Shown here: piece by piece, positions 1-64,000 of the stretch
How positions within the stretch are numbered: position 1 is the stretch's first letter
How the letters are laid out: every line of letters begins with the position of its first letter
Assembly: GCF_025905425.1 (NCBI RefSeq)
Contig: NZ_CP109603.1
Span: 4,790,501 to 4,854,500 of the forward strand
DNA: 64,000 bases
Direction of reading: 5' to 3'
DNA from: Pseudomonas putida
Lineage (GTDB): Bacteria; Pseudomonadota; Gammaproteobacteria; Pseudomonadales; Pseudomonadaceae
The notes under the pieces: model-generated
Seen by the model: the letters and a program-made list of their open reading frames with translations, nothing else
Databases searched by the model: none
Told to the model about the DNA's origin: nothing
Program-made: the position numbers and the translations under genes

Positions 1-2
1 TG

Positions 3-1850
3 GAACTGTGCAAACAGGATCGCAGCGCCTACGCTTCGGCGGCAGAACGGCTGTTGCTGGCCATCGGCGAACCGGAGCTTGTCGACACCTCTAACAATTC
101 CAGACTTTCGCGGATCTTCTCCAACAAGGTGATTCGGCGCTATCCGGCCTTTGAAGACTTCCATGGCATGGAAGAATGCATCGACCAGATCGTCTCGTAC
201 TTCCGCCATGCGGCGCAGGGCCTGGAAGAGAAGAAACAGATCCTCTACCTCTTGGGCCCGGTAGGCGGCGGCAAATCATCGCTGGCCGAGAAGCTCAAAC
301 AACTGATGGAGAAGGTGCCCTTCTACGCCATCAAGGGCTCGCCTGTATTCGAATCGCCACTGGGCTTGTTCAACGCCACCGAAGATGGGGCCATTCTTGA
401 GGAAGAGTTTGGGATCCCACGGCGCTACCTGAACACCATCATGTCGCCCTGGGCCACCAAGCGCCTGCAGGAGTTCGGCGGCGATATCTCCAAGTTCAAG
501 GTGGTCAAACTCTATCCGTCGATCCTTAACCAGATCGCCATCGCCAAGACCGAACCTGGCGATGAGAACAACCAGGATATCTCTGCCCTCGTCGGCAAGG
601 TGGATATCCGCAAGCTTGAGGAATACCCACAGAACGACGCCGACGCCTACAGCTATTCGGGTGCGCTGTGCCGGGCCAACCAGGGCCTGATGGAATTCGT
701 CGAGATGTTCAAGGCGCCGATCAAGGTCTTGCATCCACTGCTTACGGCGACTCAGGAAGGCAACTACAACAGTACCGAGGGGCTGGGTGCAATTCCCTAC
801 ACCGGTATTCTGCTGGCCCACTCCAACGAATCGGAGTGGCACACCTTCCGTAACAACAAGAACAACGAAGCGTTCATCGACCGGATCTACATCGTCAAGG
901 TGCCTTACTGCCTGCGCGTCAGTGACGAAATCAAGATCTACGACAAACTGCTGGTCAACAGCTCCCTGGCCAAGGCCCATTGCGCGCCCGATACCCTCAA
1001 GATGCTGGCCCAGTTCACCGTGCTCTCACGCCTCAAGGAGCCTGAGAACTCCAACATCTACTCGAAGATGCGCGTCTACGACGGCGAGAATCTCAAGGAC
1101 ACCGATCCAAAGGCCAAGTCGATCCAGGAGTACCGTGACTCGGCAGGTGTCGACGAGGGGATGAACGGCCTGTCCACCCGCTTCGCCTTCAAGATTCTCT
1201 CCAAGGTGTTCAACTTCGACCCGCACGAGATTGCGGCCAACCCGGTTCACCTGCTGTATGTGCTCGAACAACAGATCGAGCAGGAACAGTTCCCGGCTGA
1301 AGTGCGCGAACGCTACCTGCGCTACCTGAAGGAATACCTGGCGCCGCGCTACATCGAGTTCATCGGCAAGGAAATCCAGACCGCTTACCTTGAGTCCTAC
1401 AGCGAATACGGCCAGAACATCTTCGACCGCTACGTGCTGTACGCCGACTTCTGGATTCAGGACCAGGAATACCGCGACCCGGAAACCGGCGAGATCCTCA
1501 ACCGCATCGCCCTCAACGAAGAACTGGAGAAAATCGAGAAGCCAGCCGGTATCAGCAACCCGAAAGACTTCCGCAACGAGATCGTCAACTTCGTATTGCG
1601 CGCACGCGCCAACAACAACGGCAAGAACCCGAGCTGGCTGAGCTATGAAAAACTGCGGGTGGTGATCGAGAAGAAAATGTTCTCCAACACCGAAGACCTG
1701 CTGCCGGTCATCAGCTTCAATGCCAAGGCCAGCAAGGAAGACCAGAAGAAACACAACGACTTCGTCACCCGGATGGTGGAGCGTGGCTACACCGACAAGC
1801 AGGTTCGTCTGCTGTCGGAATGGTACCTGCGGGTCAGGAAATCGCAATAA
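3..1850 (+). CDS. prkA: PrkA family serine protein kinase (5' end outside window)
   Basis: PrkA-type AAA+ serine protein kinase, a cytoplasmic protein tied to starvation and stress responses in the family. The frame is open from base 3, so the start codon lies upstream; roughly 25 residues appear to be missing compared with the usual ~640. A Walker A loop (GPVGGGKSS) is encoded near bases 257-285, and the C-terminal PrkA kinase-like region follows. It precedes yeaH (119-bp gap) and spoVR, the standard prkA-yeaH-ycgB order in gammaproteobacteria, which suggests a joint role. The gap to yeaH holds a short hairpin-forming stretch (CCAAGG/CCTTGG) and no gene. Family assignment is confident; the substrate is not visible here. 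Confidence 0.95.
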   Translation, partial: ELCKQDRSAYASAAERLLLAIGEPELVDTSNNSRLSRIFSNKVIRRYPAFEDFHGMEECIDQIVSYFRHAAQGLEEKKQILYLLGPVGGGKSSLAEKLKQLMEKVPFYAIKGSPVFESPLGLFNATEDGAILEEEFGIPRRYLNTIMSPWATKRLQEFGGDISKFKVVKLYPSILNQIAIAKTEPGDENNQDISALVGKVDIRKLEEYPQNDADAYSYSGALCRANQGLMEFVEMFKAPIKVLHPLLTATQEGNYNSTEGLGAIPYTGILLAHSNESEWHTFRNNKNNEAFIDRIYIVKVPYCLRVSDEIKIYDKLLVNSSLAKAHCAPDTLKMLAQFTVLSRLKEPENSNIYSKMRVYDGENLKDTDPKAKSIQEYRDSAGVDEGMNGLSTRFAFKILSKVFNFDPHEIAANPVHLLYVLEQQIEQEQFPAEVRERYLRYLKEYLAPRYIEFIGKEIQTAYLESYSEYGQNIFDRYVLYADFWIQDQEYRDPETGEILNRIALNEELEKIEKPAGISNPKDFRNEIVNFVLRARANNNGKNPSWLSYEKLRVVIEKKMFSNTEDLLPVISFNAKASKEDQKKHNDFVTRMVERGYTDKQVRLLSEWYLRVRKSQ

Positions 1851-1969
1851 AGCGGCAAGCTACACACCGCACGCCCAAGGCTGCAGTGCCTGCCTTGGGC
1901 GGCGGCGGCTGCTATTACGTGCAGCTCGTAGCTTGAAGCGTGCAGCTGTTCCCAGCTACCGGAGGGACC

Positions 1970-3241
1970 ATGAGCTACGTAATCGACCGACGCCTGAACG
2001 GCAAGAACAAGAGCACGGTCAACCGCCAGCGTTTTCTGCGGCGCTACCGTGAACACATCAAGAAGGCCGTCGAAGAGGCCGTGAGCCGCCGCTCCATCAT
2101 GGACATGGAGCATGGCGAGCAGATCAGCATTCCGGGACGGGACATCGATGAACCGGTGTTGCACCACGGTCGTGGCGGCAAGCAGACCATCGTGCACCCC
2201 GGCAACAAGGAGTTCACCGCCGGCGAACACATCGCCAGGCCCCAGGGCGGTGGAGGCGGCAGCGGCCGTGGCAAGGCCGGCAATTCTGGCGAGGGCATGG
2301 ATGAATTCGTCTTCCAGATCACCCAGGAAGAGTTTCTCGAGTTCATGTTCGAAGACCTTGAACTGCCCAACCTGGTCAAACGTCACCTGACCGGTACCGA
2401 CACCTTCAAGACCGTACGCGCCGGTATCGCCAACGAAGGCAACCCATCGCGCATCAACATCGTTCGCACCCTGCGTTCGGCCCATGCCCGGCGTATTGCC
2501 CTGACCGGCAGCAGCCGCGCCTTGTTACGCGAAGCGCAGAAAGAACTCGACCGCCTGAAGGTCGAAGAGCCTGACAACTTCACCGATATCCAGGAAGTCG
2601 AGCAAGAGATCGAACGCCTCAAGGCACGCATCAACCGCCTGCCCTTCCTCGATACGTTCGACCTGAAGTACAACCTGCTGGTCAAGCAGCCCAACCCCAG
2701 CTCGAAGGCCGTAATGTTCTGCCTGATGGACGTTTCCGGCTCCATGACCCAGGCCACCAAGGACATCGCCAAGCGCTTTTTCATCCTGCTGTACCTGTTC
2801 CTCAAGCGCAATTACGACCGCATCGAAGTGGTCTTCATCCGCCACCACACCAGTGCGCGGGAAGTGGACGAGGAAGAGTTCTTCTATTCGCGGGAAACCG
2901 GCGGCACCATCGTGTCCAGCGCGCTCAAGCTGATGCAGGAAATCATGGCCGAACGCTACCCGGCCAGCGACTGGAACATCTATGCAGCCCAAGCCTCCGA
3001 CGGCGACAACTGGAACGACGACTCGCCAATCTGCCGCGAGATCCTCTCCAAGCAGATCATGCCGCATGTGCAGTACTACACTTACGTTGAGATCACCCCC
3101 CGTGAGCATCAGGCGCTGTGGTACGAGTACGAGCGAATCGGCGAGGGCTTCCCCGACACGTTCGCCCAGCAGCAGTTGGTATCGGCCGGCGACATCTACC
3201 CGGTCTTCCGTGAACTCTTCCAGCGCAGGTTAGCCACATGA
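1970..3241 (+). CDS. yeaH: DUF444 / YeaH-YhbH family protein
   Basis: A 423-aa YeaH/YhbH (DUF444) protein. A von Willebrand A-like segment carries a MIDAS-type DVSGSM motif around residues 250-260, consistent with metal-dependent protein binding. A glycine-rich stretch ([10 protein letters not shown]) lies near residues 90-100. The ATG at 1970 is chosen because GGAGGG sits 4 bases upstream; an in-frame ATG at 1940 lacks a comparable site. The stop overlaps the spoVR start by 4 bp (ATGA), so translation is probably coupled. It lies between prkA and spoVR as in E. coli and other Pseudomonas, and is thought to act with PrkA. The molecular function of the family is not settled. Confidence 0.93.
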
Positions 3242-4806
3242 CCGCCAGAGCTCAGAAACGCCAACCCATTTCCACCGGGTCCGAGTGGACGTTCGATTTG
3301 ATCCAGACCTATGACCGGGAAATCAGCCGCCTGGCCGAGCGTTACGCCCTGGACACCTATCCCAACCAGATCGAGGTGATTACCGCCGAGCAGATGATGG
3401 ATGCCTACGCCTCGGTAGGTATGCCGCTGGGTTATCACCACTGGTCTTATGGCAAGCAGTTCCTCAGTACCGAAAAGTCCTACAGCCGAGGCCAGATGGG
3501 CCTGGCCTACGAGATCGTGATCAACTCCGATCCCTGCATCGCCTACCTGATGGAAGAAAACACCATGTGCATGCAGGCACTGGTGATCGCCCATGCCTGC
3601 TATGGCCACAACAGCTTCTTCAAGGGCAACTACCTGTTCCGCACCTGGACCGATGCCAGCTCGATCATCGACTACCTGGTGTTTGCCAAGCAGTACATCG
3701 CCCAGTGTGAAGAGCGCCACGGCATCGATGCCGTCGAAGACCTGATCGACTCCTGCCACGCACTGATGAACTACGGTGTCGACCGGTACAAGCGCCCTTA
3801 CCCGATTTCCGCCGAAGAGGAACGTCGCCGGCAGAAGGAGCGTGAAGAACACCTGCAGCGGCAGATCAACGACCTCTGGCGCACCATTCCCAAGGGCGCG
3901 GATAAAGGGGGTGATCGCGACGATGCGCGCTTCCCCGCCGAACCTCAGGAAAACATCCTCTATTTCATCGAAAAGCACGCCCCCCTGCTAGAGCCTTGGC
4001 AGCGTGAAGTGGTGCGCATCGTGCGCAAGATCGCCCAGTACTTCTACCCGCAACGCCAGACCCAGGTCATGAACGAAGGTTGGGCGACCTTCTGGCACTA
4101 CACCCTCATGAACGACCTGTACGACGAAGGCCTGGTTACCGACGGTTTCATCATGGAGTTCCTGCAATCGCACACCAGCGTGGTGTTTCAGCCAGGTTTC
4201 GACAGCCCCTACTACAGTGGCATCAACCCCTATGCGCTCGGCTTTGCGATGTACACCGACATCCGCCGCATCTGCGAAAACCCGACTGAAGAAGATCGCC
4301 ACTGGTTCCCCGACATTGCCGGCAGTGACTGGCTGTCTACCATCAAGTTCGCCATGAGCAGCTTCAAGGACGAGAGCTTTATCCTGCAGTACCTGTCACC
4401 CAAGGTAATCCGCGACCTCAAGCTGTTCAGCATTCTGGACGACGACCAACGCGATGACCTGCTGGTTCCCGCCATCCATGACGAAGCCGGTTATCGGGTC
4501 ATTCGCGAGCAACTGGCGGCCCAGTACAACCTGGGCAACCGCGAGCCGAACGTGCAGATCTGGAGCATCGACCGCCGTGGCGACCGCTCACTGACCCTGC
4601 GCCACCAGCAGCACAACCGCAAACCCTTGGGCGACTCGACCGAGGAAGTGCTCAAGCACCTGCATCGCCTCTGGGGCTTCGACATCCACCTGGAGACCGT
4701 CCAGGGCGACCAAATCATGAAGACCCACCACATGCCACCCCGCGGTGAGCACGGCGACAGCGCCGACTATGGCCGCATGGACCTGGCCGTCATCCGCCAC
4801 CTCTAG
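3238..4806 (+). CDS. SpoVR family protein (YcgB-like)
   Basis: A 522-aa SpoVR/YcgB family protein at full family length. It starts at the ATG overlapping the yeaH stop. Characteristic family segments are visible: N-terminal [14 protein letters not shown], the central [20 protein letters not shown] block with His residues, and a C-terminal region of mixed polarity. In Bacillus, SpoVR acts in spore cortex formation; in non-sporulating Pseudomonas the gene belongs to the prkA-yeaH-spoVR stress module and its biochemical role is unknown. No terminator is obvious in the 60 bp before cca. Confidence 0.93.
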
Positions 4807-4866
4807 CACCGAGCCCCCTCCATCACTGCCAACAGGTTATCCTGTGGGCAGTTATGGAGGCTGTAC

Positions 4867-5985
4867 ATGCACATCTACAAAGTCGGCGGCGCCGTGCGCG
4901 ACCGCTTGCTCGGGCGCCCCGTCAGCGATATCGACTGGCTGGTGGTTGGCGCTACCGTCGAAGAAATGCACGCTAAGGGCTATCGGCCGGTGGGCGCTGA
5001 TTTTCCGGTGTTCCTGCACCCGAAAACCGGCGAGGAATATGCCTTGGCGCGTACCGAGCGCAAAAGCGGGCGAGGGTATGGTGGCTTTACCTTTCATGCC
5101 AGCCCCGACGTCACCCTCGAAGAAGACCTGATACGCCGCGACCTGACCATCAATGCGATGGCAGAGGACGAAGACGGCACGCTGTACGACCCCTACCACG
5201 GCAAAGATGACCTCGACAGGCGTCTTTTACGCCATGTTTCACCTGCATTCGCCGAAGATCCCCTACGGGTACTCAGGGTTGCCCGCTTTGCCGCACGCTA
5301 TGCGCCGCTAGGTTTCAAGGTCGCTGACGAGACCTTGGCGCTGATGCGCCAGATCAGTGCCTCCGGCGAGCTGCAAGCGCTCACCGCCGAGCGTAGCTGG
5401 AAAGAGATCGAGCGCGCGCTGATGGAGGCACAGCCCCAGGTGTTCTTCGAAGTTTTGCACGCGTGCGATGCCTTGCAGGAGCTGCTGCCTGAGCTCAAGG
5501 ATAGCCCCCACGCCCTGGCAGGCCTGGAGCAGGCCGCCCTGCATGAGCAACCGCTGCACGTGCGCTGGGCCTGCCTGCTGCGAGAGCTGGAGCCACCAGT
5601 GATCAAGGCTGTCAGCCAGCGCTTCAAGGCGCCGCGAGACTGCCAGGAGCTGGCCGTGCTGGTGGGTGAGTGCCTGACACACTGCAACCAGGCCCTGGAA
5701 TTGCCTCCCCAGGCATTGCTGGAGCTGCTGCAGAAGTTTGATGTGTACCGCCGTCCGCAGCGCTTTGAAGACTTCATCAACGCCTGCCAGATGGATGCGC
5801 GTGCGCGCCAGGGCAGTCTGGCTTATCCACAGGCTGATTACCTGAGGGGCGCGGCGGCAGCGGCGAGGGCTGTGGATGTTAAGCCGCTGGTACAGGCTGG
5901 GCTGACCGGGCAGGCGCTTGGGGAGGCGCTGAAAGGTGAGCGATTGAAGGCTCTAGTTGCCTACAAAGGCGTTGCAGAAGGCTGA
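4867..5985 (+). CDS. cca: CCA-adding tRNA nucleotidyltransferase
   Basis: A 372-aa class II tRNA nucleotidyltransferase, which adds or repairs the 3'-CCA end of tRNAs using CTP and ATP. The N terminus holds the GGAVRD motif and the DID metal-binding aspartates (residues ~8-25), followed by the RRDLTIN motif near residue 98 and ERSWKEIER near 178. Length fits the shorter Pseudomonas form: the C-terminal HD phosphohydrolase domain of the 412-aa E. coli enzyme is not recognisable, with [13 protein letters not shown] where an HD pair would be expected. GGAGG lies just upstream of the ATG. The gene converges on folK, with a REP cluster between. Confidence 0.95.
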
Positions 5986-6004
5986 TTTATCGATTGCCTC
6001 GTCG

Positions 6005-6188
6005 GGCCCTTTCGCGGGGCAAGCCCGCTCCCACAGATACCTCACTGTTCATGGATCAGTGAGCTACTGTGGCTCCAACAGATACCCCACTGCTCATGGA
6101 TCAGTGAACTACTGTGGCTCCATCAGATACCCCACTGCTCATGGATCAGTGAACTACTGTGGGAGCGGGCTTGCCCCGCGAAAGGGCC
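6005..6188. repeat. REP inverted pair enclosing 45-bp tandem repeats
   Basis: Two 31-bp arms, 6005-6035 and 6158-6188, are exact inverted copies with the P. putida-type REP core (GCGGGGCAAGCCCGCTCCC on one arm). They lie between the convergent cca and folK genes, the usual REP location. The arms could fold into a long hairpin acting as mRNA stabiliser or terminator. The interval between the arms is occupied by a three-unit tandem repeat, listed separately. Confidence 0.9.
6034..6163. repeat. 45-bp direct tandem repeat, about 2.9 copies
   Basis: Units begin at 6034, 6079 and 6124, an exact 45-bp period. Units 2 and 3 are nearly identical; unit 1 differs at a few positions. Each contains CACTG-N9-CAGTG, a small inverted repeat. 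Because 45 is a multiple of three, an ORF across it (5957-6271) encodes a 15-residue repeat, but it has no ribosome binding site and overlaps the REP arms, so I do not call it a gene. The unit starts at the end of the REP arm (CCACAGATAC), suggesting expansion of REP-flanking DNA. Confidence 0.88.
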
Positions 6189-6213
6189 AGGCCAGGGAAT
6201 ACGAGAGTCCGGC

Positions 6214-6723
6214 TCAAGCCGGCGTCAGTTGCAACCCGCGCCACTCAAACGCGACAGGCGCCAACACCTGATCGATCCGCGCCTCCTGCCACACCTGCGC
6301 CATAGGCTTGCCCACCCCAGGGTGCACCAGCTCGGGCGCCAGCAGCGACAACGGCCACAGCACAAACGCGTTTTTCAGAATCTCGGCCCTGGGCAGCACC
6401 AACCCATCGAATGCACCATGCAGATCGTCATACAGCAGCACGTCGATATCCAACGGCAGCCCTTTGCGCTCGGGCGCGTAGCGGCCGTTGTCGGCTTCGA
6501 TGAACTTGAGCCGACGGTCCAGCTCGATCAACGGCAAATCGGTCTTGCCCGTCACCACGAAGTTGATGAACGGACCACTCTTGATCCCCACCGCCTGGCT
6601 CTCGAAAGCCGGCGAACAGCGCATATCGGTGAGTATGCCCGCCAAGGCATCGAGCCCAGCGCACAGGTGCGCATGGCGGTCGATGTTGCTGCCAAGGCCC
6701 AGGTAAACCGTGTTCAGAGACAT
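6214..6723 (-). CDS. folK: 2-amino-4-hydroxy-6-hydroxymethyldihydropteridine pyrophosphokinase
   Basis: HPPK transfers pyrophosphate from ATP to 6-hydroxymethyl-7,8-dihydropterin in folate synthesis. The 169-aa protein has the N-terminal YLGLGSNI loop, the acidic catalytic region GLPLDIDVLLYDD near residues 90-105, and LPRAEILKNAFVLWPL, all typical of HPPK. The ATG at 6723 is chosen because it gives the conserved [13 protein letters not shown] start; the longer in-frame extension has no family support. It overlaps the end of folB by 10 bp, so folB-folK form one minus-strand transcription unit supplying consecutive pathway steps. Confidence 0.95.
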   Translation of the reverse strand: MSLNTVYLGLGSNIDRHAHLCAGLDALAGILTDMRCSPAFESQAVGIKSGPFINFVVTGKTDLPLIELDRRLKFIEADNGRYAPERKGLPLDIDVLLYDDLHGAFDGLVLPRAEILKNAFVLWPLSLLAPELVHPGVGKPMAQVWQEARIDQVLAPVAFEWRGLQLTPA

Positions 6724-7070
6724 CCGCGCTCGATCTCCACGCCAACACCGCCACGGGCAGCGGGGACCGCGCCTGGCTTGGTCAGTTTCAACCGCACCCA
6801 CGGGATGTTGAATTCCTCCATCAGCACCGCGACCAGGCGCTCGGCGAAGGTTTCGACCAACTCGAAGCGCGCCTGCTCGGAAAATGCCTGGATACGCGCC
6901 GAAACGCTGGCGTAGTCCAGCGCCAGGCTCAGATCGTCGCCGGCCGCTGCCGGGCGGTTATCCCAGGCAAAACTCAGGTCCAGGCGCAAGCACTGGCGAA
7001 TATCCCGCTCCCAGTCATAGGCACCGATGACGGTATCGACTTCCAGGCCTTCGATGAACACTCTGTCCAA
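6714..7070 (-). CDS. folB: dihydroneopterin aldolase
   Basis: FolB cleaves 7,8-dihydroneopterin to 6-hydroxymethyldihydropterin, the substrate of FolK encoded next. The sequence carries the family opening [21 protein letters not shown] and the later KLTKPGAVP block. I place the start at a TTG (7070), giving 118 aa, because a GGAGAG site lies about 6 bases upstream and the FolB fold begins immediately after; an ATG at 7094 would add eight Cys-rich residues not typical of the family. The plsY start is 75 bp away on the other strand, so the short gap must hold divergent promoters. Confidence 0.93.
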
Positions 7071-7144
7071 GCACTTCTCTCCACAGCACGACAAGGGCGA
7101 CTGGCGCCGTTAGAATCAAGGCGTCCTCGCCCGGAATAGTTAGC

Positions 7145-7714
7145 ATGTTTTGGTTATTGGCGCTGCTCGCCTACCTGCTCGGCTCGCTGTCCTTCGCCAT
7201 TGTCCTGAGCCGCCTGTCCGGTAGCCCGGACCCTCGTTCCAGCGGTTCGGGCAATGCCGGGGCCACCAACATGCTACGCCTGGCAGGCCGCAAGTTGGCG
7301 ATCCTGACCCTGCTTGGCGACCTGTGCAAGGGCTTGTTGCCAGTATTGCTCGCCCGCCTTGCCGGGCTCGACTTGCACGAACAGGCCTGGGTGGGCGTAT
7401 GCGCAGTGCTCGGCCACCTGTTCCCGCTGTACTTCCGCTTCCAGGGTGGCAAGGGCGTGGCGACCGCGGCCGGTATGCTCATGGCCCTGTACTTTCCGGC
7501 GGCACTGCTGGCCATCGCTGCCTGGCTGCTGACCTTCTACCTCACACGTACCAGCTCGCTGGCGGCGCTCATCGCCACGCCGCTGACCCTGCCCCTGCTC
7601 GCCTGGCGCGAGCCAGAGGCGTTGCTGCCGATCAGCGTGCTCACGGTGATGATCGTCTGGCGCCATCGCAACAACCTGCGCGACCTGTTCGCCGGGCGCG
7701 AACGCCACTTCTGA
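7145..7714 (+). CDS. plsY: acyl-phosphate glycerol-3-phosphate acyltransferase
   Basis: PlsY is an inner-membrane enzyme moving acyl groups from acyl phosphate to glycerol-3-phosphate, the first committed step of phospholipid synthesis. The 189-aa protein has the three conserved loops: [13 protein letters not shown] near residue 38, [18 protein letters not shown] near residues 95-112, and a C-terminal [10 protein letters not shown] block. About five hydrophobic segments are visible. It ends 6 bp before the convergent tsaD stop, so transcripts of the two genes must overlap at their 3' ends. Confidence 0.95.
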
Positions 7715-7720
7715 CAGGTT

Positions 7721-8746
7721 TCAGACCGGCGGCAACTGCTCCATCGGCCAACGCGCCTGCACACTGATCGCCAAGTCCTGCTGCTGCCCGGCCAACAGGC
7801 GCTGGCAGCCGGCATAAGCGATCATTGCGCCGTTGTCGGTACAGAACTGCGGGCGCGCGTAGTAGACGTTGCCCTTCATGCTGCCCAGCATGTCCTCAAG
7901 GGACGCACGCAGGGCCTTGTTGGCGCTCACGCCACCGGCAATCACCAGCCGCTTGAGGCCAGTCTGCTTCAGTGCCCGCTTGCACTTGATGGTCAAAGTC
8001 TCCACCACGGCCTGCTGGAACGCCAGGGACACGTCGCAACGGGTTTGCTCACCGTCGTCGCCAGCATCGCGGCACTGCTGCCAGGTATTCAAAGCGAACG
8101 TCTTGAGGCCGCTGAAACTGAATTCCAGGCCGGGTCGATCGGTCATCGGCCGCGGGAAGACAAAGCGCCCCGGCACACCCTGTTCGGCCAGCCGGGCAAT
8201 TTCAGGGCCGCCGGGGTAGTTCAGGCCGATCAGCTTGGCCGTCTTGTCGAATGCCTCACCGGCCGCATCGTCCAGGCTCTCGCCCAACAGCTCGTACTGG
8301 CCGATGCCATCGACACGTACCAGCTGGGTATGGCCGCCGGATACCAACAAAGCGACGAACGGAAACTCGGGTGGGTTTTCTTCCAGCATGGGCGCCAGAA
8401 GATGGCCTTCCATGTGGTGCACGCCAATCGCCGGGATATCCCAGGCAAACGCCAGGGCCTGGGCGCAGGAAGCGCCGACCAGCAGCGCGCCGACCAGCCC
8501 AGGACCCGCGGTGTAGGCGATGGCGTCGATCTCGGTGGCCACGCAGCCAGCCTCGTCCAACACCTGGCGAATCAGCGGCAGCATGCGTTTGACGTGATCG
8601 CGTGAGGCAAGCTCCGGTACCACACCGCCGAACACGCGGTGCAGGTCGATCTGGCTGAACAGCGCGTCGGCCAACAGACCGCGCTCACTGTCATATAATG
8701 CGACGCCAGTTTCGTCGCAGGATGTTTCCAATCCCAGTACTAGCAT
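7721..8746 (-). CDS. tsaD: tRNA N6-adenosine threonylcarbamoyltransferase
   Basis: TsaD (formerly Gcp) transfers the threonylcarbamoyl group to A37 of ANN-decoding tRNAs, giving t6A. The 341-aa protein is standard length, starting [14 protein letters not shown], with the metal-binding HHMEGH motif around residue 110 and the ASKHA-type VSGGHTQL near 136. It is divergent from rpsU with about 200 bp between, the conserved arrangement upstream of the macromolecular-synthesis operon. Confidence 0.97.
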
Positions 8747-8833
8747 GGGTTCGTCCCTTGTGGGGGCTGAATTCGAAGCCGCGCATGATAGTCGCCGTGT
8801 CGGGTGCCGACCAGCGGTTTTCGATCAGAGGCT

Positions 8834-8862
8834 TTGCATTCCGGCCAGCTAAGGGTTAACAT
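8834..8862 (+). promoter_or_regulatory. candidate sigma-70 promoter of rpsU-dnaG-rpoD
   Basis: TTGCAT (8834-8839) and TAACAT (8857-8862) are separated by 17 bp, each one or two mismatches from consensus, and lie about 90 bp before the rpsU start. Position fits the main promoter of the operon. Prediction from sequence only. Confidence 0.55.
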
Positions 8863-8950
8863 CCGCAACCCTTGAAAACCGACGTTCTCCAGCACACCTT
8901 TGTTTTGCCAGGAGCACGTCTACCCCGGTAATGAATTAAGGTAGCCCTGG

Positions 8951-9166
8951 ATGCCAGCCGTCAAAGTTAAAGAGAACGAACCCTTCGACGTAGCTCTGCG
9001 TCGTTTCAAGCGCTCCTGCGAAAAAGCCGGTGTACTGGCTGAAGTTCGTAGCCGCGAGTTTTACGAGAAGCCGACCGCCGAGCGTAAGCGTAAAGCAGCT
9101 GCTGCTGTTAAGCGCCACGCCAAGAAAGTTCAGCGCGAACAGCGCCGCGCCGTTCGTCTGTACTAA
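8951..9166 (+). CDS. rpsU: 30S ribosomal protein bS21
   Basis: A 71-aa bS21, full family length, highly basic, beginning [20 protein letters not shown] and ending in an Arg/Lys-rich tail. It is the first gene of the macromolecular-synthesis operon that links translation (rpsU), replication priming (dnaG) and transcription (rpoD). In this operon class the rpsU-dnaG gap contains a partial terminator that lets rpsU be made in excess; a GC-rich hairpin is present 30 bp after the stop. Confidence 0.98.
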
Positions 9167-9196
9167 TACAGACGTTCTACGCAAAGCTTCTGCCCT

Positions 9197-9215
9197 GCCC
9201 GGCTCACCGCCGGGC
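9197..9215 (+). terminator. attenuator-like hairpin between rpsU and dnaG
   Basis: GCCCGGC-N5-GCCGGGC forms a perfect 7-bp stem 30 bp after rpsU. No T-run follows, so complete termination is unlikely; partial termination or an RNA-processing site would fit the known excess of bS21 over primase. The rest of the 307-bp gap to dnaG (9167-9473) shows no gene or other strong element. Confidence 0.45.
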
Positions 9216-9473
9216 CGATGGCAGCGGTTGCTACACAATTGCTTCAAACTTGGGCAGCTAGCTCAAGGCCCTTACGCACTCGCTCATGCGAACTGTATTG
9301 GGCAACCCGCCTGAAACGTCAGAGCTGGTCCTTGACCAGTCGTGCACGTCCTGTCTGACGAGCCTTCATTGGCTGGCGACGAGCACATCTTCCCTCGCAC
9401 TTCCCCTTGCAGCATTCGCCCCAACCGGCGCGTGAGCGATTAGACTTGCCAGTTGCCAGATGACGAGACTGCC

Positions 9474-11456
9474 ATGGCCGGGCTGATTCCCCAGAGTTTC
9501 ATTGACGACCTTATCAACCGCCTCGACATTGTCGACGTGGTGAGTTCGCGCGTCCAGCTGAAAAAAACCGGCAAGAACTACTCCGCCTGCTGCCCGTTCC
9601 ACAAGGAAAAAACCCCCTCCTTCACGGTCAGCCCCGACAAACAGTTCTATTACTGCTTCGGCTGCGGCGCCGGTGGCAACGCCCTCGGCTTTGTCATGGA
9701 CCACGACAACCTGGACTTCCCCCAGGCGGTCGAGGAGCTGGCCCGCGCGGCAGGCATGGAAGTCCCACGCGAAGAGGGCCGTCGCGCACAAAAGCCGCGC
9801 CAGCCGACGGATTCGCCGCTGTACCCACTCCTAGATGCCGCCACCGAATTCTACCGCCAGGCCCTGCGCAACCACCCCACCCGCAAAGCAGCGGTGGATT
9901 ACCTCAAGGGCCGCGGCCTGTCCGGCGAGATTGCCCGCGACTTCGGCCTGGGCTTCGCGCCACCCGGCTGGGACAACCTGCTCAAGCACCTGGGCGCCGA
10001 CACCCTGCAGCAAAAGGTCATGATCGATGCCGGCCTGCTGATCGAGAACGCCGAGAGCGGCAAGCGCTATGACCGCTTCCGCGACCGCGTGATGTTCCCG
10101 ATCCGCGACAGCCGTGGCCGCGTGATCGCCTTCGGTGGCCGGGTGCTGGGCGACGACAAGCCCAAGTACCTCAACTCCCCGGAAACCCCGGTTTTCCACA
10201 AGGGCCAAGAGCTCTACGGGCTTTACGAGGCACGCAAGCACAACCGCAACCTCGACGAAATCATCGTCGTCGAGGGCTACATGGACGTCATCGCACTCGC
10301 CCAGCAGGGCCTGCGCAACGCCGTGGCCACCCTCGGCACCGCCACCAGCGAAGAACACCTCAAACGCCTGTTCCGCGTGGTGCCCAGCGTGCTGTTCTGC
10401 TTCGACGGCGACCAGGCCGGGCGCAAGGCTGCCTGGCGCGCGCTGGAGTCGACCCTGTCGACCCTGCAGGATGGCCGCCGAGCACGCTTTCTGTTCCTGC
10501 CCGAAGGCGAAGACCCGGACAGCCTGGTACGCGCCGAAGGCACCGACGCCTTCATGGCACGCATCAACCAGCACGCCCAGCCACTGGCGGATTACTTTTT
10601 CGAGCAACTGAGCGCCGAGGCCGACCCGCGCTCGCTGGAAGGCAAGGCGCATTTGGCGACCCTGGCCGCACCGTTGATCGAAAAAATCCCTGGCGCCAAC
10701 CTGCGTCAGCTCATGCGTAACCGCTTGAAGGAAATCACCGGCCTCGACCCGCAGCAAGTAGAGCAACTGGCCCAGCAACCTGCAGCCAGCAGCAGCGTAC
10801 CGGACTACGATCCGGGCTATGACTACGATGCCATGGCCAGCTACACGCCAGACTACGGCGACATGCCGCAGCACGACTACGCGCCGGCGCAGCAAGAGCA
10901 GCAATGGAAGCCGAACAAGGCCGGTGGCAAGAAGCCGTGGAGCGACAAACCCTGGGACAAGAATCGCAAAGGTGGCAAGCCCTGGCAGCAACGCGACGAG
11001 GCACCACCGCGCACCCCGGCCCCCGTGGAGCCCCCGACCCTGGCGGCTTTGCGCACCCTGCTGCACCACCCGCTGCTGGCCGGCAAGGTGGAAGATGCCA
11101 GCCACTTCGCCGACGAAGAGCACCTGTACAGCCAGTTGCTGGTGGCCTTGATCGAAGCCGCTCAGAAGAATCCTGGGCTAAGCTCAATGCAGTTGATCGC
11201 ACGCTGGCACGGCACCGAACAGGGCCGCTTGCTGCGCGCACTGGCCGAGAAGGAATGGCTGATCGTGGCCGACAACCTTGAACAACAGTTTTTCGACACT
11301 ATAACTAGCTTGTCCGCCCGCCAACGCGAGCGCAGCCTGGAACATCTGCTCAGGAAAGCACGTCAAAGCGAGTTGAGCAGTGAGGAAAAATCGCAGCTTC
11401 TCGCCCTGCTTAGCAGGAATGTTCCCGCACAAACGCCGACCTCATCTGGCGCGTGA
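9474..11456 (+). CDS. dnaG: DNA primase
   Basis: DnaG makes RNA primers at the replication fork. The 660-aa protein has an N-terminal CHC2 zinc ribbon (CCPFHKEKTPSFTV then YYCFGCG, residues ~38-65), the RNA polymerase core with the TOPRIM motif EGYMDVIAL near 268, and a C-terminal DnaB-interacting helical region. A low-complexity linker rich in Asp, Tyr, Gly, Trp and Lys (residues ~430-510) separates core and C-terminal domain. The ATG at 9474 gives the conserved MAGLIPQSFIDDL; a start 21 bp upstream adds residues without support. Second gene of the rpsU-dnaG-rpoD operon. Confidence 0.97.
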   Translation: MAGLIPQSFIDDLINRLDIVDVVSSRVQLKKTGKNYSACCPFHKEKTPSFTVSPDKQFYYCFGCGAGGNALGFVMDHDNLDFPQAVEELARAAGMEVPREEGRRAQKPRQPTDSPLYPLLDAATEFYRQALRNHPTRKAAVDYLKGRGLSGEIARDFGLGFAPPGWDNLLKHLGADTLQQKVMIDAGLLIENAESGKRYDRFRDRVMFPIRDSRGRVIAFGGRVLGDDKPKYLNSPETPVFHKGQELYGLYEARKHNRNLDEIIVVEGYMDVIALAQQGLRNAVATLGTATSEEHLKRLFRVVPSVLFCFDGDQAGRKAAWRALESTLSTLQDGRRARFLFLPEGEDPDSLVRAEGTDAFMARINQHAQPLADYFFEQLSAEADPRSLEGKAHLATLAAPLIEKIPGANLRQLMRNRLKEITGLDPQQVEQLAQQPAASSSVPDYDPGYDYDAMASYTPDYGDMPQHDYAPAQQEQQWKPNKAGGKKPWSDKPWDKNRKGGKPWQQRDEAPPRTPAPVEPPTLAALRTLLHHPLLAGKVEDASHFADEEHLYSQLLVALIEAAQKNPGLSSMQLIARWHGTEQGRLLRALAEKEWLIVADNLEQQFFDTITSLSARQRERSLEHLLRKARQSELSSEEKSQLLALLSRNVPAQTPTSSGA

Positions 11457-11470
11457 GGCCCATGCTCGGG

Positions 11471-11476
11471 TATAAT
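11471..11476 (+). promoter_or_regulatory. consensus -10 box upstream of rpoD
   Basis: A perfect TATAAT lies 48 bp before the rpoD start, in the short dnaG-rpoD gap. A -35 match at the right spacing is weak. It may be an internal rpoD promoter, as known for this operon class, giving rpoD expression independent of rpsU-dnaG. Confidence 0.45.
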
Positions 11477-11523
11477 CCTCGGCTTGTTTTTTGCCCGCCA
11501 AGACCTTCAGTGGATAGGGTGTT

Positions 11524-13371
<1,848 letters not shown>

Positions 13372-13375
13372 TGAC

Positions 13376-13406
13376 AAACCCCGGCCCAGGCCGGGGTTTT
13401 TCTTTT
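13376..13406 (+). terminator. rho-independent terminator of the rpsU-dnaG-rpoD operon
   Basis: AAACCCCGGC pairs with GCCGGGGTTT and is followed by TTCTTTT, 5 bp after the rpoD stop. Stem length and T-run make this a strong intrinsic terminator closing the operon. Confidence 0.92.
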
Positions 13407-13502
13407 GCGGCCACGGCTGCAACACAATGCCTGATTTCTACCCCACATCCCGCGCAATGCCCGTCTACACTCGACGTCAGACACTCTGATCGCGAGGCCG
13501 CT

Positions 13503-16500
13503 ATGCCCCTGATGCCGGCCATCCTGTTGCTGCTCCTTATTCTGTGGAACACAACGGCCGGCGCCCTGACCCTGACAGACGAGGAGAAAGCCTGGCTGGC
13601 TGCTCATCCGCAGTTGAGCTTGGGCGTAGACGCCTCATGGCCACCGTTCGAGTTTCGCGACCAGGAGGGCCGGTACCAGGGATTGGCCGCCGACTACATC
13701 GCCATGATCCAGGAACGCCTGGGTGTGACGCTCAAACCGGTCGAGCCAAAGAGCTGGACCGAGGTATTGGCGCAGGCGCGCAATAGCCAGCTCGACCTGC
13801 TTCCCGGCATCATGTCGACCCCCGAACGCCAGGGCTATCTGGCTTTCACCCGCCCCTACCTCGACTTCCCCATTGTCATCCTGGCCCACAAAGGCGGAGC
13901 GCAACCACGCTCACTAAAGGACCTTTACGGCCTGAAGATCGCGGTGGTCGAGAACTACGCACCACACGAACTGCTGCGCACCCACCACCCGGACCTCAAC
14001 CTGGCGGCCATGCCCAATGTCAGTTCGGCGCTGCAGGCGCTGGCCACCGACGAAGTCGACGCCGTGGTGGGCGACCTCGCTTCGAGCATCTGGAGCTTGC
14101 GTCAGCTCAAGCTCGACGGCCTCTACGTCAGCGGCGAAACACCCTACCGCTACCAATTGGCCATGGCCGCACCACGGGACAAGAAAATCCTGGTGGGCAT
14201 TCTCGACAAAGTCATGGCCGACATGAGCAGCGCCGAAGTCAGCCATATTCAACAACGCTGGGTCGGCAACGTAGTGGACCAGCGTCTGTTCTGGTCCGAC
14301 ATGCTGGTCTATGGCCTGCCTGCGGTGCTGTTGCTGGTGGCGATTCTCGCCGTGGTCATCCGCATCAATCGCCGGCTCAGCTCGGAAATTTCCCGGCGCA
14401 TCGCCCTCGAACAAGAGCTGCGCAGCAGCGAGTATCACTACCGCGGCCTGGTTGAAAGCCTGTCAGCAATCGCCTGGGAGGCGGACGCCAACGATTTTAA
14501 CTACAGCTATGTCTCGCCCCATGCCGAAGACCTGCTCGGCTATCCTCTGCACGACTGGCTCAAGCCCGGCTTCTGGCGCAGCATCCTGCACCCAGAGGAT
14601 GCGCTCTGGGCCCAGGCCTACTGCGACAGTGAAACCGCCGCCGGGCGTGATCACAGCCTTGATTACCGGGTAATCCGCGCCGATGGCCAACCCCTCTGGG
14701 TGCGCAACATCGTCAGCATGATCGAGCACGGCCACCGGTCGGTGATGCGCGGGCTGATGATCGACATCAGCGAAACCAAACGCACCGAAGATGCCCTGCG
14801 CCTGTCGGAACAGAAGTTTGCCTCGGTGTTCCAGCAATGCCCGGACATCCTGCTGATCGCCCGCCACAGCGACGGCTGCCTGCTGGAAGTCAACGAAGCC
14901 TTCGAAGAGCAGATCGGCCTGACGCCAGGCCAAGTAATCGGCCGCACCGCCACCGAGCTGAACTTGTGGGCCGTGGAAGGCACCGGGCCACGGCTGCTCG
15001 AACGCCTGCACCAAGGCGGCATCCGCAACCTGGAAATGAGCTTCCGGCGCAGCAATGGCCAGTTGTTCACAGGGCTGACCTCGGCAGAAACGTTCGAGCT
15101 CGATGGCACCCCGGCACTGGTGGTGGCCGTGCGTGACATCAGCCAGCTCAAGGAAACCCAGGAGCAACTGCAGACCTCGGAAGAGAAGTTCGCCAAGGCG
15201 TTCCATGCATCGCCGGACGGCCTGTTGCTGTCGCGCCAGAGTGACGGGCTGCTGATCGAAGTCAACGAGGGCTTCTGCCGCCTCACCGGTTACGACCTGA
15301 ACCCGAGTATCGACCAGACCTCGCTGGACCTTGGCATCTGGGTTGACCTCAACGAACGCAAACGGCTGGTCGAGCAGCTCAAGCAGGATGGTTTCGTGCG
15401 CGACTTCAGTTGCCACATCCGCCGCAGCGATGGGCAAATCCGCCTCTGCGAACTGTCTGCCCGGCCCCTGCCGATAGGCGGTGTCGACTGCATGCTGACC
15501 ATCGCCCGCGATATCACCGAGCGCCACCTGATGCAGGAAAAACTGCAACTGGCCGCCACGGTGTTCGAGAACACCGCCGAGGGCGTGCTGATCACCGATA
15601 TCGACCAGCGCATCAGCGCGGTCAACCGCGCGTTCAGCGAAATCACGGGCTACGGCGAGATCGAAGCGCTCGGCCAGACCCCACGCCTGCTCGCCTCCGG
15701 CCAGCACGACAGTGCCTTCTATGCCGCCATGTGGCACCAGCTGACCGACGAAGGCCATTGGCAGGGCGAGATCTACAACAAACGCAAGAATGGTGAGCTC
15801 TACCCCAGTTGGCTGACCATCAGCGCGGTGCGCAACAGCGAGTACGAGATCACGCACTTCGTTGCCGTGTTCGCCGACATTTCCAGCCTCAAGCACGCCC
15901 AGGCCAAGCTTGACTACCAGGCGCACCACGACCCACTCACCGGCCTACCCAACCGTGCTCTGTTCGAGAACCGCCTGCAGGCCGTGCTCGCCTGCGCCCA
16001 GGTCTCGAATCGCCAGGGCGCGGTGCTGTTCCTCGACCTCGACCGCTTCAAGCACATCAACGACAGCCTGGGGCACCCGGTCGGCGATCTGTTGCTCAAA
16101 GGCATCGCCCAGCGCCTTAAAGAGCAGGTGCGCGACGTCGACACCGTGGCCCGCCTGGGCGGTGACGAATTCATCATCCTCCTGCCCGGCCTGCACAGGC
16201 CCAGTGACGCCAACAGCATCGCCGGCAAACTGCTGGCGTGCTTCAGCGCGCCCTTCCAGGCCGGCGAGCACGAGTTTTTCACCAGTGCCAGCATCGGCAT
16301 CAGCCTGTACCCGCAGGACGGCAGCGACGTCTCCACGCTGATCCGCAATGCCGACGCCGCCATGTACCGCTCCAAGGCCAAAGGCCGTAACCGCGTCGAA
16401 GCCTACACCCGCGACCTCACCGCCCAGGCCAGCGAACGCATCGCGCTTGAACATGAGTTGCGCCGCGCCGTCGAACGCAACGAGATGAGCCTGTGCTTCC

Positions 16501-17246
16501 AACCCAAACTCAGCCTCAAGACTCAAAGCCTGGTCGGCGCCGAAGCGCTTATCCGTTGGAGCCACCCGACCTTCGGCGAGGTGCCGCCAGAGCACTTCAT
16601 CCACCTCGCGGAAGAAAACGGCACCATCCTTCAGTTGGGTGACTGGGTGCTGGAGCAGGCATGCCAGCAGATGCACATCTGGAAAACCCACTACGAGGTG
16701 TTTGGCCCACTGTCGATCAACCTGGCCGGCGCCCAGCTACGCCACCCCCACCTGGCACGGCGCATTGAGCAGTTGCTCAAGACCTATCAGCTCAAGGCGG
16801 GCGACCTGCAGTTGGAGATCACCGAAAACTTCATCATGAGCCAAGCCGAGGAAGCCCTGGCCGTGCTGCACCAACTGAAAAAACTGGGCGTGCAACTGGC
16901 CATCGACGACTTCGGCACCGGCTATTCATCCCTCAGCTACCTCAAACGCCTGCCGCTGGACATCCTCAAGATCGACAAATCATTCATCCGTGGCCTGCCC
17001 GACGACCCCCACGACGCCGCCATCGCCCGCGCGATCATCGCCCTTGGCCGCAGCATGCAACTGACGATCATTGCCGAAGGCGTGGAGAACCAGGCCCAGC
17101 AACGCTTCCTGGCCGCCGAGGGCTGCGAACAGATCCAGGGCTACATCGTCAGCCTGCCCCTGCCGCCGGAGGAGTTCGCAGCGGCGTTTCTTCGTATAGC
17201 ACTATCCGATCTTTCGGATGGCACCCTTTCAAAACCCTCGTTATAA
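13503..17246 (+). CDS. transporter-type sensor with PAS repeats, GGDEF and EAL domains
   Basis: A 1247-aa membrane sensor predicted to make and/or degrade cyclic di-GMP. Order: signal sequence (MPLMPAILLLLLILW), a periplasmic amino-acid-binding-like SBP_bac_3 domain (~25-255), one transmembrane helix (~268-290, MLVYGLPAVLLLVAIL), about four PAS domains (~300-800), a GGDEF domain with intact RLGGDEF near 885, and an EAL domain with GAEALIRW near 1013 and DDFGTGYSSL later. Both catalytic signatures look intact, so it may be bifunctional. The ATG at 13503 is used because it opens the signal peptide; the frame extends 135 bp upstream through the rpoD terminator. A periplasmic ligand probably controls it; ligand unknown. 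Confidence 0.9.
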   Translation: MPLMPAILLLLLILWNTTAGALTLTDEEKAWLAAHPQLSLGVDASWPPFEFRDQEGRYQGLAADYIAMIQERLGVTLKPVEPKSWTEVLAQARNSQLDLLPGIMSTPERQGYLAFTRPYLDFPIVILAHKGGAQPRSLKDLYGLKIAVVENYAPHELLRTHHPDLNLAAMPNVSSALQALATDEVDAVVGDLASSIWSLRQLKLDGLYVSGETPYRYQLAMAAPRDKKILVGILDKVMADMSSAEVSHIQQRWVGNVVDQRLFWSDMLVYGLPAVLLLVAILAVVIRINRRLSSEISRRIALEQELRSSEYHYRGLVESLSAIAWEADANDFNYSYVSPHAEDLLGYPLHDWLKPGFWRSILHPEDALWAQAYCDSETAAGRDHSLDYRVIRADGQPLWVRNIVSMIEHGHRSVMRGLMIDISETKRTEDALRLSEQKFASVFQQCPDILLIARHSDGCLLEVNEAFEEQIGLTPGQVIGRTATELNLWAVEGTGPRLLERLHQGGIRNLEMSFRRSNGQLFTGLTSAETFELDGTPALVVAVRDISQLKETQEQLQTSEEKFAKAFHASPDGLLLSRQSDGLLIEVNEGFCRLTGYDLNPSIDQTSLDLGIWVDLNERKRLVEQLKQDGFVRDFSCHIRRSDGQIRLCELSARPLPIGGVDCMLTIARDITERHLMQEKLQLAATVFENTAEGVLITDIDQRISAVNRAFSEITGYGEIEALGQTPRLLASGQHDSAFYAAMWHQLTDEGHWQGEIYNKRKNGELYPSWLTISAVRNSEYEITHFVAVFADISSLKHAQAKLDYQAHHDPLTGLPNRALFENRLQAVLACAQVSNRQGAVLFLDLDRFKHINDSLGHPVGDLLLKGIAQRLKEQVRDVDTVARLGGDEFIILLPGLHRPSDANSIAGKLLACFSAPFQAGEHEFFTSASIGISLYPQDGSDVSTLIRNADAAMYRSKAKGRNRVEAYTRDLTAQASERIALEHELRRAVERNEMSLCFQPKLSLKTQSLVGAEALIRWSHPTFGEVPPEHFIHLAEENGTILQLGDWVLEQACQQMHIWKTHYEVFGPLSINLAGAQLRHPHLARRIEQLLKTYQLKAGDLQLEITENFIMSQAEEALAVLHQLKKLGVQLAIDDFGTGYSSLSYLKRLPLDILKIDKSFIRGLPDDPHDAAIARAIIALGRSMQLTIIAEGVENQAQQRFLAAEGCEQIQGYIVSLPLPPEEFAAAFLRIALSDLSDGTLSKPSL

Positions 17247-17262
17247 TCCGGCCACTTACTGA

Positions 17263-17339
17263 GGGCCTATAGCTCAGTTGGTTAGAGCAGAGGACTCATA
17301 ATCCTTTGGTCCACGGTTCGAGTCCGTGTGGGCCCACCA
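17263..17339 (+). tRNA. tRNA with CAU anticodon, probably tRNA-Ile2 (lysidine)
   Basis: A 77-nt cloverleaf with encoded CCA. Acceptor arms GGGCCTA and TGGGCCC pair fully apart from one T-G wobble; D loop GCTCAGTTGGTTAGAGC; anticodon loop CTCATAA; T arm GGTTCGAGTCC. CAU could be Met or Ile2. The C4-G69 and C5-G68 pairs match the TilS determinants that separate Ile2 from elongator Met, so I prefer Ile2, read as AUA after lysidine modification. It is the integration target of the adjacent element, whose left att core is the 3' part of this gene. Confidence 0.85.
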
Positions 17340-17340
17340 A
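17295..17340. repeat. attL core (46 bp, inside the tRNA gene)
   Basis: Identical over 46 bp to 28799-28844. It runs from the anticodon loop (CTCATAA) to one base past the CCA end, so the functional tRNA is kept intact at this end. Identity stops at 17341 (T versus A). Confidence 0.93.
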
Positions 17341-17347
17341 TGAAATC

Positions 17348-17386
17348 AATGGCTTACGCAAAATATGCGTAAGCCATTTGTGTTTT
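17348..17386 (+). terminator. element-borne terminator immediately after the tRNA
   Basis: AATGGCTTACGCA (17348-17360) pairs perfectly with 17366-17378 over 13 bp around a 5-nt loop, followed by TGTGTTTTT. It lies inside the element, 9 bp after the tRNA end, and replaces the chromosomal tRNA terminator that integration moved to 28852. Confidence 0.85.
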
Positions 17387-17400
17387 TGGGCCAAAATTTT

Positions 17401-17421
17401 CCCCGTTTCGTCCCCGTTTCG
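17401..17421. promoter_or_regulatory. candidate integrase arm-type repeats, left end
   Basis: Two CCCCGTTTCG copies at 17401 and 17412, an 11-bp period. The same motif with the same period occurs inside the right end at 28653 and 28664. Direct repeats at both inner ends of an integrated element are typical of tyrosine-integrase arm sites. The rest of the 376-bp gap to the next gene (17341-17716) shows no convincing ORF. Confidence 0.55.
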
Positions 17422-17716
17422 TCCGCGCCATCCTACGATGCCAGTGACCGATGCGGTCCCTGGCGCAAAGCGCAGGGGACAAGGCCAGTTCTTAGCCCAG
17501 ATTTCACGCAGCGCCGTGCCACGCGTATGTGAGATCTAACGCATCTTCCACGCACTGAACCAGACATGATCGCCCGCGATGCAAACCTGCTGACAAGATA
17601 TGGGCTTGGTGGCAGGGAGAGGTAAGCATCCAAATGCGCTCGCCTACCTAACGCAGTCCAAAGACGTGGCGGCACCGCGAGGGAGAGTCATGGCATACTG
17701 CCTCTAGGCTTTCAGA

Positions 17717-18391
17717 ATGGTTTGTAACGTGGATATCGATACTTTCAATCAGTGCCTGCTCTATATGCAGGCTAATACCAAAAATTCATTCGACGCTTAC
17801 CTCGGCATAGCCGGTACGCTAGCTGGCACCGGCTTTGGCTTCTGGTTGAACCATTGGGTAACAGGTAAAAAAGAGAAGCGAACCGAAACAGCGAAGAAGG
17901 ATTGCTGTGTTAGGGACATTCAGGAACTGAAGAGTATTTGCGGATACTCCTCAAAGGAAGTATCAGTATTGGTCGCAGACCTAGCGACAAAGAAGCGTCC
18001 CAAAGCACACAGTCTTCCATCCAATGTAAAGCTTATACTTTTAGAAAAAATGTATCCCGAAATCGCCAGCTCCTTTAGCGCAGACCAGCAAATATGGATA
18101 AAATTAATATTCAGATACATTGACGACATAAATGAAGGACTACGAGCCATAAACGACTCACCATCCGAGAAGTCCTTGTACAAAATATCTAAGACCCTAG
18201 TAAATTTACTCACATCACTGCACGATGTATTCAAGGTAACGCTATGCGTACTTGAGAATAAAGAGATCGAACTACCAAGCATTGAAACAATGATGCTCCA
18301 GTCAGGCGCAAATAAATCATCTATACTTGCGTACCGGACTCTGGTTCTGAACATCCAGCGTGATGACGCATTGCTTGGGCTAGATAGATAA
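17717..18391 (+). CDS. membrane-anchored protein of unknown function (satellite cargo)
   Basis: I do not recognise this 224-aa protein. One hydrophobic segment lies at residues ~28-48 (YLGIAGTLAGTGFGFWLNHW), followed by a Lys/Arg cluster (KKEKR), predicting one N-terminal membrane anchor with a cytoplasmic, largely helical C-terminal part. Cys residues occur near 62-75. Base composition is visibly AT-richer than the chromosome. It converges on the HEPN-motif gene with 42 bp between the stops, in the Psu-to-att interval where P4 relatives carry anti-phage genes, so a defence role is plausible but inferred from location only. The start has only a weak ribosome site; ATG at 17765 is an alternative. 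Confidence 0.7.
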   Translation: MVCNVDIDTFNQCLLYMQANTKNSFDAYLGIAGTLAGTGFGFWLNHWVTGKKEKRTETAKKDCCVRDIQELKSICGYSSKEVSVLVADLATKKRPKAHSLPSNVKLILLEKMYPEIASSFSADQQIWIKLIFRYIDDINEGLRAINDSPSEKSLYKISKTLVNLLTSLHDVFKVTLCVLENKEIELPSIETMMLQSGANKSSILAYRTLVLNIQRDDALLGLDR

Positions 18392-18433
18392 TTATGCATT
18401 AGAAATGCCTTCCCAAGACAATTTACATCCGAA

Positions 18434-19153
18434 TCAAACCTCGGGCTTTATCATGCCATGAACACCCATAAACTGGATATTTAAAAAGTAATCATTCCTG
18501 ACTAAAGTTTCTATTTGATTCGTTCTAAACATAACCGGGCGCGCATTAATCGATCCATCCCACACCTGAAATAGAAACTTCTCCGCCTCCTCATATCCAA
18601 TACCCCAATACTGTACAAACGCATTAAGGAATGTTGTCATTGCTATTAGAGCAGCCTTTGCGTCTTTGTCCGTATAAAGCTCGAAGTCCTCGCCAAGCAA
18701 CCTATGCTTAGTATCCTGCCCTTTCTTGGACGGCGGCTTTATCATTGTATGAGTTATACCGTTAGGCCCAGCGCTTGTCTCAGCTATCACCTTTCTAGAA
18801 TTCACCTTAGGATGAACCATGTTATTTCTATTTCCGATCATTTTGGCGATCGCCTGGACATGAGCATCACCACGGGGCAGCTCTTTGTCTGTATGCCACT
18901 GCAATACAAAATCAAACTTATCCAAAGTCTTCAGCTTATCTAGCTCCTTCGACAGCTTGTCGTTAATTTCGAGCGACTGAAGAAACGAGTTCGCCGCTGC
19001 CTCAATCGCGCAGTTTACAGACAAGATCGACGCCTTAGCCATCGCGCTGTTCAAGTCCGAGTTATCACAGGCGACGGCAGCCTCATACAGCATCACTGCA
19101 TCCGTGAAGATCAGCACGAAGTTGTTTTCCCAAATGGTTACCTCACGTCGCAT
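18434..19153 (-). CDS. HEPN-motif protein, putative RNase (satellite cargo)
   Basis: A 239-aa protein without a named family that I recognise. Residues 109-114 read RNNMVH, matching the Rx4-6H (commonly RNxxxH) signature of HEPN ribonucleases, and an upstream helix with NCAIEAAANSFL (~47-58) resembles the first HEPN helix. The remainder is alpha-helical and polar with no membrane segment. A clear GGAGAGG site precedes the ATG. AT-rich composition and position between the Psu-like gene and attL mark it as accessory cargo. HEPN domains recur in abortive-infection and toxin-antitoxin systems, so an RNA-cleaving anti-phage role is the leading hypothesis, not shown. Confidence 0.7.
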   Translation of the reverse strand: MRREVTIWENNFVLIFTDAVMLYEAAVACDNSDLNSAMAKASILSVNCAIEAAANSFLQSLEINDKLSKELDKLKTLDKFDFVLQWHTDKELPRGDAHVQAIAKMIGNRNNMVHPKVNSRKVIAETSAGPNGITHTMIKPPSKKGQDTKHRLLGEDFELYTDKDAKAALIAMTTFLNAFVQYWGIGYEEAEKFLFQVWDGSINARPVMFRTNQIETLVRNDYFLNIQFMGVHGMIKPEV

Positions 19154-19779
19154 ATCCTCTCCTATTGATCGTAATCGAATGATCGTCCTGGGCGCAGATT
19201 AGCACCCTGGTCAGGCCAGTTGGATGCTGCATGAGCATCACCTAGACAAATTTCAGCTGCGAAGAAAAATTGAGGCGTAAAATCACTTATCCCCCTCCCG
19301 CCGACGCGCTTCCCGTCGCAAAAAAGTGCAAAGGCTATGGGTAGTGCAACTGAATGCCCGGCCCAGGCCCGCTGCGGGCTCTGGCAACTGATCGGCCATT
19401 GCACTGAGTGCAAAGTTCTGCAAATTAATGCAAAGCCATTGCACGAGAAACTGGCAGATTGTGGCCGCGCTCTGCGGCATCAGACCCAATGGCAATAGGG
19501 GGGCGCCCGGATTTTTTCAAAATGCACCGCTCAGTTTTGACGGTGCTACTTCTGCTCCATAGGACGCAGGAATAAAGCCTTGCTCCCAGCAACCGCAAGG
19601 CTTTCAGGCTCGATAGAGAGGTTTTGGCGGTTGCACTCAACAGCACGGCAGAGCTGATTGCGGGGCAGCAGAATGTGGATCAAAGGACGCTGCGAAAAAT
19701 CCGCAAACCCACCGAGGCCGATTGCCCAGCCCCGGCAGCTACCGCGTGAGCCGCTTTGCTCGCCAAGCGGGGGGGTAGG
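19154..19779. other. 626-bp intergenic region with GTGCAA/TTGCAC cluster
   Basis: No convincing gene. Between 19326 and 19444 the hexamer GTGCAA or its complement occurs five times (19326, 19344, 19399, 19408, 19439), including an exact inverted pair TTGCAC-TGA-GTGCAA at 19399-19413, plus TGCAAA at 19419 and 19429. Another TTGCAC lies at 19633. A G-run then T-run (GGGGGGGCGCCCGGATTTTTT region, 19498-19517) follows. In P4 this neighbourhood holds cos, and a cis replication element is also possible; I cannot identify a cos site. Confidence 0.5.
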
Positions 19780-20505
19780 TCAGGATTTGGCGTTCTGGAA
19801 TTGCAGTTTGTGCAGTGCAGAAGGCGAGTTCACAACTGCCTCTTTCGCTAAGGCAGCAGGAATAGTGGCCAAAGCTGGCGGTCTCGCATCAACCTCGCCC
19901 CCATCAAAAATAATTTCCAGTTCTTTCCTGAAATACCCCCAGATAAGTTCATCCGTCTTTGCCTTTCTCTCGCGCTGGCCATTACAGGAACTCAAAAGAA
20001 CTTCGTTCGCTTCAAGATCGCGGAGACATAGCGCCCTGGACAAAATGAAGGCATTCAATAACTCATCGCGCAGACCATCGCGAGCCAGAATTCTTTCAAG
20101 CTGGCCTTGCCAGAAATCTTTATTGATAGCTCCCGGTTCTTTGACAATCGCCATGCGCGCCTTTGCTGCACGCAAGATCAAATTGTTTTCAAGCTCGGCA
20201 CGCGCCTCAACAGTAGCGCGCATGGTTTTGGCTTCTTTCCTGAGCTTCTCGGCGCGTTCAATTTCTTCATTGACTTTAGCTTGGTCGATATCACCCGTTG
20301 CTGCAAGCCTTTTCCAGGACGCATCAGTACGGCTAGCTTGCCCCTCAAGCTCAGCAGCCTTTTGTAGCAGACGTTGGTTTTCTTGTGTTACTGCCACTAG
20401 CTTACTTTGCAGGTCGACATACACAGCCTTATCCGCCTCAAAGCAATTTAAGCGATGTTGCAAATCAGGCGTAAGGCTCCCGACGTCTACGGCTTGGGTA
20501 TTCAT
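19780..20505 (-). CDS. Psu-like (polarity suppression / capsid decoration) protein
   Basis: A 241-aa helical protein. Its N-terminal half (ADKAVYVDLQSKLVAVTQEN, residues ~24-43, then Leu-rich helices) resembles the opening of P4 Psu, and a later segment DGLRDELLNAFILSRAL fits the Psu middle region. P4 Psu (190 aa) binds Rho and also decorates the satellite capsid; this protein is longer, mostly by a C-terminal tail of low complexity. AAGGA lies 9 bases before the ATG. It follows the GpO-like gene by 55 bp on the same strand, like sid-delta-psu clustering in P4. The assignment comes from recalled similarity and position and is moderate; a helical capsid-associated protein of another family is the alternative. 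Confidence 0.5.
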   Translation of the reverse strand: MNTQAVDVGSLTPDLQHRLNCFEADKAVYVDLQSKLVAVTQENQRLLQKAAELEGQASRTDASWKRLAATGDIDQAKVNEEIERAEKLRKEAKTMRATVEARAELENNLILRAAKARMAIVKEPGAINKDFWQGQLERILARDGLRDELLNAFILSRALCLRDLEANEVLLSSCNGQRERKAKTDELIWGYFRKELEIIFDGGEVDARPPALATIPAALAKEAVVNSPSALHKLQFQNAKS

Positions 20506-20560
20506 ATGATTGTTCCTTAATTATTAAATCATTATTTAGAGCGCCCTGATACGACCGTGG

Positions 20561-21139
20561 CTAGAGCAGTCGCTTGGTGGGTTTGGCTCGGTACTTGCGC
20601 GCCCTGAAGGCTCTCACCAGAGCACTTACATCCCGCTTAACGCTCTTCAAGTTGGTAGCCAACGACTTGCTCATGGGTGCAGGGCGCATCGGCATAGCTT
20701 TGGTGCGATAGGTCGCTGTATTGGCTTTTCTGGAGAAAAAGAGCTCTTGCGTACCGAGACTGGTGGGCTCATCAGTCACAGAAAGACCTGTCATATAAGA
20801 TTTACCAGACCCTGCGAAGTTTGGTGTTATCTCGACGCTAGAAAATAATTTTTCCCCGTCGCGGTTCAACTGGAGCAAGCGGGCGTTTGGCTTCATCTGT
20901 ACTTCTAATGCTACTTGGCCCTTTGCAAGCTCAGGATCATTATCAATTAAGCGTACAGAATAAACCGTACCGTGCGCGCCGGAGCCGCGCTGGTTATCGT
21001 TCCAGATAACGGCGGTATACTTAGATGGCGAATAGGTTTCGGCACAGTCACGTAAGTCCTGCGCTTTGATTTCTCGCCCGTCAGCAGTCGGCCCACTCGT
21101 AGCGACACGCTTCCAGGAGGTTATAAGTGATCGGGGCAT
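20561..21139 (-). CDS. shortened GpO-like capsid scaffold/protease homologue, catalytic His lost
   Basis: A 192-aa homologue of P2 GpO, the internal scaffold and maturation protease (284 aa in P2). Colinear blocks: GPTADGREIKAQDLRDCAET (P2 GDTCDGRVISAQDIQEMAET), then FSSVEITPNFAGSGKSYMTG and LSVTDEPTSLGTQEL. Against the P2 triad Asp19-His48-Ser107, Asp (residue 20) and Ser (101) are kept but His is Asn (49; the DNA reads AAC). The protein ends about where P2's C-terminal scaffolding domain begins and has instead a basic tail of ~55 residues. Start: ATG at 21139 with GAGG upstream, preferred over GTG at 21151. Helper capsid genes are absent, so it may act on a helper's capsid, as Sid does in P4. 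That role is inference. Confidence 0.8.
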   Translation of the reverse strand: MPRSLITSWKRVATSGPTADGREIKAQDLRDCAETYSPSKYTAVIWNDNQRGSGAHGTVYSVRLIDNDPELAKGQVALEVQMKPNARLLQLNRDGEKLFSSVEITPNFAGSGKSYMTGLSVTDEPTSLGTQELFFSRKANTATYRTKAMPMRPAPMSKSLATNLKSVKRDVSALVRAFRARKYRAKPTKRLL

Positions 21140-21268
21140 TAATAGCCTCACTCAGCGAAGGTAATAAATCTGACAAGTGCAACCGCTGCAAACTTGCGCA
21201 ACATGCCGCACCAACATGTTAATATTAACATACAGCAGACACCAATCCGTCCTTTTGAGGCGCAACGA

Positions 21269-21526
21269 ATGCGGATTTATTGTAGATCTTGTGGAAAAAA
21301 GGCACGTATTTTTAGAGTGGAAGAAGAATCACCAACCTATGCAAAACTCTATTGCATTTGTCTTGAGTCGCACTGCGGGCATAGCTTTGTTTCAGAGTTC
21401 AGTTTTTCTCATACTCTAAAGCCTTCAAGTTTAAAGAGAGTAGGAAACACAATTATTGATCGAATCTTGCAGCTCACTGAGGAACAGCAAAGACAGATAC
21501 TCCAGCAGCTGGACCTATTGACATGA
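21269..21526 (+). CDS. Ogr/Delta-type zinc-finger late transcription activator
   Basis: An 85-aa protein starting MRIYCRSCGKKARI with Cys pairs at 5/8 and 31/36 (CRSC and CLESHC), the zinc-binding pattern of P2 Ogr and P4 Delta, followed by GHSFVSEFSFSHTLKPS, which is strongly Ogr-like. These proteins bind RNA polymerase alpha and activate late promoters of both satellite and helper. ATG at 21269 is chosen because TGAGG lies 8 bases upstream and the family begins just before the first Cys pair. It is divergent from the GpO-like/Psu-like pair, so the 129-bp gap is the likely Delta-responsive promoter. The stop overlaps the next start by 4 bp. Confidence 0.85.
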   Translation: MRIYCRSCGKKARIFRVEEESPTYAKLYCICLESHCGHSFVSEFSFSHTLKPSSLKRVGNTIIDRILQLTEEQQRQILQQLDLLT

Positions 21527-21735
21527 CTAGGGCCGTACCTGGTGTGCTGACGTTCCAAGACCTGCAGCAGATTACAGGCTACCAACGGCGCTCTGATGTT
21601 GAGCGGTGCTTAATAGATCAAGGGGTAAGGATATTCCGTGGTCGCTCGGGCCCCTGGACAACTATCGATCTAATCAATCAGGCGGGGGGTATCAAACCGG
21701 ACAGCGATGATAAGTATGGTGCAGACGTCATTTGA
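21523..21735 (+). CDS. small DUF4224-like protein
   Basis: A 70-aa protein, VLTFQDLQQITGYQRRSDVERCLIDQG, matching the pattern of the DUF4224 phage family (hydrophobic start, ELTGYxxPSxQxxxL-like core, GVxxxxxRxG). Function unknown; the family is common in temperate phages and their satellites and may be DNA-binding. It overlaps the Delta-like stop by 4 bp (ATGA) and is presumably co-transcribed with it. Confidence 0.65.
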   Translation: MTRAVPGVLTFQDLQQITGYQRRSDVERCLIDQGVRIFRGRSGPWTTIDLINQAGGIKPDSDDKYGADVI

Positions 21736-21910
21736 TGCCAGACGGCAACGACTCGAAGCGGCTCGCCAAGGGGATGGGGGGTCACGGTCGGCGTCTTGCC
21801 TCAACCCCACCACCTGGCGTGCAAAACACTCGCATAGGTCAAAGTTTCAGATATCTGTCAACAAAAACCACCGACACCCCCTATTTACCGCGTCTGATTT
21901 CAAAAAAACG

Positions 21911-22116
21911 GGGAACGCGGGATTTTCGGGAAAACCCTTCTAGAATACGGCCTCCAGAGCATTTTTCTGTTCCCGTATTTTTTTGACCGGGAACAAAATG
22001 GGTGGGCCGTACCCTATTAAACAGAGTTGTGTTCCCATGTTCCCACTCTTGTGTTTTAAATGGGAACGCCAGAAGCCCCGTATTCTCTGGCCGTTCCCGG
22101 TGTTCCCGGTGTTCCC
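21911..22116. repeat. iteron cluster GTTCCC/GGGAAC, candidate replication origin
   Basis: Nine GTTCCC or GGGAAC hexamers: 21911, 21969, 21989, 22030, 22038, 22061, 22093, 22102 and 22111. The last three are direct GTTCCCGGT-type repeats with an exact 9-bp period, and several earlier ones form inverted pairs around A/T-rich runs. The array sits in the 429-bp gene-free interval after the helicase gene (21736-22164). Iterons next to a primase/helicase are how P4 alpha protein recognises its origin, so this is the best origin candidate in the element. Confidence 0.55.
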
Positions 22117-22164
22117 GATCAAAAATAGCTCTGCGCCCATGTCTTGTGGGGTAGCGCGGCCGGC

Positions 22165-23937
22165 TTACCCCTCTTTCTCTAGCCTATCGGGGTCAATCAC
22201 GTAAAAACGGGAATTCCCACCACCTGGCGTGCGTCGCTTTTTCGTCCACCGGTTGTCTTCACTATCCTTTTGCACCAAAGCGTCCACGCCGATCAAGGCG
22301 CGTACGATTCGTGCCTGGCTAAAACCCGAGGCAGCCTCTTTAAGACCTGGAGGGTTAAACAAATAGAGACGCTTATCGGATTCAACCTGGTAGTAACCAG
22401 CGCGTTCACGAACAGTGACATTGGCATGTTCTGCGCATATGTCTGAGAAACGACTATCACTGTGTAGGGCGATAAATTCGCTAATACCACTGAGTATCTG
22501 CCGATCTTCTGCACTACCGTCACCCATCGTTTGCAGCCATTCGTTGAACAGCGTTTGGCAGCCCTTGACGGCAGTCCCTTTCGGCCATTTCAGCAGTTTG
22601 CGGCGAATAGCCGATTCACCAGCCAGCGCCATGATTGCGAAGCGATCCGCTACCCGGCCTGCCTGTGAACTCTCGGTGGCAAAGGCTTCCCGTACCTGCC
22701 GGAATGTGCTGTGCAGATCTTCCGGATGCTGAATGAGCGACTCCACGAACGCCGGGCCTACGTGGCCGTAATGCTGGGTGACGGCATCGCTCACAACTCG
22801 GTGAAACTCCTGGCCCGTCAACCCATGCACGTCATCAAAAGCGCGGTGTGCGCGAGTACCCGCATTGACATCCACCATGCGCAGTTCGGCACCGGCGTGG
22901 GCGTTGCTGCCACCAATGGCGGCGTGGTCTGACAGTGAACGCTCCCCGCTGGATAGCGCCAGGACACGCCAGGTCAACTTGGCACGACCCTCTCGCTCCC
23001 TGGTCATGGTGCCCTTACCCATGCCGTTGGCGATGGCATACGCCATTTCCTGAACCCGCTTTGGGTCAGCCCGCTTGATTTCGTCCAGGATCAGGATGGT
23101 GTCATTACGCGATGCGGCCTCGATCTCGATACCGCCCTTCGATACGTCCCAGGACGCGGCGAACGCCCCAGGATTGCCCCATACGGACGCTGCGAGGAGC
23201 TGGGCAAGGGATTTACCACTCGACGAATCACCCACCAGGTGCACGCCGCCGCCATTCACCCCCACCTTGGCGAGCAAAGGGCCCGCCAGGGCACAGCAAA
23301 CTGACAGGATCAACACGGGGTTGCCCACACACCGGGCGGCAATTTCGGTCTGCCAACCGTCGACGGTGCCCTTGCTGGTGAAAATGTTGGCTGCCCTGCC
23401 AGAGTCTTGGAAACGCACGTTGTCCCCGCCAATGACGCGAGACGGCAGTACAAACGCCCCCGACTCATGCCAGCCCGGCTTGCTGGTGGTAGCGATCACC
23501 AACTCAGGTGACTGGTGGCTGGCCAAGTAGGGCACGATCTGGCGGCGCTGGTGGTGCTCGATGACAAGGCCGCGACTCAGCAGTACCTTCAATACCTCAT
23601 CACCCTTCCCACCCAGTGCCTCCATAGGCATGACCCATTCGATGCGCCGTCCCCGGTGAGTGAACGACAGCAAGCGGCCTATGGTGCCGTCCTCTGAATT
23701 AATCGTTTCAGCTTCTACATTCAAGGGAGCACAGATCCAGTGATCGACCGGAATGGCCTTCTCATCAGGCCCGCTTTGCTTCAATCCGTGATACCAGGTG
23801 CCGGCCTTATAGAGCTTGCCCTCCACGGTGCAAGGGTGCTCGTAAACGGCGTAGCGGGGCCGCTCCAGCTTTTCGAATGCAGGTGCTTGTGGCTCGCCCA
23901 CCAGACTCAAGGTCGGGGGCTTTTCATGTGTGCTCAT
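22165..23937 (-). CDS. DUF927 domain ATPase/helicase of the satellite
   Basis: A 590-aa DUF927-family protein. A Walker A loop GDSSSGKS occurs near residue 245, a Walker B-like ILILDEIKRAD near 288, and arginine-rich segments follow, as in superfamily 3-type helicases of integrated elements. The N-terminal ~200 residues hold the DUF927 lead-in (FTHRGRRIEWVMPMEAL). With the upstream TOPRIM primase it would replace the single P4 alpha protein: primase and helicase as two overlapping genes (4-bp ATGA overlap). It ends beside the iteron cluster. Confidence 0.85.
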   Translation of the reverse strand: MSTHEKPPTLSLVGEPQAPAFEKLERPRYAVYEHPCTVEGKLYKAGTWYHGLKQSGPDEKAIPVDHWICAPLNVEAETINSEDGTIGRLLSFTHRGRRIEWVMPMEALGGKGDEVLKVLLSRGLVIEHHQRRQIVPYLASHQSPELVIATTSKPGWHESGAFVLPSRVIGGDNVRFQDSGRAANIFTSKGTVDGWQTEIAARCVGNPVLILSVCCALAGPLLAKVGVNGGGVHLVGDSSSGKSLAQLLAASVWGNPGAFAASWDVSKGGIEIEAASRNDTILILDEIKRADPKRVQEMAYAIANGMGKGTMTREREGRAKLTWRVLALSSGERSLSDHAAIGGSNAHAGAELRMVDVNAGTRAHRAFDDVHGLTGQEFHRVVSDAVTQHYGHVGPAFVESLIQHPEDLHSTFRQVREAFATESSQAGRVADRFAIMALAGESAIRRKLLKWPKGTAVKGCQTLFNEWLQTMGDGSAEDRQILSGISEFIALHSDSRFSDICAEHANVTVRERAGYYQVESDKRLYLFNPPGLKEAASGFSQARIVRALIGVDALVQKDSEDNRWTKKRRTPGGGNSRFYVIDPDRLEKEG

Positions 23938-24950
23938 GGCTTGCAGCTCTTGTTGGATTGACCCGCAAGCCAGAGGTGCAGGTCGTTAAAATCGGATAGG
24001 GCGGAGGGGGCGTTAGAGGGCCACTCAGGGAAAACCACACGAGCATCGGCAGCACGAGCGGCTTGGTTGGCAGCACGCTTTCCCGGATTACTAGCCGTGC
24101 TGCGGTCATCGTCACCGGCAATAACTAGGTCAAGCGTGGCGCCATAGCGCTCACGCATGGCCATGGCTACAGCCTTAAGGTTTCCGGCATTCATCGCACA
24201 GACCACCGGACACCCGGTGGTTTGGTGCAGCGTGGCGCCCGTGGCCCACCCCTCACACACATACAGGCGGCATCCCTCGGAGAGTTTGCCCAGTGGCGAA
24301 TAGCAGCCTTGGACACGCCCACCCATCAGAAAGCGTTTGCTGCCATCCGGCGTGATGATCTGCAGGTTCACCAAGCGCCCGTTATCACAGAGCGGCACCA
24401 CCAACCGCCCTTGGCCCAACTGGCGCACTAGGTGCGGTTTCACCCCCTTGGCCAACAGGTAGGTGTGCAGTGGATCGGCGGCCTTCGCTACTTTCCAGAG
24501 CTGCGCGGCTTCACGGGCAGCCTGGAGCTGCTTTTCCTCCTGGAGCTGTTGTTCACGCAGGCGCCAAGAGGCACGCTCGCGCTCGGACACTTGTTGGCGT
24601 TCCTGTAGCTGCTGAGCATCCGTAACCGTAAGCTTGAAGAGGCCCAGGCCCAGGCGCTCGTCCACTTCCTTGGCCGCATCCAGTTGACCGCATCCGCGCA
24701 GATAGGCCAGCAGCGACACCAGGTCGCCGCCATGGGCACCGCTGTCAGCGAAATCATTCCACCGGCCTGTGTCGAGCGATACACCGAAGGAACCGGCTTG
24801 CCGATCCCCCCGGGCGATGTTCGCCGCCACCCACTCGCGGCCTTTACGTTTGCCTTCAGGAAGCCACTCCGCCAAAAGCACATCAGCCGCACTCAGGGCT
24901 CCGGCTGCTGCATGACGAATCAATTCAACAGGTCGCAAGTGGCTCATCAT
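23934..24950 (-). CDS. TOPRIM-domain primase of the satellite
   Basis: A 338-aa primase-like protein. The N terminus has GREWVAANIARGDRQAGSFG and WNDFADSGAHGGDLVSLLAY, typical of phage/plasmid primases with a zinc-less N-terminal fold. A TOPRIM core follows: LYVCEGWATGATLHQTTG (~230-247) and the acidic DLVIAGDDDRS (~274). A coiled, Glu/Gln-rich linker occupies ~105-145. Start at the first ATG of ATGATGAGC with AAGGAG 5 bases upstream (24947 is the alternative). It overlaps the HTH gene upstream and the helicase downstream, one translationally coupled block for element replication. Confidence 0.85.
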   Translation of the reverse strand: MMSHLRPVELIRHAAAGALSAADVLLAEWLPEGKRKGREWVAANIARGDRQAGSFGVSLDTGRWNDFADSGAHGGDLVSLLAYLRGCGQLDAAKEVDERLGLGLFKLTVTDAQQLQERQQVSERERASWRLREQQLQEEKQLQAAREAAQLWKVAKAADPLHTYLLAKGVKPHLVRQLGQGRLVVPLCDNGRLVNLQIITPDGSKRFLMGGRVQGCYSPLGKLSEGCRLYVCEGWATGATLHQTTGCPVVCAMNAGNLKAVAMAMRERYGATLDLVIAGDDDRSTASNPGKRAANQAARAADARVVFPEWPSNAPSALSDFNDLHLWLAGQSNKSCKP

Positions 24951-25189
24951 TTCTGCTCCTTTCGGAGAAACGTTGTCCCACGGACCTGGAGTAGCGCTTC
25001 TTCGGCTTGCTGCGTTGCTTGCTGCGCCAAGTCTTCCATGTCGATGAGCACGCCTTTTGTGCCGTCAGTCTTTGGAATGGTGCGATAGGCCCCATTCTTG
25101 ATCTCACGACGGATCGAAGAGATGGACTGACCGGAGAGCTGCGATAGCTGCTCTATCGTAAGTGGGGAGGTTTTAACGCCAATTTTCAT
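24947..25189 (-). CDS. small helix-turn-helix protein
   Basis: An 80-aa protein with a predicted helix-turn-helix: TIEQLSQLSGQSISSIRREI (residues ~10-29), followed by a short wing-like turn and an acidic, Gln-rich helix. It resembles excisionase/MerR-type DNA-binding proteins. ATG at 25189 is chosen because GGAGAC lies 5 bases upstream and it overlaps the preceding stop by 4 bp; the longer in-frame extension has no such site. Likely a regulator of the replication operon; target unknown. Confidence 0.7.
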   Translation of the reverse strand: MKIGVKTSPLTIEQLSQLSGQSISSIRREIKNGAYRTIPKTDGTKGVLIDMEDLAQQATQQAEEALLQVRGTTFLRKEQK

Positions 25190-25800
25190 TGAACGTCTCC
25201 CTTGCAAGCGCCCACAGCGATGAAGCGATGGTTTTTGTCCAGCTTGTAAAAAACTCCGGCCAATAAACCCTTCTCTCCTATGTAACCAACAGCGGTGCGA
25301 TAGCGCTGCGCCCGACCATCCCAATATTTGAGGCGAATTTCCCCCTGCTCACCGGCACAGACCGTCCCACCGACTCCTGCGCTGGCTGTACCCTGGGCTC
25401 CGGTAGAGGCGGTACCGTGATCTCCGGCATTTGCTACCCCACAGTGCCCAGCAACGGCGATACCGCAAGTAAGAACAGAGGCCACACCGCCATCACCAGC
25501 GGTGGCACGTCCCCACTCTCCAGCACTTGCCGTCCCGAACATTCCTGCCAGCGCTGAGCCCCGATCGCCCACGACTGCCATTCCGCTTTCCCCGGTCATG
25601 GCAGTGCCACTGTCCCCGCCAATTGCCGTTCCGTAGTCGCCCGCCTGGACGCTATCTTGGTCACCAACCAAGCGATATGTCCGAATAGGCTTCACATACC
25701 CGACTTGAGCGCTGTGCGCATCCAGGTGCAACACATCAAAGGCTTTTTCCAGGCAAGCCGAACCCGTCAGCGCATCACTGCGCTCTTTGAAAATGTTCAT
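25186..25800 (-). CDS. octapeptide-repeat (beta-roll-like) protein of unknown function
   Basis: A 204-aa protein whose middle (residues ~54-157) is 13 tandem eight-residue repeats with consensus GxxGTAxA, such as GDYGTAIG, GDSGTAMT, GEWGRATA and GDHGTAST. Regular Gly/Ala octads of this type are expected to form a beta-roll or left-handed solenoid, as in trimeric-adhesin heads. The flanks look globular: N-terminal VLHLDAHSAQVGYVKPIRTY and C-terminal EIRLKYWDGRAQRYRTAVGY. Similar repeat proteins occur in phage early regions without assigned function. No signal peptide. It is in the alpA-to-helicase operon, overlapping the HTH gene by 4 bp. Confidence 0.75.
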   Translation of the reverse strand: MNIFKERSDALTGSACLEKAFDVLHLDAHSAQVGYVKPIRTYRLVGDQDSVQAGDYGTAIGGDSGTAMTGESGMAVVGDRGSALAGMFGTASAGEWGRATAGDGGVASVLTCGIAVAGHCGVANAGDHGTASTGAQGTASAGVGGTVCAGEQGEIRLKYWDGRAQRYRTAVGYIGEKGLLAGVFYKLDKNHRFIAVGACKGDVQ

Positions 25801-25900
25801 CTCAATCGTCCCGTAATGAGGGGAGGAAGATCACAGGGCTGATACGCCTGTAACCCGCTTCGCAACAGCTCGAATCAATGGCAACCAGTGCCCCAGGTGA

Positions 25901-26524
25901 TCAATCGGCCGGATTCAGCAGCGGCGATGTGCAGCCCATGGGTGCAGGGCACTGCCCTGCCGGGGTGTGGGCGAGCAGCCCACGCTGGTAAAGAGTCGAG
26001 CGTAGCGAGCTGAGCCCCGCAGGGGCGAAGGCATCAGGGTTGTTGATTTGTTGCTTGCTCATTGCGCACCCTTGGCTTTCCAGGGTTCGAACAATGTTCA
26101 TGTGGTCGTTGTAGCGCTTGAGACGTACAGAGAGAGATGAATTTGCGCGGAGGGCGCTCAAAGCCATGCGGCGGTGAGCTAGTGCGCGGATTGCGGACGG
26201 AATGAGGGAGGTCATCGGTAGTGCTCCTGTTACTGATAAGGAGCTGCCACAAACCGTCGCCAAACGATTATGGGTGGCAGCCATGCGCAGGTTGGCGAAC
26301 CGGGGTAACAGGAACCCGGCAGACCCGAGGGTCTCCCGCGCACGGCCACCATAACAGGACATTGCGGGCACAAAAAAAGCGCCTGCAATGATGGTATGGG
26401 CGCCTATGCGCCTGTTACTAGTCGGGTCGCCAAACCCGGTCGCTGAATTTGCAACGACAGCCAAACGATAGCGGCGCACACGTGACTTTGCAACCCTCGG
26501 TTGGGTCGCGGTGTTAATCGCCAT
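25901..26524 (-). CDS. Ash-like leader-region protein
   Basis: A 207-aa ORF in the position of the P4 immunity/ash region. The segment AFFVPAMSCYGGRARETLGS (residues ~49-68) followed by RMAATHNRLATVCGSSLSVT resembles the short Ash-family proteins that overlap immunity RNA in P4-like elements. A good GGAAGGG site precedes the ATG, 3 bp after the alpA stop, so translation is likely coupled to alpA. The C-terminal third (GLLAHTPAGQCPAPMGCTSP) looks like read-through of structured DNA. The DNA carries the A-B-C repeats listed as an ncRNA, so part of this frame may be constrained by RNA function rather than by protein. Confidence 0.45.
   Translation of the reverse strand: MAINTATQPRVAKSRVRRYRLAVVANSATGFGDPTSNRRIGAHTIIAGAFFVPAMSCYGGRARETLGSAGFLLPRFANLRMAATHNRLATVCGSSLSVTGALPMTSLIPSAIRALAHRRMALSALRANSSLSVRLKRYNDHMNIVRTLESQGCAMSKQQINNPDAFAPAGLSSLRSTLYQRGLLAHTPAGQCPAPMGCTSPLLNPAD
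26226..26440 (-). ncRNA. candidate P4 CI-type immunity RNA region (repeats A, B, C)
   Basis: Three related sites. A: CCTGTTAC (26226) ... TCGCCAAAC (26257). C: CCTGTTAC (26411) ... TCGCCAAAC (26427). B, between them, is inverted: GTTGGCGA (26291) ... GTAACAGG (26305). Thus a central segment is complementary to two flanking segments. P4 uses exactly this plan: seqB in the CI RNA pairs with seqA and seqC in the leader to terminate transcription. The transcript boundaries are unknown; strand is assumed to follow the operon. Confidence 0.5.
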
Positions 26525-26527
26525 GGC

Positions 26528-26743
26528 TTAACCCTTCCTGTTGGTGAGGAAGGCATCTACAGCTTCAGCATCCCAGCGCAGGACACGGCCAGCACGGATC
26601 GGTATGGGAAAGTTGTCGATTTTGGTCCAACGCCAGAACGTCGTACGGCTGATCTGGTACAGGGTGCATAGCTGTTCGGTGGTGGCGCGGATACCAGCAC
26701 GCGGAACATTCGGAACTGGCGCATTGTCAATGGCGGGTGTCAT
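26528..26743 (-). CDS. AlpA family phage transcriptional regulator
   Basis: A 71-aa AlpA/MerR-like DNA-binding protein: TTEQLCTLYQISRTTFWRWT (residues ~21-40) is the helix-turn-helix, followed by FPIPIRAGRVLRWDAEAVDAF, the conserved AlpA core. In P4-like elements AlpA (Vis) controls early promoters and excision. It is the first gene of the minus-strand replication/regulation block and leads directly into the Ash-like leader. Confidence 0.88.
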   Translation of the reverse strand: MTPAIDNAPVPNVPRAGIRATTEQLCTLYQISRTTFWRWTKIDNFPIPIRAGRVLRWDAEAVDAFLTNRKG

Positions 26744-26945
26744 CGTCGATTTCTCTAAGCGCTATGAAAAACCGAGACGGTGGAGCACGAGTGGAAGGCA
26801 GATGTTGCATGGCCCCACCACTCGCAATACAGTTCCGGCTGGGCTTACGACCCATGTCGAAATCTCTGCAACCGCTTCACCTCTCGGAACGTGTACTGGT
26901 TTTTCCCATGTACGCAGGAGGGCGCTGATATCGCCCTCATCTGAT

Positions 26946-26974
26946 AAGCCCCGGTACGGCAAATACCGGGGCTT
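26946..26974. terminator. bidirectional hairpin terminator upstream of alpA
   Basis: AAGCCCCGGTA (26946-26956) pairs perfectly with 26964-26974 around a 7-nt loop, an 11-bp GC-rich stem; CTTATG follows on the plus strand. It probably stops integrase transcription from entering the alpA promoter region, or plus-strand readthrough. Confidence 0.7.
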
Positions 26975-27187
26975 CTTATGCCTGCAGTACACACAAGTCC
27001 ACGAAGTCATTCTGGTCAGAACCCTCTAATTCGGGTGTTTCAGAGATGTTCGTGGAGGTCATCCAGTGATCGAATGGTATCTACGGTTTCTCACTTAAAA
27101 CAATGCGCAAAGAGCACAGAAAAGCCGGTCAAGCAGCTGATTTAGAAGGCTTTTAGCTTTCTCGTTATCACTCTGAGGGATATGCAC

Positions 27188-27208
27188 GGATATGTGGGCC
27201 ACATATCC
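27188..27208. promoter_or_regulatory. 21-bp near-perfect palindrome, candidate operator
   Basis: GGATATGTGG-G-CCACATATCC: 10-bp perfect arms around one central base, 17 bp from the integrase stop. An extra GGATATG half-copy starts at 27178. No T-run follows on either strand, so a protein-binding site is more likely than a terminator. Confidence 0.5.
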
Positions 27209-27224
27209 ATTAACCGAGACGAAC

Positions 27225-28646
27225 TTACCGTTCGTCGGATTTTTTTGGGCGACGGGTTAATAACACCACATTGGCAGGTGAATCGCCGTTGACCAGGCCA
27301 TCTAAGTACCTACCCCACTGCTCCAGAGCCGCGCGCTTCTCAGGCAGGTAGCTATAACGGTCGTAGTGCTTTGCCTGCACTCCACTACGGCCATGTGATA
27401 GCAGCCAAGCCCGCACCTCAGCGCCGACGCCCAGGTGTGCCAGGAGTGATTCAGCCGTCACGCGGACATTCTTCCAGGTGAACGCACGGGACTTACCGGC
27501 TGCCGAAAGTGATCGACCTGCATCGATAAACATGGCCGAGACAGTATTTGGATTAGCAGACTTCCCGAGCGTCAGCGAGAAAGGCCCAGGGCCAATGCGG
27601 TCATCTAGCAGCGGCTTGAGGATCTGGCCGATTCGCTCGGTGATCGGTAGCAAATGCTCCCACGCTTGGAGCTTGCGCCCTTTCCCGTCCATAAGGCACA
27701 GCGTGTCGTCTGTGACGGCCTCCCAAGGCACAGTGCATAGCTGGGTGAGGCGTTGACCACCCAGGTAAATGGCTGCCTTGGCGATCGCCGCGTGCCTGAC
27801 GGGCAGTGTGTCGAGGTGCCTCAGAAGGGCTCCCAACTCATCAGGTGTGAGCGACTCGGTGTCACCGGCCCCAGTGCCTTGAGTGACAGGAATGTCTCTC
27901 ACTGGGTTGGAGCGGATCGAAAAGACCTTGCCCTCATTGGCTATCCGCTCAGGAGCAAGGTGGGCTTTTGCAGCATGGCTAAAGGCGGCTTGCAGGTAGC
28001 GGCGTAGCTTGTCACACGTCGTGCGCATGCCGTTGGCCGATGTCCCCGCAGCCTTATGGCCAATCCCCCGCCCCTTGGGTTTACGACCCAGCACGCCTGC
28101 CAGGATGAGCTGTATATCCTCTGGCTCGATGTCGGCAGCCACACGGTCTACCAGCCCCGGATGGTAGTCCTTCACATGCAGTCGAAACATGTTGTCGATT
28201 TCCTTGGCGCTCACCCTGCCCTCTGACACCATTTTGCTCACGTAACTATCCAGCAGCTCACCAAAGGTACCGCGCCGCGCCAAAGCCTCCGCCTGGCGCT
28301 GTAGCCGAAGCCTTTCCACCTCCATCGCCGCGCTATGCTCTGCCAGCTGTACCAGGTACTTTCCAATACCGCCTGCGGCCCCTACCTCGCCAGCCAGGCG
28401 CATAGCATCAGACCTCAGCCCATCTAGTGTTCGCTCACCTGTTCCTGGTCGGGGCTTGCGGGCTAGCGTGCCAAGCGGCAGACGCTGATCGCTGGTGGGT
28501 GTTCTCTCACGGTAGTAGGCGTTAATGGCTCCTGATGCCTTGCGCTCCAGGAGCAACGTTCCTTTGCCTCGCGAACCGACTGGCTCCGACTTCCTGGTCT
28601 TGACCGCATGAGCTTCCAGGTCGGTCAATCTTGCACGTTTTGCCAT
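27225..28646 (-). CDS. tyrosine-type site-specific integrase
   Basis: A 473-aa P4-type tyrosine recombinase that would integrate and excise the element at the tRNA. C-terminal catalytic features: Arg in GGQRLTQL (~295), the second Arg in WKNVRVT (~395), SHG (~420) and the nucleophile region KHYDRYSYL (~430). At the HxxR box the usual His is Lys (KNVR), a rare but known substitution class. The N-terminal half holds a SAM-like core-binding region after an arm-binding start rich in basic residues. GGGGAAGG precedes the ATG. It is adjacent to attR, as expected. Confidence 0.92.
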   Translation of the reverse strand: MAKRARLTDLEAHAVKTRKSEPVGSRGKGTLLLERKASGAINAYYRERTPTSDQRLPLGTLARKPRPGTGERTLDGLRSDAMRLAGEVGAAGGIGKYLVQLAEHSAAMEVERLRLQRQAEALARRGTFGELLDSYVSKMVSEGRVSAKEIDNMFRLHVKDYHPGLVDRVAADIEPEDIQLILAGVLGRKPKGRGIGHKAAGTSANGMRTTCDKLRRYLQAAFSHAAKAHLAPERIANEGKVFSIRSNPVRDIPVTQGTGAGDTESLTPDELGALLRHLDTLPVRHAAIAKAAIYLGGQRLTQLCTVPWEAVTDDTLCLMDGKGRKLQAWEHLLPITERIGQILKPLLDDRIGPGPFSLTLGKSANPNTVSAMFIDAGRSLSAAGKSRAFTWKNVRVTAESLLAHLGVGAEVRAWLLSHGRSGVQAKHYDRYSYLPEKRAALEQWGRYLDGLVNGDSPANVVLLTRRPKKSDER

Positions 28647-28652
28647 TGCCTT

Positions 28653-28673
28653 CCCCGTTCCTTCCCCGTTTCG
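28653..28673. promoter_or_regulatory. candidate integrase arm-type repeats, right end
   Basis: CCCCGTTC at 28653 and CCCCGTTTCG at 28664, 11 bp apart, mirror the pair at 17401/17412. They overlap the integrase ribosome-binding region, so integrase bound here could also repress its own synthesis. Confidence 0.55.
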
Positions 28674-28798
28674 GACGAAAAGCTAGGGTACTGACTGAAA
28701 CGCCGGAAAACAAAGAAACGTGGAAACTGTCTGTTTTTACTGGATTTTATGGAATAGCAGGAACGGTAAGCGACACCGCGAAACGCCACCTTAGCTCG

Positions 28799-28844
28799 CT
28801 CATAATCCTTTGGTCCACGGTTCGAGTCCGTGTGGGCCCACCAA
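28799..28844. repeat. attR core (46 bp, displaced tRNA 3' end)
   Basis: Second copy of the 46-bp core at 17295-17340. Upstream of it the tRNA 5' half is missing, so this copy is not a functional tRNA. Confidence 0.93.
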
Positions 28845-28851
28845 ATACGAC

Positions 28852-28877
28852 AAAGCCGCGCAATAGCGCGGCTTTTT
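28852..28877 (+). terminator. original chromosomal tRNA terminator, now beyond attR
   Basis: AAAGCCGCGC-AATA-GCGCGGCTTTTTT: perfect 10-bp stem with a T-run, 8 bp after the att core. Before integration it would have followed the tRNA directly. Confidence 0.85.
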
Positions 28878-28910
28878 TGTGCCTGTTGCCCAGCGCAAAA
28901 ATACAGCTCC

Positions 28911-29495
28911 CTAGCTCGCCCGAGGCTGCATCTCAACCTGCCGCGTGTTGTAAAACGTGGTCCCCGCCGGAATATCCCGCATCACCAGCGACATCGCACC
29001 AATCACCACGTCATCGCCAATGCTGATCCGGTCCGCCACGATGCAACTGTTGGCGCCCACGCTGACGTTATCGCCAATGCGCAACGCATACGCCTCCAAC
29101 CCAAGGGTCTTGATGCCGATCGAGCAATTCTGCCGGATGAAAAAGTTACGCCCGATGCTCACGTGACGGGTAATCACCACGCCAGGAAGGTGGGCAATGC
29201 GCAGCCCTGGGGCGATTTGAGCGCCGATGTCGATGTCCACGGCGTACTTCAGATTGAGCCGTTGCTGCATGCGCTTGGCGTGGCGCTGGGCCAGGCCGCC
29301 TCGTGCGTCGAGGTACTGGGCCAGGCGAAAGGCAAAGAGAAAGCGCAGCTTGTTGTCCTTGCGGGCGCGGCGCAGCACGTTGAACAGCAGGCTGATGCGG
29401 CGTCCGGGCTTTTTCTTGTTGGAGACTTCCAGTCGCCAGCATTCGAGCAGGTTTGCGAGGTTCACGGCGCGAGTCCAGTACGGTCGGTTTGTCAT
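28911..29495 (-). CDS. hexapeptide-repeat acyltransferase (serine acetyltransferase-like)
   Basis: A 194-aa left-handed beta-helix acyltransferase. The C-terminal half has hexapeptide repeats (IGAQIAPGLRI, ITRHVSIGRNFFI, IGDNVSVGANSCI, IGDDVVIGAMSLV) with a conserved H in AHLPGVVITRH, as in CysE/WbbJ-type acetyltransferases. The N-terminal ~90 residues are basic and helical. Start ATG at 29495; the ribosome site is weak and an internal GTG is possible. The acceptor is unknown; sugar or serine are options. It is divergent from the Lrp regulator with about 85 bp between. Confidence 0.8.
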   Translation of the reverse strand: MTNRPYWTRAVNLANLLECWRLEVSNKKKPGRRISLLFNVLRRARKDNKLRFLFAFRLAQYLDARGGLAQRHAKRMQQRLNLKYAVDIDIGAQIAPGLRIAHLPGVVITRHVSIGRNFFIRQNCSIGIKTLGLEAYALRIGDNVSVGANSCIVADRISIGDDVVIGAMSLVMRDIPAGTTFYNTRQVEMQPRAS

Positions 29496-29579
29496 GATGC
29501 CGAAAGAAAGCCCGCGACGCAGCCTTGCCCTGGCTGCCATTGGCTGGCTAGGCTAGCGGGCCCACTGTAGAGACTTGCC

Positions 29580-30041
29580 ATGTCGGATGCCCGCCCCATC
29601 ACGCTGGATGAAATCGATCGCCAGCTGATCGCCCTGCTGCAAATCAATGCCCGCGAGAGCGTTGCCACCCTCGCCCGCCTGCTGGGTATCGCACGTACCA
29701 CGGTCAACTCGCGGCTGGAGCGGCTGGAGAAGAACAAGGTGATCTCAGGCTACGGCGTACGCCTGGGCCAACACGTGATGGGCGGTGGCTTGCAGGCGTA
29801 TGTCGGGATCAAGGTGCAGCCCCGTTCCGGTAAGGAGGTGGTGCGGCGTCTGAGTGCCATGGGGCAGGTGCAGCAACTGTGCGCGGTGAGTGGTGAGTTC
29901 GATTATGTGGCTTGGCTGCGCACCGACTCGCCGGAGCAGCTGGACCAGTTGCTCGACCAGATCGGCAGTGTCGACGGGGTCGAGAAGACCACCACGTCGA
30001 TCATTCTGAGCAGCAAGGTGGACCGCGGGCAGCCGCTCTGA
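29580..30041 (+). CDS. Lrp/AsnC family transcriptional regulator
   Basis: A 153-aa Lrp/AsnC protein: N-terminal helix-turn-helix (IDRQLIALLQINARESVATL then TTVNSRLERLEKNKVI) and C-terminal RAM/AsnC ligand-binding domain (VVRRLSAMGQVQQLCAVSGE). It lies 213 bp upstream of and co-directional with davBA, so a role in amino-acid-responsive control of lysine catabolism is likely but inferred. The gap holds AT-rich DNA suited to the davB promoter. Confidence 0.92.
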   Translation: MSDARPITLDEIDRQLIALLQINARESVATLARLLGIARTTVNSRLERLEKNKVISGYGVRLGQHVMGGGLQAYVGIKVQPRSGKEVVRRLSAMGQVQQLCAVSGEFDYVAWLRTDSPEQLDQLLDQIGSVDGVEKTTTSIILSSKVDRGQPL

Positions 30042-30254
30042 CGTGAGGGGCACGAGGTGCCTGGCTTGCATTTTGTGGCCCGTCCCGCCGGTTTCGTCAA
30101 AAACAACCAATAGCTGATCATTTCGACTAAAAAACATACATTAAGACAACACTCTGCACCTTAATTACGAATACTTCACTCCCTAAAATGACCCCCAGCC
30201 ATCTCCTATACTCAGGCTCCGCTCTCCGCGCAGCCCCTCTGGCAAGGTCACTTC

Positions 30255-31937
30255 ATGAATAACAAGAACCGCCACCCCGCCGACGGCAAAAAGCCCATCA
30301 CCATCTTCGGCCCGGACTTCCCCTTCGCCTTCGACGACTGGCTGGAACACCCCGCTGGCCTGGGTAGCATCCCCGCCGAGCGCCATGGCGAGGAAGTGGC
30401 GATCGTCGGTGCCGGTATCGCCGGACTGGTGGCGGCTTACGAGCTGATGAAGCTGGGCCTCAAGCCCGTGGTCTACGAAGCGTCGAAGCTGGGCGGCCGG
30501 CTGCGCTCGCAAGCCTTCAACGGCACCGACGGGATCATCGCCGAGCTGGGTGGCATGCGCTTTCCGGTCTCTTCAACGGCCTTCTACCACTATGTGGATA
30601 AGTTGGGCCTGGAAACCAAGCCCTTTCCCAACCCGTTGACCCCAGCCTCCGGCAGCACGGTGATCGACCTGGAAGGCCAGACCTACTACGCCGAAAAGGC
30701 CGCCGACCTGCCCGACCTGTTCCACGAAGTGGCCGACGCCTGGGCCGACGCCCTGGAAAGCGGCGCGCAATTTGCCGATATCCAGCAGGCGATTCGCGAC
30801 CGTGACGTGCCGCGCCTCAAGGCGCTGTGGAACGAACTGGTGCCGTTGTGGGACGACCGCACGTTCTACGATTTCGTCGCCACCTCGCGCTCGTTCGCCA
30901 AGTTGAGCTTCCAGCACCGGGAGGTGTTCGGCCAGGTCGGCTTCGGCACCGGCGGCTGGGACTCGGACTTCCCCAACTCGATGCTGGAAATCTTCCGCGT
31001 GGTAATGACCAACTGCGACGATCACCAGCACTTGGTCGTAGGCGGCGTCGAGCAGGTGCCACAAGGCATCTGGCGTCATGTACCGGAACGCTGCGCCCAT
31101 TGGCCGCAAGGCACCAGCCTCAGCTCGCTGCACGGGGGCGCGCCGCGCACCGGGGTCAAGCGCATCGCCCGCGCCGCCGATGGCCGCATCGCGGTTACCG
31201 ACAATTGGGGCGACACCCGCCAATACGCCGCCGTGCTTGCAACGTGCCAGACCTGGCTGCTGACCACGCAGATCGACTGCGAAGAGTCGCTGTTCTCGCA
31301 GAAGATGTGGATGGCCCTGGACCGGACCCGCTACATGCAATCGTCGAAAACCTTCGTCATGGTCGACCGCCCATTCTGGAAGGACAAGGACCCGCAAACC
31401 GGCCGCGACCTGATGAGCATGACCCTCACCGATCGCCTGACCCGGGGAACCTACCTGTTCGACAACGGTGACGACAAACCAGGGGTGATCTGCCTGTCCT
31501 ACGCGTGGATGAGCGATGCGTTGAAGATGCTCCCGCACCCCGTCGAAAAGCGCGTGCAACTGGCCCTCGACGCACTGAAGAAAATCTACCCGAAGACCGA
31601 TATCGCCGGGCACATCATCGGCGACCCGATCACCATTTCCTGGGAGGCCGACCCGCACTTCCTCGGCGCCTTCAAGGGCGCGCTGCCGGGCCATTACCGC
31701 TACAACCAGCGCATGTACGCGCACTTCATGCAACAGGACATGCCCGCCGAACAGCGCGGCATGTTCATCGCCGGTGACGATGTGTCGTGGACGCCGGCCT
31801 GGGTGGAAGGCGCGGTGCAGACCTCGCTCAATGCCGTGTGGGGTATCATGAATCACTTCGGTGGCCAGACCCACCCGGAAAACCCAGGCCCAGGCGATGT
31901 GTTCGACGAAATCGGCCCGATCGCGCTGGCCGACTGA
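30255..31937 (+). CDS. davB: L-lysine 2-monooxygenase
   Basis: A 560-aa FAD-dependent amine oxidase: dinucleotide motif VAIVGAGIAGLVAAYEL (~48-64), GGRLRS (~81) and a C-terminal FAD-contact block GDDVSWTPAWVEGAVQTSLN (~514-533). The sequence and the davA gene next to it identify lysine 2-monooxygenase, which turns L-lysine into 5-aminovaleramide. The family is close to tryptophan 2-monooxygenase, the main alternative. Fourteen bp separate it from davA, whose AAGGAGG lies in the gap, so the two form an operon for entry into the 5-aminovalerate pathway. Confidence 0.92.
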   Translation: MNNKNRHPADGKKPITIFGPDFPFAFDDWLEHPAGLGSIPAERHGEEVAIVGAGIAGLVAAYELMKLGLKPVVYEASKLGGRLRSQAFNGTDGIIAELGGMRFPVSSTAFYHYVDKLGLETKPFPNPLTPASGSTVIDLEGQTYYAEKAADLPDLFHEVADAWADALESGAQFADIQQAIRDRDVPRLKALWNELVPLWDDRTFYDFVATSRSFAKLSFQHREVFGQVGFGTGGWDSDFPNSMLEIFRVVMTNCDDHQHLVVGGVEQVPQGIWRHVPERCAHWPQGTSLSSLHGGAPRTGVKRIARAADGRIAVTDNWGDTRQYAAVLATCQTWLLTTQIDCEESLFSQKMWMALDRTRYMQSSKTFVMVDRPFWKDKDPQTGRDLMSMTLTDRLTRGTYLFDNGDDKPGVICLSYAWMSDALKMLPHPVEKRVQLALDALKKIYPKTDIAGHIIGDPITISWEADPHFLGAFKGALPGHYRYNQRMYAHFMQQDMPAEQRGMFIAGDDVSWTPAWVEGAVQTSLNAVWGIMNHFGGQTHPENPGPGDVFDEIGPIALAD

Positions 31938-31951
31938 GACAAGGAGGCGCC

Positions 31952-32749
31952 ATGCGCATCGCTCTGTTCCAGGGCGCGCCCAACCCACTGGACGTGCCCG
32001 GCAATCTGCAACGGCTGCAGCACCAGGCCCAACTGGCGGCTGAGCGCGGCGCTCGACTGCTGGTGTGCCCGGAGATGTTCCTGACCGGCTACAACATTGG
32101 CCTGGCCCAGGTCGAGCGCCTGGCCGAGCCCAGCGATGGCCCTGCGGCCATGGACGTGGTGGAGATCGCCCAAGCCCATCGCATCGCCATCGCCTATGGC
32201 TACCCGGAGCGGGGCGATGACGGCGCGTTCTACAACAGCGTGCAACTGATCGACGCCCACGGTCGCAGCCTGTGCAACTACCGCAAGACGCACTTGTTCG
32301 GTGAGCTGGACCGCTCGATGTTCAGCGCAGGCCCCGATCATTTCCCGGTTGTGGAACTGGAGGGCTGGAAGGTCGGCATGCTGATCTGCTACGACATCGA
32401 GTTCCCAGAGAACGCCCGGCGCCTGGCGCTGGATGGCGCTGAACTGATCCTGGTACCGACGGCGAACATGACGCCTTACGATTTCATCTGCCAGGTGACG
32501 GTGCGAGCACGGGCGCAGGAGAACCAGTGCTACCTGGTGTACGCCAACTATTGCGGGGCCGAGGAAGACATCCAGTACTGTGGGCAAAGCAGCATCATCG
32601 GCCCGGATGGCAGCCTGCTGGCCATGGCCAGGCGGGATGAGTGCCAATTGCTGGCAGAGCTTGAGCGTGAGCAGGTGGTACAAGGTCGCAAGGCGTTTTC
32701 CTACCTCACCGATTTGCGCCAGGAGTTGCATGTGCGCAAGGGTTTGTAG
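31952..32749 (+). CDS. davA: 5-aminovaleramide amidase (delta-aminovaleramidase)
   Basis: A 265-aa nitrilase-superfamily amidase. The Glu-Lys-Cys catalytic set is visible: CPEMFLTGYNIG (Glu, ~40), YRKTHLFGELDR (Lys, ~110) and GMLICYDIEFPENARRL (Cys, ~146). It hydrolyses 5-aminovaleramide made by DavB to 5-aminovalerate. Start ATG at 31952 follows a strong AAGGAGG. The next gene, pqqF, begins 59 bp later. Confidence 0.93.
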   Translation: MRIALFQGAPNPLDVPGNLQRLQHQAQLAAERGARLLVCPEMFLTGYNIGLAQVERLAEPSDGPAAMDVVEIAQAHRIAIAYGYPERGDDGAFYNSVQLIDAHGRSLCNYRKTHLFGELDRSMFSAGPDHFPVVELEGWKVGMLICYDIEFPENARRLALDGAELILVPTANMTPYDFICQVTVRARAQENQCYLVYANYCGAEEDIQYCGQSSIIGPDGSLLAMARRDECQLLAELEREQVVQGRKAFSYLTDLRQELHVRKGL

Positions 32750-32808
32750 GAGCGGCAAGGGTTATGGCAGTGCAAATGCGCTAGCATGAACGCCTACCCG
32801 GAGCTCCC

Positions 32809-35088
32809 ATGCCTGACGCCACGCACCACGTAGCCCTCGCCAACGGCCTGCAGCTGACCCTGCGCCATGCCCCACGCCTCAAGCGTGCGGCGGCCGCGTT
32901 GCGGGTGCATGCAGGCAGCCATGATGCCCCGGCAAAATGGCCGGGGATGGCGCATTTTCTCGAACACCTGTTCTTCCTGGGCACAACGCGCTTCCCACTG
33001 GAAGACGGCCTGATGCGTTATGTGCAGTCCCTTGGCGGCCAGGTCAACGCCAGCACCCGTGAGCGCACCACCGACTTTTTCTTTGAAGTCCCCCCAGCGG
33101 CCTTGGCCGGAGGGCTGGAGCGCCTGTGCCAGATGCTGGCCGAACCCGACCTTGGCATCGAGCGCCAGCGCCGGGAGCGTGAGGTGATTCATGCCGAATT
33201 CATCGCATGGTCGCGTAACGCGCAGGCACAACAGCAATTCGCCTTGCTGCAATCGGCTTCGCCTCAGCATCCGCTGAGCGGCTTTCATGCGGGCAATCGG
33301 TTTACCCTTGCCCTGCAGGACCCGGCGTTCCAACAGGCGCTCGGGCTGTTTCACCAACGCTTCTACCAAGGCGGGCAGATCACCCTGAGCCTGTGCGGCC
33401 CACAACCTTTGGAAGCGCTGGAGCGCCTGGGCCGACAGTTCGGCAGCCTGTTCCCGACTGGTGGCCGTGTCGCGCAGGCATTGCCGCCGCCACTGCTGGC
33501 CGCCAAACAGCCGCTCACGTTCGCCCACGAACGCCTACCAGAGGGGGCCGAGCAGGCACTGGGATGGCTGATTGATCTGCTCGATGACAGCCGCCCGGGC
33601 GGATGGCTGGGCGCACTGCGCCAACGCGGTTGGCTGCAGAGGCGCAAAGCCGAACCGCTGTATGCGTTCGCCGGGCAGATGCTCTGGCACATCGACCTGC
33701 AGCTCGGTACCGATGCATGTAAAGACGAGGCTGTCGCATTGCTGCACGGCTGGTTCGGTTTTATCCGTCAGACCGACCTTGCGCAACTCAATGCCCAATT
33801 CGGGCAACTGCAGCGCAGCCGCGAGTGGGCTGCAAGCCCTCTGGAGCTGGCACGGCGGGACAGCTCAGGCCAGCCTTTCGCAGCACTCGACGAGCAAGGC
33901 CTGAACGCACTGAAAGCGCTGCTCGCCAGCCTTCCCGGCGGTGAACAGGGCCACTGGCAGATACCCGTCGCAGACCCTCTGCTGACAGCCGAATCAAGCT
34001 CCACGCAGGCGCCGCTCCCCGAAGCGCTGGCCCTCAGCGACTTGCTCCCCGCAGCACGCCAGTACGCCGCCCTCTCTCTACGCTGGCACCTGCCCTCGCG
34101 TCTGCGTCGTGGGTTTTTCCCGATCCTTTGCCGGGCGCTGCGCCCCTTGCAAGAACGTGCCGAACGCGCCGCATTGCACTTACAGTTCAGCGAAGCTGGC
34201 GAGTACTGGCAGCTACGTTGTGCTGGCCAACCGTCAGCGGTCATCCACGCCGTCGATGAAGCCCTGGCGATACTCAACGCGCCCTCACCCGACAGTTGGC
34301 AAGCCCAGCCGAGCCCAGAGCCCGCGCTGATCCCGATCAGAGCCCTGCTCAAACAACTGCCTGATGCCATTCTTGCCAGCAACCCCGAACCGCTACCGCC
34401 TTGCACACTTGACCAGCAACGGCTTGATCAGGTGTTGCAGAATGCCCGCTGGCAAGGCCTGGCACTGGGCTTTGAAAACACCGCCCCCCTTGGCAGCGTG
34501 CTGAGCAACTGCCCAGGGCACGCCGCCGCCGCGACTGCGCTGCCCCTGTGGAAGGGCCGTCGATGGGTTGACGCAGGCGTCGCCGGCAGCGAAAACGCCC
34601 TGTTGCTGTTCTGCCCTGTTCCGGCCAACCAGCACGCCAGCGGCCGCCTGCTCGCCCACCTGTTGCAGGGGCCGGTGTATCAACGCCTGCGGGTAGAACT
34701 GCAACTGGGTTACGCCGTTTTCAGCGCCTTCCGTCAGATTGAAGGCTGTGGTGGCCTGCTGTTTGGCGTGCAATCGCCCCATGCCAGCCACGCCGATATT
34801 CTCGCTCACCTGCAGCCTTTGCTAAGCCAAGGCGTGGTACTGGACAGCACGGCCCAGCACGCCTTGGCCGAACAGTTCGTCGAGCCTGCCATGGCCAATG
34901 CCGAAGTGGCCGAATGGGCGTGGCAGACATACCTGGCGACACAACCCGACAGGCTGACTGACCTGCACAGGTCTATCCTGATGACTCGGCAAGCGGATCT
35001 GGACGCGCTGCTCGGCAGCCTTCTAGGCCCTGATGCCCCCTGGCTCTGCCTGGCCAATGCCGCAGCGCCAGACCCATCATGGCAGTGA
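32809..35088 (+). CDS. pqqF: PQQ biosynthesis M16 zinc protease PqqF
   Basis: A 759-aa M16-family metalloprotease; the inverted zinc motif HFLEH is in MAHFLEHLFFLGT near residue 48, with a downstream Glu in REREVIHAEFIAW near 126. In PQQ synthesis PqqF acts in excising the cross-linked Glu-Tyr from PqqA. Length matches Pseudomonas PqqF. GGAG lies 6 bases before the ATG. It lies upstream of pqqA-E in the same direction, the usual order in this genus, separated from pqqA by a promoter-like gap. Confidence 0.93.
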   Translation: MPDATHHVALANGLQLTLRHAPRLKRAAAALRVHAGSHDAPAKWPGMAHFLEHLFFLGTTRFPLEDGLMRYVQSLGGQVNASTRERTTDFFFEVPPAALAGGLERLCQMLAEPDLGIERQRREREVIHAEFIAWSRNAQAQQQFALLQSASPQHPLSGFHAGNRFTLALQDPAFQQALGLFHQRFYQGGQITLSLCGPQPLEALERLGRQFGSLFPTGGRVAQALPPPLLAAKQPLTFAHERLPEGAEQALGWLIDLLDDSRPGGWLGALRQRGWLQRRKAEPLYAFAGQMLWHIDLQLGTDACKDEAVALLHGWFGFIRQTDLAQLNAQFGQLQRSREWAASPLELARRDSSGQPFAALDEQGLNALKALLASLPGGEQGHWQIPVADPLLTAESSSTQAPLPEALALSDLLPAARQYAALSLRWHLPSRLRRGFFPILCRALRPLQERAERAALHLQFSEAGEYWQLRCAGQPSAVIHAVDEALAILNAPSPDSWQAQPSPEPALIPIRALLKQLPDAILASNPEPLPPCTLDQQRLDQVLQNARWQGLALGFENTAPLGSVLSNCPGHAAAATALPLWKGRRWVDAGVAGSENALLLFCPVPANQHASGRLLAHLLQGPVYQRLRVELQLGYAVFSAFRQIEGCGGLLFGVQSPHASHADILAHLQPLLSQGVVLDSTAQHALAEQFVEPAMANAEVAEWAWQTYLATQPDRLTDLHRSILMTRQADLDALLGSLLGPDAPWLCLANAAAPDPSWQ

Positions 35089-35148
35089 GCAAAACGAGGA
35101 TTGTTACGTGAACTGCAAGGGCACTTTTCGAATAATTAACCTTTCGGT

Positions 35149-35168
35149 ACAAGTTTTTCTTGTAAGAT
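35149..35168 (+). promoter_or_regulatory. inverted repeat and -10 box upstream of pqqA
   Basis: ACAAG-N5-CTTGT (35149-35163) is an exact inverted repeat abutting TAAGAT (35163-35168), a -10-like hexamer about 90 bp before pqqA. The -35 match is weak, suggesting an activated or repressed promoter. Regulator unknown. Confidence 0.4.
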
Positions 35169-35258
35169 AGCGCAATCTCAGTCAAGGGAACCTCCGCCGC
35201 ACGGCGGTACCCAATCAAGTAACTGACCAACCCAACCCTGTTCGGAAGGAGTCATCCC

Positions 35259-35330
35259 ATGTGGACCAAACCTGCATACACTGATCTGCGTATCGGCTTC
35301 GAAGTCACCATGTACTTCGCCAACCGCTAA
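35259..35330 (+). CDS. pqqA: PQQ precursor peptide PqqA
   Basis: A 23-residue peptide, the ribosomal substrate of PQQ. Glu15 and Tyr19 in the FEVTMYF core are the residues cross-linked by PqqE to become PQQ. GGAAGGA lies 9 bases before the ATG. Too short for most ORF callers. A terminator-like hairpin follows at 35349, which would make pqqA the most abundant transcript of the cluster. Confidence 0.97.
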
Positions 35331-35348
35331 GCCCTGCTTACGGTTCGA

Positions 35349-35380
35349 CGCCTCGGCCCGCCGGGGCGTTTGTGTTTTTC
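35349..35380 (+). terminator. hairpin attenuator between pqqA and pqqB
   Basis: CGCCTCGG-CCCG-CCGGGGCG forms an 8-bp stem (one T-G pair) followed by TTTGTGTTTTT, 18 bp after pqqA. It looks like an intrinsic terminator with read-through to pqqB-E, matching the need for more PqqA substrate than enzyme. Confidence 0.75.
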
Positions 35381-35408
35381 GAATACGGTTTTCCGGTAGA
35401 GAGTGGCC

Positions 35409-36320
35409 ATGTACATCCAGATTCTCGGTTCTGCCGCTGGCGGCGGCTTCCCCCAGTGGAACTGCAACTGCGTCAACTGCAAGGGCTACCGCGACGGCAG
35501 CCTGCGGGCCACGGCGCGCACCCAGTCGTCCATCGCACTGTCTGACGACGGCGAGCACTGGATCCTGTGCAATGCCTCGCCCGACATCCGCGCCCAGCTC
35601 CAGGCCTTCGCGCCGATGCAGCCGGCCCGCGCCCTGCGCGATACCGGCATCAATGCCATCGTCCTGCTCGACAGCCAGATCGACCACACCACCGGCCTGC
35701 TCAGCCTGCGCGAAGGCTGCCCGCATCAGGTCTGGTGCACCGACATGGTCCACCAAGACCTGACCACCGGCTTTCCGCTGTTCACCATGCTCAGCCACTG
35801 GAACGGTGGCCTGCAATGGAACCGCATCGAGCTGGAAGGCAGCTTCGTCATCGACGCCTGCCCCAACCTCAGATTCACGCCCTTCCCGCTGCGCAGCGCC
35901 GCACCGCCCTATTCGCCGCACCGCTTCGACCCACACCCGGGCGACAACCTGGGCTTGCTGGTCGAGGACACCGCTACCGGCGGCAAACTGTTCTACGCCC
36001 CAGGCCTGGGCCAGGTCGACGACAAGCTGCTGACCATGATGCACGGCGCTGATTGCCTGCTGGTCGATGGCACCCTCTGGGAAGACGATGAAATGCAGCG
36101 CCGTGGTGTCGGCACCCGTACCGGTCGCGAAATGGGCCACCTGGCGCAGAACGGCCCAGGCGGCATGCTCGAAGTGCTCGATGGCTTCCCGCGCCAGCGC
36201 AAGGTACTTATCCACATCAACAACACCAACCCGATCCTCGATGAAGATTCGCCAGAGCGGGCCGAGGTCCAGCGTCGGGGCGTTGAAGTCGCCTTCGATG
36301 GCATGAGCATCGAGCTTTAA
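35409..36320 (+). CDS. pqqB: PQQ biosynthesis protein PqqB
   Basis: A 303-aa metallo-beta-lactamase-fold protein starting [18 protein letters not shown], with metal-site-like blocks [15 protein letters not shown] and [12 protein letters not shown]. PqqB acts late in the pathway, hydroxylating the cross-linked intermediate. ATG at 35409 gives the canonical start; a GTG two codons earlier is also in frame. It ends 9 bp before pqqC, with AAGGAGG in between. Confidence 0.96.
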
Positions 36321-36329
36321 GGAGGCCTG

Positions 36330-37085
36330 ATGAGCGACCCATTGCCGATGTCCCCTGCCGAATTCGAGCAGGCCCTGCGCGCCAAAGGCGCCTACTACCA
36401 CATTCATCACCCGTATCACGTGGCGATGTACCAGGGCCGCGCCACCCGCGAGCAAATCCAGGGCTGGGTAGCCAACCGCTTCTACTACCAGGTCAACATC
36501 CCGATGAAGGATGCCGCGATCCTGGCCAACTGCCCGGACCGCGAAGTACGCCGCGAGTGGATCCAGCGCCTGCTCGACCATGATGGTGCACCTGGCGAAG
36601 ACGGTGGCATCGAAGCCTGGCTGCGCCTTGGCCAGGCCGTGGGCCTGGACCCCGATCAACTGCGCTCCCAGGAGCTGGTGCTGCCCGGCGTGCGTTTTGC
36701 GGTCGATGCCTACGTCAACTTCGCCCGCCGCGCCAGCTGGCAAGAGGCGGCCAGCAGCTCGCTGACCGAGCTGTTCGCCCCGCAGATCCACCAGTCGCGG
36801 CTGGACAGCTGGCCACAGCACTACCCCTGGATCGACCCCGCCGGCTACGAATACTTCCGCACTCGCCTGGGCCAGGCCCGGCGTGATGTCGAGCACGGGC
36901 TGGCGATCACCTTGCAGCACTACACCACCCGCGCGGGCCAGGAGCGTATGCTGGAGATCCTGCAGTTCAAGCTGGATATCCTCTGGAGCATGCTCGATGC
37001 CATGAGCATGGCCTACGAGCTGAACCGCCCGCCTTATCATTCGGTCACCCAGGAACGGGTCTGGCACAAGGGGATCGCCCTATGA
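36330..37085 (+). CDS. pqqC: pyrroloquinoline-quinone synthase PqqC
   Basis: A 251-aa PqqC of standard length, the cofactor-free oxidase that closes the ring and completes PQQ. Conserved blocks: [15 protein letters not shown] (~24-38), [17 protein letters not shown] (~45) and [15 protein letters not shown] (~200). An ideal AAGGAGG precedes the ATG. Overlaps pqqD by 4 bp. Confidence 0.97.
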
Positions 37086-37357
37086 GTTTCGATCGCAAGC
37101 AGGTGCCGAACTGGCGCCCCGGCTACCGCTTCCAGTACGAGCCGGCCCAGAAAGGCCATGTGTTGCTGTACCCCGAAGGCATGATCAAGCTCAACGAAAG
37201 CGCCGCGCTGATCGGCGGCCTGATCGATGGCCAGCGCGACGTCGCGGCGATCATTGCCGAACTTGCGCGGCAGTTCCCCGATGTACCGGAAGTTGCCGAC
37301 GACATTGAGCAGTTCATGGAGGTGGCCCGTGGCGAACACTGGATCGTCCTCACCTGA
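37082..37357 (+). CDS. pqqD: PQQ peptide chaperone PqqD
   Basis: A 91-aa PqqD, which binds PqqA and presents it to the radical SAM enzyme PqqE. Family features: [13 protein letters not shown] near the start, [18 protein letters not shown] and a C-terminal acidic helix ending in WIVL. Start overlaps the pqqC stop (ATGA), and its own end overlaps the start of pqqE. Confidence 0.95.
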
Positions 37358-38489
37358 GTTGCCGGCCACGCCCGAGGTCGGCTTGCCGTTGTGGCTGTTG
37401 GCCGAGCTGACCTACCGTTGCCCGCTGCAATGCCCGTATTGCTCTAACCCGCTGGATTTTGCGGAGCAGGGCAAGGAGCTGAGCACCGCGCAGTGGTTCA
37501 AGGTGATGGCCGAAGCGCGCGAAATGGGCGCCGCACAAATCGGCTTTTCCGGTGGCGAACCGCTGGTGCGCCAGGACCTCGCCGAACTGATCGGCGAGGC
37601 CCGTCGGCTGGGCTACTACACCAACCTGATCACCTCCGGCATCGGCCTCACCGAAGCCCGCATCGCCGAGTTCAAAAAAGCTGGCCTGGACCACATCCAG
37701 ATCAGCTTCCAGGCCAGCGACGAGCAGGTGAACAACCTGCTGGCCGGCTCGAAGAAGGCCTTCGCGCAGAAGCTGGAGATGGCCCGTGCCGTAAAGGCCC
37801 ACGGCTACCCGATGGTGCTCAACTTCGTTACCCATCGGCACAACATCGACAAGACCGACCGCATCATCGAGCTGTGCATCGCGCTCGAAGCCGACTTCGT
37901 CGAGCTCGCCACCTGCCAGTTCTATGGCTGGGCGCACCTCAACCGCTTGGGCCTGCTGCCGACCCAGGCGCAGCTGGAGCGGGCCGAGCGCATCACCAAC
38001 GAGTACCGCGACAAGCTCAAGGCCGAAGGCAACCCCTGCAAGCTGATCTTCGTCACCCCGGACTACTACGAAGAGCGCCCAAAGGCCTGCATGAATGGCT
38101 GGGGCAACCTGTTCCTGACCATCACCCCGGACGGCACCGCCCTGCCCTGCCACGGCGCCCGCCAGCTGCCGGTGCAGTTCCCCAACGTGCGTGACCACGA
38201 CCTGCACCACATCTGGTACGACTCGTTCGGTTTCAACCGCTTCCGCGGTTACCAATGGATGCCTGAGCCTTGCCGCTCCTGCGACGAGAAAGAAAAGGAC
38301 TTCGGCGGCTGCCGTTGCCAGGCGTTCATGCTCACTGGCGATGCCAGCAACGCCGACCCGGTGTGCGCAAAATCGGCTGACCACGGCATCATCCTCAAGG
38401 CCCGCGAGGAGGCAGAAACCGCCCAACTCGCCATTGAACAGATGACCTTCCGCAATGAACGAAACTCCCGTGTCATCGCCCGCGGCTGA
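37329..38489 (+). CDS. pqqE: PqqA peptide cyclase PqqE (radical SAM)
   Basis: A 386-aa radical SAM/SPASM enzyme that cross-links Glu and Tyr of PqqA. The SAM cluster motif is CPLQCPYC (CxxxCxxC, residues ~33-40), FSGGEPL follows near 75, and C-terminal SPASM cysteines include [18 protein letters not shown] choose GTG at 37329, inside the pqqD 3' end, because GGAGG (37318-37322) is 6 bases upstream and it gives family length; longer frames read antisense-like pqqD sequence. Translation is probably coupled to pqqD. The next gene overlaps its last 35 bp. Confidence 0.93.
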
Positions 38490-40278
38490 TTTCAGCGCGG
38501 CCCAGGCAGTCGCCGCAGGCACCGACTTCGCCGAGCTCAAGGTCGACCCGACCGGGTTGTTCTGGAACGAGTTTCGCCCAGCCGACGGTGCTTGCCGAAT
38601 CTGGCACTGGCACCAGCACCAGGCCCAGTGCCTGACACCGGATGGCTTCAGCGTGCGCAGCCGGGTGTACGAATACGGGGGCGGCAGCTTCTGTATCGGC
38701 GGTGACGGGGTGGTCTTCGTCAACGAAAAGGATCAACAGGTTTACACCCAAGGGCTGGATGGCGAGATGCCGCGCCCGCTTACCCAGGCCGACGACTGCC
38801 GCTACGGCGATGTGCAATGGCATGACGGCCAGGTGCTGGCGGTCGAAGAATGTCATGGGCAAACCGTGGAGCATCGCCTCATCGCCCTGGGCGAAGGCGC
38901 CCGCCAGGTGCTGGCAGAAGGTGCCGACTTCTACGCATCACCCACCTTGAGCCACGACGGTCAGCGCCTGGCCTGGGTCGAATGGGACCGCCCGGCGCAG
39001 CCTTGGACACACACTCGCCTGATGCTTCGCGAGCGTGACAGCAGCGGCGCTTGGGGGGCTGCGCGTTGCCTGGCAGGCGTGGAAGAGTCCTTGCAGCAAC
39101 CGCGCTTCGACGAAGACGGCCATGTGTATTGCCTGTCGGATCGCAACGGCTTCTGGCAACCCTGGGCCGAAATCGACGGGCACTGGCAAGCCCTGCCCGC
39201 CGAAGCCGCCGACCACGCTGCCGCACCCTGGCAACTTGGCACCTGCACCTGGCTGGCCCTGGGGCCGCAACGCTATGTGGCCAGCTGGTTCGTGGACGGT
39301 TTTGCCCAGTTGGGGCTGCGCACCGCCGACCAACCGGTAGAGCGCTTCGCCAGCGCCTACACGCGCTTTCGCAGCCTGGCCATGGATGCTGAGCAGCTCT
39401 ATGCCATCGCCGCATCACCCATCAGCCCACCGGCAGTCATTGCCATCGACCGTAGCAATCATGAGGTACGGGTGCTGGCCGGTGGTGCCGAGGTGCTACC
39501 CGCCGAATCCATCAGCCAGCCGCACGCTATCCGCTACGCCAGCGGCAACGGCATCGCCCATGGTTTCTTCTACCCGGCCATGAACGTTGGCGCGTCCGCC
39601 CCCCTGGTGGTGTTTATCCATGGCGGGCCGACCTCGGCGTGCTACCCGGTACTCGACCCACGCATCCAGTACTGGACCCAACGAGGCTTCGCCGTCGCTG
39701 ACCTCAACTACCGGGGTAGCACAGGCTATGGGCGCGACTATCGCCAGGCACTGCACCTGCGTTGGGGCGAGAGCGATGTCGAGGATGCCTGCGCGGTTGT
39801 CGCGCACCTGGCGGATCAGGGGCTGATCGACCCGAGCAAAGCCTTTATTCGGGGCGGCAGCGCAGGGGGATACACCACGCTGTGTGCCCTGGCATTCCAT
39901 GACGTGTTCCGGGCTGGGGCCAGCCTTTACGGCGTCAGTGACCCCATCGCCCTGGGCCGCGCCACGCACAAGTTCGAAGGGGATTACCTGGACTGGTTGA
40001 TCGGCGACCCGCTACAGGACGCCGAACGCTATCGCGCCCGCACGCCACTGCTGCATGCAGCGCAGATCAAGGTGCCGGTGGTTTTCTTCCAGGGTGAGCT
40101 GGATGCGGTGGTGGTGCCGGAACAGACACGCCTGATGCTCGATGCACTCAAGGCAAATGGCATCGATGCGCAAGGGCACTTCTATGCGGGGGAGCGGCAC
40201 GGGTTCCGCAAGGCCCAGAACCTGGCGCATGCGTTGGAAGAAGAATGGAAGTTCTATTGCCGGGTGTTGGGGCAGTAA
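38455..40278 (+). CDS. S9 prolyl-oligopeptidase family peptidase, PQQ-cluster associated
   Basis: A 607-aa alpha/beta-hydrolase peptidase. An N-terminal ~350-residue beta-propeller-like part ([22 protein letters not shown]) precedes the hydrolase domain: [14 protein letters not shown] (~383), nucleophile [10 protein letters not shown] (~463), Asp in [13 protein letters not shown] and His in [10 protein letters not shown] near the end. It starts inside pqqE (35-bp overlap), so it is co-expressed with PQQ genes; in pseudomonads this gene has been called pqqM. It may degrade PqqA remnants, an inference. A terminator hairpin follows. Confidence 0.88.
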
Positions 40279-40285
40279 AGCCAAG

Positions 40286-40304
40286 GGGGCCGCGTTGCGG
40301 CCCC
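40286..40304. terminator. hairpin between the convergent peptidase and Pmp3 genes
   Basis: GGGGCCGC-GTT-GCGGCCCC, a perfect 8-bp GC stem 8 bp after the peptidase stop and just before the Pmp3 stop. No long T-run; position suggests transcription termination in both directions. Confidence 0.6.
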
Positions 40305-40311
40305 GATGTTG

Positions 40312-40470
40312 TCAGCGCTTGGCGATGATATACACCGCGTGCACGATCCCCGGAATGTACCCCAATAGCGTCAGCAGGATATTCAGCCAGAACGCCCCGG
40401 CGAACCCCACCTGCAGAAATACCCCAAGCGGCGGCAGCAAGATGGCGATGATGATGCGAATGAAGTCCAT
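40312..40470 (-). CDS. YqaE/Pmp3 family small membrane protein
   Basis: A 52-aa membrane protein, MDFIRIIIAILLPPLGVFLQ then FWLNILLTLLGYIPGIVHAV, two transmembrane helices with the PPLGV motif of the Pmp3/UPF0057 family. Members are linked to salt and membrane stress. ATG at 40470 follows GGAGAG; the long upstream extension in the same frame reads through non-family sequence and is rejected. Confidence 0.92.
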   Translation of the reverse strand: MDFIRIIIAILLPPLGVFLQVGFAGAFWLNILLTLLGYIPGIVHAVYIIAKR

Positions 40471-40546
40471 GCAAGTCTCTCCTGAAGGGGTTTCAACAGA
40501 GACTAGCCGCGCATCGTAGAGGTTCCACACGCCCCCAATGCCAGGC

Positions 40547-40586
40547 AAAAAAAACGCCCCTGACCAAATGAAACAGGCCAGGGGCG
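40547..40586 (-). terminator. intrinsic terminator of the aminotransferase gene
   Basis: On the minus strand CGCCCCTG (40586-40579) pairs with CAGGGGCG (40562-40555) and is followed by eight T. It lies 36 bp after the aminotransferase stop. Confidence 0.9.
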
Positions 40587-40621
40587 ATGCGCAGGAACGC
40601 CAGACGGTTCGTTGAATTCGG

Positions 40622-41902
40622 TTACGCCGGCATTTCGCGGCGGGCCTGCTGCTGTGCATGCAGGCGGGCAAAGGCGCGGGCCAGGCGCAGGAGCATTTCG
40701 TCGATGTTGCCCTTGCTCACGGTCAGCGCCGGCGAGAAGCGCACCACATCGGCCTGCGGTGCGTTAAGCAGCAGGCCTTCGTGCAAGGCTGCCTTTACCA
40801 AGTCCTGGGCAACGCGCTCTTGCAATTGCAAGGCCCATAGCAACCCTTGGCCACGGACCTCGCCTTGGCCATAACGCCCAGCCAAGCGGCTAAGGCCTTC
40901 GCGCAGGTGGCGGCCGTTGTCCTGCACCTGCTCGAAGAAACCAGGCTCCAGCACGGTGTCCAGCACGGCCAGGCCTGCCGCGCTCATCAGCGCGTTGCCA
41001 TGGTGGCTGCCTTCCAGCTCACCGGGCTCGGCGCAGCAAGCGCTGCCACGGGCCAGCAAGGCGGCCAGCGGCACACCACCGCCCAGGCCCTTGCCCAGGG
41101 TGATGATGTCGGCACGCACACCGTAGGTCTGCTCGGCAAGCAATGCGCCACAACGGCCGATACCGGTCTGCACTTCATCCAGAATCAGCAAGATGCCCAG
41201 CTCGCGGCACAGCTTCTCGACCCCTTTGAGGTATGCCTGCGTGGCCGGAATAACCCCCGCCTCGCCCTGGATCGGCTCAAGCATGATCGCCACGGTGCGT
41301 GAATCTACTTCGGCATGCAGCGCCGCCAGGTCATTGAACGGCACCTTGCTGAAGCCCGGCAGGCCGGGCTCGCAGCGATTGCACGGCAGCGGGTCGGAGG
41401 CCGACAGCGCGCCCAGGCTGCGGCCATGACAAGCCTGGCTGGCGGTGATGATGTGATAGGCGCCGTTGCGGTGCAGTTGGCCCCATTTGCGCGCCAGCTT
41501 GATTGCCCCTTCGCAGGCTTCGGCGCCGCTGTTGAGCAGGTAGGCCTGGTCGCTGCCGGTGCTTTGGCAGAGGCGCTCGACCAGGGCCAGCAGGGCACGG
41601 CTGTGGTAACCCGCACCCGGATTGATCAGCGCCTGGGCCTGGCTACCCAGCGCCTTGACCAGCACGCTGGGGCTGTGGCCCAGGCTGTTCACCGCGCCCC
41701 CCTGGGTGAAGTCAAGGAAGGCATGGCCCTCGCTGTCCCACAACCACGACCCCTGGCCGCGCACGAAAACCTGCGAAGCACGTTCGGTACTCGGCATCAG
41801 GCGCTCACGGGACAACTGCGGCGCATCCGCCACGATCACCGGCGCACGCTCGGCCTCGGCGACGGCGGCAGTAGCCGAGCGGCGCAGGTTGAACAGGTTC
41901 AT
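40622..41902 (-). CDS. class III PLP aminotransferase (acetylornithine-type)
   Basis: A 426-aa class III aminotransferase. The PLP lysine lies in TLGKGLGGGVPLAAL (~270), preceded by LILDEVQTGIGRCG (~238), with the substrate-loop block YLLNSGAEACEGAIKLARK (~125). It resembles acetylornithine/4-aminobutyrate transaminases; the amino donor cannot be read from sequence. ATG at 41902 has GGAG 7 bases upstream; a start 15 bp earlier is in frame. Divergent from the LysR gene with 210 bp between, so that regulator probably controls it. Confidence 0.85.
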   Translation of the reverse strand: MNLFNLRRSATAAVAEAERAPVIVADAPQLSRERLMPSTERASQVFVRGQGSWLWDSEGHAFLDFTQGGAVNSLGHSPSVLVKALGSQAQALINPGAGYHSRALLALVERLCQSTGSDQAYLLNSGAEACEGAIKLARKWGQLHRNGAYHIITASQACHGRSLGALSASDPLPCNRCEPGLPGFSKVPFNDLAALHAEVDSRTVAIMLEPIQGEAGVIPATQAYLKGVEKLCRELGILLILDEVQTGIGRCGALLAEQTYGVRADIITLGKGLGGGVPLAALLARGSACCAEPGELEGSHHGNALMSAAGLAVLDTVLEPGFFEQVQDNGRHLREGLSRLAGRYGQGEVRGQGLLWALQLQERVAQDLVKAALHEGLLLNAPQADVVRFSPALTVSKGNIDEMLLRLARAFARLHAQQQARREMPA

Positions 41903-42112
41903 CAGGGCTCCAACCAATCACGGTAAAGGGCGGCCAACGTGCGGTCTTGATGCCAGCACTTGATATTCAGCCTTGCCTATCAAAAGTGTTTTTCATTCCA
42001 GGTAACAATCGGCTGATTAACCGCTGTAACCCACTGGAATACGGCGATAGACTAGGCTTCGCGAAGGTTTTCGACCATTCCGTTTTTCCAGCATTTTCGA
42101 TAAGTGTTACTT

Positions 42113-43036
42113 ATGGATTTCCGCCAACTGCGTTATTTCGTCGCGGTGTACGAAGAAGGCCATGTGGGCCGCGCCGCCGAGCGTCTGTCACTGTCCCAAC
42201 CGGCGCTTTCCCAGCAGATCCGCCAACTGGAACACAGCCTCGACCTGAGCCTGTTCGAACGTAGCAACAAGCGCCTGCTGCCGACCTTGGCCGCCCACAC
42301 CCTGTACAACCATGCCCTGCCGCTACTCGATGGCCTGCAGCGGGCCCATGAGGCCATGCGCAACTTCAAGGGCCAGTCCCTGCGCACCTTGGCCATCGGC
42401 GTGCTGCAGACCGTGCGGCCCAGCCTGGTGCCGCAGTTGCTCGAACGCTTGCGCAGGGCGCAGCCGCATCTCGTCGTGCAGATCTACGAATTGTCGGGGC
42501 TGGAAATCGAACGGCGCCTGCTCAATGGCAGCCTGGACATCGGCATCAGCTACCTGCCGCCGCGCCAACCTGGCCTGCATGGCCTGCTGTTGTACGAAGA
42601 TGAACTGCAGCTGGTCATCCCCGATACCCACCCCTTGAAGGATTTCAAGAAGGTATCGATCCGCCAGGCCGCCGAGCTGCCCATGCTGATGCTGGGCGAG
42701 GAGTTCCAGATTCGCCAGATCTGGCAGGCGCAACTGGCCAGCCAGGGCCGTCGGCCACAGGTTCAGGCAGAGATGAATAACATGGCGGGGATTCTCGACA
42801 GCCTGGCGCACACGGCGCTGGCCACCATTCTGCCGGGTCGGGCCAAGGATGCGGCCGAGGATGACCAGGGTCTGCTGTGGAAGCCGCTGAGCGAGCCGCG
42901 AGTACCGCTCAAGGTTGGCCTGGTGTTCCGCGATGCGCAGCGCCAGCAAGCGTCGGTCGAGCTGCTGCGTACGTTGCTGGAAGAAGAGACAGACGCGCGC
43001 CAGCTGGGGGGCTCGCCGCTGGATGTGCTCGGCTGA
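42113..43036 (+). CDS. LysR family transcriptional regulator
   Basis: A 307-aa LysR regulator: MDFRQLRYFVAVYEEGHVGR then RLSLSQPALSQQIRQLE forms the winged helix-turn-helix, followed by the periplasmic-binding-like effector domain (ALATILPGRA). It is divergent from the class III aminotransferase, the classic LysR arrangement. A terminator follows at 43056. Confidence 0.93.
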   Translation: MDFRQLRYFVAVYEEGHVGRAAERLSLSQPALSQQIRQLEHSLDLSLFERSNKRLLPTLAAHTLYNHALPLLDGLQRAHEAMRNFKGQSLRTLAIGVLQTVRPSLVPQLLERLRRAQPHLVVQIYELSGLEIERRLLNGSLDIGISYLPPRQPGLHGLLLYEDELQLVIPDTHPLKDFKKVSIRQAAELPMLMLGEEFQIRQIWQAQLASQGRRPQVQAEMNNMAGILDSLAHTALATILPGRAKDAAEDDQGLLWKPLSEPRVPLKVGLVFRDAQRQQASVELLRTLLEEETDARQLGGSPLDVLG

Positions 43037-43055
43037 CAAAACACGCGCACAAAGA

Positions 43056-43077
43056 AAACCCCGCCGAAGCGGGGTTT
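43056..43077. terminator. terminator after the LysR gene
   Basis: AAACCCCGC-CGAA-GCGGGGTTT, a 9-bp perfect stem with a GNRA-like tetraloop, 19 bp after the stop. The rest of the 320-bp gap to the acyl-CoA dehydrogenase (43037-43356) holds a REP element and no gene. Confidence 0.8.
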
Positions 43078-43315
43078 CCCAGACTGTTTCCCTGTGACAT
43101 CCGTATCGCCCCGCCATCCTGGCAGGTGGTCCTTCGTCGTCATCCTTGATCTGTCCTTTGCGCTTCCTGCGCAACGTCCATGTGGTAAAGATTACACGTG
43201 GATCCAATCTGAGAACAGTGGTGAAAAGTCACCACGTCGTGTAGGAGAAAGCTTACAAAGACGACTCATTGCTAGTCATACAGGCAATGGGGGCGGTGCT
43301 GTCCCTGTGGGAGCG

Positions 43316-43338
43316 GCCTTGCGCCGCGAAAGGGCCGC
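43316..43338. repeat. single REP element
   Basis: TGTGGGAGCGGCCTTGCGCC-type REP sequence followed by GCGAAAGGGCCGC, matching the REP arm at 59187. It sits just after the minus-strand acyl-CoA dehydrogenase stop, where it may stabilise the mRNA 3' end. Confidence 0.8.
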
Positions 43339-43356
43339 AACGCGGCCCCGGCGTCC

Positions 43357-45135
43357 TCAGAACTGCTCAGCGTCCAGCAGGTACAACGACTCACTCCCCG
43401 CCTTCACCGACGCCACCAACGACTGCACCCGCGGCAGCAGGCGCGCGAAGTAGAACCGCGCCGTCCCCAGCTTGCCCGAATAGAATGCTTCATCACCCTC
43501 GCCGGCCTTGGCAGCCCGCGCCATCAACGCCCACATGTAGCCATAGGCAACGTAACCAAAGGCATGCAGGTACTCGACCGAGGCTGCGCCAATTTCATTG
43601 GGGTTGCCCTTGGCCTGCTCCAGTACCCACTCGGTCAGCCCGTCCAGTTGGTCGAGGTAAGCGCCCAGCGGCTTGGCGAACTCGTCCAGGTCACTGCCAG
43701 CACTGGCGATAAACCCACGGATTTCGTCCGAGAACAGCCTGTAGTACGCACCACCACTGGCAACCACCTTGCGCCCCACCAGGTCGAGGGCCTGGATGCC
43801 GTTGGTGCCTTCGTAGATCTGCGTGATGCGCACATCACGCACCAATTGCTCCTGCCCCCATTCGCGAATGTAGCCATGCCCACCGAACACCTGCTGACCA
43901 TGCACGGTGCACTCCAGGCCAAGGTCGGTGAGGAAGGCCTTGGCCACCGGGGTCAACAGCGCCACCAGCTCTTCGCTGCGCTTGCGCGTGGTCGCGTCTT
44001 CGCTGTACTTGGCACTGTCGAGCTGCATCGCCACGTAGCTTGAGAAGGCGCGGCCACCTTCGATCAAGCCTTTCATGGTCAACAGCATGCGGCGCACGTC
44101 GGGGTGGACGATGATCGGGTCGGCGGCCTTGTCCTTGGCGTGCGGGCCGGTCGGGGCACGGCTCTGCAGGCGGTCGCGGGCGTATTCCACGGCGTTCTGG
44201 TAGGAACGTTCGGCCGAGGCCAGGCCCTGGATGCCTACACCCAGGCGCTCGTAGTTCATCATGGTGAACATGGCCGCCAGGCCCTTGTTGGGCTCACCGA
44301 CGATGTACCCGACCGCTTCGTCGAAGTTCATCACACAGGTGGCCGAAGCCTGGATGCCCATCTTGTGTTCGATCGAGCCACAGGTGGCCGGGTTACGCGC
44401 GCCCAGGCTGCCGTCGTCATTGACCAGGAACTTAGGCACCAGGAACAACGAAATGCCTTTAGGCCCGGCTGGCGCGTCAGGCAGCTTGGCCAGCACCAGG
44501 TGGATGATGTTCTCGGTCAGGTCGTGTTCGCCACCGGTGATGAAGATCTTGGTGCCACTGACCTTGTAGCTGCCGTCGGCCTGGGGTTCTGCTTTGGTGC
44601 GGATGATGCCCAGGTCGGTACCGGCATGGGGCTCGGTCAGGCACATGGAGCCGGCCCACACACCGGCGTACATGTTGGGCAGGTACTTTGCCTTGAGCGC
44701 TTCACTGGCGTGGGCATTGATCGACAGGCAAGCGCCAGCGGTCAGCATCGGGTACAGGCCGAAGGCCAGGCTCGACGCGTTGACCATTTCTTCGACCTGG
44801 GCCGAGATGACCTTGGGCATACCCATGCCACCGAACAGCGGGTCACCGCCAACGCCCACCCAGCCGCCGTCTGCGTAGGTGTTGTAGGCCTCGATAAAGC
44901 CGGCCGGCGTGCGCACCGCGCCGCTGTCCCAGTGGCAGCCTTCTTCGTCGGCAGCGCGGCTGAGCGGGGCGATGGTTCTGGCGGTCACCTTGCCGGCCTC
45001 TTCCAGCACGGCCAGGGCGGTCTCGGCATCGACCACTTCGGCCAGCGCGGGCAACTGCGCCCATTGCTCGGTCACGTTGAAGACTTCATTCAAAACGAAG
45101 CGCATGTCGCGCAGGGGCGCTTTATAGTCGGCCAT
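43357..45135 (-). CDS. acyl-CoA dehydrogenase (first of two paralogues)
   Basis: A 592-aa FAD acyl-CoA dehydrogenase of the long type with an extra N-terminal segment ([20 protein letters not shown]) and a C-terminal extension. Core motifs: MCLTEPHAGTDLG (~165), [16 protein letters not shown] (~195) and GGHGYIREWGQEQL (~430). It oxidises acyl-CoA to enoyl-CoA in beta-oxidation; chain length is not readable. It shares architecture and many blocks with the gene at 45337, so an old tandem duplication is likely; a bidirectional terminator separates them. Confidence 0.93.
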   Translation of the reverse strand: MADYKAPLRDMRFVLNEVFNVTEQWAQLPALAEVVDAETALAVLEEAGKVTARTIAPLSRAADEEGCHWDSGAVRTPAGFIEAYNTYADGGWVGVGGDPLFGGMGMPKVISAQVEEMVNASSLAFGLYPMLTAGACLSINAHASEALKAKYLPNMYAGVWAGSMCLTEPHAGTDLGIIRTKAEPQADGSYKVSGTKIFITGGEHDLTENIIHLVLAKLPDAPAGPKGISLFLVPKFLVNDDGSLGARNPATCGSIEHKMGIQASATCVMNFDEAVGYIVGEPNKGLAAMFTMMNYERLGVGIQGLASAERSYQNAVEYARDRLQSRAPTGPHAKDKAADPIIVHPDVRRMLLTMKGLIEGGRAFSSYVAMQLDSAKYSEDATTRKRSEELVALLTPVAKAFLTDLGLECTVHGQQVFGGHGYIREWGQEQLVRDVRITQIYEGTNGIQALDLVGRKVVASGGAYYRLFSDEIRGFIASAGSDLDEFAKPLGAYLDQLDGLTEWVLEQAKGNPNEIGAASVEYLHAFGYVAYGYMWALMARAAKAGEGDEAFYSGKLGTARFYFARLLPRVQSLVASVKAGSESLYLLDAEQF

Positions 45136-45286
45136 GACAACCTCTCGCTAGTAGGGTCGGGGCGGTCTCGGAGAACCGCGACACTGGGTTGTTGGCAGTG
45201 TAACCGAACAACTTTTACGAGACATAGGGTCATCACTAGACCGCATAGTCATTTACAGTCACGCACTACAAGGCGCCCAAAAATGC

Positions 45287-45322
45287 AAAAACCCGCCTGC
45301 CGATGAAGGCAGGCGGGTTTTT
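45287..45322. terminator. bidirectional terminator between the acyl-CoA dehydrogenases
   Basis: AAAAACCCGCCTGCC pairs perfectly with 45308-45322 over 15 bp around a 6-nt loop, with T-runs on both strands. It lies 14 bp after the upstream paralogue's stop, so the two dehydrogenases are separate transcription units. Confidence 0.93.
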
Positions 45323-45336
45323 GGGCAAGCGGTGGA

Positions 45337-47142
45337 TCAGTAAGAAAGACCGAAGTGCTCTTCATCCATTGCCATCAGGTTCCCAGCACCCGACAGCATC
45401 GTCGCCACGTGGGTACGGGTACGCGGCAGGATGCGCTGGAAGTAGAAGCGCGCGGTCTGCAGCTTGGCGGTGTAGAACGCCTCTTCTGCGGTACCGGCAG
45501 CCAGCTTCTCGGCCGCCAGGCGGGCGATGTCAGCCCAGAAGTAGGCCAGGCAGGCGTAACCGGAATACATCAGGTAATCGACAGAAGCGGCACCCACTTC
45601 TTCGCGGTCTTTCATGGCAGCCATACCGACCTTCATGGTCAGCTCGCCCCATTCCTTGTTGATGGCCGCCAAAGGCTCGACGAACTCTTTGACCGCAGCG
45701 TTGCCTTCCTGCGCCTGGCAGAACTTGTGCACGATCTTGGTAAAGCCCTTCAGCGCTTCGCCTTGGGTCATCAGTACCTTGCGGCCGAGCAGGTCGAGGG
45801 CCTGGATGCCGGTAGTGCCTTCGTACAGCATGGAAATACGGCTGTCGCGCACGTTCTGCTCCATGCCCCACTCGGCGATGAAGCCATGGCCACCGTAGAT
45901 CTGCACGCCGTGGTTGGCGGCTTCGAAGCCGACTTCGGTCATGAAGGCTTTGGCGATCGGGGTCATGAAGGCCAGCAGGGCGTCGGCTTTTTTGCGCTCT
46001 TCCTCGTCCTGGCTGTACTTGACGATGTCCACCTGCTTGGCAGTGAAGTAGACCATGGCGCGGTTGCCTTCGGCGAAGGCCTTCATGGTCAGCAGCATGC
46101 GGCGCACGTCTGGGTGGACGATGATCGGGTCGGCAGCCTTTTCAGGCGCTTTAGGGCCGGTCAGCGAACGCATCTGCAGGCGCTCACGGGCGTACTTCAG
46201 GCCACCCTGGAAGGCCACTTCGGCGTGGGCCAGGCCCTGCAGCGCGGTGCCCAGGCGAGCGGTGTTCATGAAGGTGAACATGCAGTTCAGGCCTTTGTTG
46301 GCCGGGCCGATCAGGTAGCCGGTAGCACCGTCGAAGTTCATCACGCAGGTGGCGTTACCGTGGATGCCCATCTTGTGCTCGATCGAGCCGCAGGTCACCG
46401 CGTTGCGCTCACCGGCAGCGCCTTCGGCGTTGGGCAGGAACTTGGGCACGATGAACAGCGAGATGCCTTTGGTGCCGGCCGGTGCATCGGGCAGGCGGGC
46501 CAGGACGATATGGACGATGTTGTCGGCCATGTCGTGCTCGCCAGCAGAAATGAAGATCTTGGTGCCAGACACCTTGTACGAACCGTCAGCCTGCGGCTCA
46601 GCCTTGGTGCGCAGCATGCCCAGGTCGGTGCCGCAGTGCGGCTCGGTCAGGCACATGGTGCCGGTCCACTCACCGGAGACCAGCTTGGTCAGGTAGGTCT
46701 CTTGCTGCTCGGGCGTGCCGTGCTCGGAGATGGTGTTCATGGCGCCATGGGACAAGCCAGGGTACATGCCCCACGACCAGTTCGACTCACCGACCATCTC
46801 GCTCAGGGCCAGGCCCAGCGACTCTGGCAGGCCTTGGCCGCCGTGGGCCACATCATGGGCCAGGCTCGGCCAGCCACCCTCGACGAACTGCTCGTAAGCT
46901 GCCTTGAAACCGGTCGGCGTCTTCACACCCGACTCGCTCCAGGTGCAGCCTTCCTGATCGCCAACACGGTTCAGCGGGGCCAATACCTGCTCACAGAATT
47001 TCGCGCCTTCTTCGAGGATCGCGTCGACCATGTCGGGCGTGGCGTCCTGGCAACCCGGCAGGCTCTGATAATGCGCTTCGTAGCCGAGCAGTTCGTCGCG
47101 AACGAAACGGATATCACGCAAGGGGGCTTTGTAGTCAGGCAT
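45337..47142 (-). CDS. acyl-CoA dehydrogenase (second paralogue)
   Basis: A 601-aa acyl-CoA dehydrogenase starting [20 protein letters not shown], with [20 protein letters not shown] (~160), [20 protein letters not shown] (~192) and [20 protein letters not shown] (~428). ATG at 47142 matches the conserved N terminus shared with the paralogue; 24 further upstream codons lack support. The 311-bp gap upstream (47143-47453) contains a REP inverted pair and a possible promoter, no gene. Confidence 0.93.
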
Positions 47143-47331
47143 TGCGATGAACCTCTGTGATGAGTTCGGGGGGTGATCGGTACTACCGAGAAGCGCTTGG
47201 CGGCCTTCGATCAAACAGTTGTTTGAAACTTACGTTTAGCACGGCCGGATGTCAAGGAGGGACGATAGTGCCATTTGCGCCACGAAAAATGGCGTTTACG
47301 CCACCCTGCTTTTCAAGTCGACAAAAACACC

Positions 47332-47416
47332 TGTGGGAGCGGGCTCGCCCGCGAATAGGCCTGCCCAAATAACAGAAGTGTCTGGGCAGACGCATTCGCG
47401 GGCAAGCCCGCTCCCA
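47332..47416. repeat. REP inverted pair
   Basis: TGTGGGAGCGGGCTCGCCCG (47332) and its near-exact inverse (47394-47416, ATTCGCGGGCAAGCCCGCTC) face each other across about 37 bp. One mismatch separates the arms (CTCG versus CTTG). Typical Pseudomonas intergenic REP doublet. Confidence 0.88.
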
Positions 47417-47453
47417 TAAGGTTGGACGGGTGCGTTAGGCGAGAAGCCTGGAA

Positions 47454-47750
47454 TCAGGCGTAGGTGTCGATGAACCGGCCGAGCATTTCGTCGGATGCCT
47501 TGACCACCTTCGCACCAAGCTCGACTTCATGTTTGCCCAGTGCCAATTGCACGGTACTGGTCGCCAGGTCCATCTGCTGGCTGCGATCGACAGCGCGCAG
47601 GCGTTCTGCCTGAAAGTCGCTCGACTGGCTGGTGGCGGTGCGCTCGGCGGTGTTGTTGGCGATCTGGCTGGCGGCTTGATCGACGCGGTTCTGGCCGGTG
47701 TGGATTGCGCTCAGGCCCGCGTAGTAGGCGGAGCTACCGGTGATTTCCAT
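47454..47750 (-). CDS. small flagellar-rod-like protein
   Basis: A 98-aa conserved-looking protein. The N terminus SSAYYAGLSAIHTGQNRVDQ followed by AASQIAN resembles the N-terminal rod motif of flagellar basal-body proteins (FlgB/FlgC/FlgG class), and the C-terminal VVKASDEMLGRFIDTY resembles their C-terminal helix. The central rod domain is absent. No flagellar genes are nearby. Function unknown. Confidence 0.75.
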   Translation of the reverse strand: MEITGSSAYYAGLSAIHTGQNRVDQAASQIANNTAERTATSQSSDFQAERLRAVDRSQQMDLATSTVQLALGKHEVELGAKVVKASDEMLGRFIDTYA

Positions 47751-47862
47751 GTCAGGACTCCATTGACGCTGGATGACGAACAGGCCTAATTAAAGCAGCC
47801 GACGGCAGAAAAGGCCCGTAAAAATCGTTAATAGCACAGTGCCAGTCAATAGACAGCGCCGG

Positions 47863-48543
47863 TTAGTCCAGCAAATCCAGCTGCAAATGCTCAGCCACCA
47901 TATCGGCACTCGCCAACTTCAACTTCGGTACCCGCCCCAGGCAAGGCGCCGGCAACCGCTCAGCGAGGCTGGCCAGGTTCTCTTCGAGGCGCGACGTGCG
48001 CGGCTCGATAATGTTCGCCACCCAGCCCGCCAGTTGCAGCCCATCGCGGGCAATCGCTTCGGCGCTGAGCAAGGCATGGCTGATACAGCCCAGGCGCACC
48101 CCAACCACCAGGATTACCGGCAGTTGCAGGGCAATGGCCAGGTCGGACAGGTTGGCCTGGCCCGACAGCGGCACACGCCAGCCACCGGCGCCTTCGATCA
48201 ACGTGAAGTCGGCGTTTTGCTGCAGTACGTTACGCATCGCCGCCAGCAGCTCGGGCACACCCAGCGTGACGCCCGCCTCGCGTGCGGCGACATGCGGCGC
48301 AATCGCAGGCTCGAAGGCGAACGGGTTGACCTGTTCGTACGGCAATTTGATGGTGCTTTCATCGATCAGCGCCTGCGCATCGCTGTTGCGCAGCCCCTTT
48401 GGCGTTACCGTGCAACCTGACGCCACCGGCTTGGCGCCCAATGTGCTCATGCCCTGCAATCGCGCCGCATGCAGCAGGCCGGCGGCAATGGTGGTCTTGC
48501 CGACGTCGGTATCGGTACCGGCAATGAAGTAGGCCTGGCTCAT
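47863..48543 (-). CDS. bioD: dethiobiotin synthetase
   Basis: A 226-aa BioD, which forms the ureido ring of dethiobiotin from DAPA, CO2 and ATP. P-loop GTDTDVGKTT (residues ~8-17) and the catalytic Lys in GAKPVASGC (~37) are present, with EGAGGWRVPL (~117). ATG at 48543 gives the canonical MSQAYFIAGTDTDVGK; longer extension rejected. Last gene of the bioB-bioF-bioH-bioC-bioD operon. Confidence 0.96.
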   Translation of the reverse strand: MSQAYFIAGTDTDVGKTTIAAGLLHAARLQGMSTLGAKPVASGCTVTPKGLRNSDAQALIDESTIKLPYEQVNPFAFEPAIAPHVAAREAGVTLGVPELLAAMRNVLQQNADFTLIEGAGGWRVPLSGQANLSDLAIALQLPVILVVGVRLGCISHALLSAEAIARDGLQLAGWVANIIEPRTSRLEENLASLAERLPAPCLGRVPKLKLASADMVAEHLQLDLLD

Positions 48544-48553
48544 CTGACTCCCC

Positions 48554-49372
48554 TTACGCCTGTGGCTTGCGCAACACACCATAGACCACTTGGTAAGTGG
48601 CGGGCAGCCCCTGGGGCTGGCGAAATGCCTCATATGCCTGCAACAAACCCTGCATGCGGGCACGGCCGGTGAGCCCCGAGGGGCGGCCCGGGTTGATATT
48701 GTGCGCGCCCAGGGCCTTCAACTCGTGGGTCAGGCTGCGCACATCGGGGTAGTGCAGCACGTGCGCGCGCTGCTGCAGCGTCACCTGCTCCAAGCCACTG
48801 CCCGCGCACAGGCGTTGGTAATCGTCGAAACGGCGGAAGCGGTTGACATGCACCAGGCCATCCACGGCCTGCCAACTGGCACGCAGCTCATCGAGAGTGC
48901 CGACGCACAGGCTGCTGAAGGCCAGCACACCGCCCGGGCGCAACACCCGGCGCGCCTCGTCCAGGACGCTGGCGAACTGCCCGCACCACTGCACCGCAAG
49001 GCTGGAGAACACCAGATCGACGCAGGCGTCGCGCAGCGGCAAGCGTTCGGCATCGCCGGCCACGTGGTACTGCGCGCCGCGCTGTTCAGTGCGGGCATGG
49101 CGCAGCATGCCTTCGGCGATGTCCACTGCCACGCCACTGGCCTGCGCGAAGCGCTCGGCCAACACCCGGCTGAAGTGCCCGGTGCCGCTGCCCAGGTCCA
49201 GCCAGCGCGACGGTGCCAGGCCCTCCGGCAGCTGGCCCAGCAGGCTCATGCCGACATCACGCTGCAAGGCCGCGACACTGTCGTAACTGGCCGCCGCGCG
49301 GGAAAACGAGGCCGCTACCTGGCGCTTGTCCGGCAGCGCGCCGGGCAGGGTCGGACGGGAAAGGTCAGTCAT
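48554..49372 (-). CDS. bioC: malonyl-ACP O-methyltransferase
   Basis: A 272-aa SAM-dependent methyltransferase ([15 protein letters not shown] near residue 50; [10 protein letters not shown] near 108). BioC methylates malonyl-ACP so that fatty acid synthesis can build the pimeloyl chain. The ATG at 49372 is preferred over one 12 bp upstream because it gives the family-like MTDLSRP opening; it overlaps the bioH stop by 8 bp. Confidence 0.94.
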
Positions 49373-50096
49373 CGCCACTCTCATGCAGGAAACTCTTGAT
49401 GCCCGCCGCCAGCTCCTGTGGGTACTCCAGCAGGAATGCGTGGGAACTCTCTTCGACCAGGCCGACTTCCACGTCCGGCAACAGTTCGCTCAGGGCCTTG
49501 GCGGCCTCCGCCGGTACCAGCGCATCACTGCCGGCGAACAGGTGCAATTGCGGCCCAGCGTAGTGTTGCAGCGCAGCGCGGGTGTCCAGTTGCGCCAGCA
49601 CCTGCAATCCACTGGCAAGGTACAGCGGGTCGGTGTCTGGCACCCCGACGCCAAGCTGACGCAGCAATGTACGCGGCTGCAGCGCGCCGTCGCTGCACAG
49701 GGTGCGAAAGCGCTTGAGCGTCACCTGGGTGTGGCTGCGGCAACCGTCCAGAAACGTGCCAAAGGTGTCTTCGGCCATGCCGTGGGGCCAGTCCGGTCGC
49801 GCCACGAAGCTGGGGTTGCTGGCCAGGGTCAGCAAGCCACAGCAGTGATCGCCGCGCTGGCTTGCCAACGCGCTGGCCAGCATCCCGCCGAGCGACCAAC
49901 CGCCCAACCAGGTGTCGGTGGGCAGCTTGCGATCGAGGTGATCGACCCAGGCTTGAACATCAGCATCGGCCAGCTCCGGCAGAGGCATCAGTTCGACCTG
50001 CAGGCGGGCATCCTGAGCGCGCAGGCTGGCCGCCAACGGCTCCAGCGCCGCAGTACCCAGCCCCCATCCGGGCAGAAGGATCAGTCTGTTACGCAT
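49365..50096 (-). CDS. bioH: pimeloyl-ACP methyl ester carboxylesterase
   Basis: A 243-aa alpha/beta hydrolase: oxyanion HG-like LLPGWGLGT at the N terminus, nucleophile elbow [10 protein letters not shown] (~77), Asp near FAGSDALVP and His in [12 protein letters not shown] (~224). BioH removes the methyl group added by BioC, ending pimeloyl chain growth. GGAGG precedes ATG 50096. Overlaps both bioF and bioC by 8 bp each. Confidence 0.95.
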
Positions 50097-51261
50097 CGGC
50101 GGCCTCCAGTTGTGGATAACACTCGGCCAATGCATTCAACAATAGCTGCACCTGCGCTTCACTGTGCGCGGCGCTCAGCGTCACCCGCAGACGGGCGCTG
50201 CCGGCGGGCACGGTGGGCGGGCGAATCGCCGTCACCAGCAAGCCACGCTCGCGCAGCATCTGCGACAGGCGCAGTGCCTGCGCGCTGTCACCGATCATGA
50301 TCGGCTGGATCGGCGTCGGGCTGTCCATCAACTCAAGGCCGATCTGCTGCGCGCCCTGGCGGAACTGGCGGATCAACGCGGCCAGGTGCTCGCGGCGCCA
50401 GGTTTCGCGGCGCAACAGCTCCAGGCTCTTGAGCGTGGCACAGGCCAACGCCGGCGGCTGGCTGGTGGTGTAGATGTAAGGGCGTGCGAACTGCACCAGC
50501 GCCTCGATCAGTTCCTCGCTGCCGGCAACGAAGGCGCCTGCGGTGCCGCAGGCTTTACCCAGGGTGCCGATCAGCACCGGCACGTCATCGACGCCCAGGC
50601 CAAAGTGCTCGACGATGCCGCCACCTTGGGCGCCCAAGGTGCCCAGCCCATGGGCATCATCGACCATCAACCAGGCGCCGCGGGCACGGGCGACCTTGGC
50701 CAGGGCCGGCAAATCGGCAAGGTCGCCATCCATGCTGAACACGCCGTCAGTCACCACCAGGGTATTGCCGACGGCCTTGTCCAGGCGGCTGCCCAGGCTG
50801 ACCGGGTCGTTGTGCAGGTAGCGGTTGAAACGGGCGCCACTGAGCAGCCCGCCATCGAGCAGGGAGGCGTGGTTAAGGCGATCCTGCAACACCGTGTCGC
50901 CCTGCCCCACCAGCGCGGTGATGGCGCCCAGGTTGGCCATGTAGCCGGTGGAGAACAGCAATGCACGCGGGCGCCCGGTGAGTTCCGCCAACGCCTCCTC
51001 GACCTGATGGTGCGGCGTGCTGTGGCCGACCACCAGGTGCGATGCGCCACCGCCGACACCCCAGCGCTCGGCGCCAGCCTGCCAGGCCGCGATCACGTCG
51101 GGATGATTGGCAAGGCCAAGGTAATCATTGCTGCAGAACGCCAACAGCGGCCGGCCATCGACCACCACTTCCGGCCCCTGGGGGCTTTCCAGCAATGGCC
51201 GTTGCCGATACAGGTCTGCAGCGCGCCGTTCGGCCAGGCGCGCTGCCAGGTCAAAGGCCAT
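50089..51261 (-). CDS. bioF: 8-amino-7-oxononanoate synthase
   Basis: A 390-aa PLP enzyme joining pimeloyl-ACP and L-alanine. Blocks: [15 protein letters not shown] (~45), [18 protein letters not shown] (~75), [11 protein letters not shown] (~205) and the PLP lysine in [13 protein letters not shown] (~237). ATG at 51261 gives canonical length. Only 1 bp lies between it and the bioB stop. Confidence 0.96.
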
Positions 51262-51262
51262 C

Positions 51263-52321
51263 TCAGGCCGAGGCTGCGTTGTAGAACATCTCGCTGCTGC
51301 GCTGTTCGACCAGCGCCTGTTCGATGGCGGCCTGGTGCACTTCATCGGCATGCTCTTCGCGGGCCTCAGGCTTGATGCCGAGGCGGGCGAACAGCTGCAT
51401 GTCCTTGTCGGCTTGCGGGTTGGCGGTGGTCAGCAGCTTCTCGCCGTAGAAGATCGAGTTGGCGCCTGCCATGAAGGCCAGGGCCTGCATCTGCTCGTTC
51501 ATCTGCTCGCGGCCGGCGGACAGGCGCACATGCGACTTGGGCATCAGCAGGCGGGCCACTGCCAGCATGCGGATGAAGTCGAACGGGTCGACATCTTCTT
51601 CTTCGGCCAGGGGCGTGCCAGCCACCTTGACCAGCATGTTGATCGGTACCGATTCTGGGTGCTCGGGCAGGTTGGCCAGCTGGATCAGCAGGCCGGCGCG
51701 GTCGTCCAGCGACTCGCCCATGCCGAGGATGCCACCCGAGCAGATCTTCATCCCCGCATCGCGCACATAGGCCAGGGTCTGCAGACGCTCGCTGTAGGTA
51801 CGGGTAGTGATGATGCTGGTGTAGAACTCCGGCGAGGTGTCGAGGTTGTGGTTGTAGTAATCGAGGCCGGCCTGGGCCAGGGCCAGGGTCTGGTCCTGAT
51901 CGAGCTTGCCGAGGGTCATGCAGGTTTCCAGGCCCATGGCTTTGACACCTTTGACCATTTCCAGCACGTAGGGCATGTCTTTGGCCGACGGGTGTTTCCA
52001 CGCCGCGCCCATGCAGAAGCGGGTTGAACCAATGGCTTTGGCGCGGGCGGCTTCTTCCAGCACCTTCTGCACTTCCATCAGCTTCTGTTTTTCAAGCCCG
52101 GTGTTGTAGTGGCCGGACTGCGGACAATATTTGCAATCTTCCGGGCAGGCGCCGGTCTTGATCGACAGCAGGGTCGAAACCTGCACACGGTTTGGGTCGA
52201 AATGCGCGCGGTGCACAGTCTGCGCCTGGAACAGCAGGTCATTGAACGGTAGCTGGAACAGCGCCTTGACCTCGGCCAGGGACCAGTCGTGACGTGTTGT
52301 TGCAGTTGTGCTGGCGCTCAT
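51263..52321 (-). CDS. bioB: biotin synthase
   Basis: A 352-aa radical SAM enzyme inserting sulfur into dethiobiotin. The cluster motif [11 protein letters not shown] (CxxxCxxC) is near residue 60, followed by [11 protein letters not shown] and the C-terminal [14 protein letters not shown] block holding the second cluster ligands. First gene of the bioBFHCD operon; its upstream gap carries a BirA-type operator and a TTGACA box. Confidence 0.97.
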
Positions 52322-52410
52322 CGGCGTTTCCTTGTTTAGGCTGTAACTGGCGCCGGGACAGGAATGCCCGCCAGCGCATCACGGATAGCTCGCATAGTCA
52401 TGGAAGGCCT

Positions 52411-53148
52411 ATGAACTGTCAACCCAACCTGAAATCACTGGTTTACAAGTGTACAAATATCAACCAACGCTGTTTGCTATGCGACGCGGCTGCCGAACAG
52501 GCGTATCCGTTGTGTATCGCCTGCGAGCAGGAGCTGCCCTGGCTGACAGACTATTGCCTGCGTTGCGCCCTGCCTTTGCCAATGGCCAACCTGACCTGCG
52601 CCCAGTGTTGTCGCCGGGTGCCGGTGTTCCACCAAGTCATCGCGCTATGGCACTACGGGTTTCCGGTAGACACCCTGATCAGCCGTTTCAAGCACAACCG
52701 CCAGTGGCCTTTGGGGCGGTTGATGGCCGAATTGCTCGGCCATGGTCTGCAACACCGCTATGCAGAAGGCTTGCAAGCACCTGACCTGCTGTTGCCTGTT
52801 CCGTTGGCCAAGCGTCGACTGCGTGAGCGCGGCTTCAACCAGGCGGGCATGCTGACGCGCTGGCTGTCGTCGCAGTTGGGCATTGCGTGCGACGAGCGGG
52901 TGCTGCTGCGTAAACGCGAGACCCCGGCGCAGCAGCATCTGGATGCCAAGGCCAGGCGGCGCAACCTGCGCCAGGCATTCTGTGTCACCGGCCATGGCGC
53001 GTTGGAGGGCAGGCATGTAGCAGTCGTTGACGACGTGCTGACCACCGGTGCCACGGCGCAGGCGATTGCCGAGGTGCTATCCAGGGCCGGGGCACGCAGG
53101 GTGGATGTGTATTGCCTGGCGCGCACGCCCAAGCCTGGGCAGATGTAA
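52411..53148 (+). CDS. ComF family phosphoribosyltransferase-like protein
   Basis: A 245-aa ComF/GntX family protein: N-terminal zinc-binding Cys pairs (CLLCDAAAEQAYPLCIAC, then CLRCALP and CAQCCRR) and a C-terminal phosphoribosyltransferase fold with VAVVDDVLTTGATAQA (~205) as the PRPP loop. ComF proteins aid DNA uptake in competent bacteria; in Pseudomonas the role is unclear. It is divergent from bioB, as in other pseudomonads. ATG 52411 is preceded by GGAAGG; the BirA operator overlaps its 5' end. Confidence 0.9.
   Translation: MNCQPNLKSLVYKCTNINQRCLLCDAAAEQAYPLCIACEQELPWLTDYCLRCALPLPMANLTCAQCCRRVPVFHQVIALWHYGFPVDTLISRFKHNRQWPLGRLMAELLGHGLQHRYAEGLQAPDLLLPVPLAKRRLRERGFNQAGMLTRWLSSQLGIACDERVLLRKRETPAQQHLDAKARRRNLRQAFCVTGHGALEGRHVAVVDDVLTTGATAQAIAEVLSRAGARRVDVYCLARTPKPGQM
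52416..52448 (-). promoter_or_regulatory. BirA biotin operator and bioB promoter
   Basis: CTGTCAACC-N15-GGTTTACAA matches the BirA box TTGTAAACC-N15/16-GGTTTACAA with 7 of 9 and 9 of 9 bases. On the minus strand the weaker half contains a perfect TTGACA -35 hexamer (52422-52417) pointing towards bioB, so BirA-biotinyl-AMP bound here would block transcription. The site lies 95-127 bp upstream of bioB and overlaps the first codons of the divergent comF-like gene. Confidence 0.7.
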
Positions 53149-53184
53149 TCTGCGTGGGGCGGTATGGCTTGACGATGCGTTGCC

Positions 53185-53991
53185 ATGAAGGCACCGTCCC
53201 TTGATCAACTGCTGACTAACCTGCCCATGCCCCTGCCCAGCCTCCTTACCCAACACATCGCCCGCCGCCCGCATCGCATCGCGCTGCTGCAGCACATTGC
53301 CGAGCAAGGCTCGATCACCCGCGCCGCCAAGGCCGCAGGCATCAGCTACAAAGCTGCCTGGGACGCCATCGACGAGCTCAACAACCTGGCCAGCCAGCCC
53401 TTGGTCGAGCGCAGCACCGGCGGGCGGGGCGGCGGCGGGGCGCGGCTTTCGGCCGAAGGCGAGCGCGTGCTGCGGCTGTATCAGCGCTTGCAGGCATTGC
53501 AGGCGCAGGTACTGGAGGCGGCCGAACACTCCAGCGACCTCGACCTGCTCGGGCGCCTGATGCTGCGCACCAGTGCGCGCAATCAGCTGCAGGGCAAGGT
53601 CAGCGGCCTGCGCCGGGAAGGCCGGCATGATCGGGTAAGCCTGGCACTGGGCGGCGGCCTGGAAATCGAGGCGCTGATTACCCACGACAGCACCGCGCGA
53701 TTGGAGCTGACATTGGGGACAATGGTCGTGGCGCTGCTCAAGGCAGGATGGGTGCAACTGCTGGGGGATGGCGATGAAGCCGACGCTGGCAGCAACGGCC
53801 TGAAGGCAACGGTCGAGCAGGTGCTGGCCGAAACCGACGGGCCCAGCGAGGTGCGGTTGGCGTTGGGTAACGGGCAAACGTTGTGCGCGTTTGCCGAGCA
53901 GGACTGGTTGGCACGCAATCGCGTTGATACCGCCAGCACGGTGCGGGTGCAGTTCCATCCTTCTTATGTACTGCTGGGGGTGCCGGTGTAG
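53185..53991 (+). CDS. ModE-type molybdate-responsive regulator
   Basis: A 268-aa ModE family protein: N-terminal winged helix (HRIALLQHIAEQGSITRAAK then AAGISYKAAWDAIDEL) and two C-terminal TOBE/Mop-like segments (LMLRTSARNQLQGKVSGLRR; GPSEVRLALGNGQTLCAFAE). Such proteins bind molybdate and control molybdenum uptake or enzymes. No mod transporter or Mo enzyme gene is beside it here. Start could be the internal ATG at 53227; ribosome sites are weak for both. Confidence 0.88.
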   Translation: MKAPSLDQLLTNLPMPLPSLLTQHIARRPHRIALLQHIAEQGSITRAAKAAGISYKAAWDAIDELNNLASQPLVERSTGGRGGGGARLSAEGERVLRLYQRLQALQAQVLEAAEHSSDLDLLGRLMLRTSARNQLQGKVSGLRREGRHDRVSLALGGGLEIEALITHDSTARLELTLGTMVVALLKAGWVQLLGDGDEADAGSNGLKATVEQVLAETDGPSEVRLALGNGQTLCAFAEQDWLARNRVDTASTVRVQFHPSYVLLGVPV

Positions 53992-54053
53992 GACCGGTTG
54001 GGCGGGTTGGAATGCGCTACCATGGCCCCACGCCGCCCATCCCCGGAGTCACC

Positions 54054-55028
54054 ATGTCCCACCCCTTCGACACCCTCACCCCCGACCTGGTCCTGGACGC
54101 CGTGGAAAGCATTGGCTTTCTTAGCGATGCCCGCATCCTGGCCCTGAACAGCTACGAGAACCGCGTCTACCAGGTGGGCATCGAAGACTCACAGCCGTTG
54201 ATCGCCAAGTTCTACCGCCCAGGCCGCTGGAGCGACGAGGCCATCCTCGAAGAACACCGCTTCACCGCCGAGCTTGCCGATTGTGAAGTGCCCGTGGTCG
54301 CACCTCTGCAGCACGATGGCCGAACGCTGTTCGAACACCAGGGTTTCCGCTTCACCCTGTTCCCCCGCCGCGGCGGCCATGCGCCGGAGCCCGGCAACCT
54401 CGACCAGCTGTATCGCCTCGGCCAGTTGCTCGGCCGCCTGCACGCCGTTGCAGCGACACGCCCGTTCGAGCATCGCGAAGCGCTGGCTGTAGACAACTTC
54501 GGCCACGCGTCACTGAAAACCCTGCTGGAGGGCAACTTCGTACCGCGAGAATTGCTACCCGCTTTCGAGTCTGTTGCCCGCGACGTACTGAAACGGGTCG
54601 AGGATATCTACGCCCGTACCCCACACAAGGCAATCCGCCTGCACGGCGACCTGCACCCGGGCAACCTGATGCATCGCGACGAGGTCTATCACGTCGTTGA
54701 CCTCGACGACTGCCGCATGGGCCCGGCGGTGCAAGACCTGTGGATGATGCTTGCCGGCAGCCGCGAGGAACGCCTCGGCCAGTTGGCAGAGCTGATCGAC
54801 GGTTACAACGAATTCCATGACTTCGACCCGCGCGAGCTGCCCCTGATCGAGCCTTTGCGAGCCCTGCGCCAGTTGCATCACAGCGCCTGGCTGGCACGCC
54901 GCTGGGACGACCCGGCCTTCCCGCGCAGCTTCCCGTGGTTTGGCCAACCTCGCTACTGGGGCGACCAGATTCTCGCACTGCGCGAGCAGATGGCTGCACT
55001 GGATGAGCCGCCGCTGAAGTTGTTCTAA
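54054..55028 (+). CDS. srkA: stress response kinase A (YihE/SrkA family)
   Basis: A 324-aa SrkA/YihE Ser/Thr kinase of APH fold: FYRPGRWSDEAILEEHRFTA (~43), catalytic HGDLHPGNLMHR (~200) and DLDDCRMGPAVQDLWMML (~218). In E. coli it phosphorylates unknown targets and counters stress-induced death through MazEF. ATG at 54054 follows CGGAG; an upstream in-frame ATG adds 14 unrelated residues. Confidence 0.93.
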   Translation: MSHPFDTLTPDLVLDAVESIGFLSDARILALNSYENRVYQVGIEDSQPLIAKFYRPGRWSDEAILEEHRFTAELADCEVPVVAPLQHDGRTLFEHQGFRFTLFPRRGGHAPEPGNLDQLYRLGQLLGRLHAVAATRPFEHREALAVDNFGHASLKTLLEGNFVPRELLPAFESVARDVLKRVEDIYARTPHKAIRLHGDLHPGNLMHRDEVYHVVDLDDCRMGPAVQDLWMMLAGSREERLGQLAELIDGYNEFHDFDPRELPLIEPLRALRQLHHSAWLARRWDDPAFPRSFPWFGQPRYWGDQILALREQMAALDEPPLKLF

Positions 55029-55112
55029 GCCTTTCAGCCTGGAATAACAGAACTTTCTCACCGGCTCGACCTAGTATTTTTGCCAGTAGGCAAGGGCGAG
55101 GGCTGGGTGTAA

Positions 55113-55140
55113 AAAACTCCCAAGTCAGCGTGGGAGTTTT
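55113..55140. terminator. hairpin after srkA
   Basis: AAAACTCCCA (55113-55122) pairs with TGGGAGTTTT (55131-55140) around 8 nt, with A/T runs both sides, 84 bp after srkA. It acts as a plausible bidirectional terminator. The rest of the 300-bp gap (55029-55328) has no supported gene. Confidence 0.65.
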
Positions 55141-55328
55141 AGTCATGAAAACACAACTTACCCCGGCACCGAGCGCGCGCGGGTGTCGGCGTCTGCCGCC
55201 CTGAGTTTCCCTCTTTTTGCATTCGCAAACAGTTAGCGCGTGCTCAAAACCCTTCAATAGTAGGCATGCGACACATTCGATCGCAAGCGCAGTGTAAATC
55301 TAAACATATGCCCGGAGATGATACGCTC

Positions 55329-57779
55329 ATGAGTAACTCGACAAAGCAATCGCTTGAAGACTTCCTGAAAGAGCTGGGTAAGAAACGACAAAACTGGAAG
55401 TACCCGGTGATCGTGGCGTTCGATAGAACCACCGCAAACCATGTATTGAAACAGGAGTTCATTGAACATTATACGGAGGGAGAATTTATCCCCCCTCTGA
55501 CTAGCGAAATTGATCTCGACCCAGGCATCTCCTATCACAAGCTACTGGATTTTTGCCTGGATGAACCCAGGCTATCCTTTGAAAACGCAGACCTCAGCGA
55601 TTCTAGAGCAAAACTGTTGATGCGAACGGTCAGGGGAAAGCAAATTCAGTTGAGCCAAGCATCCGGCAGCACACGCAGACGGGTGTCGAAGTTGGCAGAG
55701 GCGACCCCTATCAATGGTCCAACGCTTGTGTTTGATGTTGAATTAAAAGGAAGTAATGCGCAGATATCTGAGGAAGGCGAGGTCTACTTCAACATTGCCA
55801 CCGGCAAAAACTATACATTCCACGGTGGCGTGACGGAATTTAAAAAGGATAAACTGGGCGAGCACTTCAGCATTTACTTCGCATCACTGAGACCTAGAAA
55901 AATTCAATATACATTGGGCAAGCTTTCCAATTTAGAAAACTCAACCATAAAGCCAGAAAAGTTTGCAATTCGTACCCACGGAGGTCCCGGATCAACGCTT
56001 AGAAATGAAGAGAGTTTTGGTGACGGGGCAGTCGTATTATTTGTAGAAATAGAAGGATTCGATAGTAAAGACGCTGTACCACCTGATGAGAACAGCAAAC
56101 TTACATATCTTTTGCCTGACGACCTAAGTGCGTCGGTGATGATCAATCGAACTCTAGTGATGGACAATTTCATCTTTCCCGCGCTTAAGTCAAGCAATTC
56201 ATTGCTCAAACATATGGAATGGAAACTCATGAGCGCGGCAGCAGCGAAAGATTTCGAATATATGGCTGTGGGTAATGGCTGGGTGGACTCGGTGGTCATG
56301 GCTGCAGGTCCGTGGCGCTTCGTGGCGGCGGCACATAATTATTATGCTCCCACTGACTATAATGCTACTCAACGGTTACGGATAGCATTTAAAGATGACA
56401 AGCTCGTGATTACCTGGGTTGGGAATTTCAATACGCCCGCAGAGATACTTAATGGGAACGACCGAGAGCGAGGAGCACTCCACGTTGAATGGGATGTTCG
56501 TCACGAGTATGCATTTTCCGTTGATAGCTCTGGTGATTCAGATCACATCGTACTCTCTCGGGTGGGAGGCCACGAAAACTCTTCTGTGAGACTGAGCGGC
56601 AACCTTGATCGCTACTGGGATGACTACATAAGTCACATTCTTAAAAAGGAAGCCATGTACGCCGAGGCAGAGAAGTTTCTGGCCAACGTTACAAGTAGTG
56701 CGAATGAGACACTGCGTAGTGTCGGCGCGAATATTGACACCTTCATTTTGTCTTCCCTGCTTTTCCGGAACTCTAAGATCAACCTTGAATACGCACACTG
56801 GCCAAATGATGTAATGGCACTGGGTCAACTGGCTCCTGACCGCAACAAGCTCACCATTACCAGGAGCGACAACACACCAATCGATAACGGTGAAACCAGT
56901 ATACTGTCCGGTACTGCTCTGACCTTCAAGACCACCCCTGCTACTGAAGGCGTAACATGGAGCGTACGTCACATCCCTGATTACGAAGGTGAGAACCCCA
57001 CTGGTACGATCGACCCGGCTACCGGGGCTTACAGCGCGCCCGCTGCCGACAAATTCGAAGGCAGTCATATCAAGGTCATTGTTACCGCTAAAAAAGGCAC
57101 TGCCGTTTCGCATGTCTTGGTAAGCGTATTGCGGACCACCGTCAACGCTTACCCCACGGTCATGACAGTTAACTTAGACTCCTATGGCGATATCATAGGC
57201 GGTGAGATGAATGGCCAAACAGTCAACTGGCAAGTCAAAGGGCTAGGCCGCATTGAAGATAACCCGACGCCCGACCCTCTGGCACAAGCCTCTAAACGGT
57301 ACTATTCCCCCAAAGAAGTTCCAGATTTTGAAGCAAGCATGCCCGCAGTTGATGAGGTCATGCGCCTTGACCAAGTCGTGGTCAGCAACGGGGCTTCCAG
57401 CAAAACCGTCCACATACTCCTGCCTGTTGAAACCCAAGCGGCTTATTGGCTGAAGCCCGTCACGGCCGGCGCCAGCGTAAAGCTCGAGTTCTGGTTCAAG
57501 CCCAGGGGCAAACCGGAACAGCAAGTGGCGGCGGACGATACTTCATGGTATGTACGCATCGGTAACGGCACCATAGAAGACGGTGTATACACGCCACATG
57601 CGTCAAAGCCCGACGAGGACTGCATTGTCATCGTCGCGATAGACGAATCGCAAATGACGATTCAATACGCCAGTATTATTGTGCCCATTCCCTTTATCGA
57701 CGCTGAACAGTTCGTGTCGCTTTACGAATCTGTAGAAGCCAGTGACAAGGCACGTAGGTTGCGCCTAAACCAGAAATGA
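55329..57779 (+). CDS. large orphan protein of unknown function, possible Ig-like C-terminal segment
   Basis: An 816-aa protein I cannot name. Residues ~20-400 have no signal peptide and no membrane helix, with alternating beta-rich segments (PVIVAFDRTTANHVLKQEFI; TYLLPDDLSASVMINRTLVM) faintly like TULIP/P47 lipid-binding proteins; this is a weak guess. Residues ~555-635 look Ig-like: VTWSV, then GTIDPATGAYSAPA and VIVTAKKGTAVSHVLVSV, a pattern of bacterial Ig domains, perhaps repeated towards the end. Composition is clearly AT-richer than its neighbours and it lies alone between hairpins, suggesting acquisition by transfer. ATG at 55329 with GGAG upstream; 55266 is an alternative. Confidence 0.8.
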   Translation: MSNSTKQSLEDFLKELGKKRQNWKYPVIVAFDRTTANHVLKQEFIEHYTEGEFIPPLTSEIDLDPGISYHKLLDFCLDEPRLSFENADLSDSRAKLLMRTVRGKQIQLSQASGSTRRRVSKLAEATPINGPTLVFDVELKGSNAQISEEGEVYFNIATGKNYTFHGGVTEFKKDKLGEHFSIYFASLRPRKIQYTLGKLSNLENSTIKPEKFAIRTHGGPGSTLRNEESFGDGAVVLFVEIEGFDSKDAVPPDENSKLTYLLPDDLSASVMINRTLVMDNFIFPALKSSNSLLKHMEWKLMSAAAAKDFEYMAVGNGWVDSVVMAAGPWRFVAAAHNYYAPTDYNATQRLRIAFKDDKLVITWVGNFNTPAEILNGNDRERGALHVEWDVRHEYAFSVDSSGDSDHIVLSRVGGHENSSVRLSGNLDRYWDDYISHILKKEAMYAEAEKFLANVTSSANETLRSVGANIDTFILSSLLFRNSKINLEYAHWPNDVMALGQLAPDRNKLTITRSDNTPIDNGETSILSGTALTFKTTPATEGVTWSVRHIPDYEGENPTGTIDPATGAYSAPAADKFEGSHIKVIVTAKKGTAVSHVLVSVLRTTVNAYPTVMTVNLDSYGDIIGGEMNGQTVNWQVKGLGRIEDNPTPDPLAQASKRYYSPKEVPDFEASMPAVDEVMRLDQVVVSNGASSKTVHILLPVETQAAYWLKPVTAGASVKLEFWFKPRGKPEQQVAADDTSWYVRIGNGTIEDGVYTPHASKPDEDCIVIVAIDESQMTIQYASIIVPIPFIDAEQFVSLYESVEASDKARRLRLNQK

Positions 57780-57828
57780 CCAGTCGAGCGTATTGACGGC
57801 CCTATTTTGCAATGCCGTCCACACCGAG

Positions 57829-57849
57829 AACCAGGGCCCAGCCCTGGTT
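57829..57849 (+). terminator. hairpin after the orphan ORF
   Basis: AACCAGGGC-CCA-GCCCTGGTT, a perfect 9-bp stem 49 bp after the stop, followed by ATCGCATTTTC. Weak T-run; probable terminator. Confidence 0.5.
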
Positions 57850-58021
57850 ATCGCATTTTCTGGCTACACAGTTGGGCCGCCTTCCTTTACCTCAGCAGCA
57901 TCGGCCGCACGAGAGAACGCTCCACAAGCGCGCAGGAAATACCCGAACAAGTCAGCACAACGCACCAACCTGTGCTGAAATAGCTCGGCGCTTTATTTAG
58001 CTACCTAAGCAAGGATTCTGC

Positions 58022-58909
58022 ATGCACGCCGCAAACCCGCAACGCGGGTACATCCTGGGCCTCAGTGCCTACATCATCTGGGGCCTGTTCCCCCTGTACT
58101 TCAAAGCGATCCAGAGCGTGCCAGCGGTGGAGATCATCGTCCACCGGGTACTCTGGTCGGCCCTGTTCGGATCGCTCCTGCTACTGGTATGGAAGCACCC
58201 CGGCTGGTGGCGCGAACTGCGCGACAACCCGCGCAGGCTGGCTATCCTGGCATTGAGCGGGGCGCTGATCGCCGGTAACTGGCTGACGTACGTATGGTCA
58301 GTAAACAATGGCCGCATGCTCGAAGCCAGCCTGGGCTACTACATCAACCCGTTGATCAACGTGCTGCTGGGCATGCTCATCCTCGGCGAGCGCCTGCGCC
58401 GCCTGCAATGGCTGGCGGTGGCCATGGCAACGGTGGGGGTGGCCCAGCAGGTGTGGCAGGTGGGCAGTCTGCCGTGGGTCTCGCTGGTACTGGCGCTGAG
58501 CTTCGGCTTCTATGGGTTGATCCGCAAACAGGCACCGGTGGCGGCGCTGCCGGGTCTGGTGGTGGAAACCTGGATGTTGGTGCCACTGGCCCTTGGCTGG
58601 CTGTTACTGCACCCCGCCGCGATGAGCGCGCAGGGCGCGTTCTATACCAGCAGCGAAGCGCTGTGGTTGATGGCGGCAGGGCCGGTGACCCTGGTGCCGC
58701 TGGTGTGTTTCAACGCCGCCGCGCGCCATCTGCCGTACACCACGCTGGGCTTCTTGCAGTACCTGGCGCCGACCCTGGTGTTGCTGCAGGCGGTGTTGCT
58801 GTTTGACGAGCATTTGTCGTCGAGCACGCTGGTGGCGTTCATGTTCATCTGGGCGGGTTTGGCGATCTATAGCGTCGATGCCTGGCTGAATTTGCGCAAG
58901 CGGCGCTGA
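58022..58909 (+). CDS. rarD: EamA family transporter RarD
   Basis: A 295-aa drug/metabolite transporter with about ten transmembrane helices. The N terminus QRGYILGLSAYIIWGLFPLY is diagnostic of RarD, and NWLTYVWSVNNGRMLEASLG (~80-100) is a further RarD block. Substrate unknown; RarD was linked to chloramphenicol sensitivity. AAGGA precedes the ATG. A 333-bp gap with REP repeats follows (58910-59242). Confidence 0.93.
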   Translation: MHAANPQRGYILGLSAYIIWGLFPLYFKAIQSVPAVEIIVHRVLWSALFGSLLLLVWKHPGWWRELRDNPRRLAILALSGALIAGNWLTYVWSVNNGRMLEASLGYYINPLINVLLGMLILGERLRRLQWLAVAMATVGVAQQVWQVGSLPWVSLVLALSFGFYGLIRKQAPVAALPGLVVETWMLVPLALGWLLLHPAAMSAQGAFYTSSEALWLMAAGPVTLVPLVCFNAAARHLPYTTLGFLQYLAPTLVLLQAVLLFDEHLSSSTLVAFMFIWAGLAIYSVDAWLNLRKRR

Positions 58910-59141
58910 TCAAATAATGATCAAATCTCTGCAGGGCACGCCTTTCGTGGCCTGCAGAGACATCTCCAGAGGTTATCCACACCCTCGTCCCCGTGCTTTG
59001 TGCACAAGCTGCTGATTATTGGATGTTTTTTGATCAAACCTGGGGAAGCCTTGATGCGCCTGGGCTGGAGAGGTACGCCCCCAGGTTATCCACAGGGCCG
59101 TCCCTGTGAAACAGGGGATAACCCCGGGGCCGCTGCGCGCC

Positions 59142-59214
59142 CCTTTCGCGACACAAGGCCGCTCCCACAAGGGATCACGGTTTTCCTGTGGGAGCGGCCT
59201 TGCGTCGCGAAAGG
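59142..59214. repeat. REP inverted pair
   Basis: CCTTTCGCGACACAAGGCCG (59142-59169) and its inverse (59187-59214, TGTGGGAGCGGCCTTGCGTC) across 17 bp, with a few mismatches (ACAC versus GACGC). Lies between convergent rarD and the gcvR-like gene; a related copy is at 43316. Confidence 0.85.
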
Positions 59215-59242
59215 GCCGCACAGCGGCCCCAGCAATCTAGGA

Positions 59243-59761
59243 TCACTCCTCCGCCCGCAACTCCAACTCCACCATCAAATCATCCGCCAAGCTCTCCAGC
59301 CGCTGCCGCAATTCTTCAAGCGACAACGTCAACGGCAGCGCCAGCAACGCATTGGCATGGAACAACGGCTCGCTGCTCATCGGTGCAGGCCGCACTTCGG
59401 TGGTAAAACGCTCCAGGTTCACTCCAAGTTCGGCCAGCAGCCTGGTGATATCACGCACGATCCCTGGCCGGTCATTGCCCACCAGCTCCATGGCGATCGG
59501 CTTCCAGGTGCACGAAGGCTCGATGCCACTCTCGGCAATCAACACACGAATGTCATACCGCGCCAAGCCCTGCAGCGACGCGACCAGTTCCGCGTAGTTT
59601 TCCGCCGGCACAGCCACCCTCAAGATGCCGGCGAACTGCCCGGCCATGCGTGACATGCGGCTCTCCAGCCAGTTACCGCTGTGGTCGGCGATGCACTGGG
59701 CAATGCGCTCGACCTGGCCGGCCTTGTCAGGGGCAATCACAGTGAGTACAAGATGATCCAC
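59243..59761 (-). CDS. ACT-domain glycine cleavage repressor-like protein (GcvR-like)
   Basis: A 172-aa protein of two ACT domains: LVLTVIAPDKAGQVERIAQC at the N terminus and PIAMELVGNDRPGIVRDITR at ~90, the GcvR arrangement. GcvR binds GcvA and glycine to repress the glycine cleavage operon; here no gcv gene is adjacent, so the target may differ. The start is GTG (59761) with GAGGAAGG about 6-9 bases upstream. Divergent from glcB. Confidence 0.88.
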   Translation of the reverse strand: MDHLVLTVIAPDKAGQVERIAQCIADHSGNWLESRMSRMAGQFAGILRVAVPAENYAELVASLQGLARYDIRVLIAESGIEPSCTWKPIAMELVGNDRPGIVRDITRLLAELGVNLERFTTEVRPAPMSSEPLFHANALLALPLTLSLEELRQRLESLADDLMVELELRAEE

Positions 59762-60213
59762 AAGCCCTTCCTCTGTGTCGAACCGCGCTGGGCGGCAATA
59801 AACCGGGGGATCGACTCAGTATAGGCAAGGCGCGGCAACCTGCCGCAGGGCAATCGACATAACGAATCGTGTACTGTTTCAAGATTTATCTGGAACAATC
59901 CACCTGTTTTTTGCGAACATACCCACTCCCAGCGTGACCATACGCGACCAACGGGTCGCACAACGACGCTTTTAGTCTGATTTTGCCCCGCCTACTGCTT
60001 CATGTAGTATCCCGTGGCGCGGACTACAAAACGTCGTTTGGATGTCTGCCAAGGCGCCTGTGAAAATACGCACACTGCCCGCCAGCCTGTCTGGCAGGCC
60101 GCACCCAGCCGCCCTTGGGTTCATTCACCCAGGGCACGCACTGGTGCCGTGTTTAGAGAAGCGCTACAGGCTTAATACGATGAGCGAAATAGCTGAGCAG
60201 AGTGAGGCAAGCA
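59762..60213. other. 452-bp divergent intergenic region upstream of glcB
   Basis: No gene is supported. It must carry promoters of glcB (plus) and the gcvR-like gene (minus). One inverted pair, TGTAGT-N14-ACTACA (60003-60028), may be a regulator site; TTAATAC (60171-60177) is a -10-like match 37 bp before glcB. Nothing else distinctive seen. Confidence 0.45.
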
Positions 60214-62391
60214 ATGACTGGATACGTTCAAGTCGGTGGCCTTCAGGTCGCCAAGGTCCTGTACGACTTCGTGAACAACGAAGCCATCCCCGGGACCGGC
60301 ATCGTCGCCGAGCAGTTCTGGGCAGGTGCAGAGAAGATCATCAATGACCTCGCTCCAAAGAACAAAGCCCTGCTCGCCAAGCGCGACGAGCTGCAAGCCA
60401 AGATCGACGCCTGGCACCAGGCACGCAAAGGCCAGGCCCATGACGCCGTAGCCTACAAAAGCTTCCTCCAGGAAATCGGCTATCTGCTGCCACAAGCCGA
60501 CGATTTCCAGGCCACCACGCAGAACGTGGACGAAGAAATCGCCCGCATGGCCGGCCCGCAGTTGGTCGTGCCGGTGATGAACGCCCGCTTCGCCCTGAAC
60601 GCCGCCAACGCCCGCTGGGGTTCGCTGTACGACGCGCTGTATGGCACCGATGTCATCAGCGATGAAGGCGGCGCCGAAAAAGGCCAGGGCTACAACAAAG
60701 CGCGTGGCGACAAGGTTATTGCCTTTGCCCGTGCCTTCCTCGACGAAGCCGCGCCACTGGCTGCCGGCTCGCATGTCGATTCCACCGCCTACAGCATCCA
60801 GGACGGCAAGCTGGTCGTCGCCCTCAAGGGCGGCAGCAACAGCGGCCTGCGTGACGACGCACAACTGATCGGCTTCGTCGGCGACGCCGCCGCGCCGACC
60901 GCCGTGCTGCTCAAGCACAACGGCCTGCACTTCGAAATCCAGGTCGATGCCAGCACCCCGGTGGGTAGCACCGATGCCGCCGGCGTCAAAGACATCCTGA
61001 TGGAATCGGCACTGACCACCATCATGGACTGCGAAGACTCGGTCGCGGCCGTAGACGCCGATGACAAGGTCATCGTCTACCGCAATTGGCTGGGCCTGAT
61101 GAAAGGCGACCTGGCCGAAAGCGTGAACAAAGGTGGCAAGACCTTCACCCGTACCATGAACCCAGACCGCGAGTACGCCGTGCCTAACGGTGGCAGCGTC
61201 ACCCTGCACGGGCGTTCGCTGTTGTTCGTGCGCAACGTGGGTCACCTGATGACCAACCCGGCGGTCCTCGATGCCCAGGGCAACGAAATCCCGGAAGGTA
61301 TCCAGGACGGCCTGTTCACCAACCTGATCGCCTTGCACAACCTCAACGGCAACACCAGCCGCAAAAACACCCGCACCGGCAGCGTCTACATCGTCAAGCC
61401 GAAGATGCACGGCCCTGAAGAAGTGGCCTTTGCCGCCGAAATTTTCAGCCAGGTCGAAGACCTGCTGGGCATGCCGCGCAACACCGTCAAGGTCGGCATC
61501 ATGGACGAGGAACGCCGCACCACGGTCAACCTCAAGTCCTGCATCAAGGCAGCCGCCGAGCGCGTTGCGTTCATCAACACCGGCTTCCTCGACCGCACCG
61601 GCGACGAAATCCACACCTCGATGGAAGCCGGCGCCGTGGTGCGCAAAGGCGCCATGAAGAACGAGAAGTGGATCGGCGCTTACGAGAACAACAACGTCGA
61701 CGTGGGCCTGGCCACCGGCCTGCAAGGCCGCGCGCAGATCGGCAAAGGCATGTGGGCCATGCCCGACCTGATGGCGGCCATGCTCGAGCAGAAGATCGCT
61801 CACCCGCTGGCCGGCGCCAACACTGCCTGGGTACCTTCGCCGACTGCCGCGACCCTGCATGCCCTGCACTACCACAAGGTCGATGTGCAGGCACGTCAAC
61901 GCGAGCTGGCTACGCGCACCCCGGCTTCGGTCGACGACATCCTGGCCATCCCGCTGGCCGCCGACACCAACTGGTCGGACGAAGAGATCCGCAACGAGCT
62001 GGACAACAACGCCCAGGGCATCCTTGGCTACGTGGTGCGCTGGATCGATCAGGGCGTGGGTTGCTCGAAAGTGCCAGACATCAACAACGTCGGCCTGATG
62101 GAAGACCGCGCCACCCTGCGCATCTCGGCCCAGTTGCTGGCCAACTGGCTGCGCCATGGCGTGGTCAGCGAGGCGCAGGTGCTGGAAAGCCTGAAGCGCA
62201 TGGCGGTGGTGGTTGATCAGCAGAACGCCAGCGACGCCCTGTACCGCCCGATGGCGCCGAACTTCGACGACAACGTCGCGTTCCAGGCGGCTGTGGAGCT
62301 GGTGATCGAAGGTGGCAAGCAGCCGAACGGTTATACCGAACCGGTACTGCACCGTCGTCGTCGCGAGTTCAAGGCGCGTAACGGGCTGTAA
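60214..62391 (+). CDS. glcB: malate synthase G
   Basis: A 725-aa malate synthase G, full length, condensing glyoxylate and acetyl-CoA to malate in the glyoxylate shunt and glycolate use. Conserved segments: [20 protein letters not shown] near the start, [16 protein letters not shown] (~270), [15 protein letters not shown] (~390) and [22 protein letters not shown] (~425). ATG at 60214 is the family start with GAGG 9 bases upstream; an ATG 12 bp upstream is in frame. Confidence 0.97.
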
Positions 62392-62416
62392 AACGCAAGG
62401 GGCCGCTGTGCGGCCC

Positions 62417-62500
62417 ATTCGCGGGCAAGCCCGCTCCCACAGGTACCCCACTGCATTCGAGCTTAGTGGGGTACCTGTGGGAGCGGGCTTGCCCGCGAAT
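62417..62500. repeat. REP inverted pair with 36-bp perfect arms
   Basis: 62417-62452 is an exact inverse of 62465-62500 (core GCGGGCAAGCCCGCTCCC then ACAGGTACCCCACT) across 12 bp. It follows glcB and precedes the convergent response regulator, so it may serve as a shared terminator. Its outer part resembles the tandem-repeat unit at 6034. Confidence 0.92.
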
Positions 62501-62521
62501 GCTATGGCACAAGCAGCCGCC

Positions 62522-62971
62522 CTACTTGAGCCCTAACTCTTTCTTCACCAACCCCAGCAGTTTCTCCAAATCCACAGGTTTGAGCAAAAAATCCACCACC
62601 CCCAAGTGCATCACGTCAACGGCCTCTTTCACATCGGTGTCGCCCGACACCACTATGATCGACAACGCCGCCCACCTCGACTCTCGAATCTGCCGGATCA
62701 GCTCCATTCCATCCTTGGGTTCCATGCGCAGATCAGTAATCATCAGGGCAATTCTGGGCTCCCAGTGCAGTTTCCACAGCGCTTCCAGAGCACCGTCGGC
62801 CGTCATGCAATCGATGCCTCTGCTTTTCAGGTAGTAGCTCAGCGCCTTGCTGTTCACGGCATTGTCATCGACCACCAACACCACCGGTCGGGGCGCAATA
62901 GGCGCACTCACCACAGCCAGTGCCTCGCGTTCGGCGTCACTCAGGAGGTCGTCATGCTCACCCATGGTCAT
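62522..62971 (-). CDS. CheY-like response regulator (receiver domain only)
   Basis: A 149-aa protein: a ~28-residue N-terminal extension, then a receiver domain VVLVVDDNAVNSKALSYYL with the phospho-acceptor Asp in LMITDLRMEPKDGMELI (~80), Thr/Ser in IVVSGDTDV and Lys in FLLKPVDLEKLL. There is no output domain, so it signals by protein contact. The receiver resembles those of HptB-type phosphorelays or RpfG-like proteins; partner unknown. Divergent from the cNMP/CBS gene. Confidence 0.88.
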   Translation of the reverse strand: MTMGEHDDLLSDAEREALAVVSAPIAPRPVVLVVDDNAVNSKALSYYLKSRGIDCMTADGALEALWKLHWEPRIALMITDLRMEPKDGMELIRQIRESRWAALSIIVVSGDTDVKEAVDVMHLGVVDFLLKPVDLEKLLGLVKKELGLK

Positions 62972-63104
62972 CTCGTCAAAAAGTCTTGCTCACGGTAAGG
63001 CCCCACCTTGCGATATTGATCACACGCCACTCATAGACTTACGTCCAATGGGCACCACAGCGCAGCCAGCCGACCATGGGGACCGAGAACAACAAGGCCG
63101 GTAT

Positions 63105-63124
63105 CTATATATAGATATATATAG
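63105..63124. promoter_or_regulatory. alternating TA tract with 10-bp palindrome
   Basis: CTATATATAG (a perfect palindrome) followed by ATATATATAG, 27 bp before the next gene, within GC-rich DNA. Easily melted; may be the -10 region of that gene or a regulator site. Observation only. Confidence 0.4.
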
Positions 63125-63150
63125 TTCGGCGTAGCGATACGGTCAGTTTC

Positions 63151-64000
63151 ATGAGCAAAAAGGACGCCTACAGCCAGGCGGGCAGGACGGCAGTGCTGCA
63201 GAACATACAAGGTACGTTGCAGTTTCTGCAGCGCTTCCCACCGTTCAACCAGATGGAGCACGGCCACCTGGCGTATCTGGTCGAGCAGTGCCAGCTGCGT
63301 TTCTATGCCAGCGGCGAAAGCATCGTCAAACCCGCCGATGGCCCGGTCGAGCACTTCTACATCGTCAAACAGGGGCGAGTCGTCGGCGAGCGCCAGCACC
63401 TGGTCAAACCCGGTGTGGAAACCACCTTCGAGATCACCAGCGGCGAATGTTTCCCCCTGGCCGCCCTGCTGGGCGAGCGCGCCACGCGCACCGAGCACCT
63501 GGCCGGCGAGGACACCTTCTGCCTGCAGCTGAACAAGGCCGCGTTCATCCGCGTGTTCTCCCTGTCGGAAGCCTTCCGCGACTTCGCCCTGCGCGGGGTC
63601 AGCAGCTTGCTCGACCAGGTCAATCAGCAGGTGCGCCAACGCGCCGTGGAAACCCTCGGCACCCAGTATTCGCTCAATACCCCCCTGGGCGAACTGGCCA
63701 TGCGTCACCCGGTGGTCTGCTGCCCCGACATGCCGCTGCGTGATGCTGTGCGGCTGATGCACGAGCAACAGGTTGGCAGCATTGTCGTGGTCGACCCCAC
63801 GCGCTACCCGATCGGCATCTTCACCCTGCGCGACCTGCGCCAGGTGGTGGCGGCCGCCGATGCCGACCTGGGTGCGCCGATCGAGCGGCACATGACCGCC
63901 AAGCCGTTCTACCTCAGCCCGCAAGCCAGCGCCTTCGACGCCGCCATGGCCATGACCGAGCGGCACATCGCCCATGTTTGCCTGGTAGACAACCAGCGCC
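63151..64000 (+). CDS. cyclic-nucleotide-binding and CBS domain protein (3' end outside window)
   Basis: Open frame from ATG 63151 to the window end, 283 codons seen. N-terminal cNMP-binding fold: LQFLQRFPPFNQMEHGHLAY then FYIVKQGRVVGERQHLVKPG (~70-90); two CBS motifs from ~185: MPLRDAVRLMHEQQVGSIVV and IGIFTLRDLRQVVAAADADL. This is the layout of DUF294 nucleotidyltransferase-like proteins, whose putative nucleotidyltransferase part would lie beyond the window. The family is thought to bind adenosyl ligands. No strong ribosome site; no in-frame stop seen in the visible part. Confidence 0.85.
   Translation, partial: MSKKDAYSQAGRTAVLQNIQGTLQFLQRFPPFNQMEHGHLAYLVEQCQLRFYASGESIVKPADGPVEHFYIVKQGRVVGERQHLVKPGVETTFEITSGECFPLAALLGERATRTEHLAGEDTFCLQLNKAAFIRVFSLSEAFRDFALRGVSSLLDQVNQQVRQRAVETLGTQYSLNTPLGELAMRHPVVCCPDMPLRDAVRLMHEQQVGSIVVVDPTRYPIGIFTLRDLRQVVAAADADLGAPIERHMTAKPFYLSPQASAFDAAMAMTERHIAHVCLVDNQR

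Follow-up and report, generated by a model that had tools for sequence, protein, structure and literature searches.

A GpO homologue with a probably inactive protease, encoded beside a Sid-fold protein in a P4-like satellite of Pseudomonas

Among the described systems closest to the locus reported here is the pair formed by P2 and its satellite P4. The accessible parts of the account of their assembly report that the C-terminal domain of P2 gpO is required for large procapsids and that, with Sid, gpO is dispensable for assembly and needed for viable P4; they also state that the job of gpO inside P4 procapsids is not fully settled (PMC7552001). The same parts identify S107 as a protease residue of gpO, the S107A mutant being protease-deficient, and describe the layout of the Sid/Psu fold as a helical body, a linker loop at about 200–219 and a C-terminal helix (PMC7552001). 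Two other satellites encode proteins related to capsid components. SaPI1 CpmB and the helper scaffold have a C-terminal motif in common and compete for the coat protein (PMC5644958, from the available sections), and SaPIbov5 encodes Ccm, a capsid-protein homologue that redirects shell shape (PMC8569155, likewise from the available sections).

The window analyzed here, a stretch of 64,000 nucleotides from Pseudomonas putida, contains an element of 11,550 bp (17295–28844) that lies between two identical 46-bp repeats at a tRNA-Met gene. The left attachment repeat (17295..17340, forward strand) falls in the 3′ part of the tRNA-Met gene (17263–17339) and the right one at 28799..28844 (forward strand), beside a probable tyrosine integrase gene (27225..28646, reverse strand). 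The integrase was recognized from its position and from a motif seen by eye; it matched no Pfam or NCBIfam family and has a 96% identical ORF in the locus L062. An Ogr/Delta-type late activator of 85 aa from its ATG (21269..21526, forward strand; PF04606, E 5.8e-10 on the longer frame 21194–21523) is followed by an excisionase-like gene (21523..21735, forward strand; phrog_1266, E 1.4e-20). The reverse strand carries a replication block with a DUF927 gene (22165..23937; PF06048, E 3.9e-74) and a Toprim primase gene (23934..24950; PF13362, E 2.7e-13; phrog_2249, E 2.6e-61), and then a Cox-like regulator (24947..25324; phrog_575, E 2.3e-9) and a small helix-turn-helix regulator (26528..26743; PF12728 HTH_17, E 1.3e-6), which we take to be AlpA-like.

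No capsid, portal, terminase or tail family was detected among the element ORFs tested against Pfam and PHROGs, in keeping with the initial annotation, which had described a satellite without capsid genes. The ORFs tested thus lack the complete capsid gene set that marks a capsid-forming PICI. An Ogr/Delta gene (PF04606) and integration at a tRNA without a head and tail gene set of its own, the integrase being assigned by eye, are among the features by which the element is classed as a P4-like satellite. The Psu family was likewise not found among the ORFs tested (Pfam, PHROGs), a search that a divergent Psu could escape.

Several further features of the element were noted. Two accessory genes between the attachment site and a cos-like site (17717–18391 and 18434–19153) matched no Pfam, NCBIfam or PADLOC family above cut-off, and four accessory ORFs matched no defence family in PADLOC. 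Weak relatives (26–30%) of 17717–18391 are found on the cos-bearing viral contigs L225, L233 and L253, as if cargo gathers near cos. A near-palindrome of 26 bp (25937–25962), inside the ORF 25901–26524, occurs in identical form left of the portal gene in the P2-like prophage loci L065 and L072 and is matched over 23–25 bases in L073, L083, L084 and L087. The sequence TGT-N12-ACA at 21217–21234 was considered as a Delta site and rejected, since it occurs in just 3 of the 68 intergenic regions between P and O in Pseudomonas and is absent from three of five satellites. Outside the window, the same genome holds a second element with DUF927 and primase genes (L141; G000:C1:4970953-4972737) that is without the module of Delta, mini-GpO and p241 described below.

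The gene of principal interest, mini-GpO (20561..21139, reverse strand), is divergent from the late activator and encodes 192 aa from an ATG at 21139, comprising a protease domain (residues about 8–136) and a basic C-terminal extension. Residues 9–146 match Phage_GPO (PF05929; E 6.9e-39, 134.5 bits against a curated cut-off of 33.6), the match ending at 146 of 268 and not taking in the full C-terminal scaffolding domain of that family. PHROGs matches (phrog_73, E 4.1e-52; phrog_11933, E 5e-30) carry the annotation of head scaffolding protein and head maturation protease. The residues D19 and H48 of P2 gpO are the remaining members of the catalytic triad besides S107. When mini-GpO is aligned with P2 gpO, phi3 GpO and distant GpOs, D19/H48/S107 correspond to D20/N49/S101, and the columns of D19 and H48 vary only in mini-GpO, which has Asn, and in one homologue (P0004), which has Ser. 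The Asn49 site is free of gaps against 22 aligned relatives and its codon is AAC (20993..20995, reverse strand), as it is in L062. The replacement of the catalytic His by Asn with Asp and Ser kept, as first reported from the sequence, is therefore real, and it leaves the Asp-His-Ser triad of Phage_GPO incomplete. His56, which had been named as a residue that might instead occupy the active site, lies in a column that is Tyr or Phe in P2 and five distant GpOs and His in phi3 and the Pseudomonas forms, and was rejected for that role. With its triad broken, the product is to be regarded as a GpO homologue and not as an expected active GpO protease, and the protease is probably catalytically dead. 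A search found no second GpO above cut-off in the same genome, which thus has no resident P2-like helper of that kind.

The C-terminal part of mini-GpO requires a different description from the one first given, in which the protein was said to stop at the expected beginning of the scaffolding domain. The protease domain of P2 (1–141) ends at F141, which aligns with F135, so that the P2 boundary F141/C142 corresponds to F135/S136, and mini-GpO continues for 57 residues past F135. The extension (20564..20731, reverse strand; residues 137–192) consists of a linker start, a helix predicted at 158–182 and the tail KRLL, although the AF2 model of the protein as a whole is weak (pLDDT 57.6). In profile comparisons by hhalign, the C-terminal region of the short forms resembles the linker start and last helix of long GpO weakly but significantly (P 4e-4 and 2.6e-3; reversed control 0.19). 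These comparisons kept 35 short and 78 long rows, with P0064, P0070, P0107, P0015, P0035 and P0036 left out of the short set and P0086 (<290 aa) out of the long one. A tail of the form [KRH][VL]L stands at the C-terminal end of 67 of the 79 long and 31 of the 41 short homologues listed, against a background of about 1% of positions, ends included (82/7,872 and 158/24,084). The motif is absent from P2 gpO and present as a variant in phi3, so the tail belongs to the Pseudomonas GpO group. Mean net charge is −14 in the acidic middle of long GpO and +12 in the last 55 residues of the short forms.

Because the extension resembles long GpO in its linker start and last helix and closes with a tail of the same type, the missing part is internal. 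About 110–120 residues of the acidic middle are absent from mini-GpO, and the last helix and basic tail of Pseudomonas P2-like GpO appear to have been kept. The term scaffold-less, applied to the protein at first, is accordingly too strong, the last helix and scaffold tail being apparently retained. By the tail counts and hhalign, mini-GpO has a C-terminal motif in common with the scaffold of the helper type, which is one property of CpmB-type competing scaffolds.

A search of 5.8 billion proteins returned 755 homologues, 120 of which were listed. In these 120 the Asp and Ser columns are kept throughout, and the catalytic His is present in all 79 longer proteins; among the 41 of at most 215 aa, the same column holds His in 35, Asn in four and Ser in two. 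Several of the mini-GpO homologues (among P0002–P0037) are known only from contigs of 9.5–12.5 kb, roughly the length of a single element, which could have been assembled from free or packaged satellite DNA. A maximum-likelihood tree built from the protease domains of 72 rows, with only a third of the long ones included, gathers the mini-GpOs of satellites into one clade of 40 short rows (support 100/98) that includes P. guariconensis L062 and the protein of G354 (L101). P0064, P0070 and P0107, although short, branch elsewhere in the tree and were not counted as satellite forms. The His is kept in 33 of the 40, and the seven rows without it (five Asn, the window included, and two Ser) make up a single nested clade (98/93) with the Ser rows nested among the Asn rows. 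The tree thus indicates that mini-GpO arose once within Pseudomonas P2-like GpOs, that the triad was kept in most lineages and that the His was lost once; Asn, whose conservation in homologues from other satellites had been suggested as a check, is not typical of them.

The initial annotation had held that the same truncation in full P2-like prophages would count against its reading. Among 398 Pseudomonas genomes, 89 contained GpO matches (107 rows at E 1e-20 or better), and open frames of at most 215 aa were confined to the window (G000) and G276, in a satellite in each case, and to a 141-aa piece in G212 (match 1–102). A longer open frame in G354 yields a 195-aa protein from an MPRSL start and is satellite-borne. 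Of 60 long-GpO loci of more than 4 kb that were listed, 59 also carry GpN, the exception (L079) ending inside GpO; in L051 and L094 GpO is in pieces or shortened, and the neighbours of the L051 gene are broken as well. Apart from the G212 piece, the truncation was not found in a full P2-like prophage in these genomes.

In one pair the protease domain without the His shows strong purifying selection. The copies of the window and L062 both have Asn encoded by AAC and belong to the clade of the single His loss. In codons 1–140 they are separated by 28.5 synonymous changes and 7.5 nonsynonymous ones (dN/dS 0.065, from this one pair), whereas the same 36 changes placed at random give a mean of 25.3 nonsynonymous, with none of 2000 simulations at or below 7.5. 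The C-terminal part is looser (dN/dS 0.26 for the same pair). The dead domain is, on this one comparison of coding sequences, retained for something besides catalysis, unless the two copies gained their Asn independently or through gene exchange.

Two other accounts of the protein have to be weighed against this evidence. According to the first, mini-GpO would be the maturation protease for small procapsids, one that does not promote large shells, and the Asn/Ser lineage would have lost this job and be decaying or using another residue. The intact triad in most of the clade and the correspondence of the domain boundary with that of P2 are what such a role would predict, but decay is at odds with the strong purifying selection on the Asn copies, and the alignment leaves no other His that can be catalytic, His56 having been considered; we regard this account as quite unlikely. 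According to the second, mini-GpO would act mainly as a poison of helper GpO, occupying coat or protease sites without cutting, and the Sid-fold neighbour p241 alone would set capsid size, the effect being to delay maturation of helper procapsids and so to favour satellite particles or harm the helper. A triad that is broken in a domain that is nonetheless conserved fits this, and the retained tail would permit competition. A dead enzyme cannot, however, be the general role of a family in which 33 of 40 rows keep the full triad, and the satellite would itself need matured shells, so that this account too is unlikely. On the best reading, mini-GpO would act in small procapsids as a competitor of helper GpO or as a complement to it.

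That reading gains support from the next gene downstream, p241 (19780..20505, reverse strand), which encodes 241 aa and gives a better AF2 model (pLDDT 83.6). In a Foldseek search of the PDB with this model, P4 Sid (7jw1_E) ranked first of 350,542 chains (TM 0.58/0.60, probability 1.00), and Sid again ranked first by VIA, with 219 of 235 residues aligned. The model has helices to residue 199, a loop at 200–227 and a helix at 228–240, that is, the helical body, linker loop and C-terminal helix of the Sid/Psu fold. Sequence similarity to Sid was not found, a PDB sequence search with either profile gave no relative, a fold search of BFVD gave nothing at E 0.001, and Psu was not among the listed fold matches from Foldseek and VIA, an absence that carries no weight. 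The gene is present in five of the 398 Pseudomonas genomes, its own included (one, G357, with a weak match of 58 residues), and in one of 390 genomes drawn from the order, again its own. On the predicted structure, p241 looks like a candidate Sid-like external scaffold. Since its predicted fold matches that of P4 Sid and its gene is directly beside mini-GpO, mini-GpO accompanies a Sid-like protein and does not replace one, contrary to the suggestion that it might be an alternative to Sid.

The pairing recurs in related satellites. A module of Delta, p241 and, in the slot between them, either mini-GpO or a P2-type major capsid protein is found in five satellites, with mini-GpO in the window, L062 and L101 and the capsid protein in L061 (L061:7365-8372; PF05125, E 6.3e-112; a 13.4-kb IMG/VR contig) and L100 (the G036 locus; L100:11398-12417; PF05125, E 4.1e-120). 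Of the head genes used as references, the capsid protein alone was matched in L061 and L100, and a tree of capsid proteins does not join the GpNs of the two satellites reliably, placing them together in 12% of bootstrap trees. The slot in the five satellites thus holds one of two helper-derived capsid parts, always with the Sid-fold gene. The module is present in each of the four genomes whose DUF927 relative has at least 83% identity, and in none of 20 fetched elements with relatives of 39–59% identity. The contig of L061 also bears a Mob_Pre relaxase gene (L061:10896-11909; PF01076, E 7.1e-34).

These neighbourhoods bear on a further possibility, that mini-GpO functions outside the capsid or is a passenger gene without current role. 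The protein belongs to no NCBIfam family, and two related satellites do without it, as this possibility would have it. Against it stand the single clade of conserved length, the purifying selection seen in one pair, the adjoining p241 gene in all three loci with flanking DNA, and the fact that what replaces mini-GpO in the slot is another capsid gene; we consider it very unlikely. Some role of mini-GpO in the capsid is, conversely, highly probable, and its competing with or complementing helper GpO in small procapsids remains the preferred form of that role.

A link to particular helpers is provided by a non-coding cos-like element of 32 bp (19279..19310, forward strand) with a 19-bp core at 19284–19302. 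The core is exact in all five satellites, adjoining p241 in the window, L062, L100 and L101 and lying elsewhere in L061, and in the mini-GpO satellites the cos-like element is oriented opposite to mini-GpO. The core occurs in 64 of the 398 Pseudomonas genomes, the reversed pattern being found in none of the genomes tabulated. Of 76 places with the core, 39 share the orientation of a GpO gene and lie 18.0–22.6 kb downstream of it, and four are the satellites themselves. Counted from the GpO side, the core is downstream of 39 of 51 close GpO rows (≥53% identity) and of none of the 53 others; this pairing used the 107-row GpO set, which misses prophages whose contigs are split or whose GpOs are of other kinds. 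In phage UFJF_PfPro the record closes with the cos-like element and begins inside it, and P2 and P4 have their first 19 bases in common in the same way. Among at least 120 viral contigs with the core, p241 is present on one of the 120 listed, the L061 contig. A copy of the cos-like element near the portal gene was also sought, and matches there were at chance level; the site lies at the opposite end of the late genes. On this distribution, the cos-like element is taken as a putative cos, shared with Pseudomonas P2-like phages, and those phages are the likely helpers of the satellite.

Taken together, the observation that prompted this study largely holds, in that comparative evidence supports a satellite-borne, protease-dead relative of GpO acting on the helper capsid. 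The claim that it does so is supported by the pairing with a Sid-fold gene, the cos-like site common with P2-like prophages and the purifying selection; as to how, we infer the following. The element would be a P4-type satellite of Pseudomonas P2-like phages, and the Ogr/Delta protein of an active helper would turn on a late operon of mini-GpO and p241. Like P4 Sid, p241 would cage the GpN hexamers of the helper from outside and so give small shells suiting an 11.55-kb genome, a role suggested by its fold, its neighbourhood and the size of the element. Mini-GpO would be the internal half, its protease domain, C-terminal helix and basic tail docking on helper GpN, and perhaps on the portal too, where helper GpO would bind. 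As the acidic middle is missing, it may help or tolerate small procapsids and compete with the scaffold for large shells, in the manner of CpmB in SaPI1. Those members that bear the triad, most of the family, might in addition cleave GpN and free their own tail; in the lineage of the window the protein would be a pseudoprotease confined to binding, with maturation cleavage left to helper GpO.

The precedents of P4 Sid, CpmB and Ccm, when joined, cast mini-GpO as the inner, CpmB-like partner of a Sid-like cage; the L061 and L100 capsid protein would be a Ccm-type substitute. We give an even chance to the specific model of a Sid-fold external scaffold with an internal mini-GpO that is a pseudoprotease in the lineage of the window. 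The broader proposal, that Pseudomonas satellites possess a two-sided redirecting module made up of a Sid-fold cage and an interchangeable internal mini-GpO or coat protein, one lineage of which has a selected pseudoprotease working by binding alone, is put forward tentatively, at slightly under even chances. If true, the Sid-fold gene, the shared cos-like site and the helper-derived scaffold of these Pseudomonas elements would carry the P4 strategy into another order and bring together two strategies so far known separately, the external cage (Sid, TcaP) and the competing internal scaffold (CpmB, Rcm). A probably dead protease copy together with a protein resembling one that shrinks shells suggests that viral parasites have a further, new means of reshaping stolen particles. 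The single loss of the His in an otherwise catalytic clade also supplies natural dead and live versions, with which the protease and binding roles of GpO in small-capsid assembly can be addressed. No report of a satellite GpO homologue or of P4-like Pseudomonas satellites was found in the mainly open-access literature consulted, which is weak evidence of novelty.

Compared with P2 gpO itself, mini-GpO has the protease domain, two of the three catalytic residues and the domain boundary, and it has the C-terminal tail of the Pseudomonas forms; it differs in being without the middle part, in the loss of the catalytic His in the lineage of the window and in lying outside any Q-P-O-N-M-L cluster. 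With CpmB of SaPI1 and Rcm of SaPIpT1028, as characterized in the available sections of the reports, it has in common that a short satellite protein bears the C-terminal coat-binding region of a helper-type scaffold (PMC5644958, PMC12409344). Mini-GpO is distinctive in being a direct GpO homologue with a protease domain, and its competition and effect on size are the presumed counterparts of theirs. In L061 and L100, the P2-type capsid protein that occupies the slot recalls Ccm of SaPIbov5 as described in the part of the source available (PMC8569155), but it is accompanied by a Sid-fold protein and is absent from the element in the window. A satellite-encoded external scaffold outside Enterobacterales has been described, and p241 resembles it in that respect; by the accessible text that protein is 53 residues longer than Sid, convergent and of different tertiary structure, whereas p241 is of the length of Sid and matches it nearly throughout (PMC10945586).

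From P4 the element departs in several respects. The P4 record lists no gpO homologue, whereas in these satellites the Sid-fold gene comes after mini-GpO or a capsid gene; p241 is without sequence similarity to Sid and no Psu was found among the ORFs tested; the replication genes are DUF927 and Toprim primase genes where P4 has one alpha protein; and the host is Pseudomonas. The likeness to P4 extends to size (11.55 kb for the 11,550-bp element and 11.62 kb for P4, 11,624 bp), an Ogr/Delta gene, a primase, excisionase-type regulators, a Sid-fold protein and a cos-like site common with P2-like phages.
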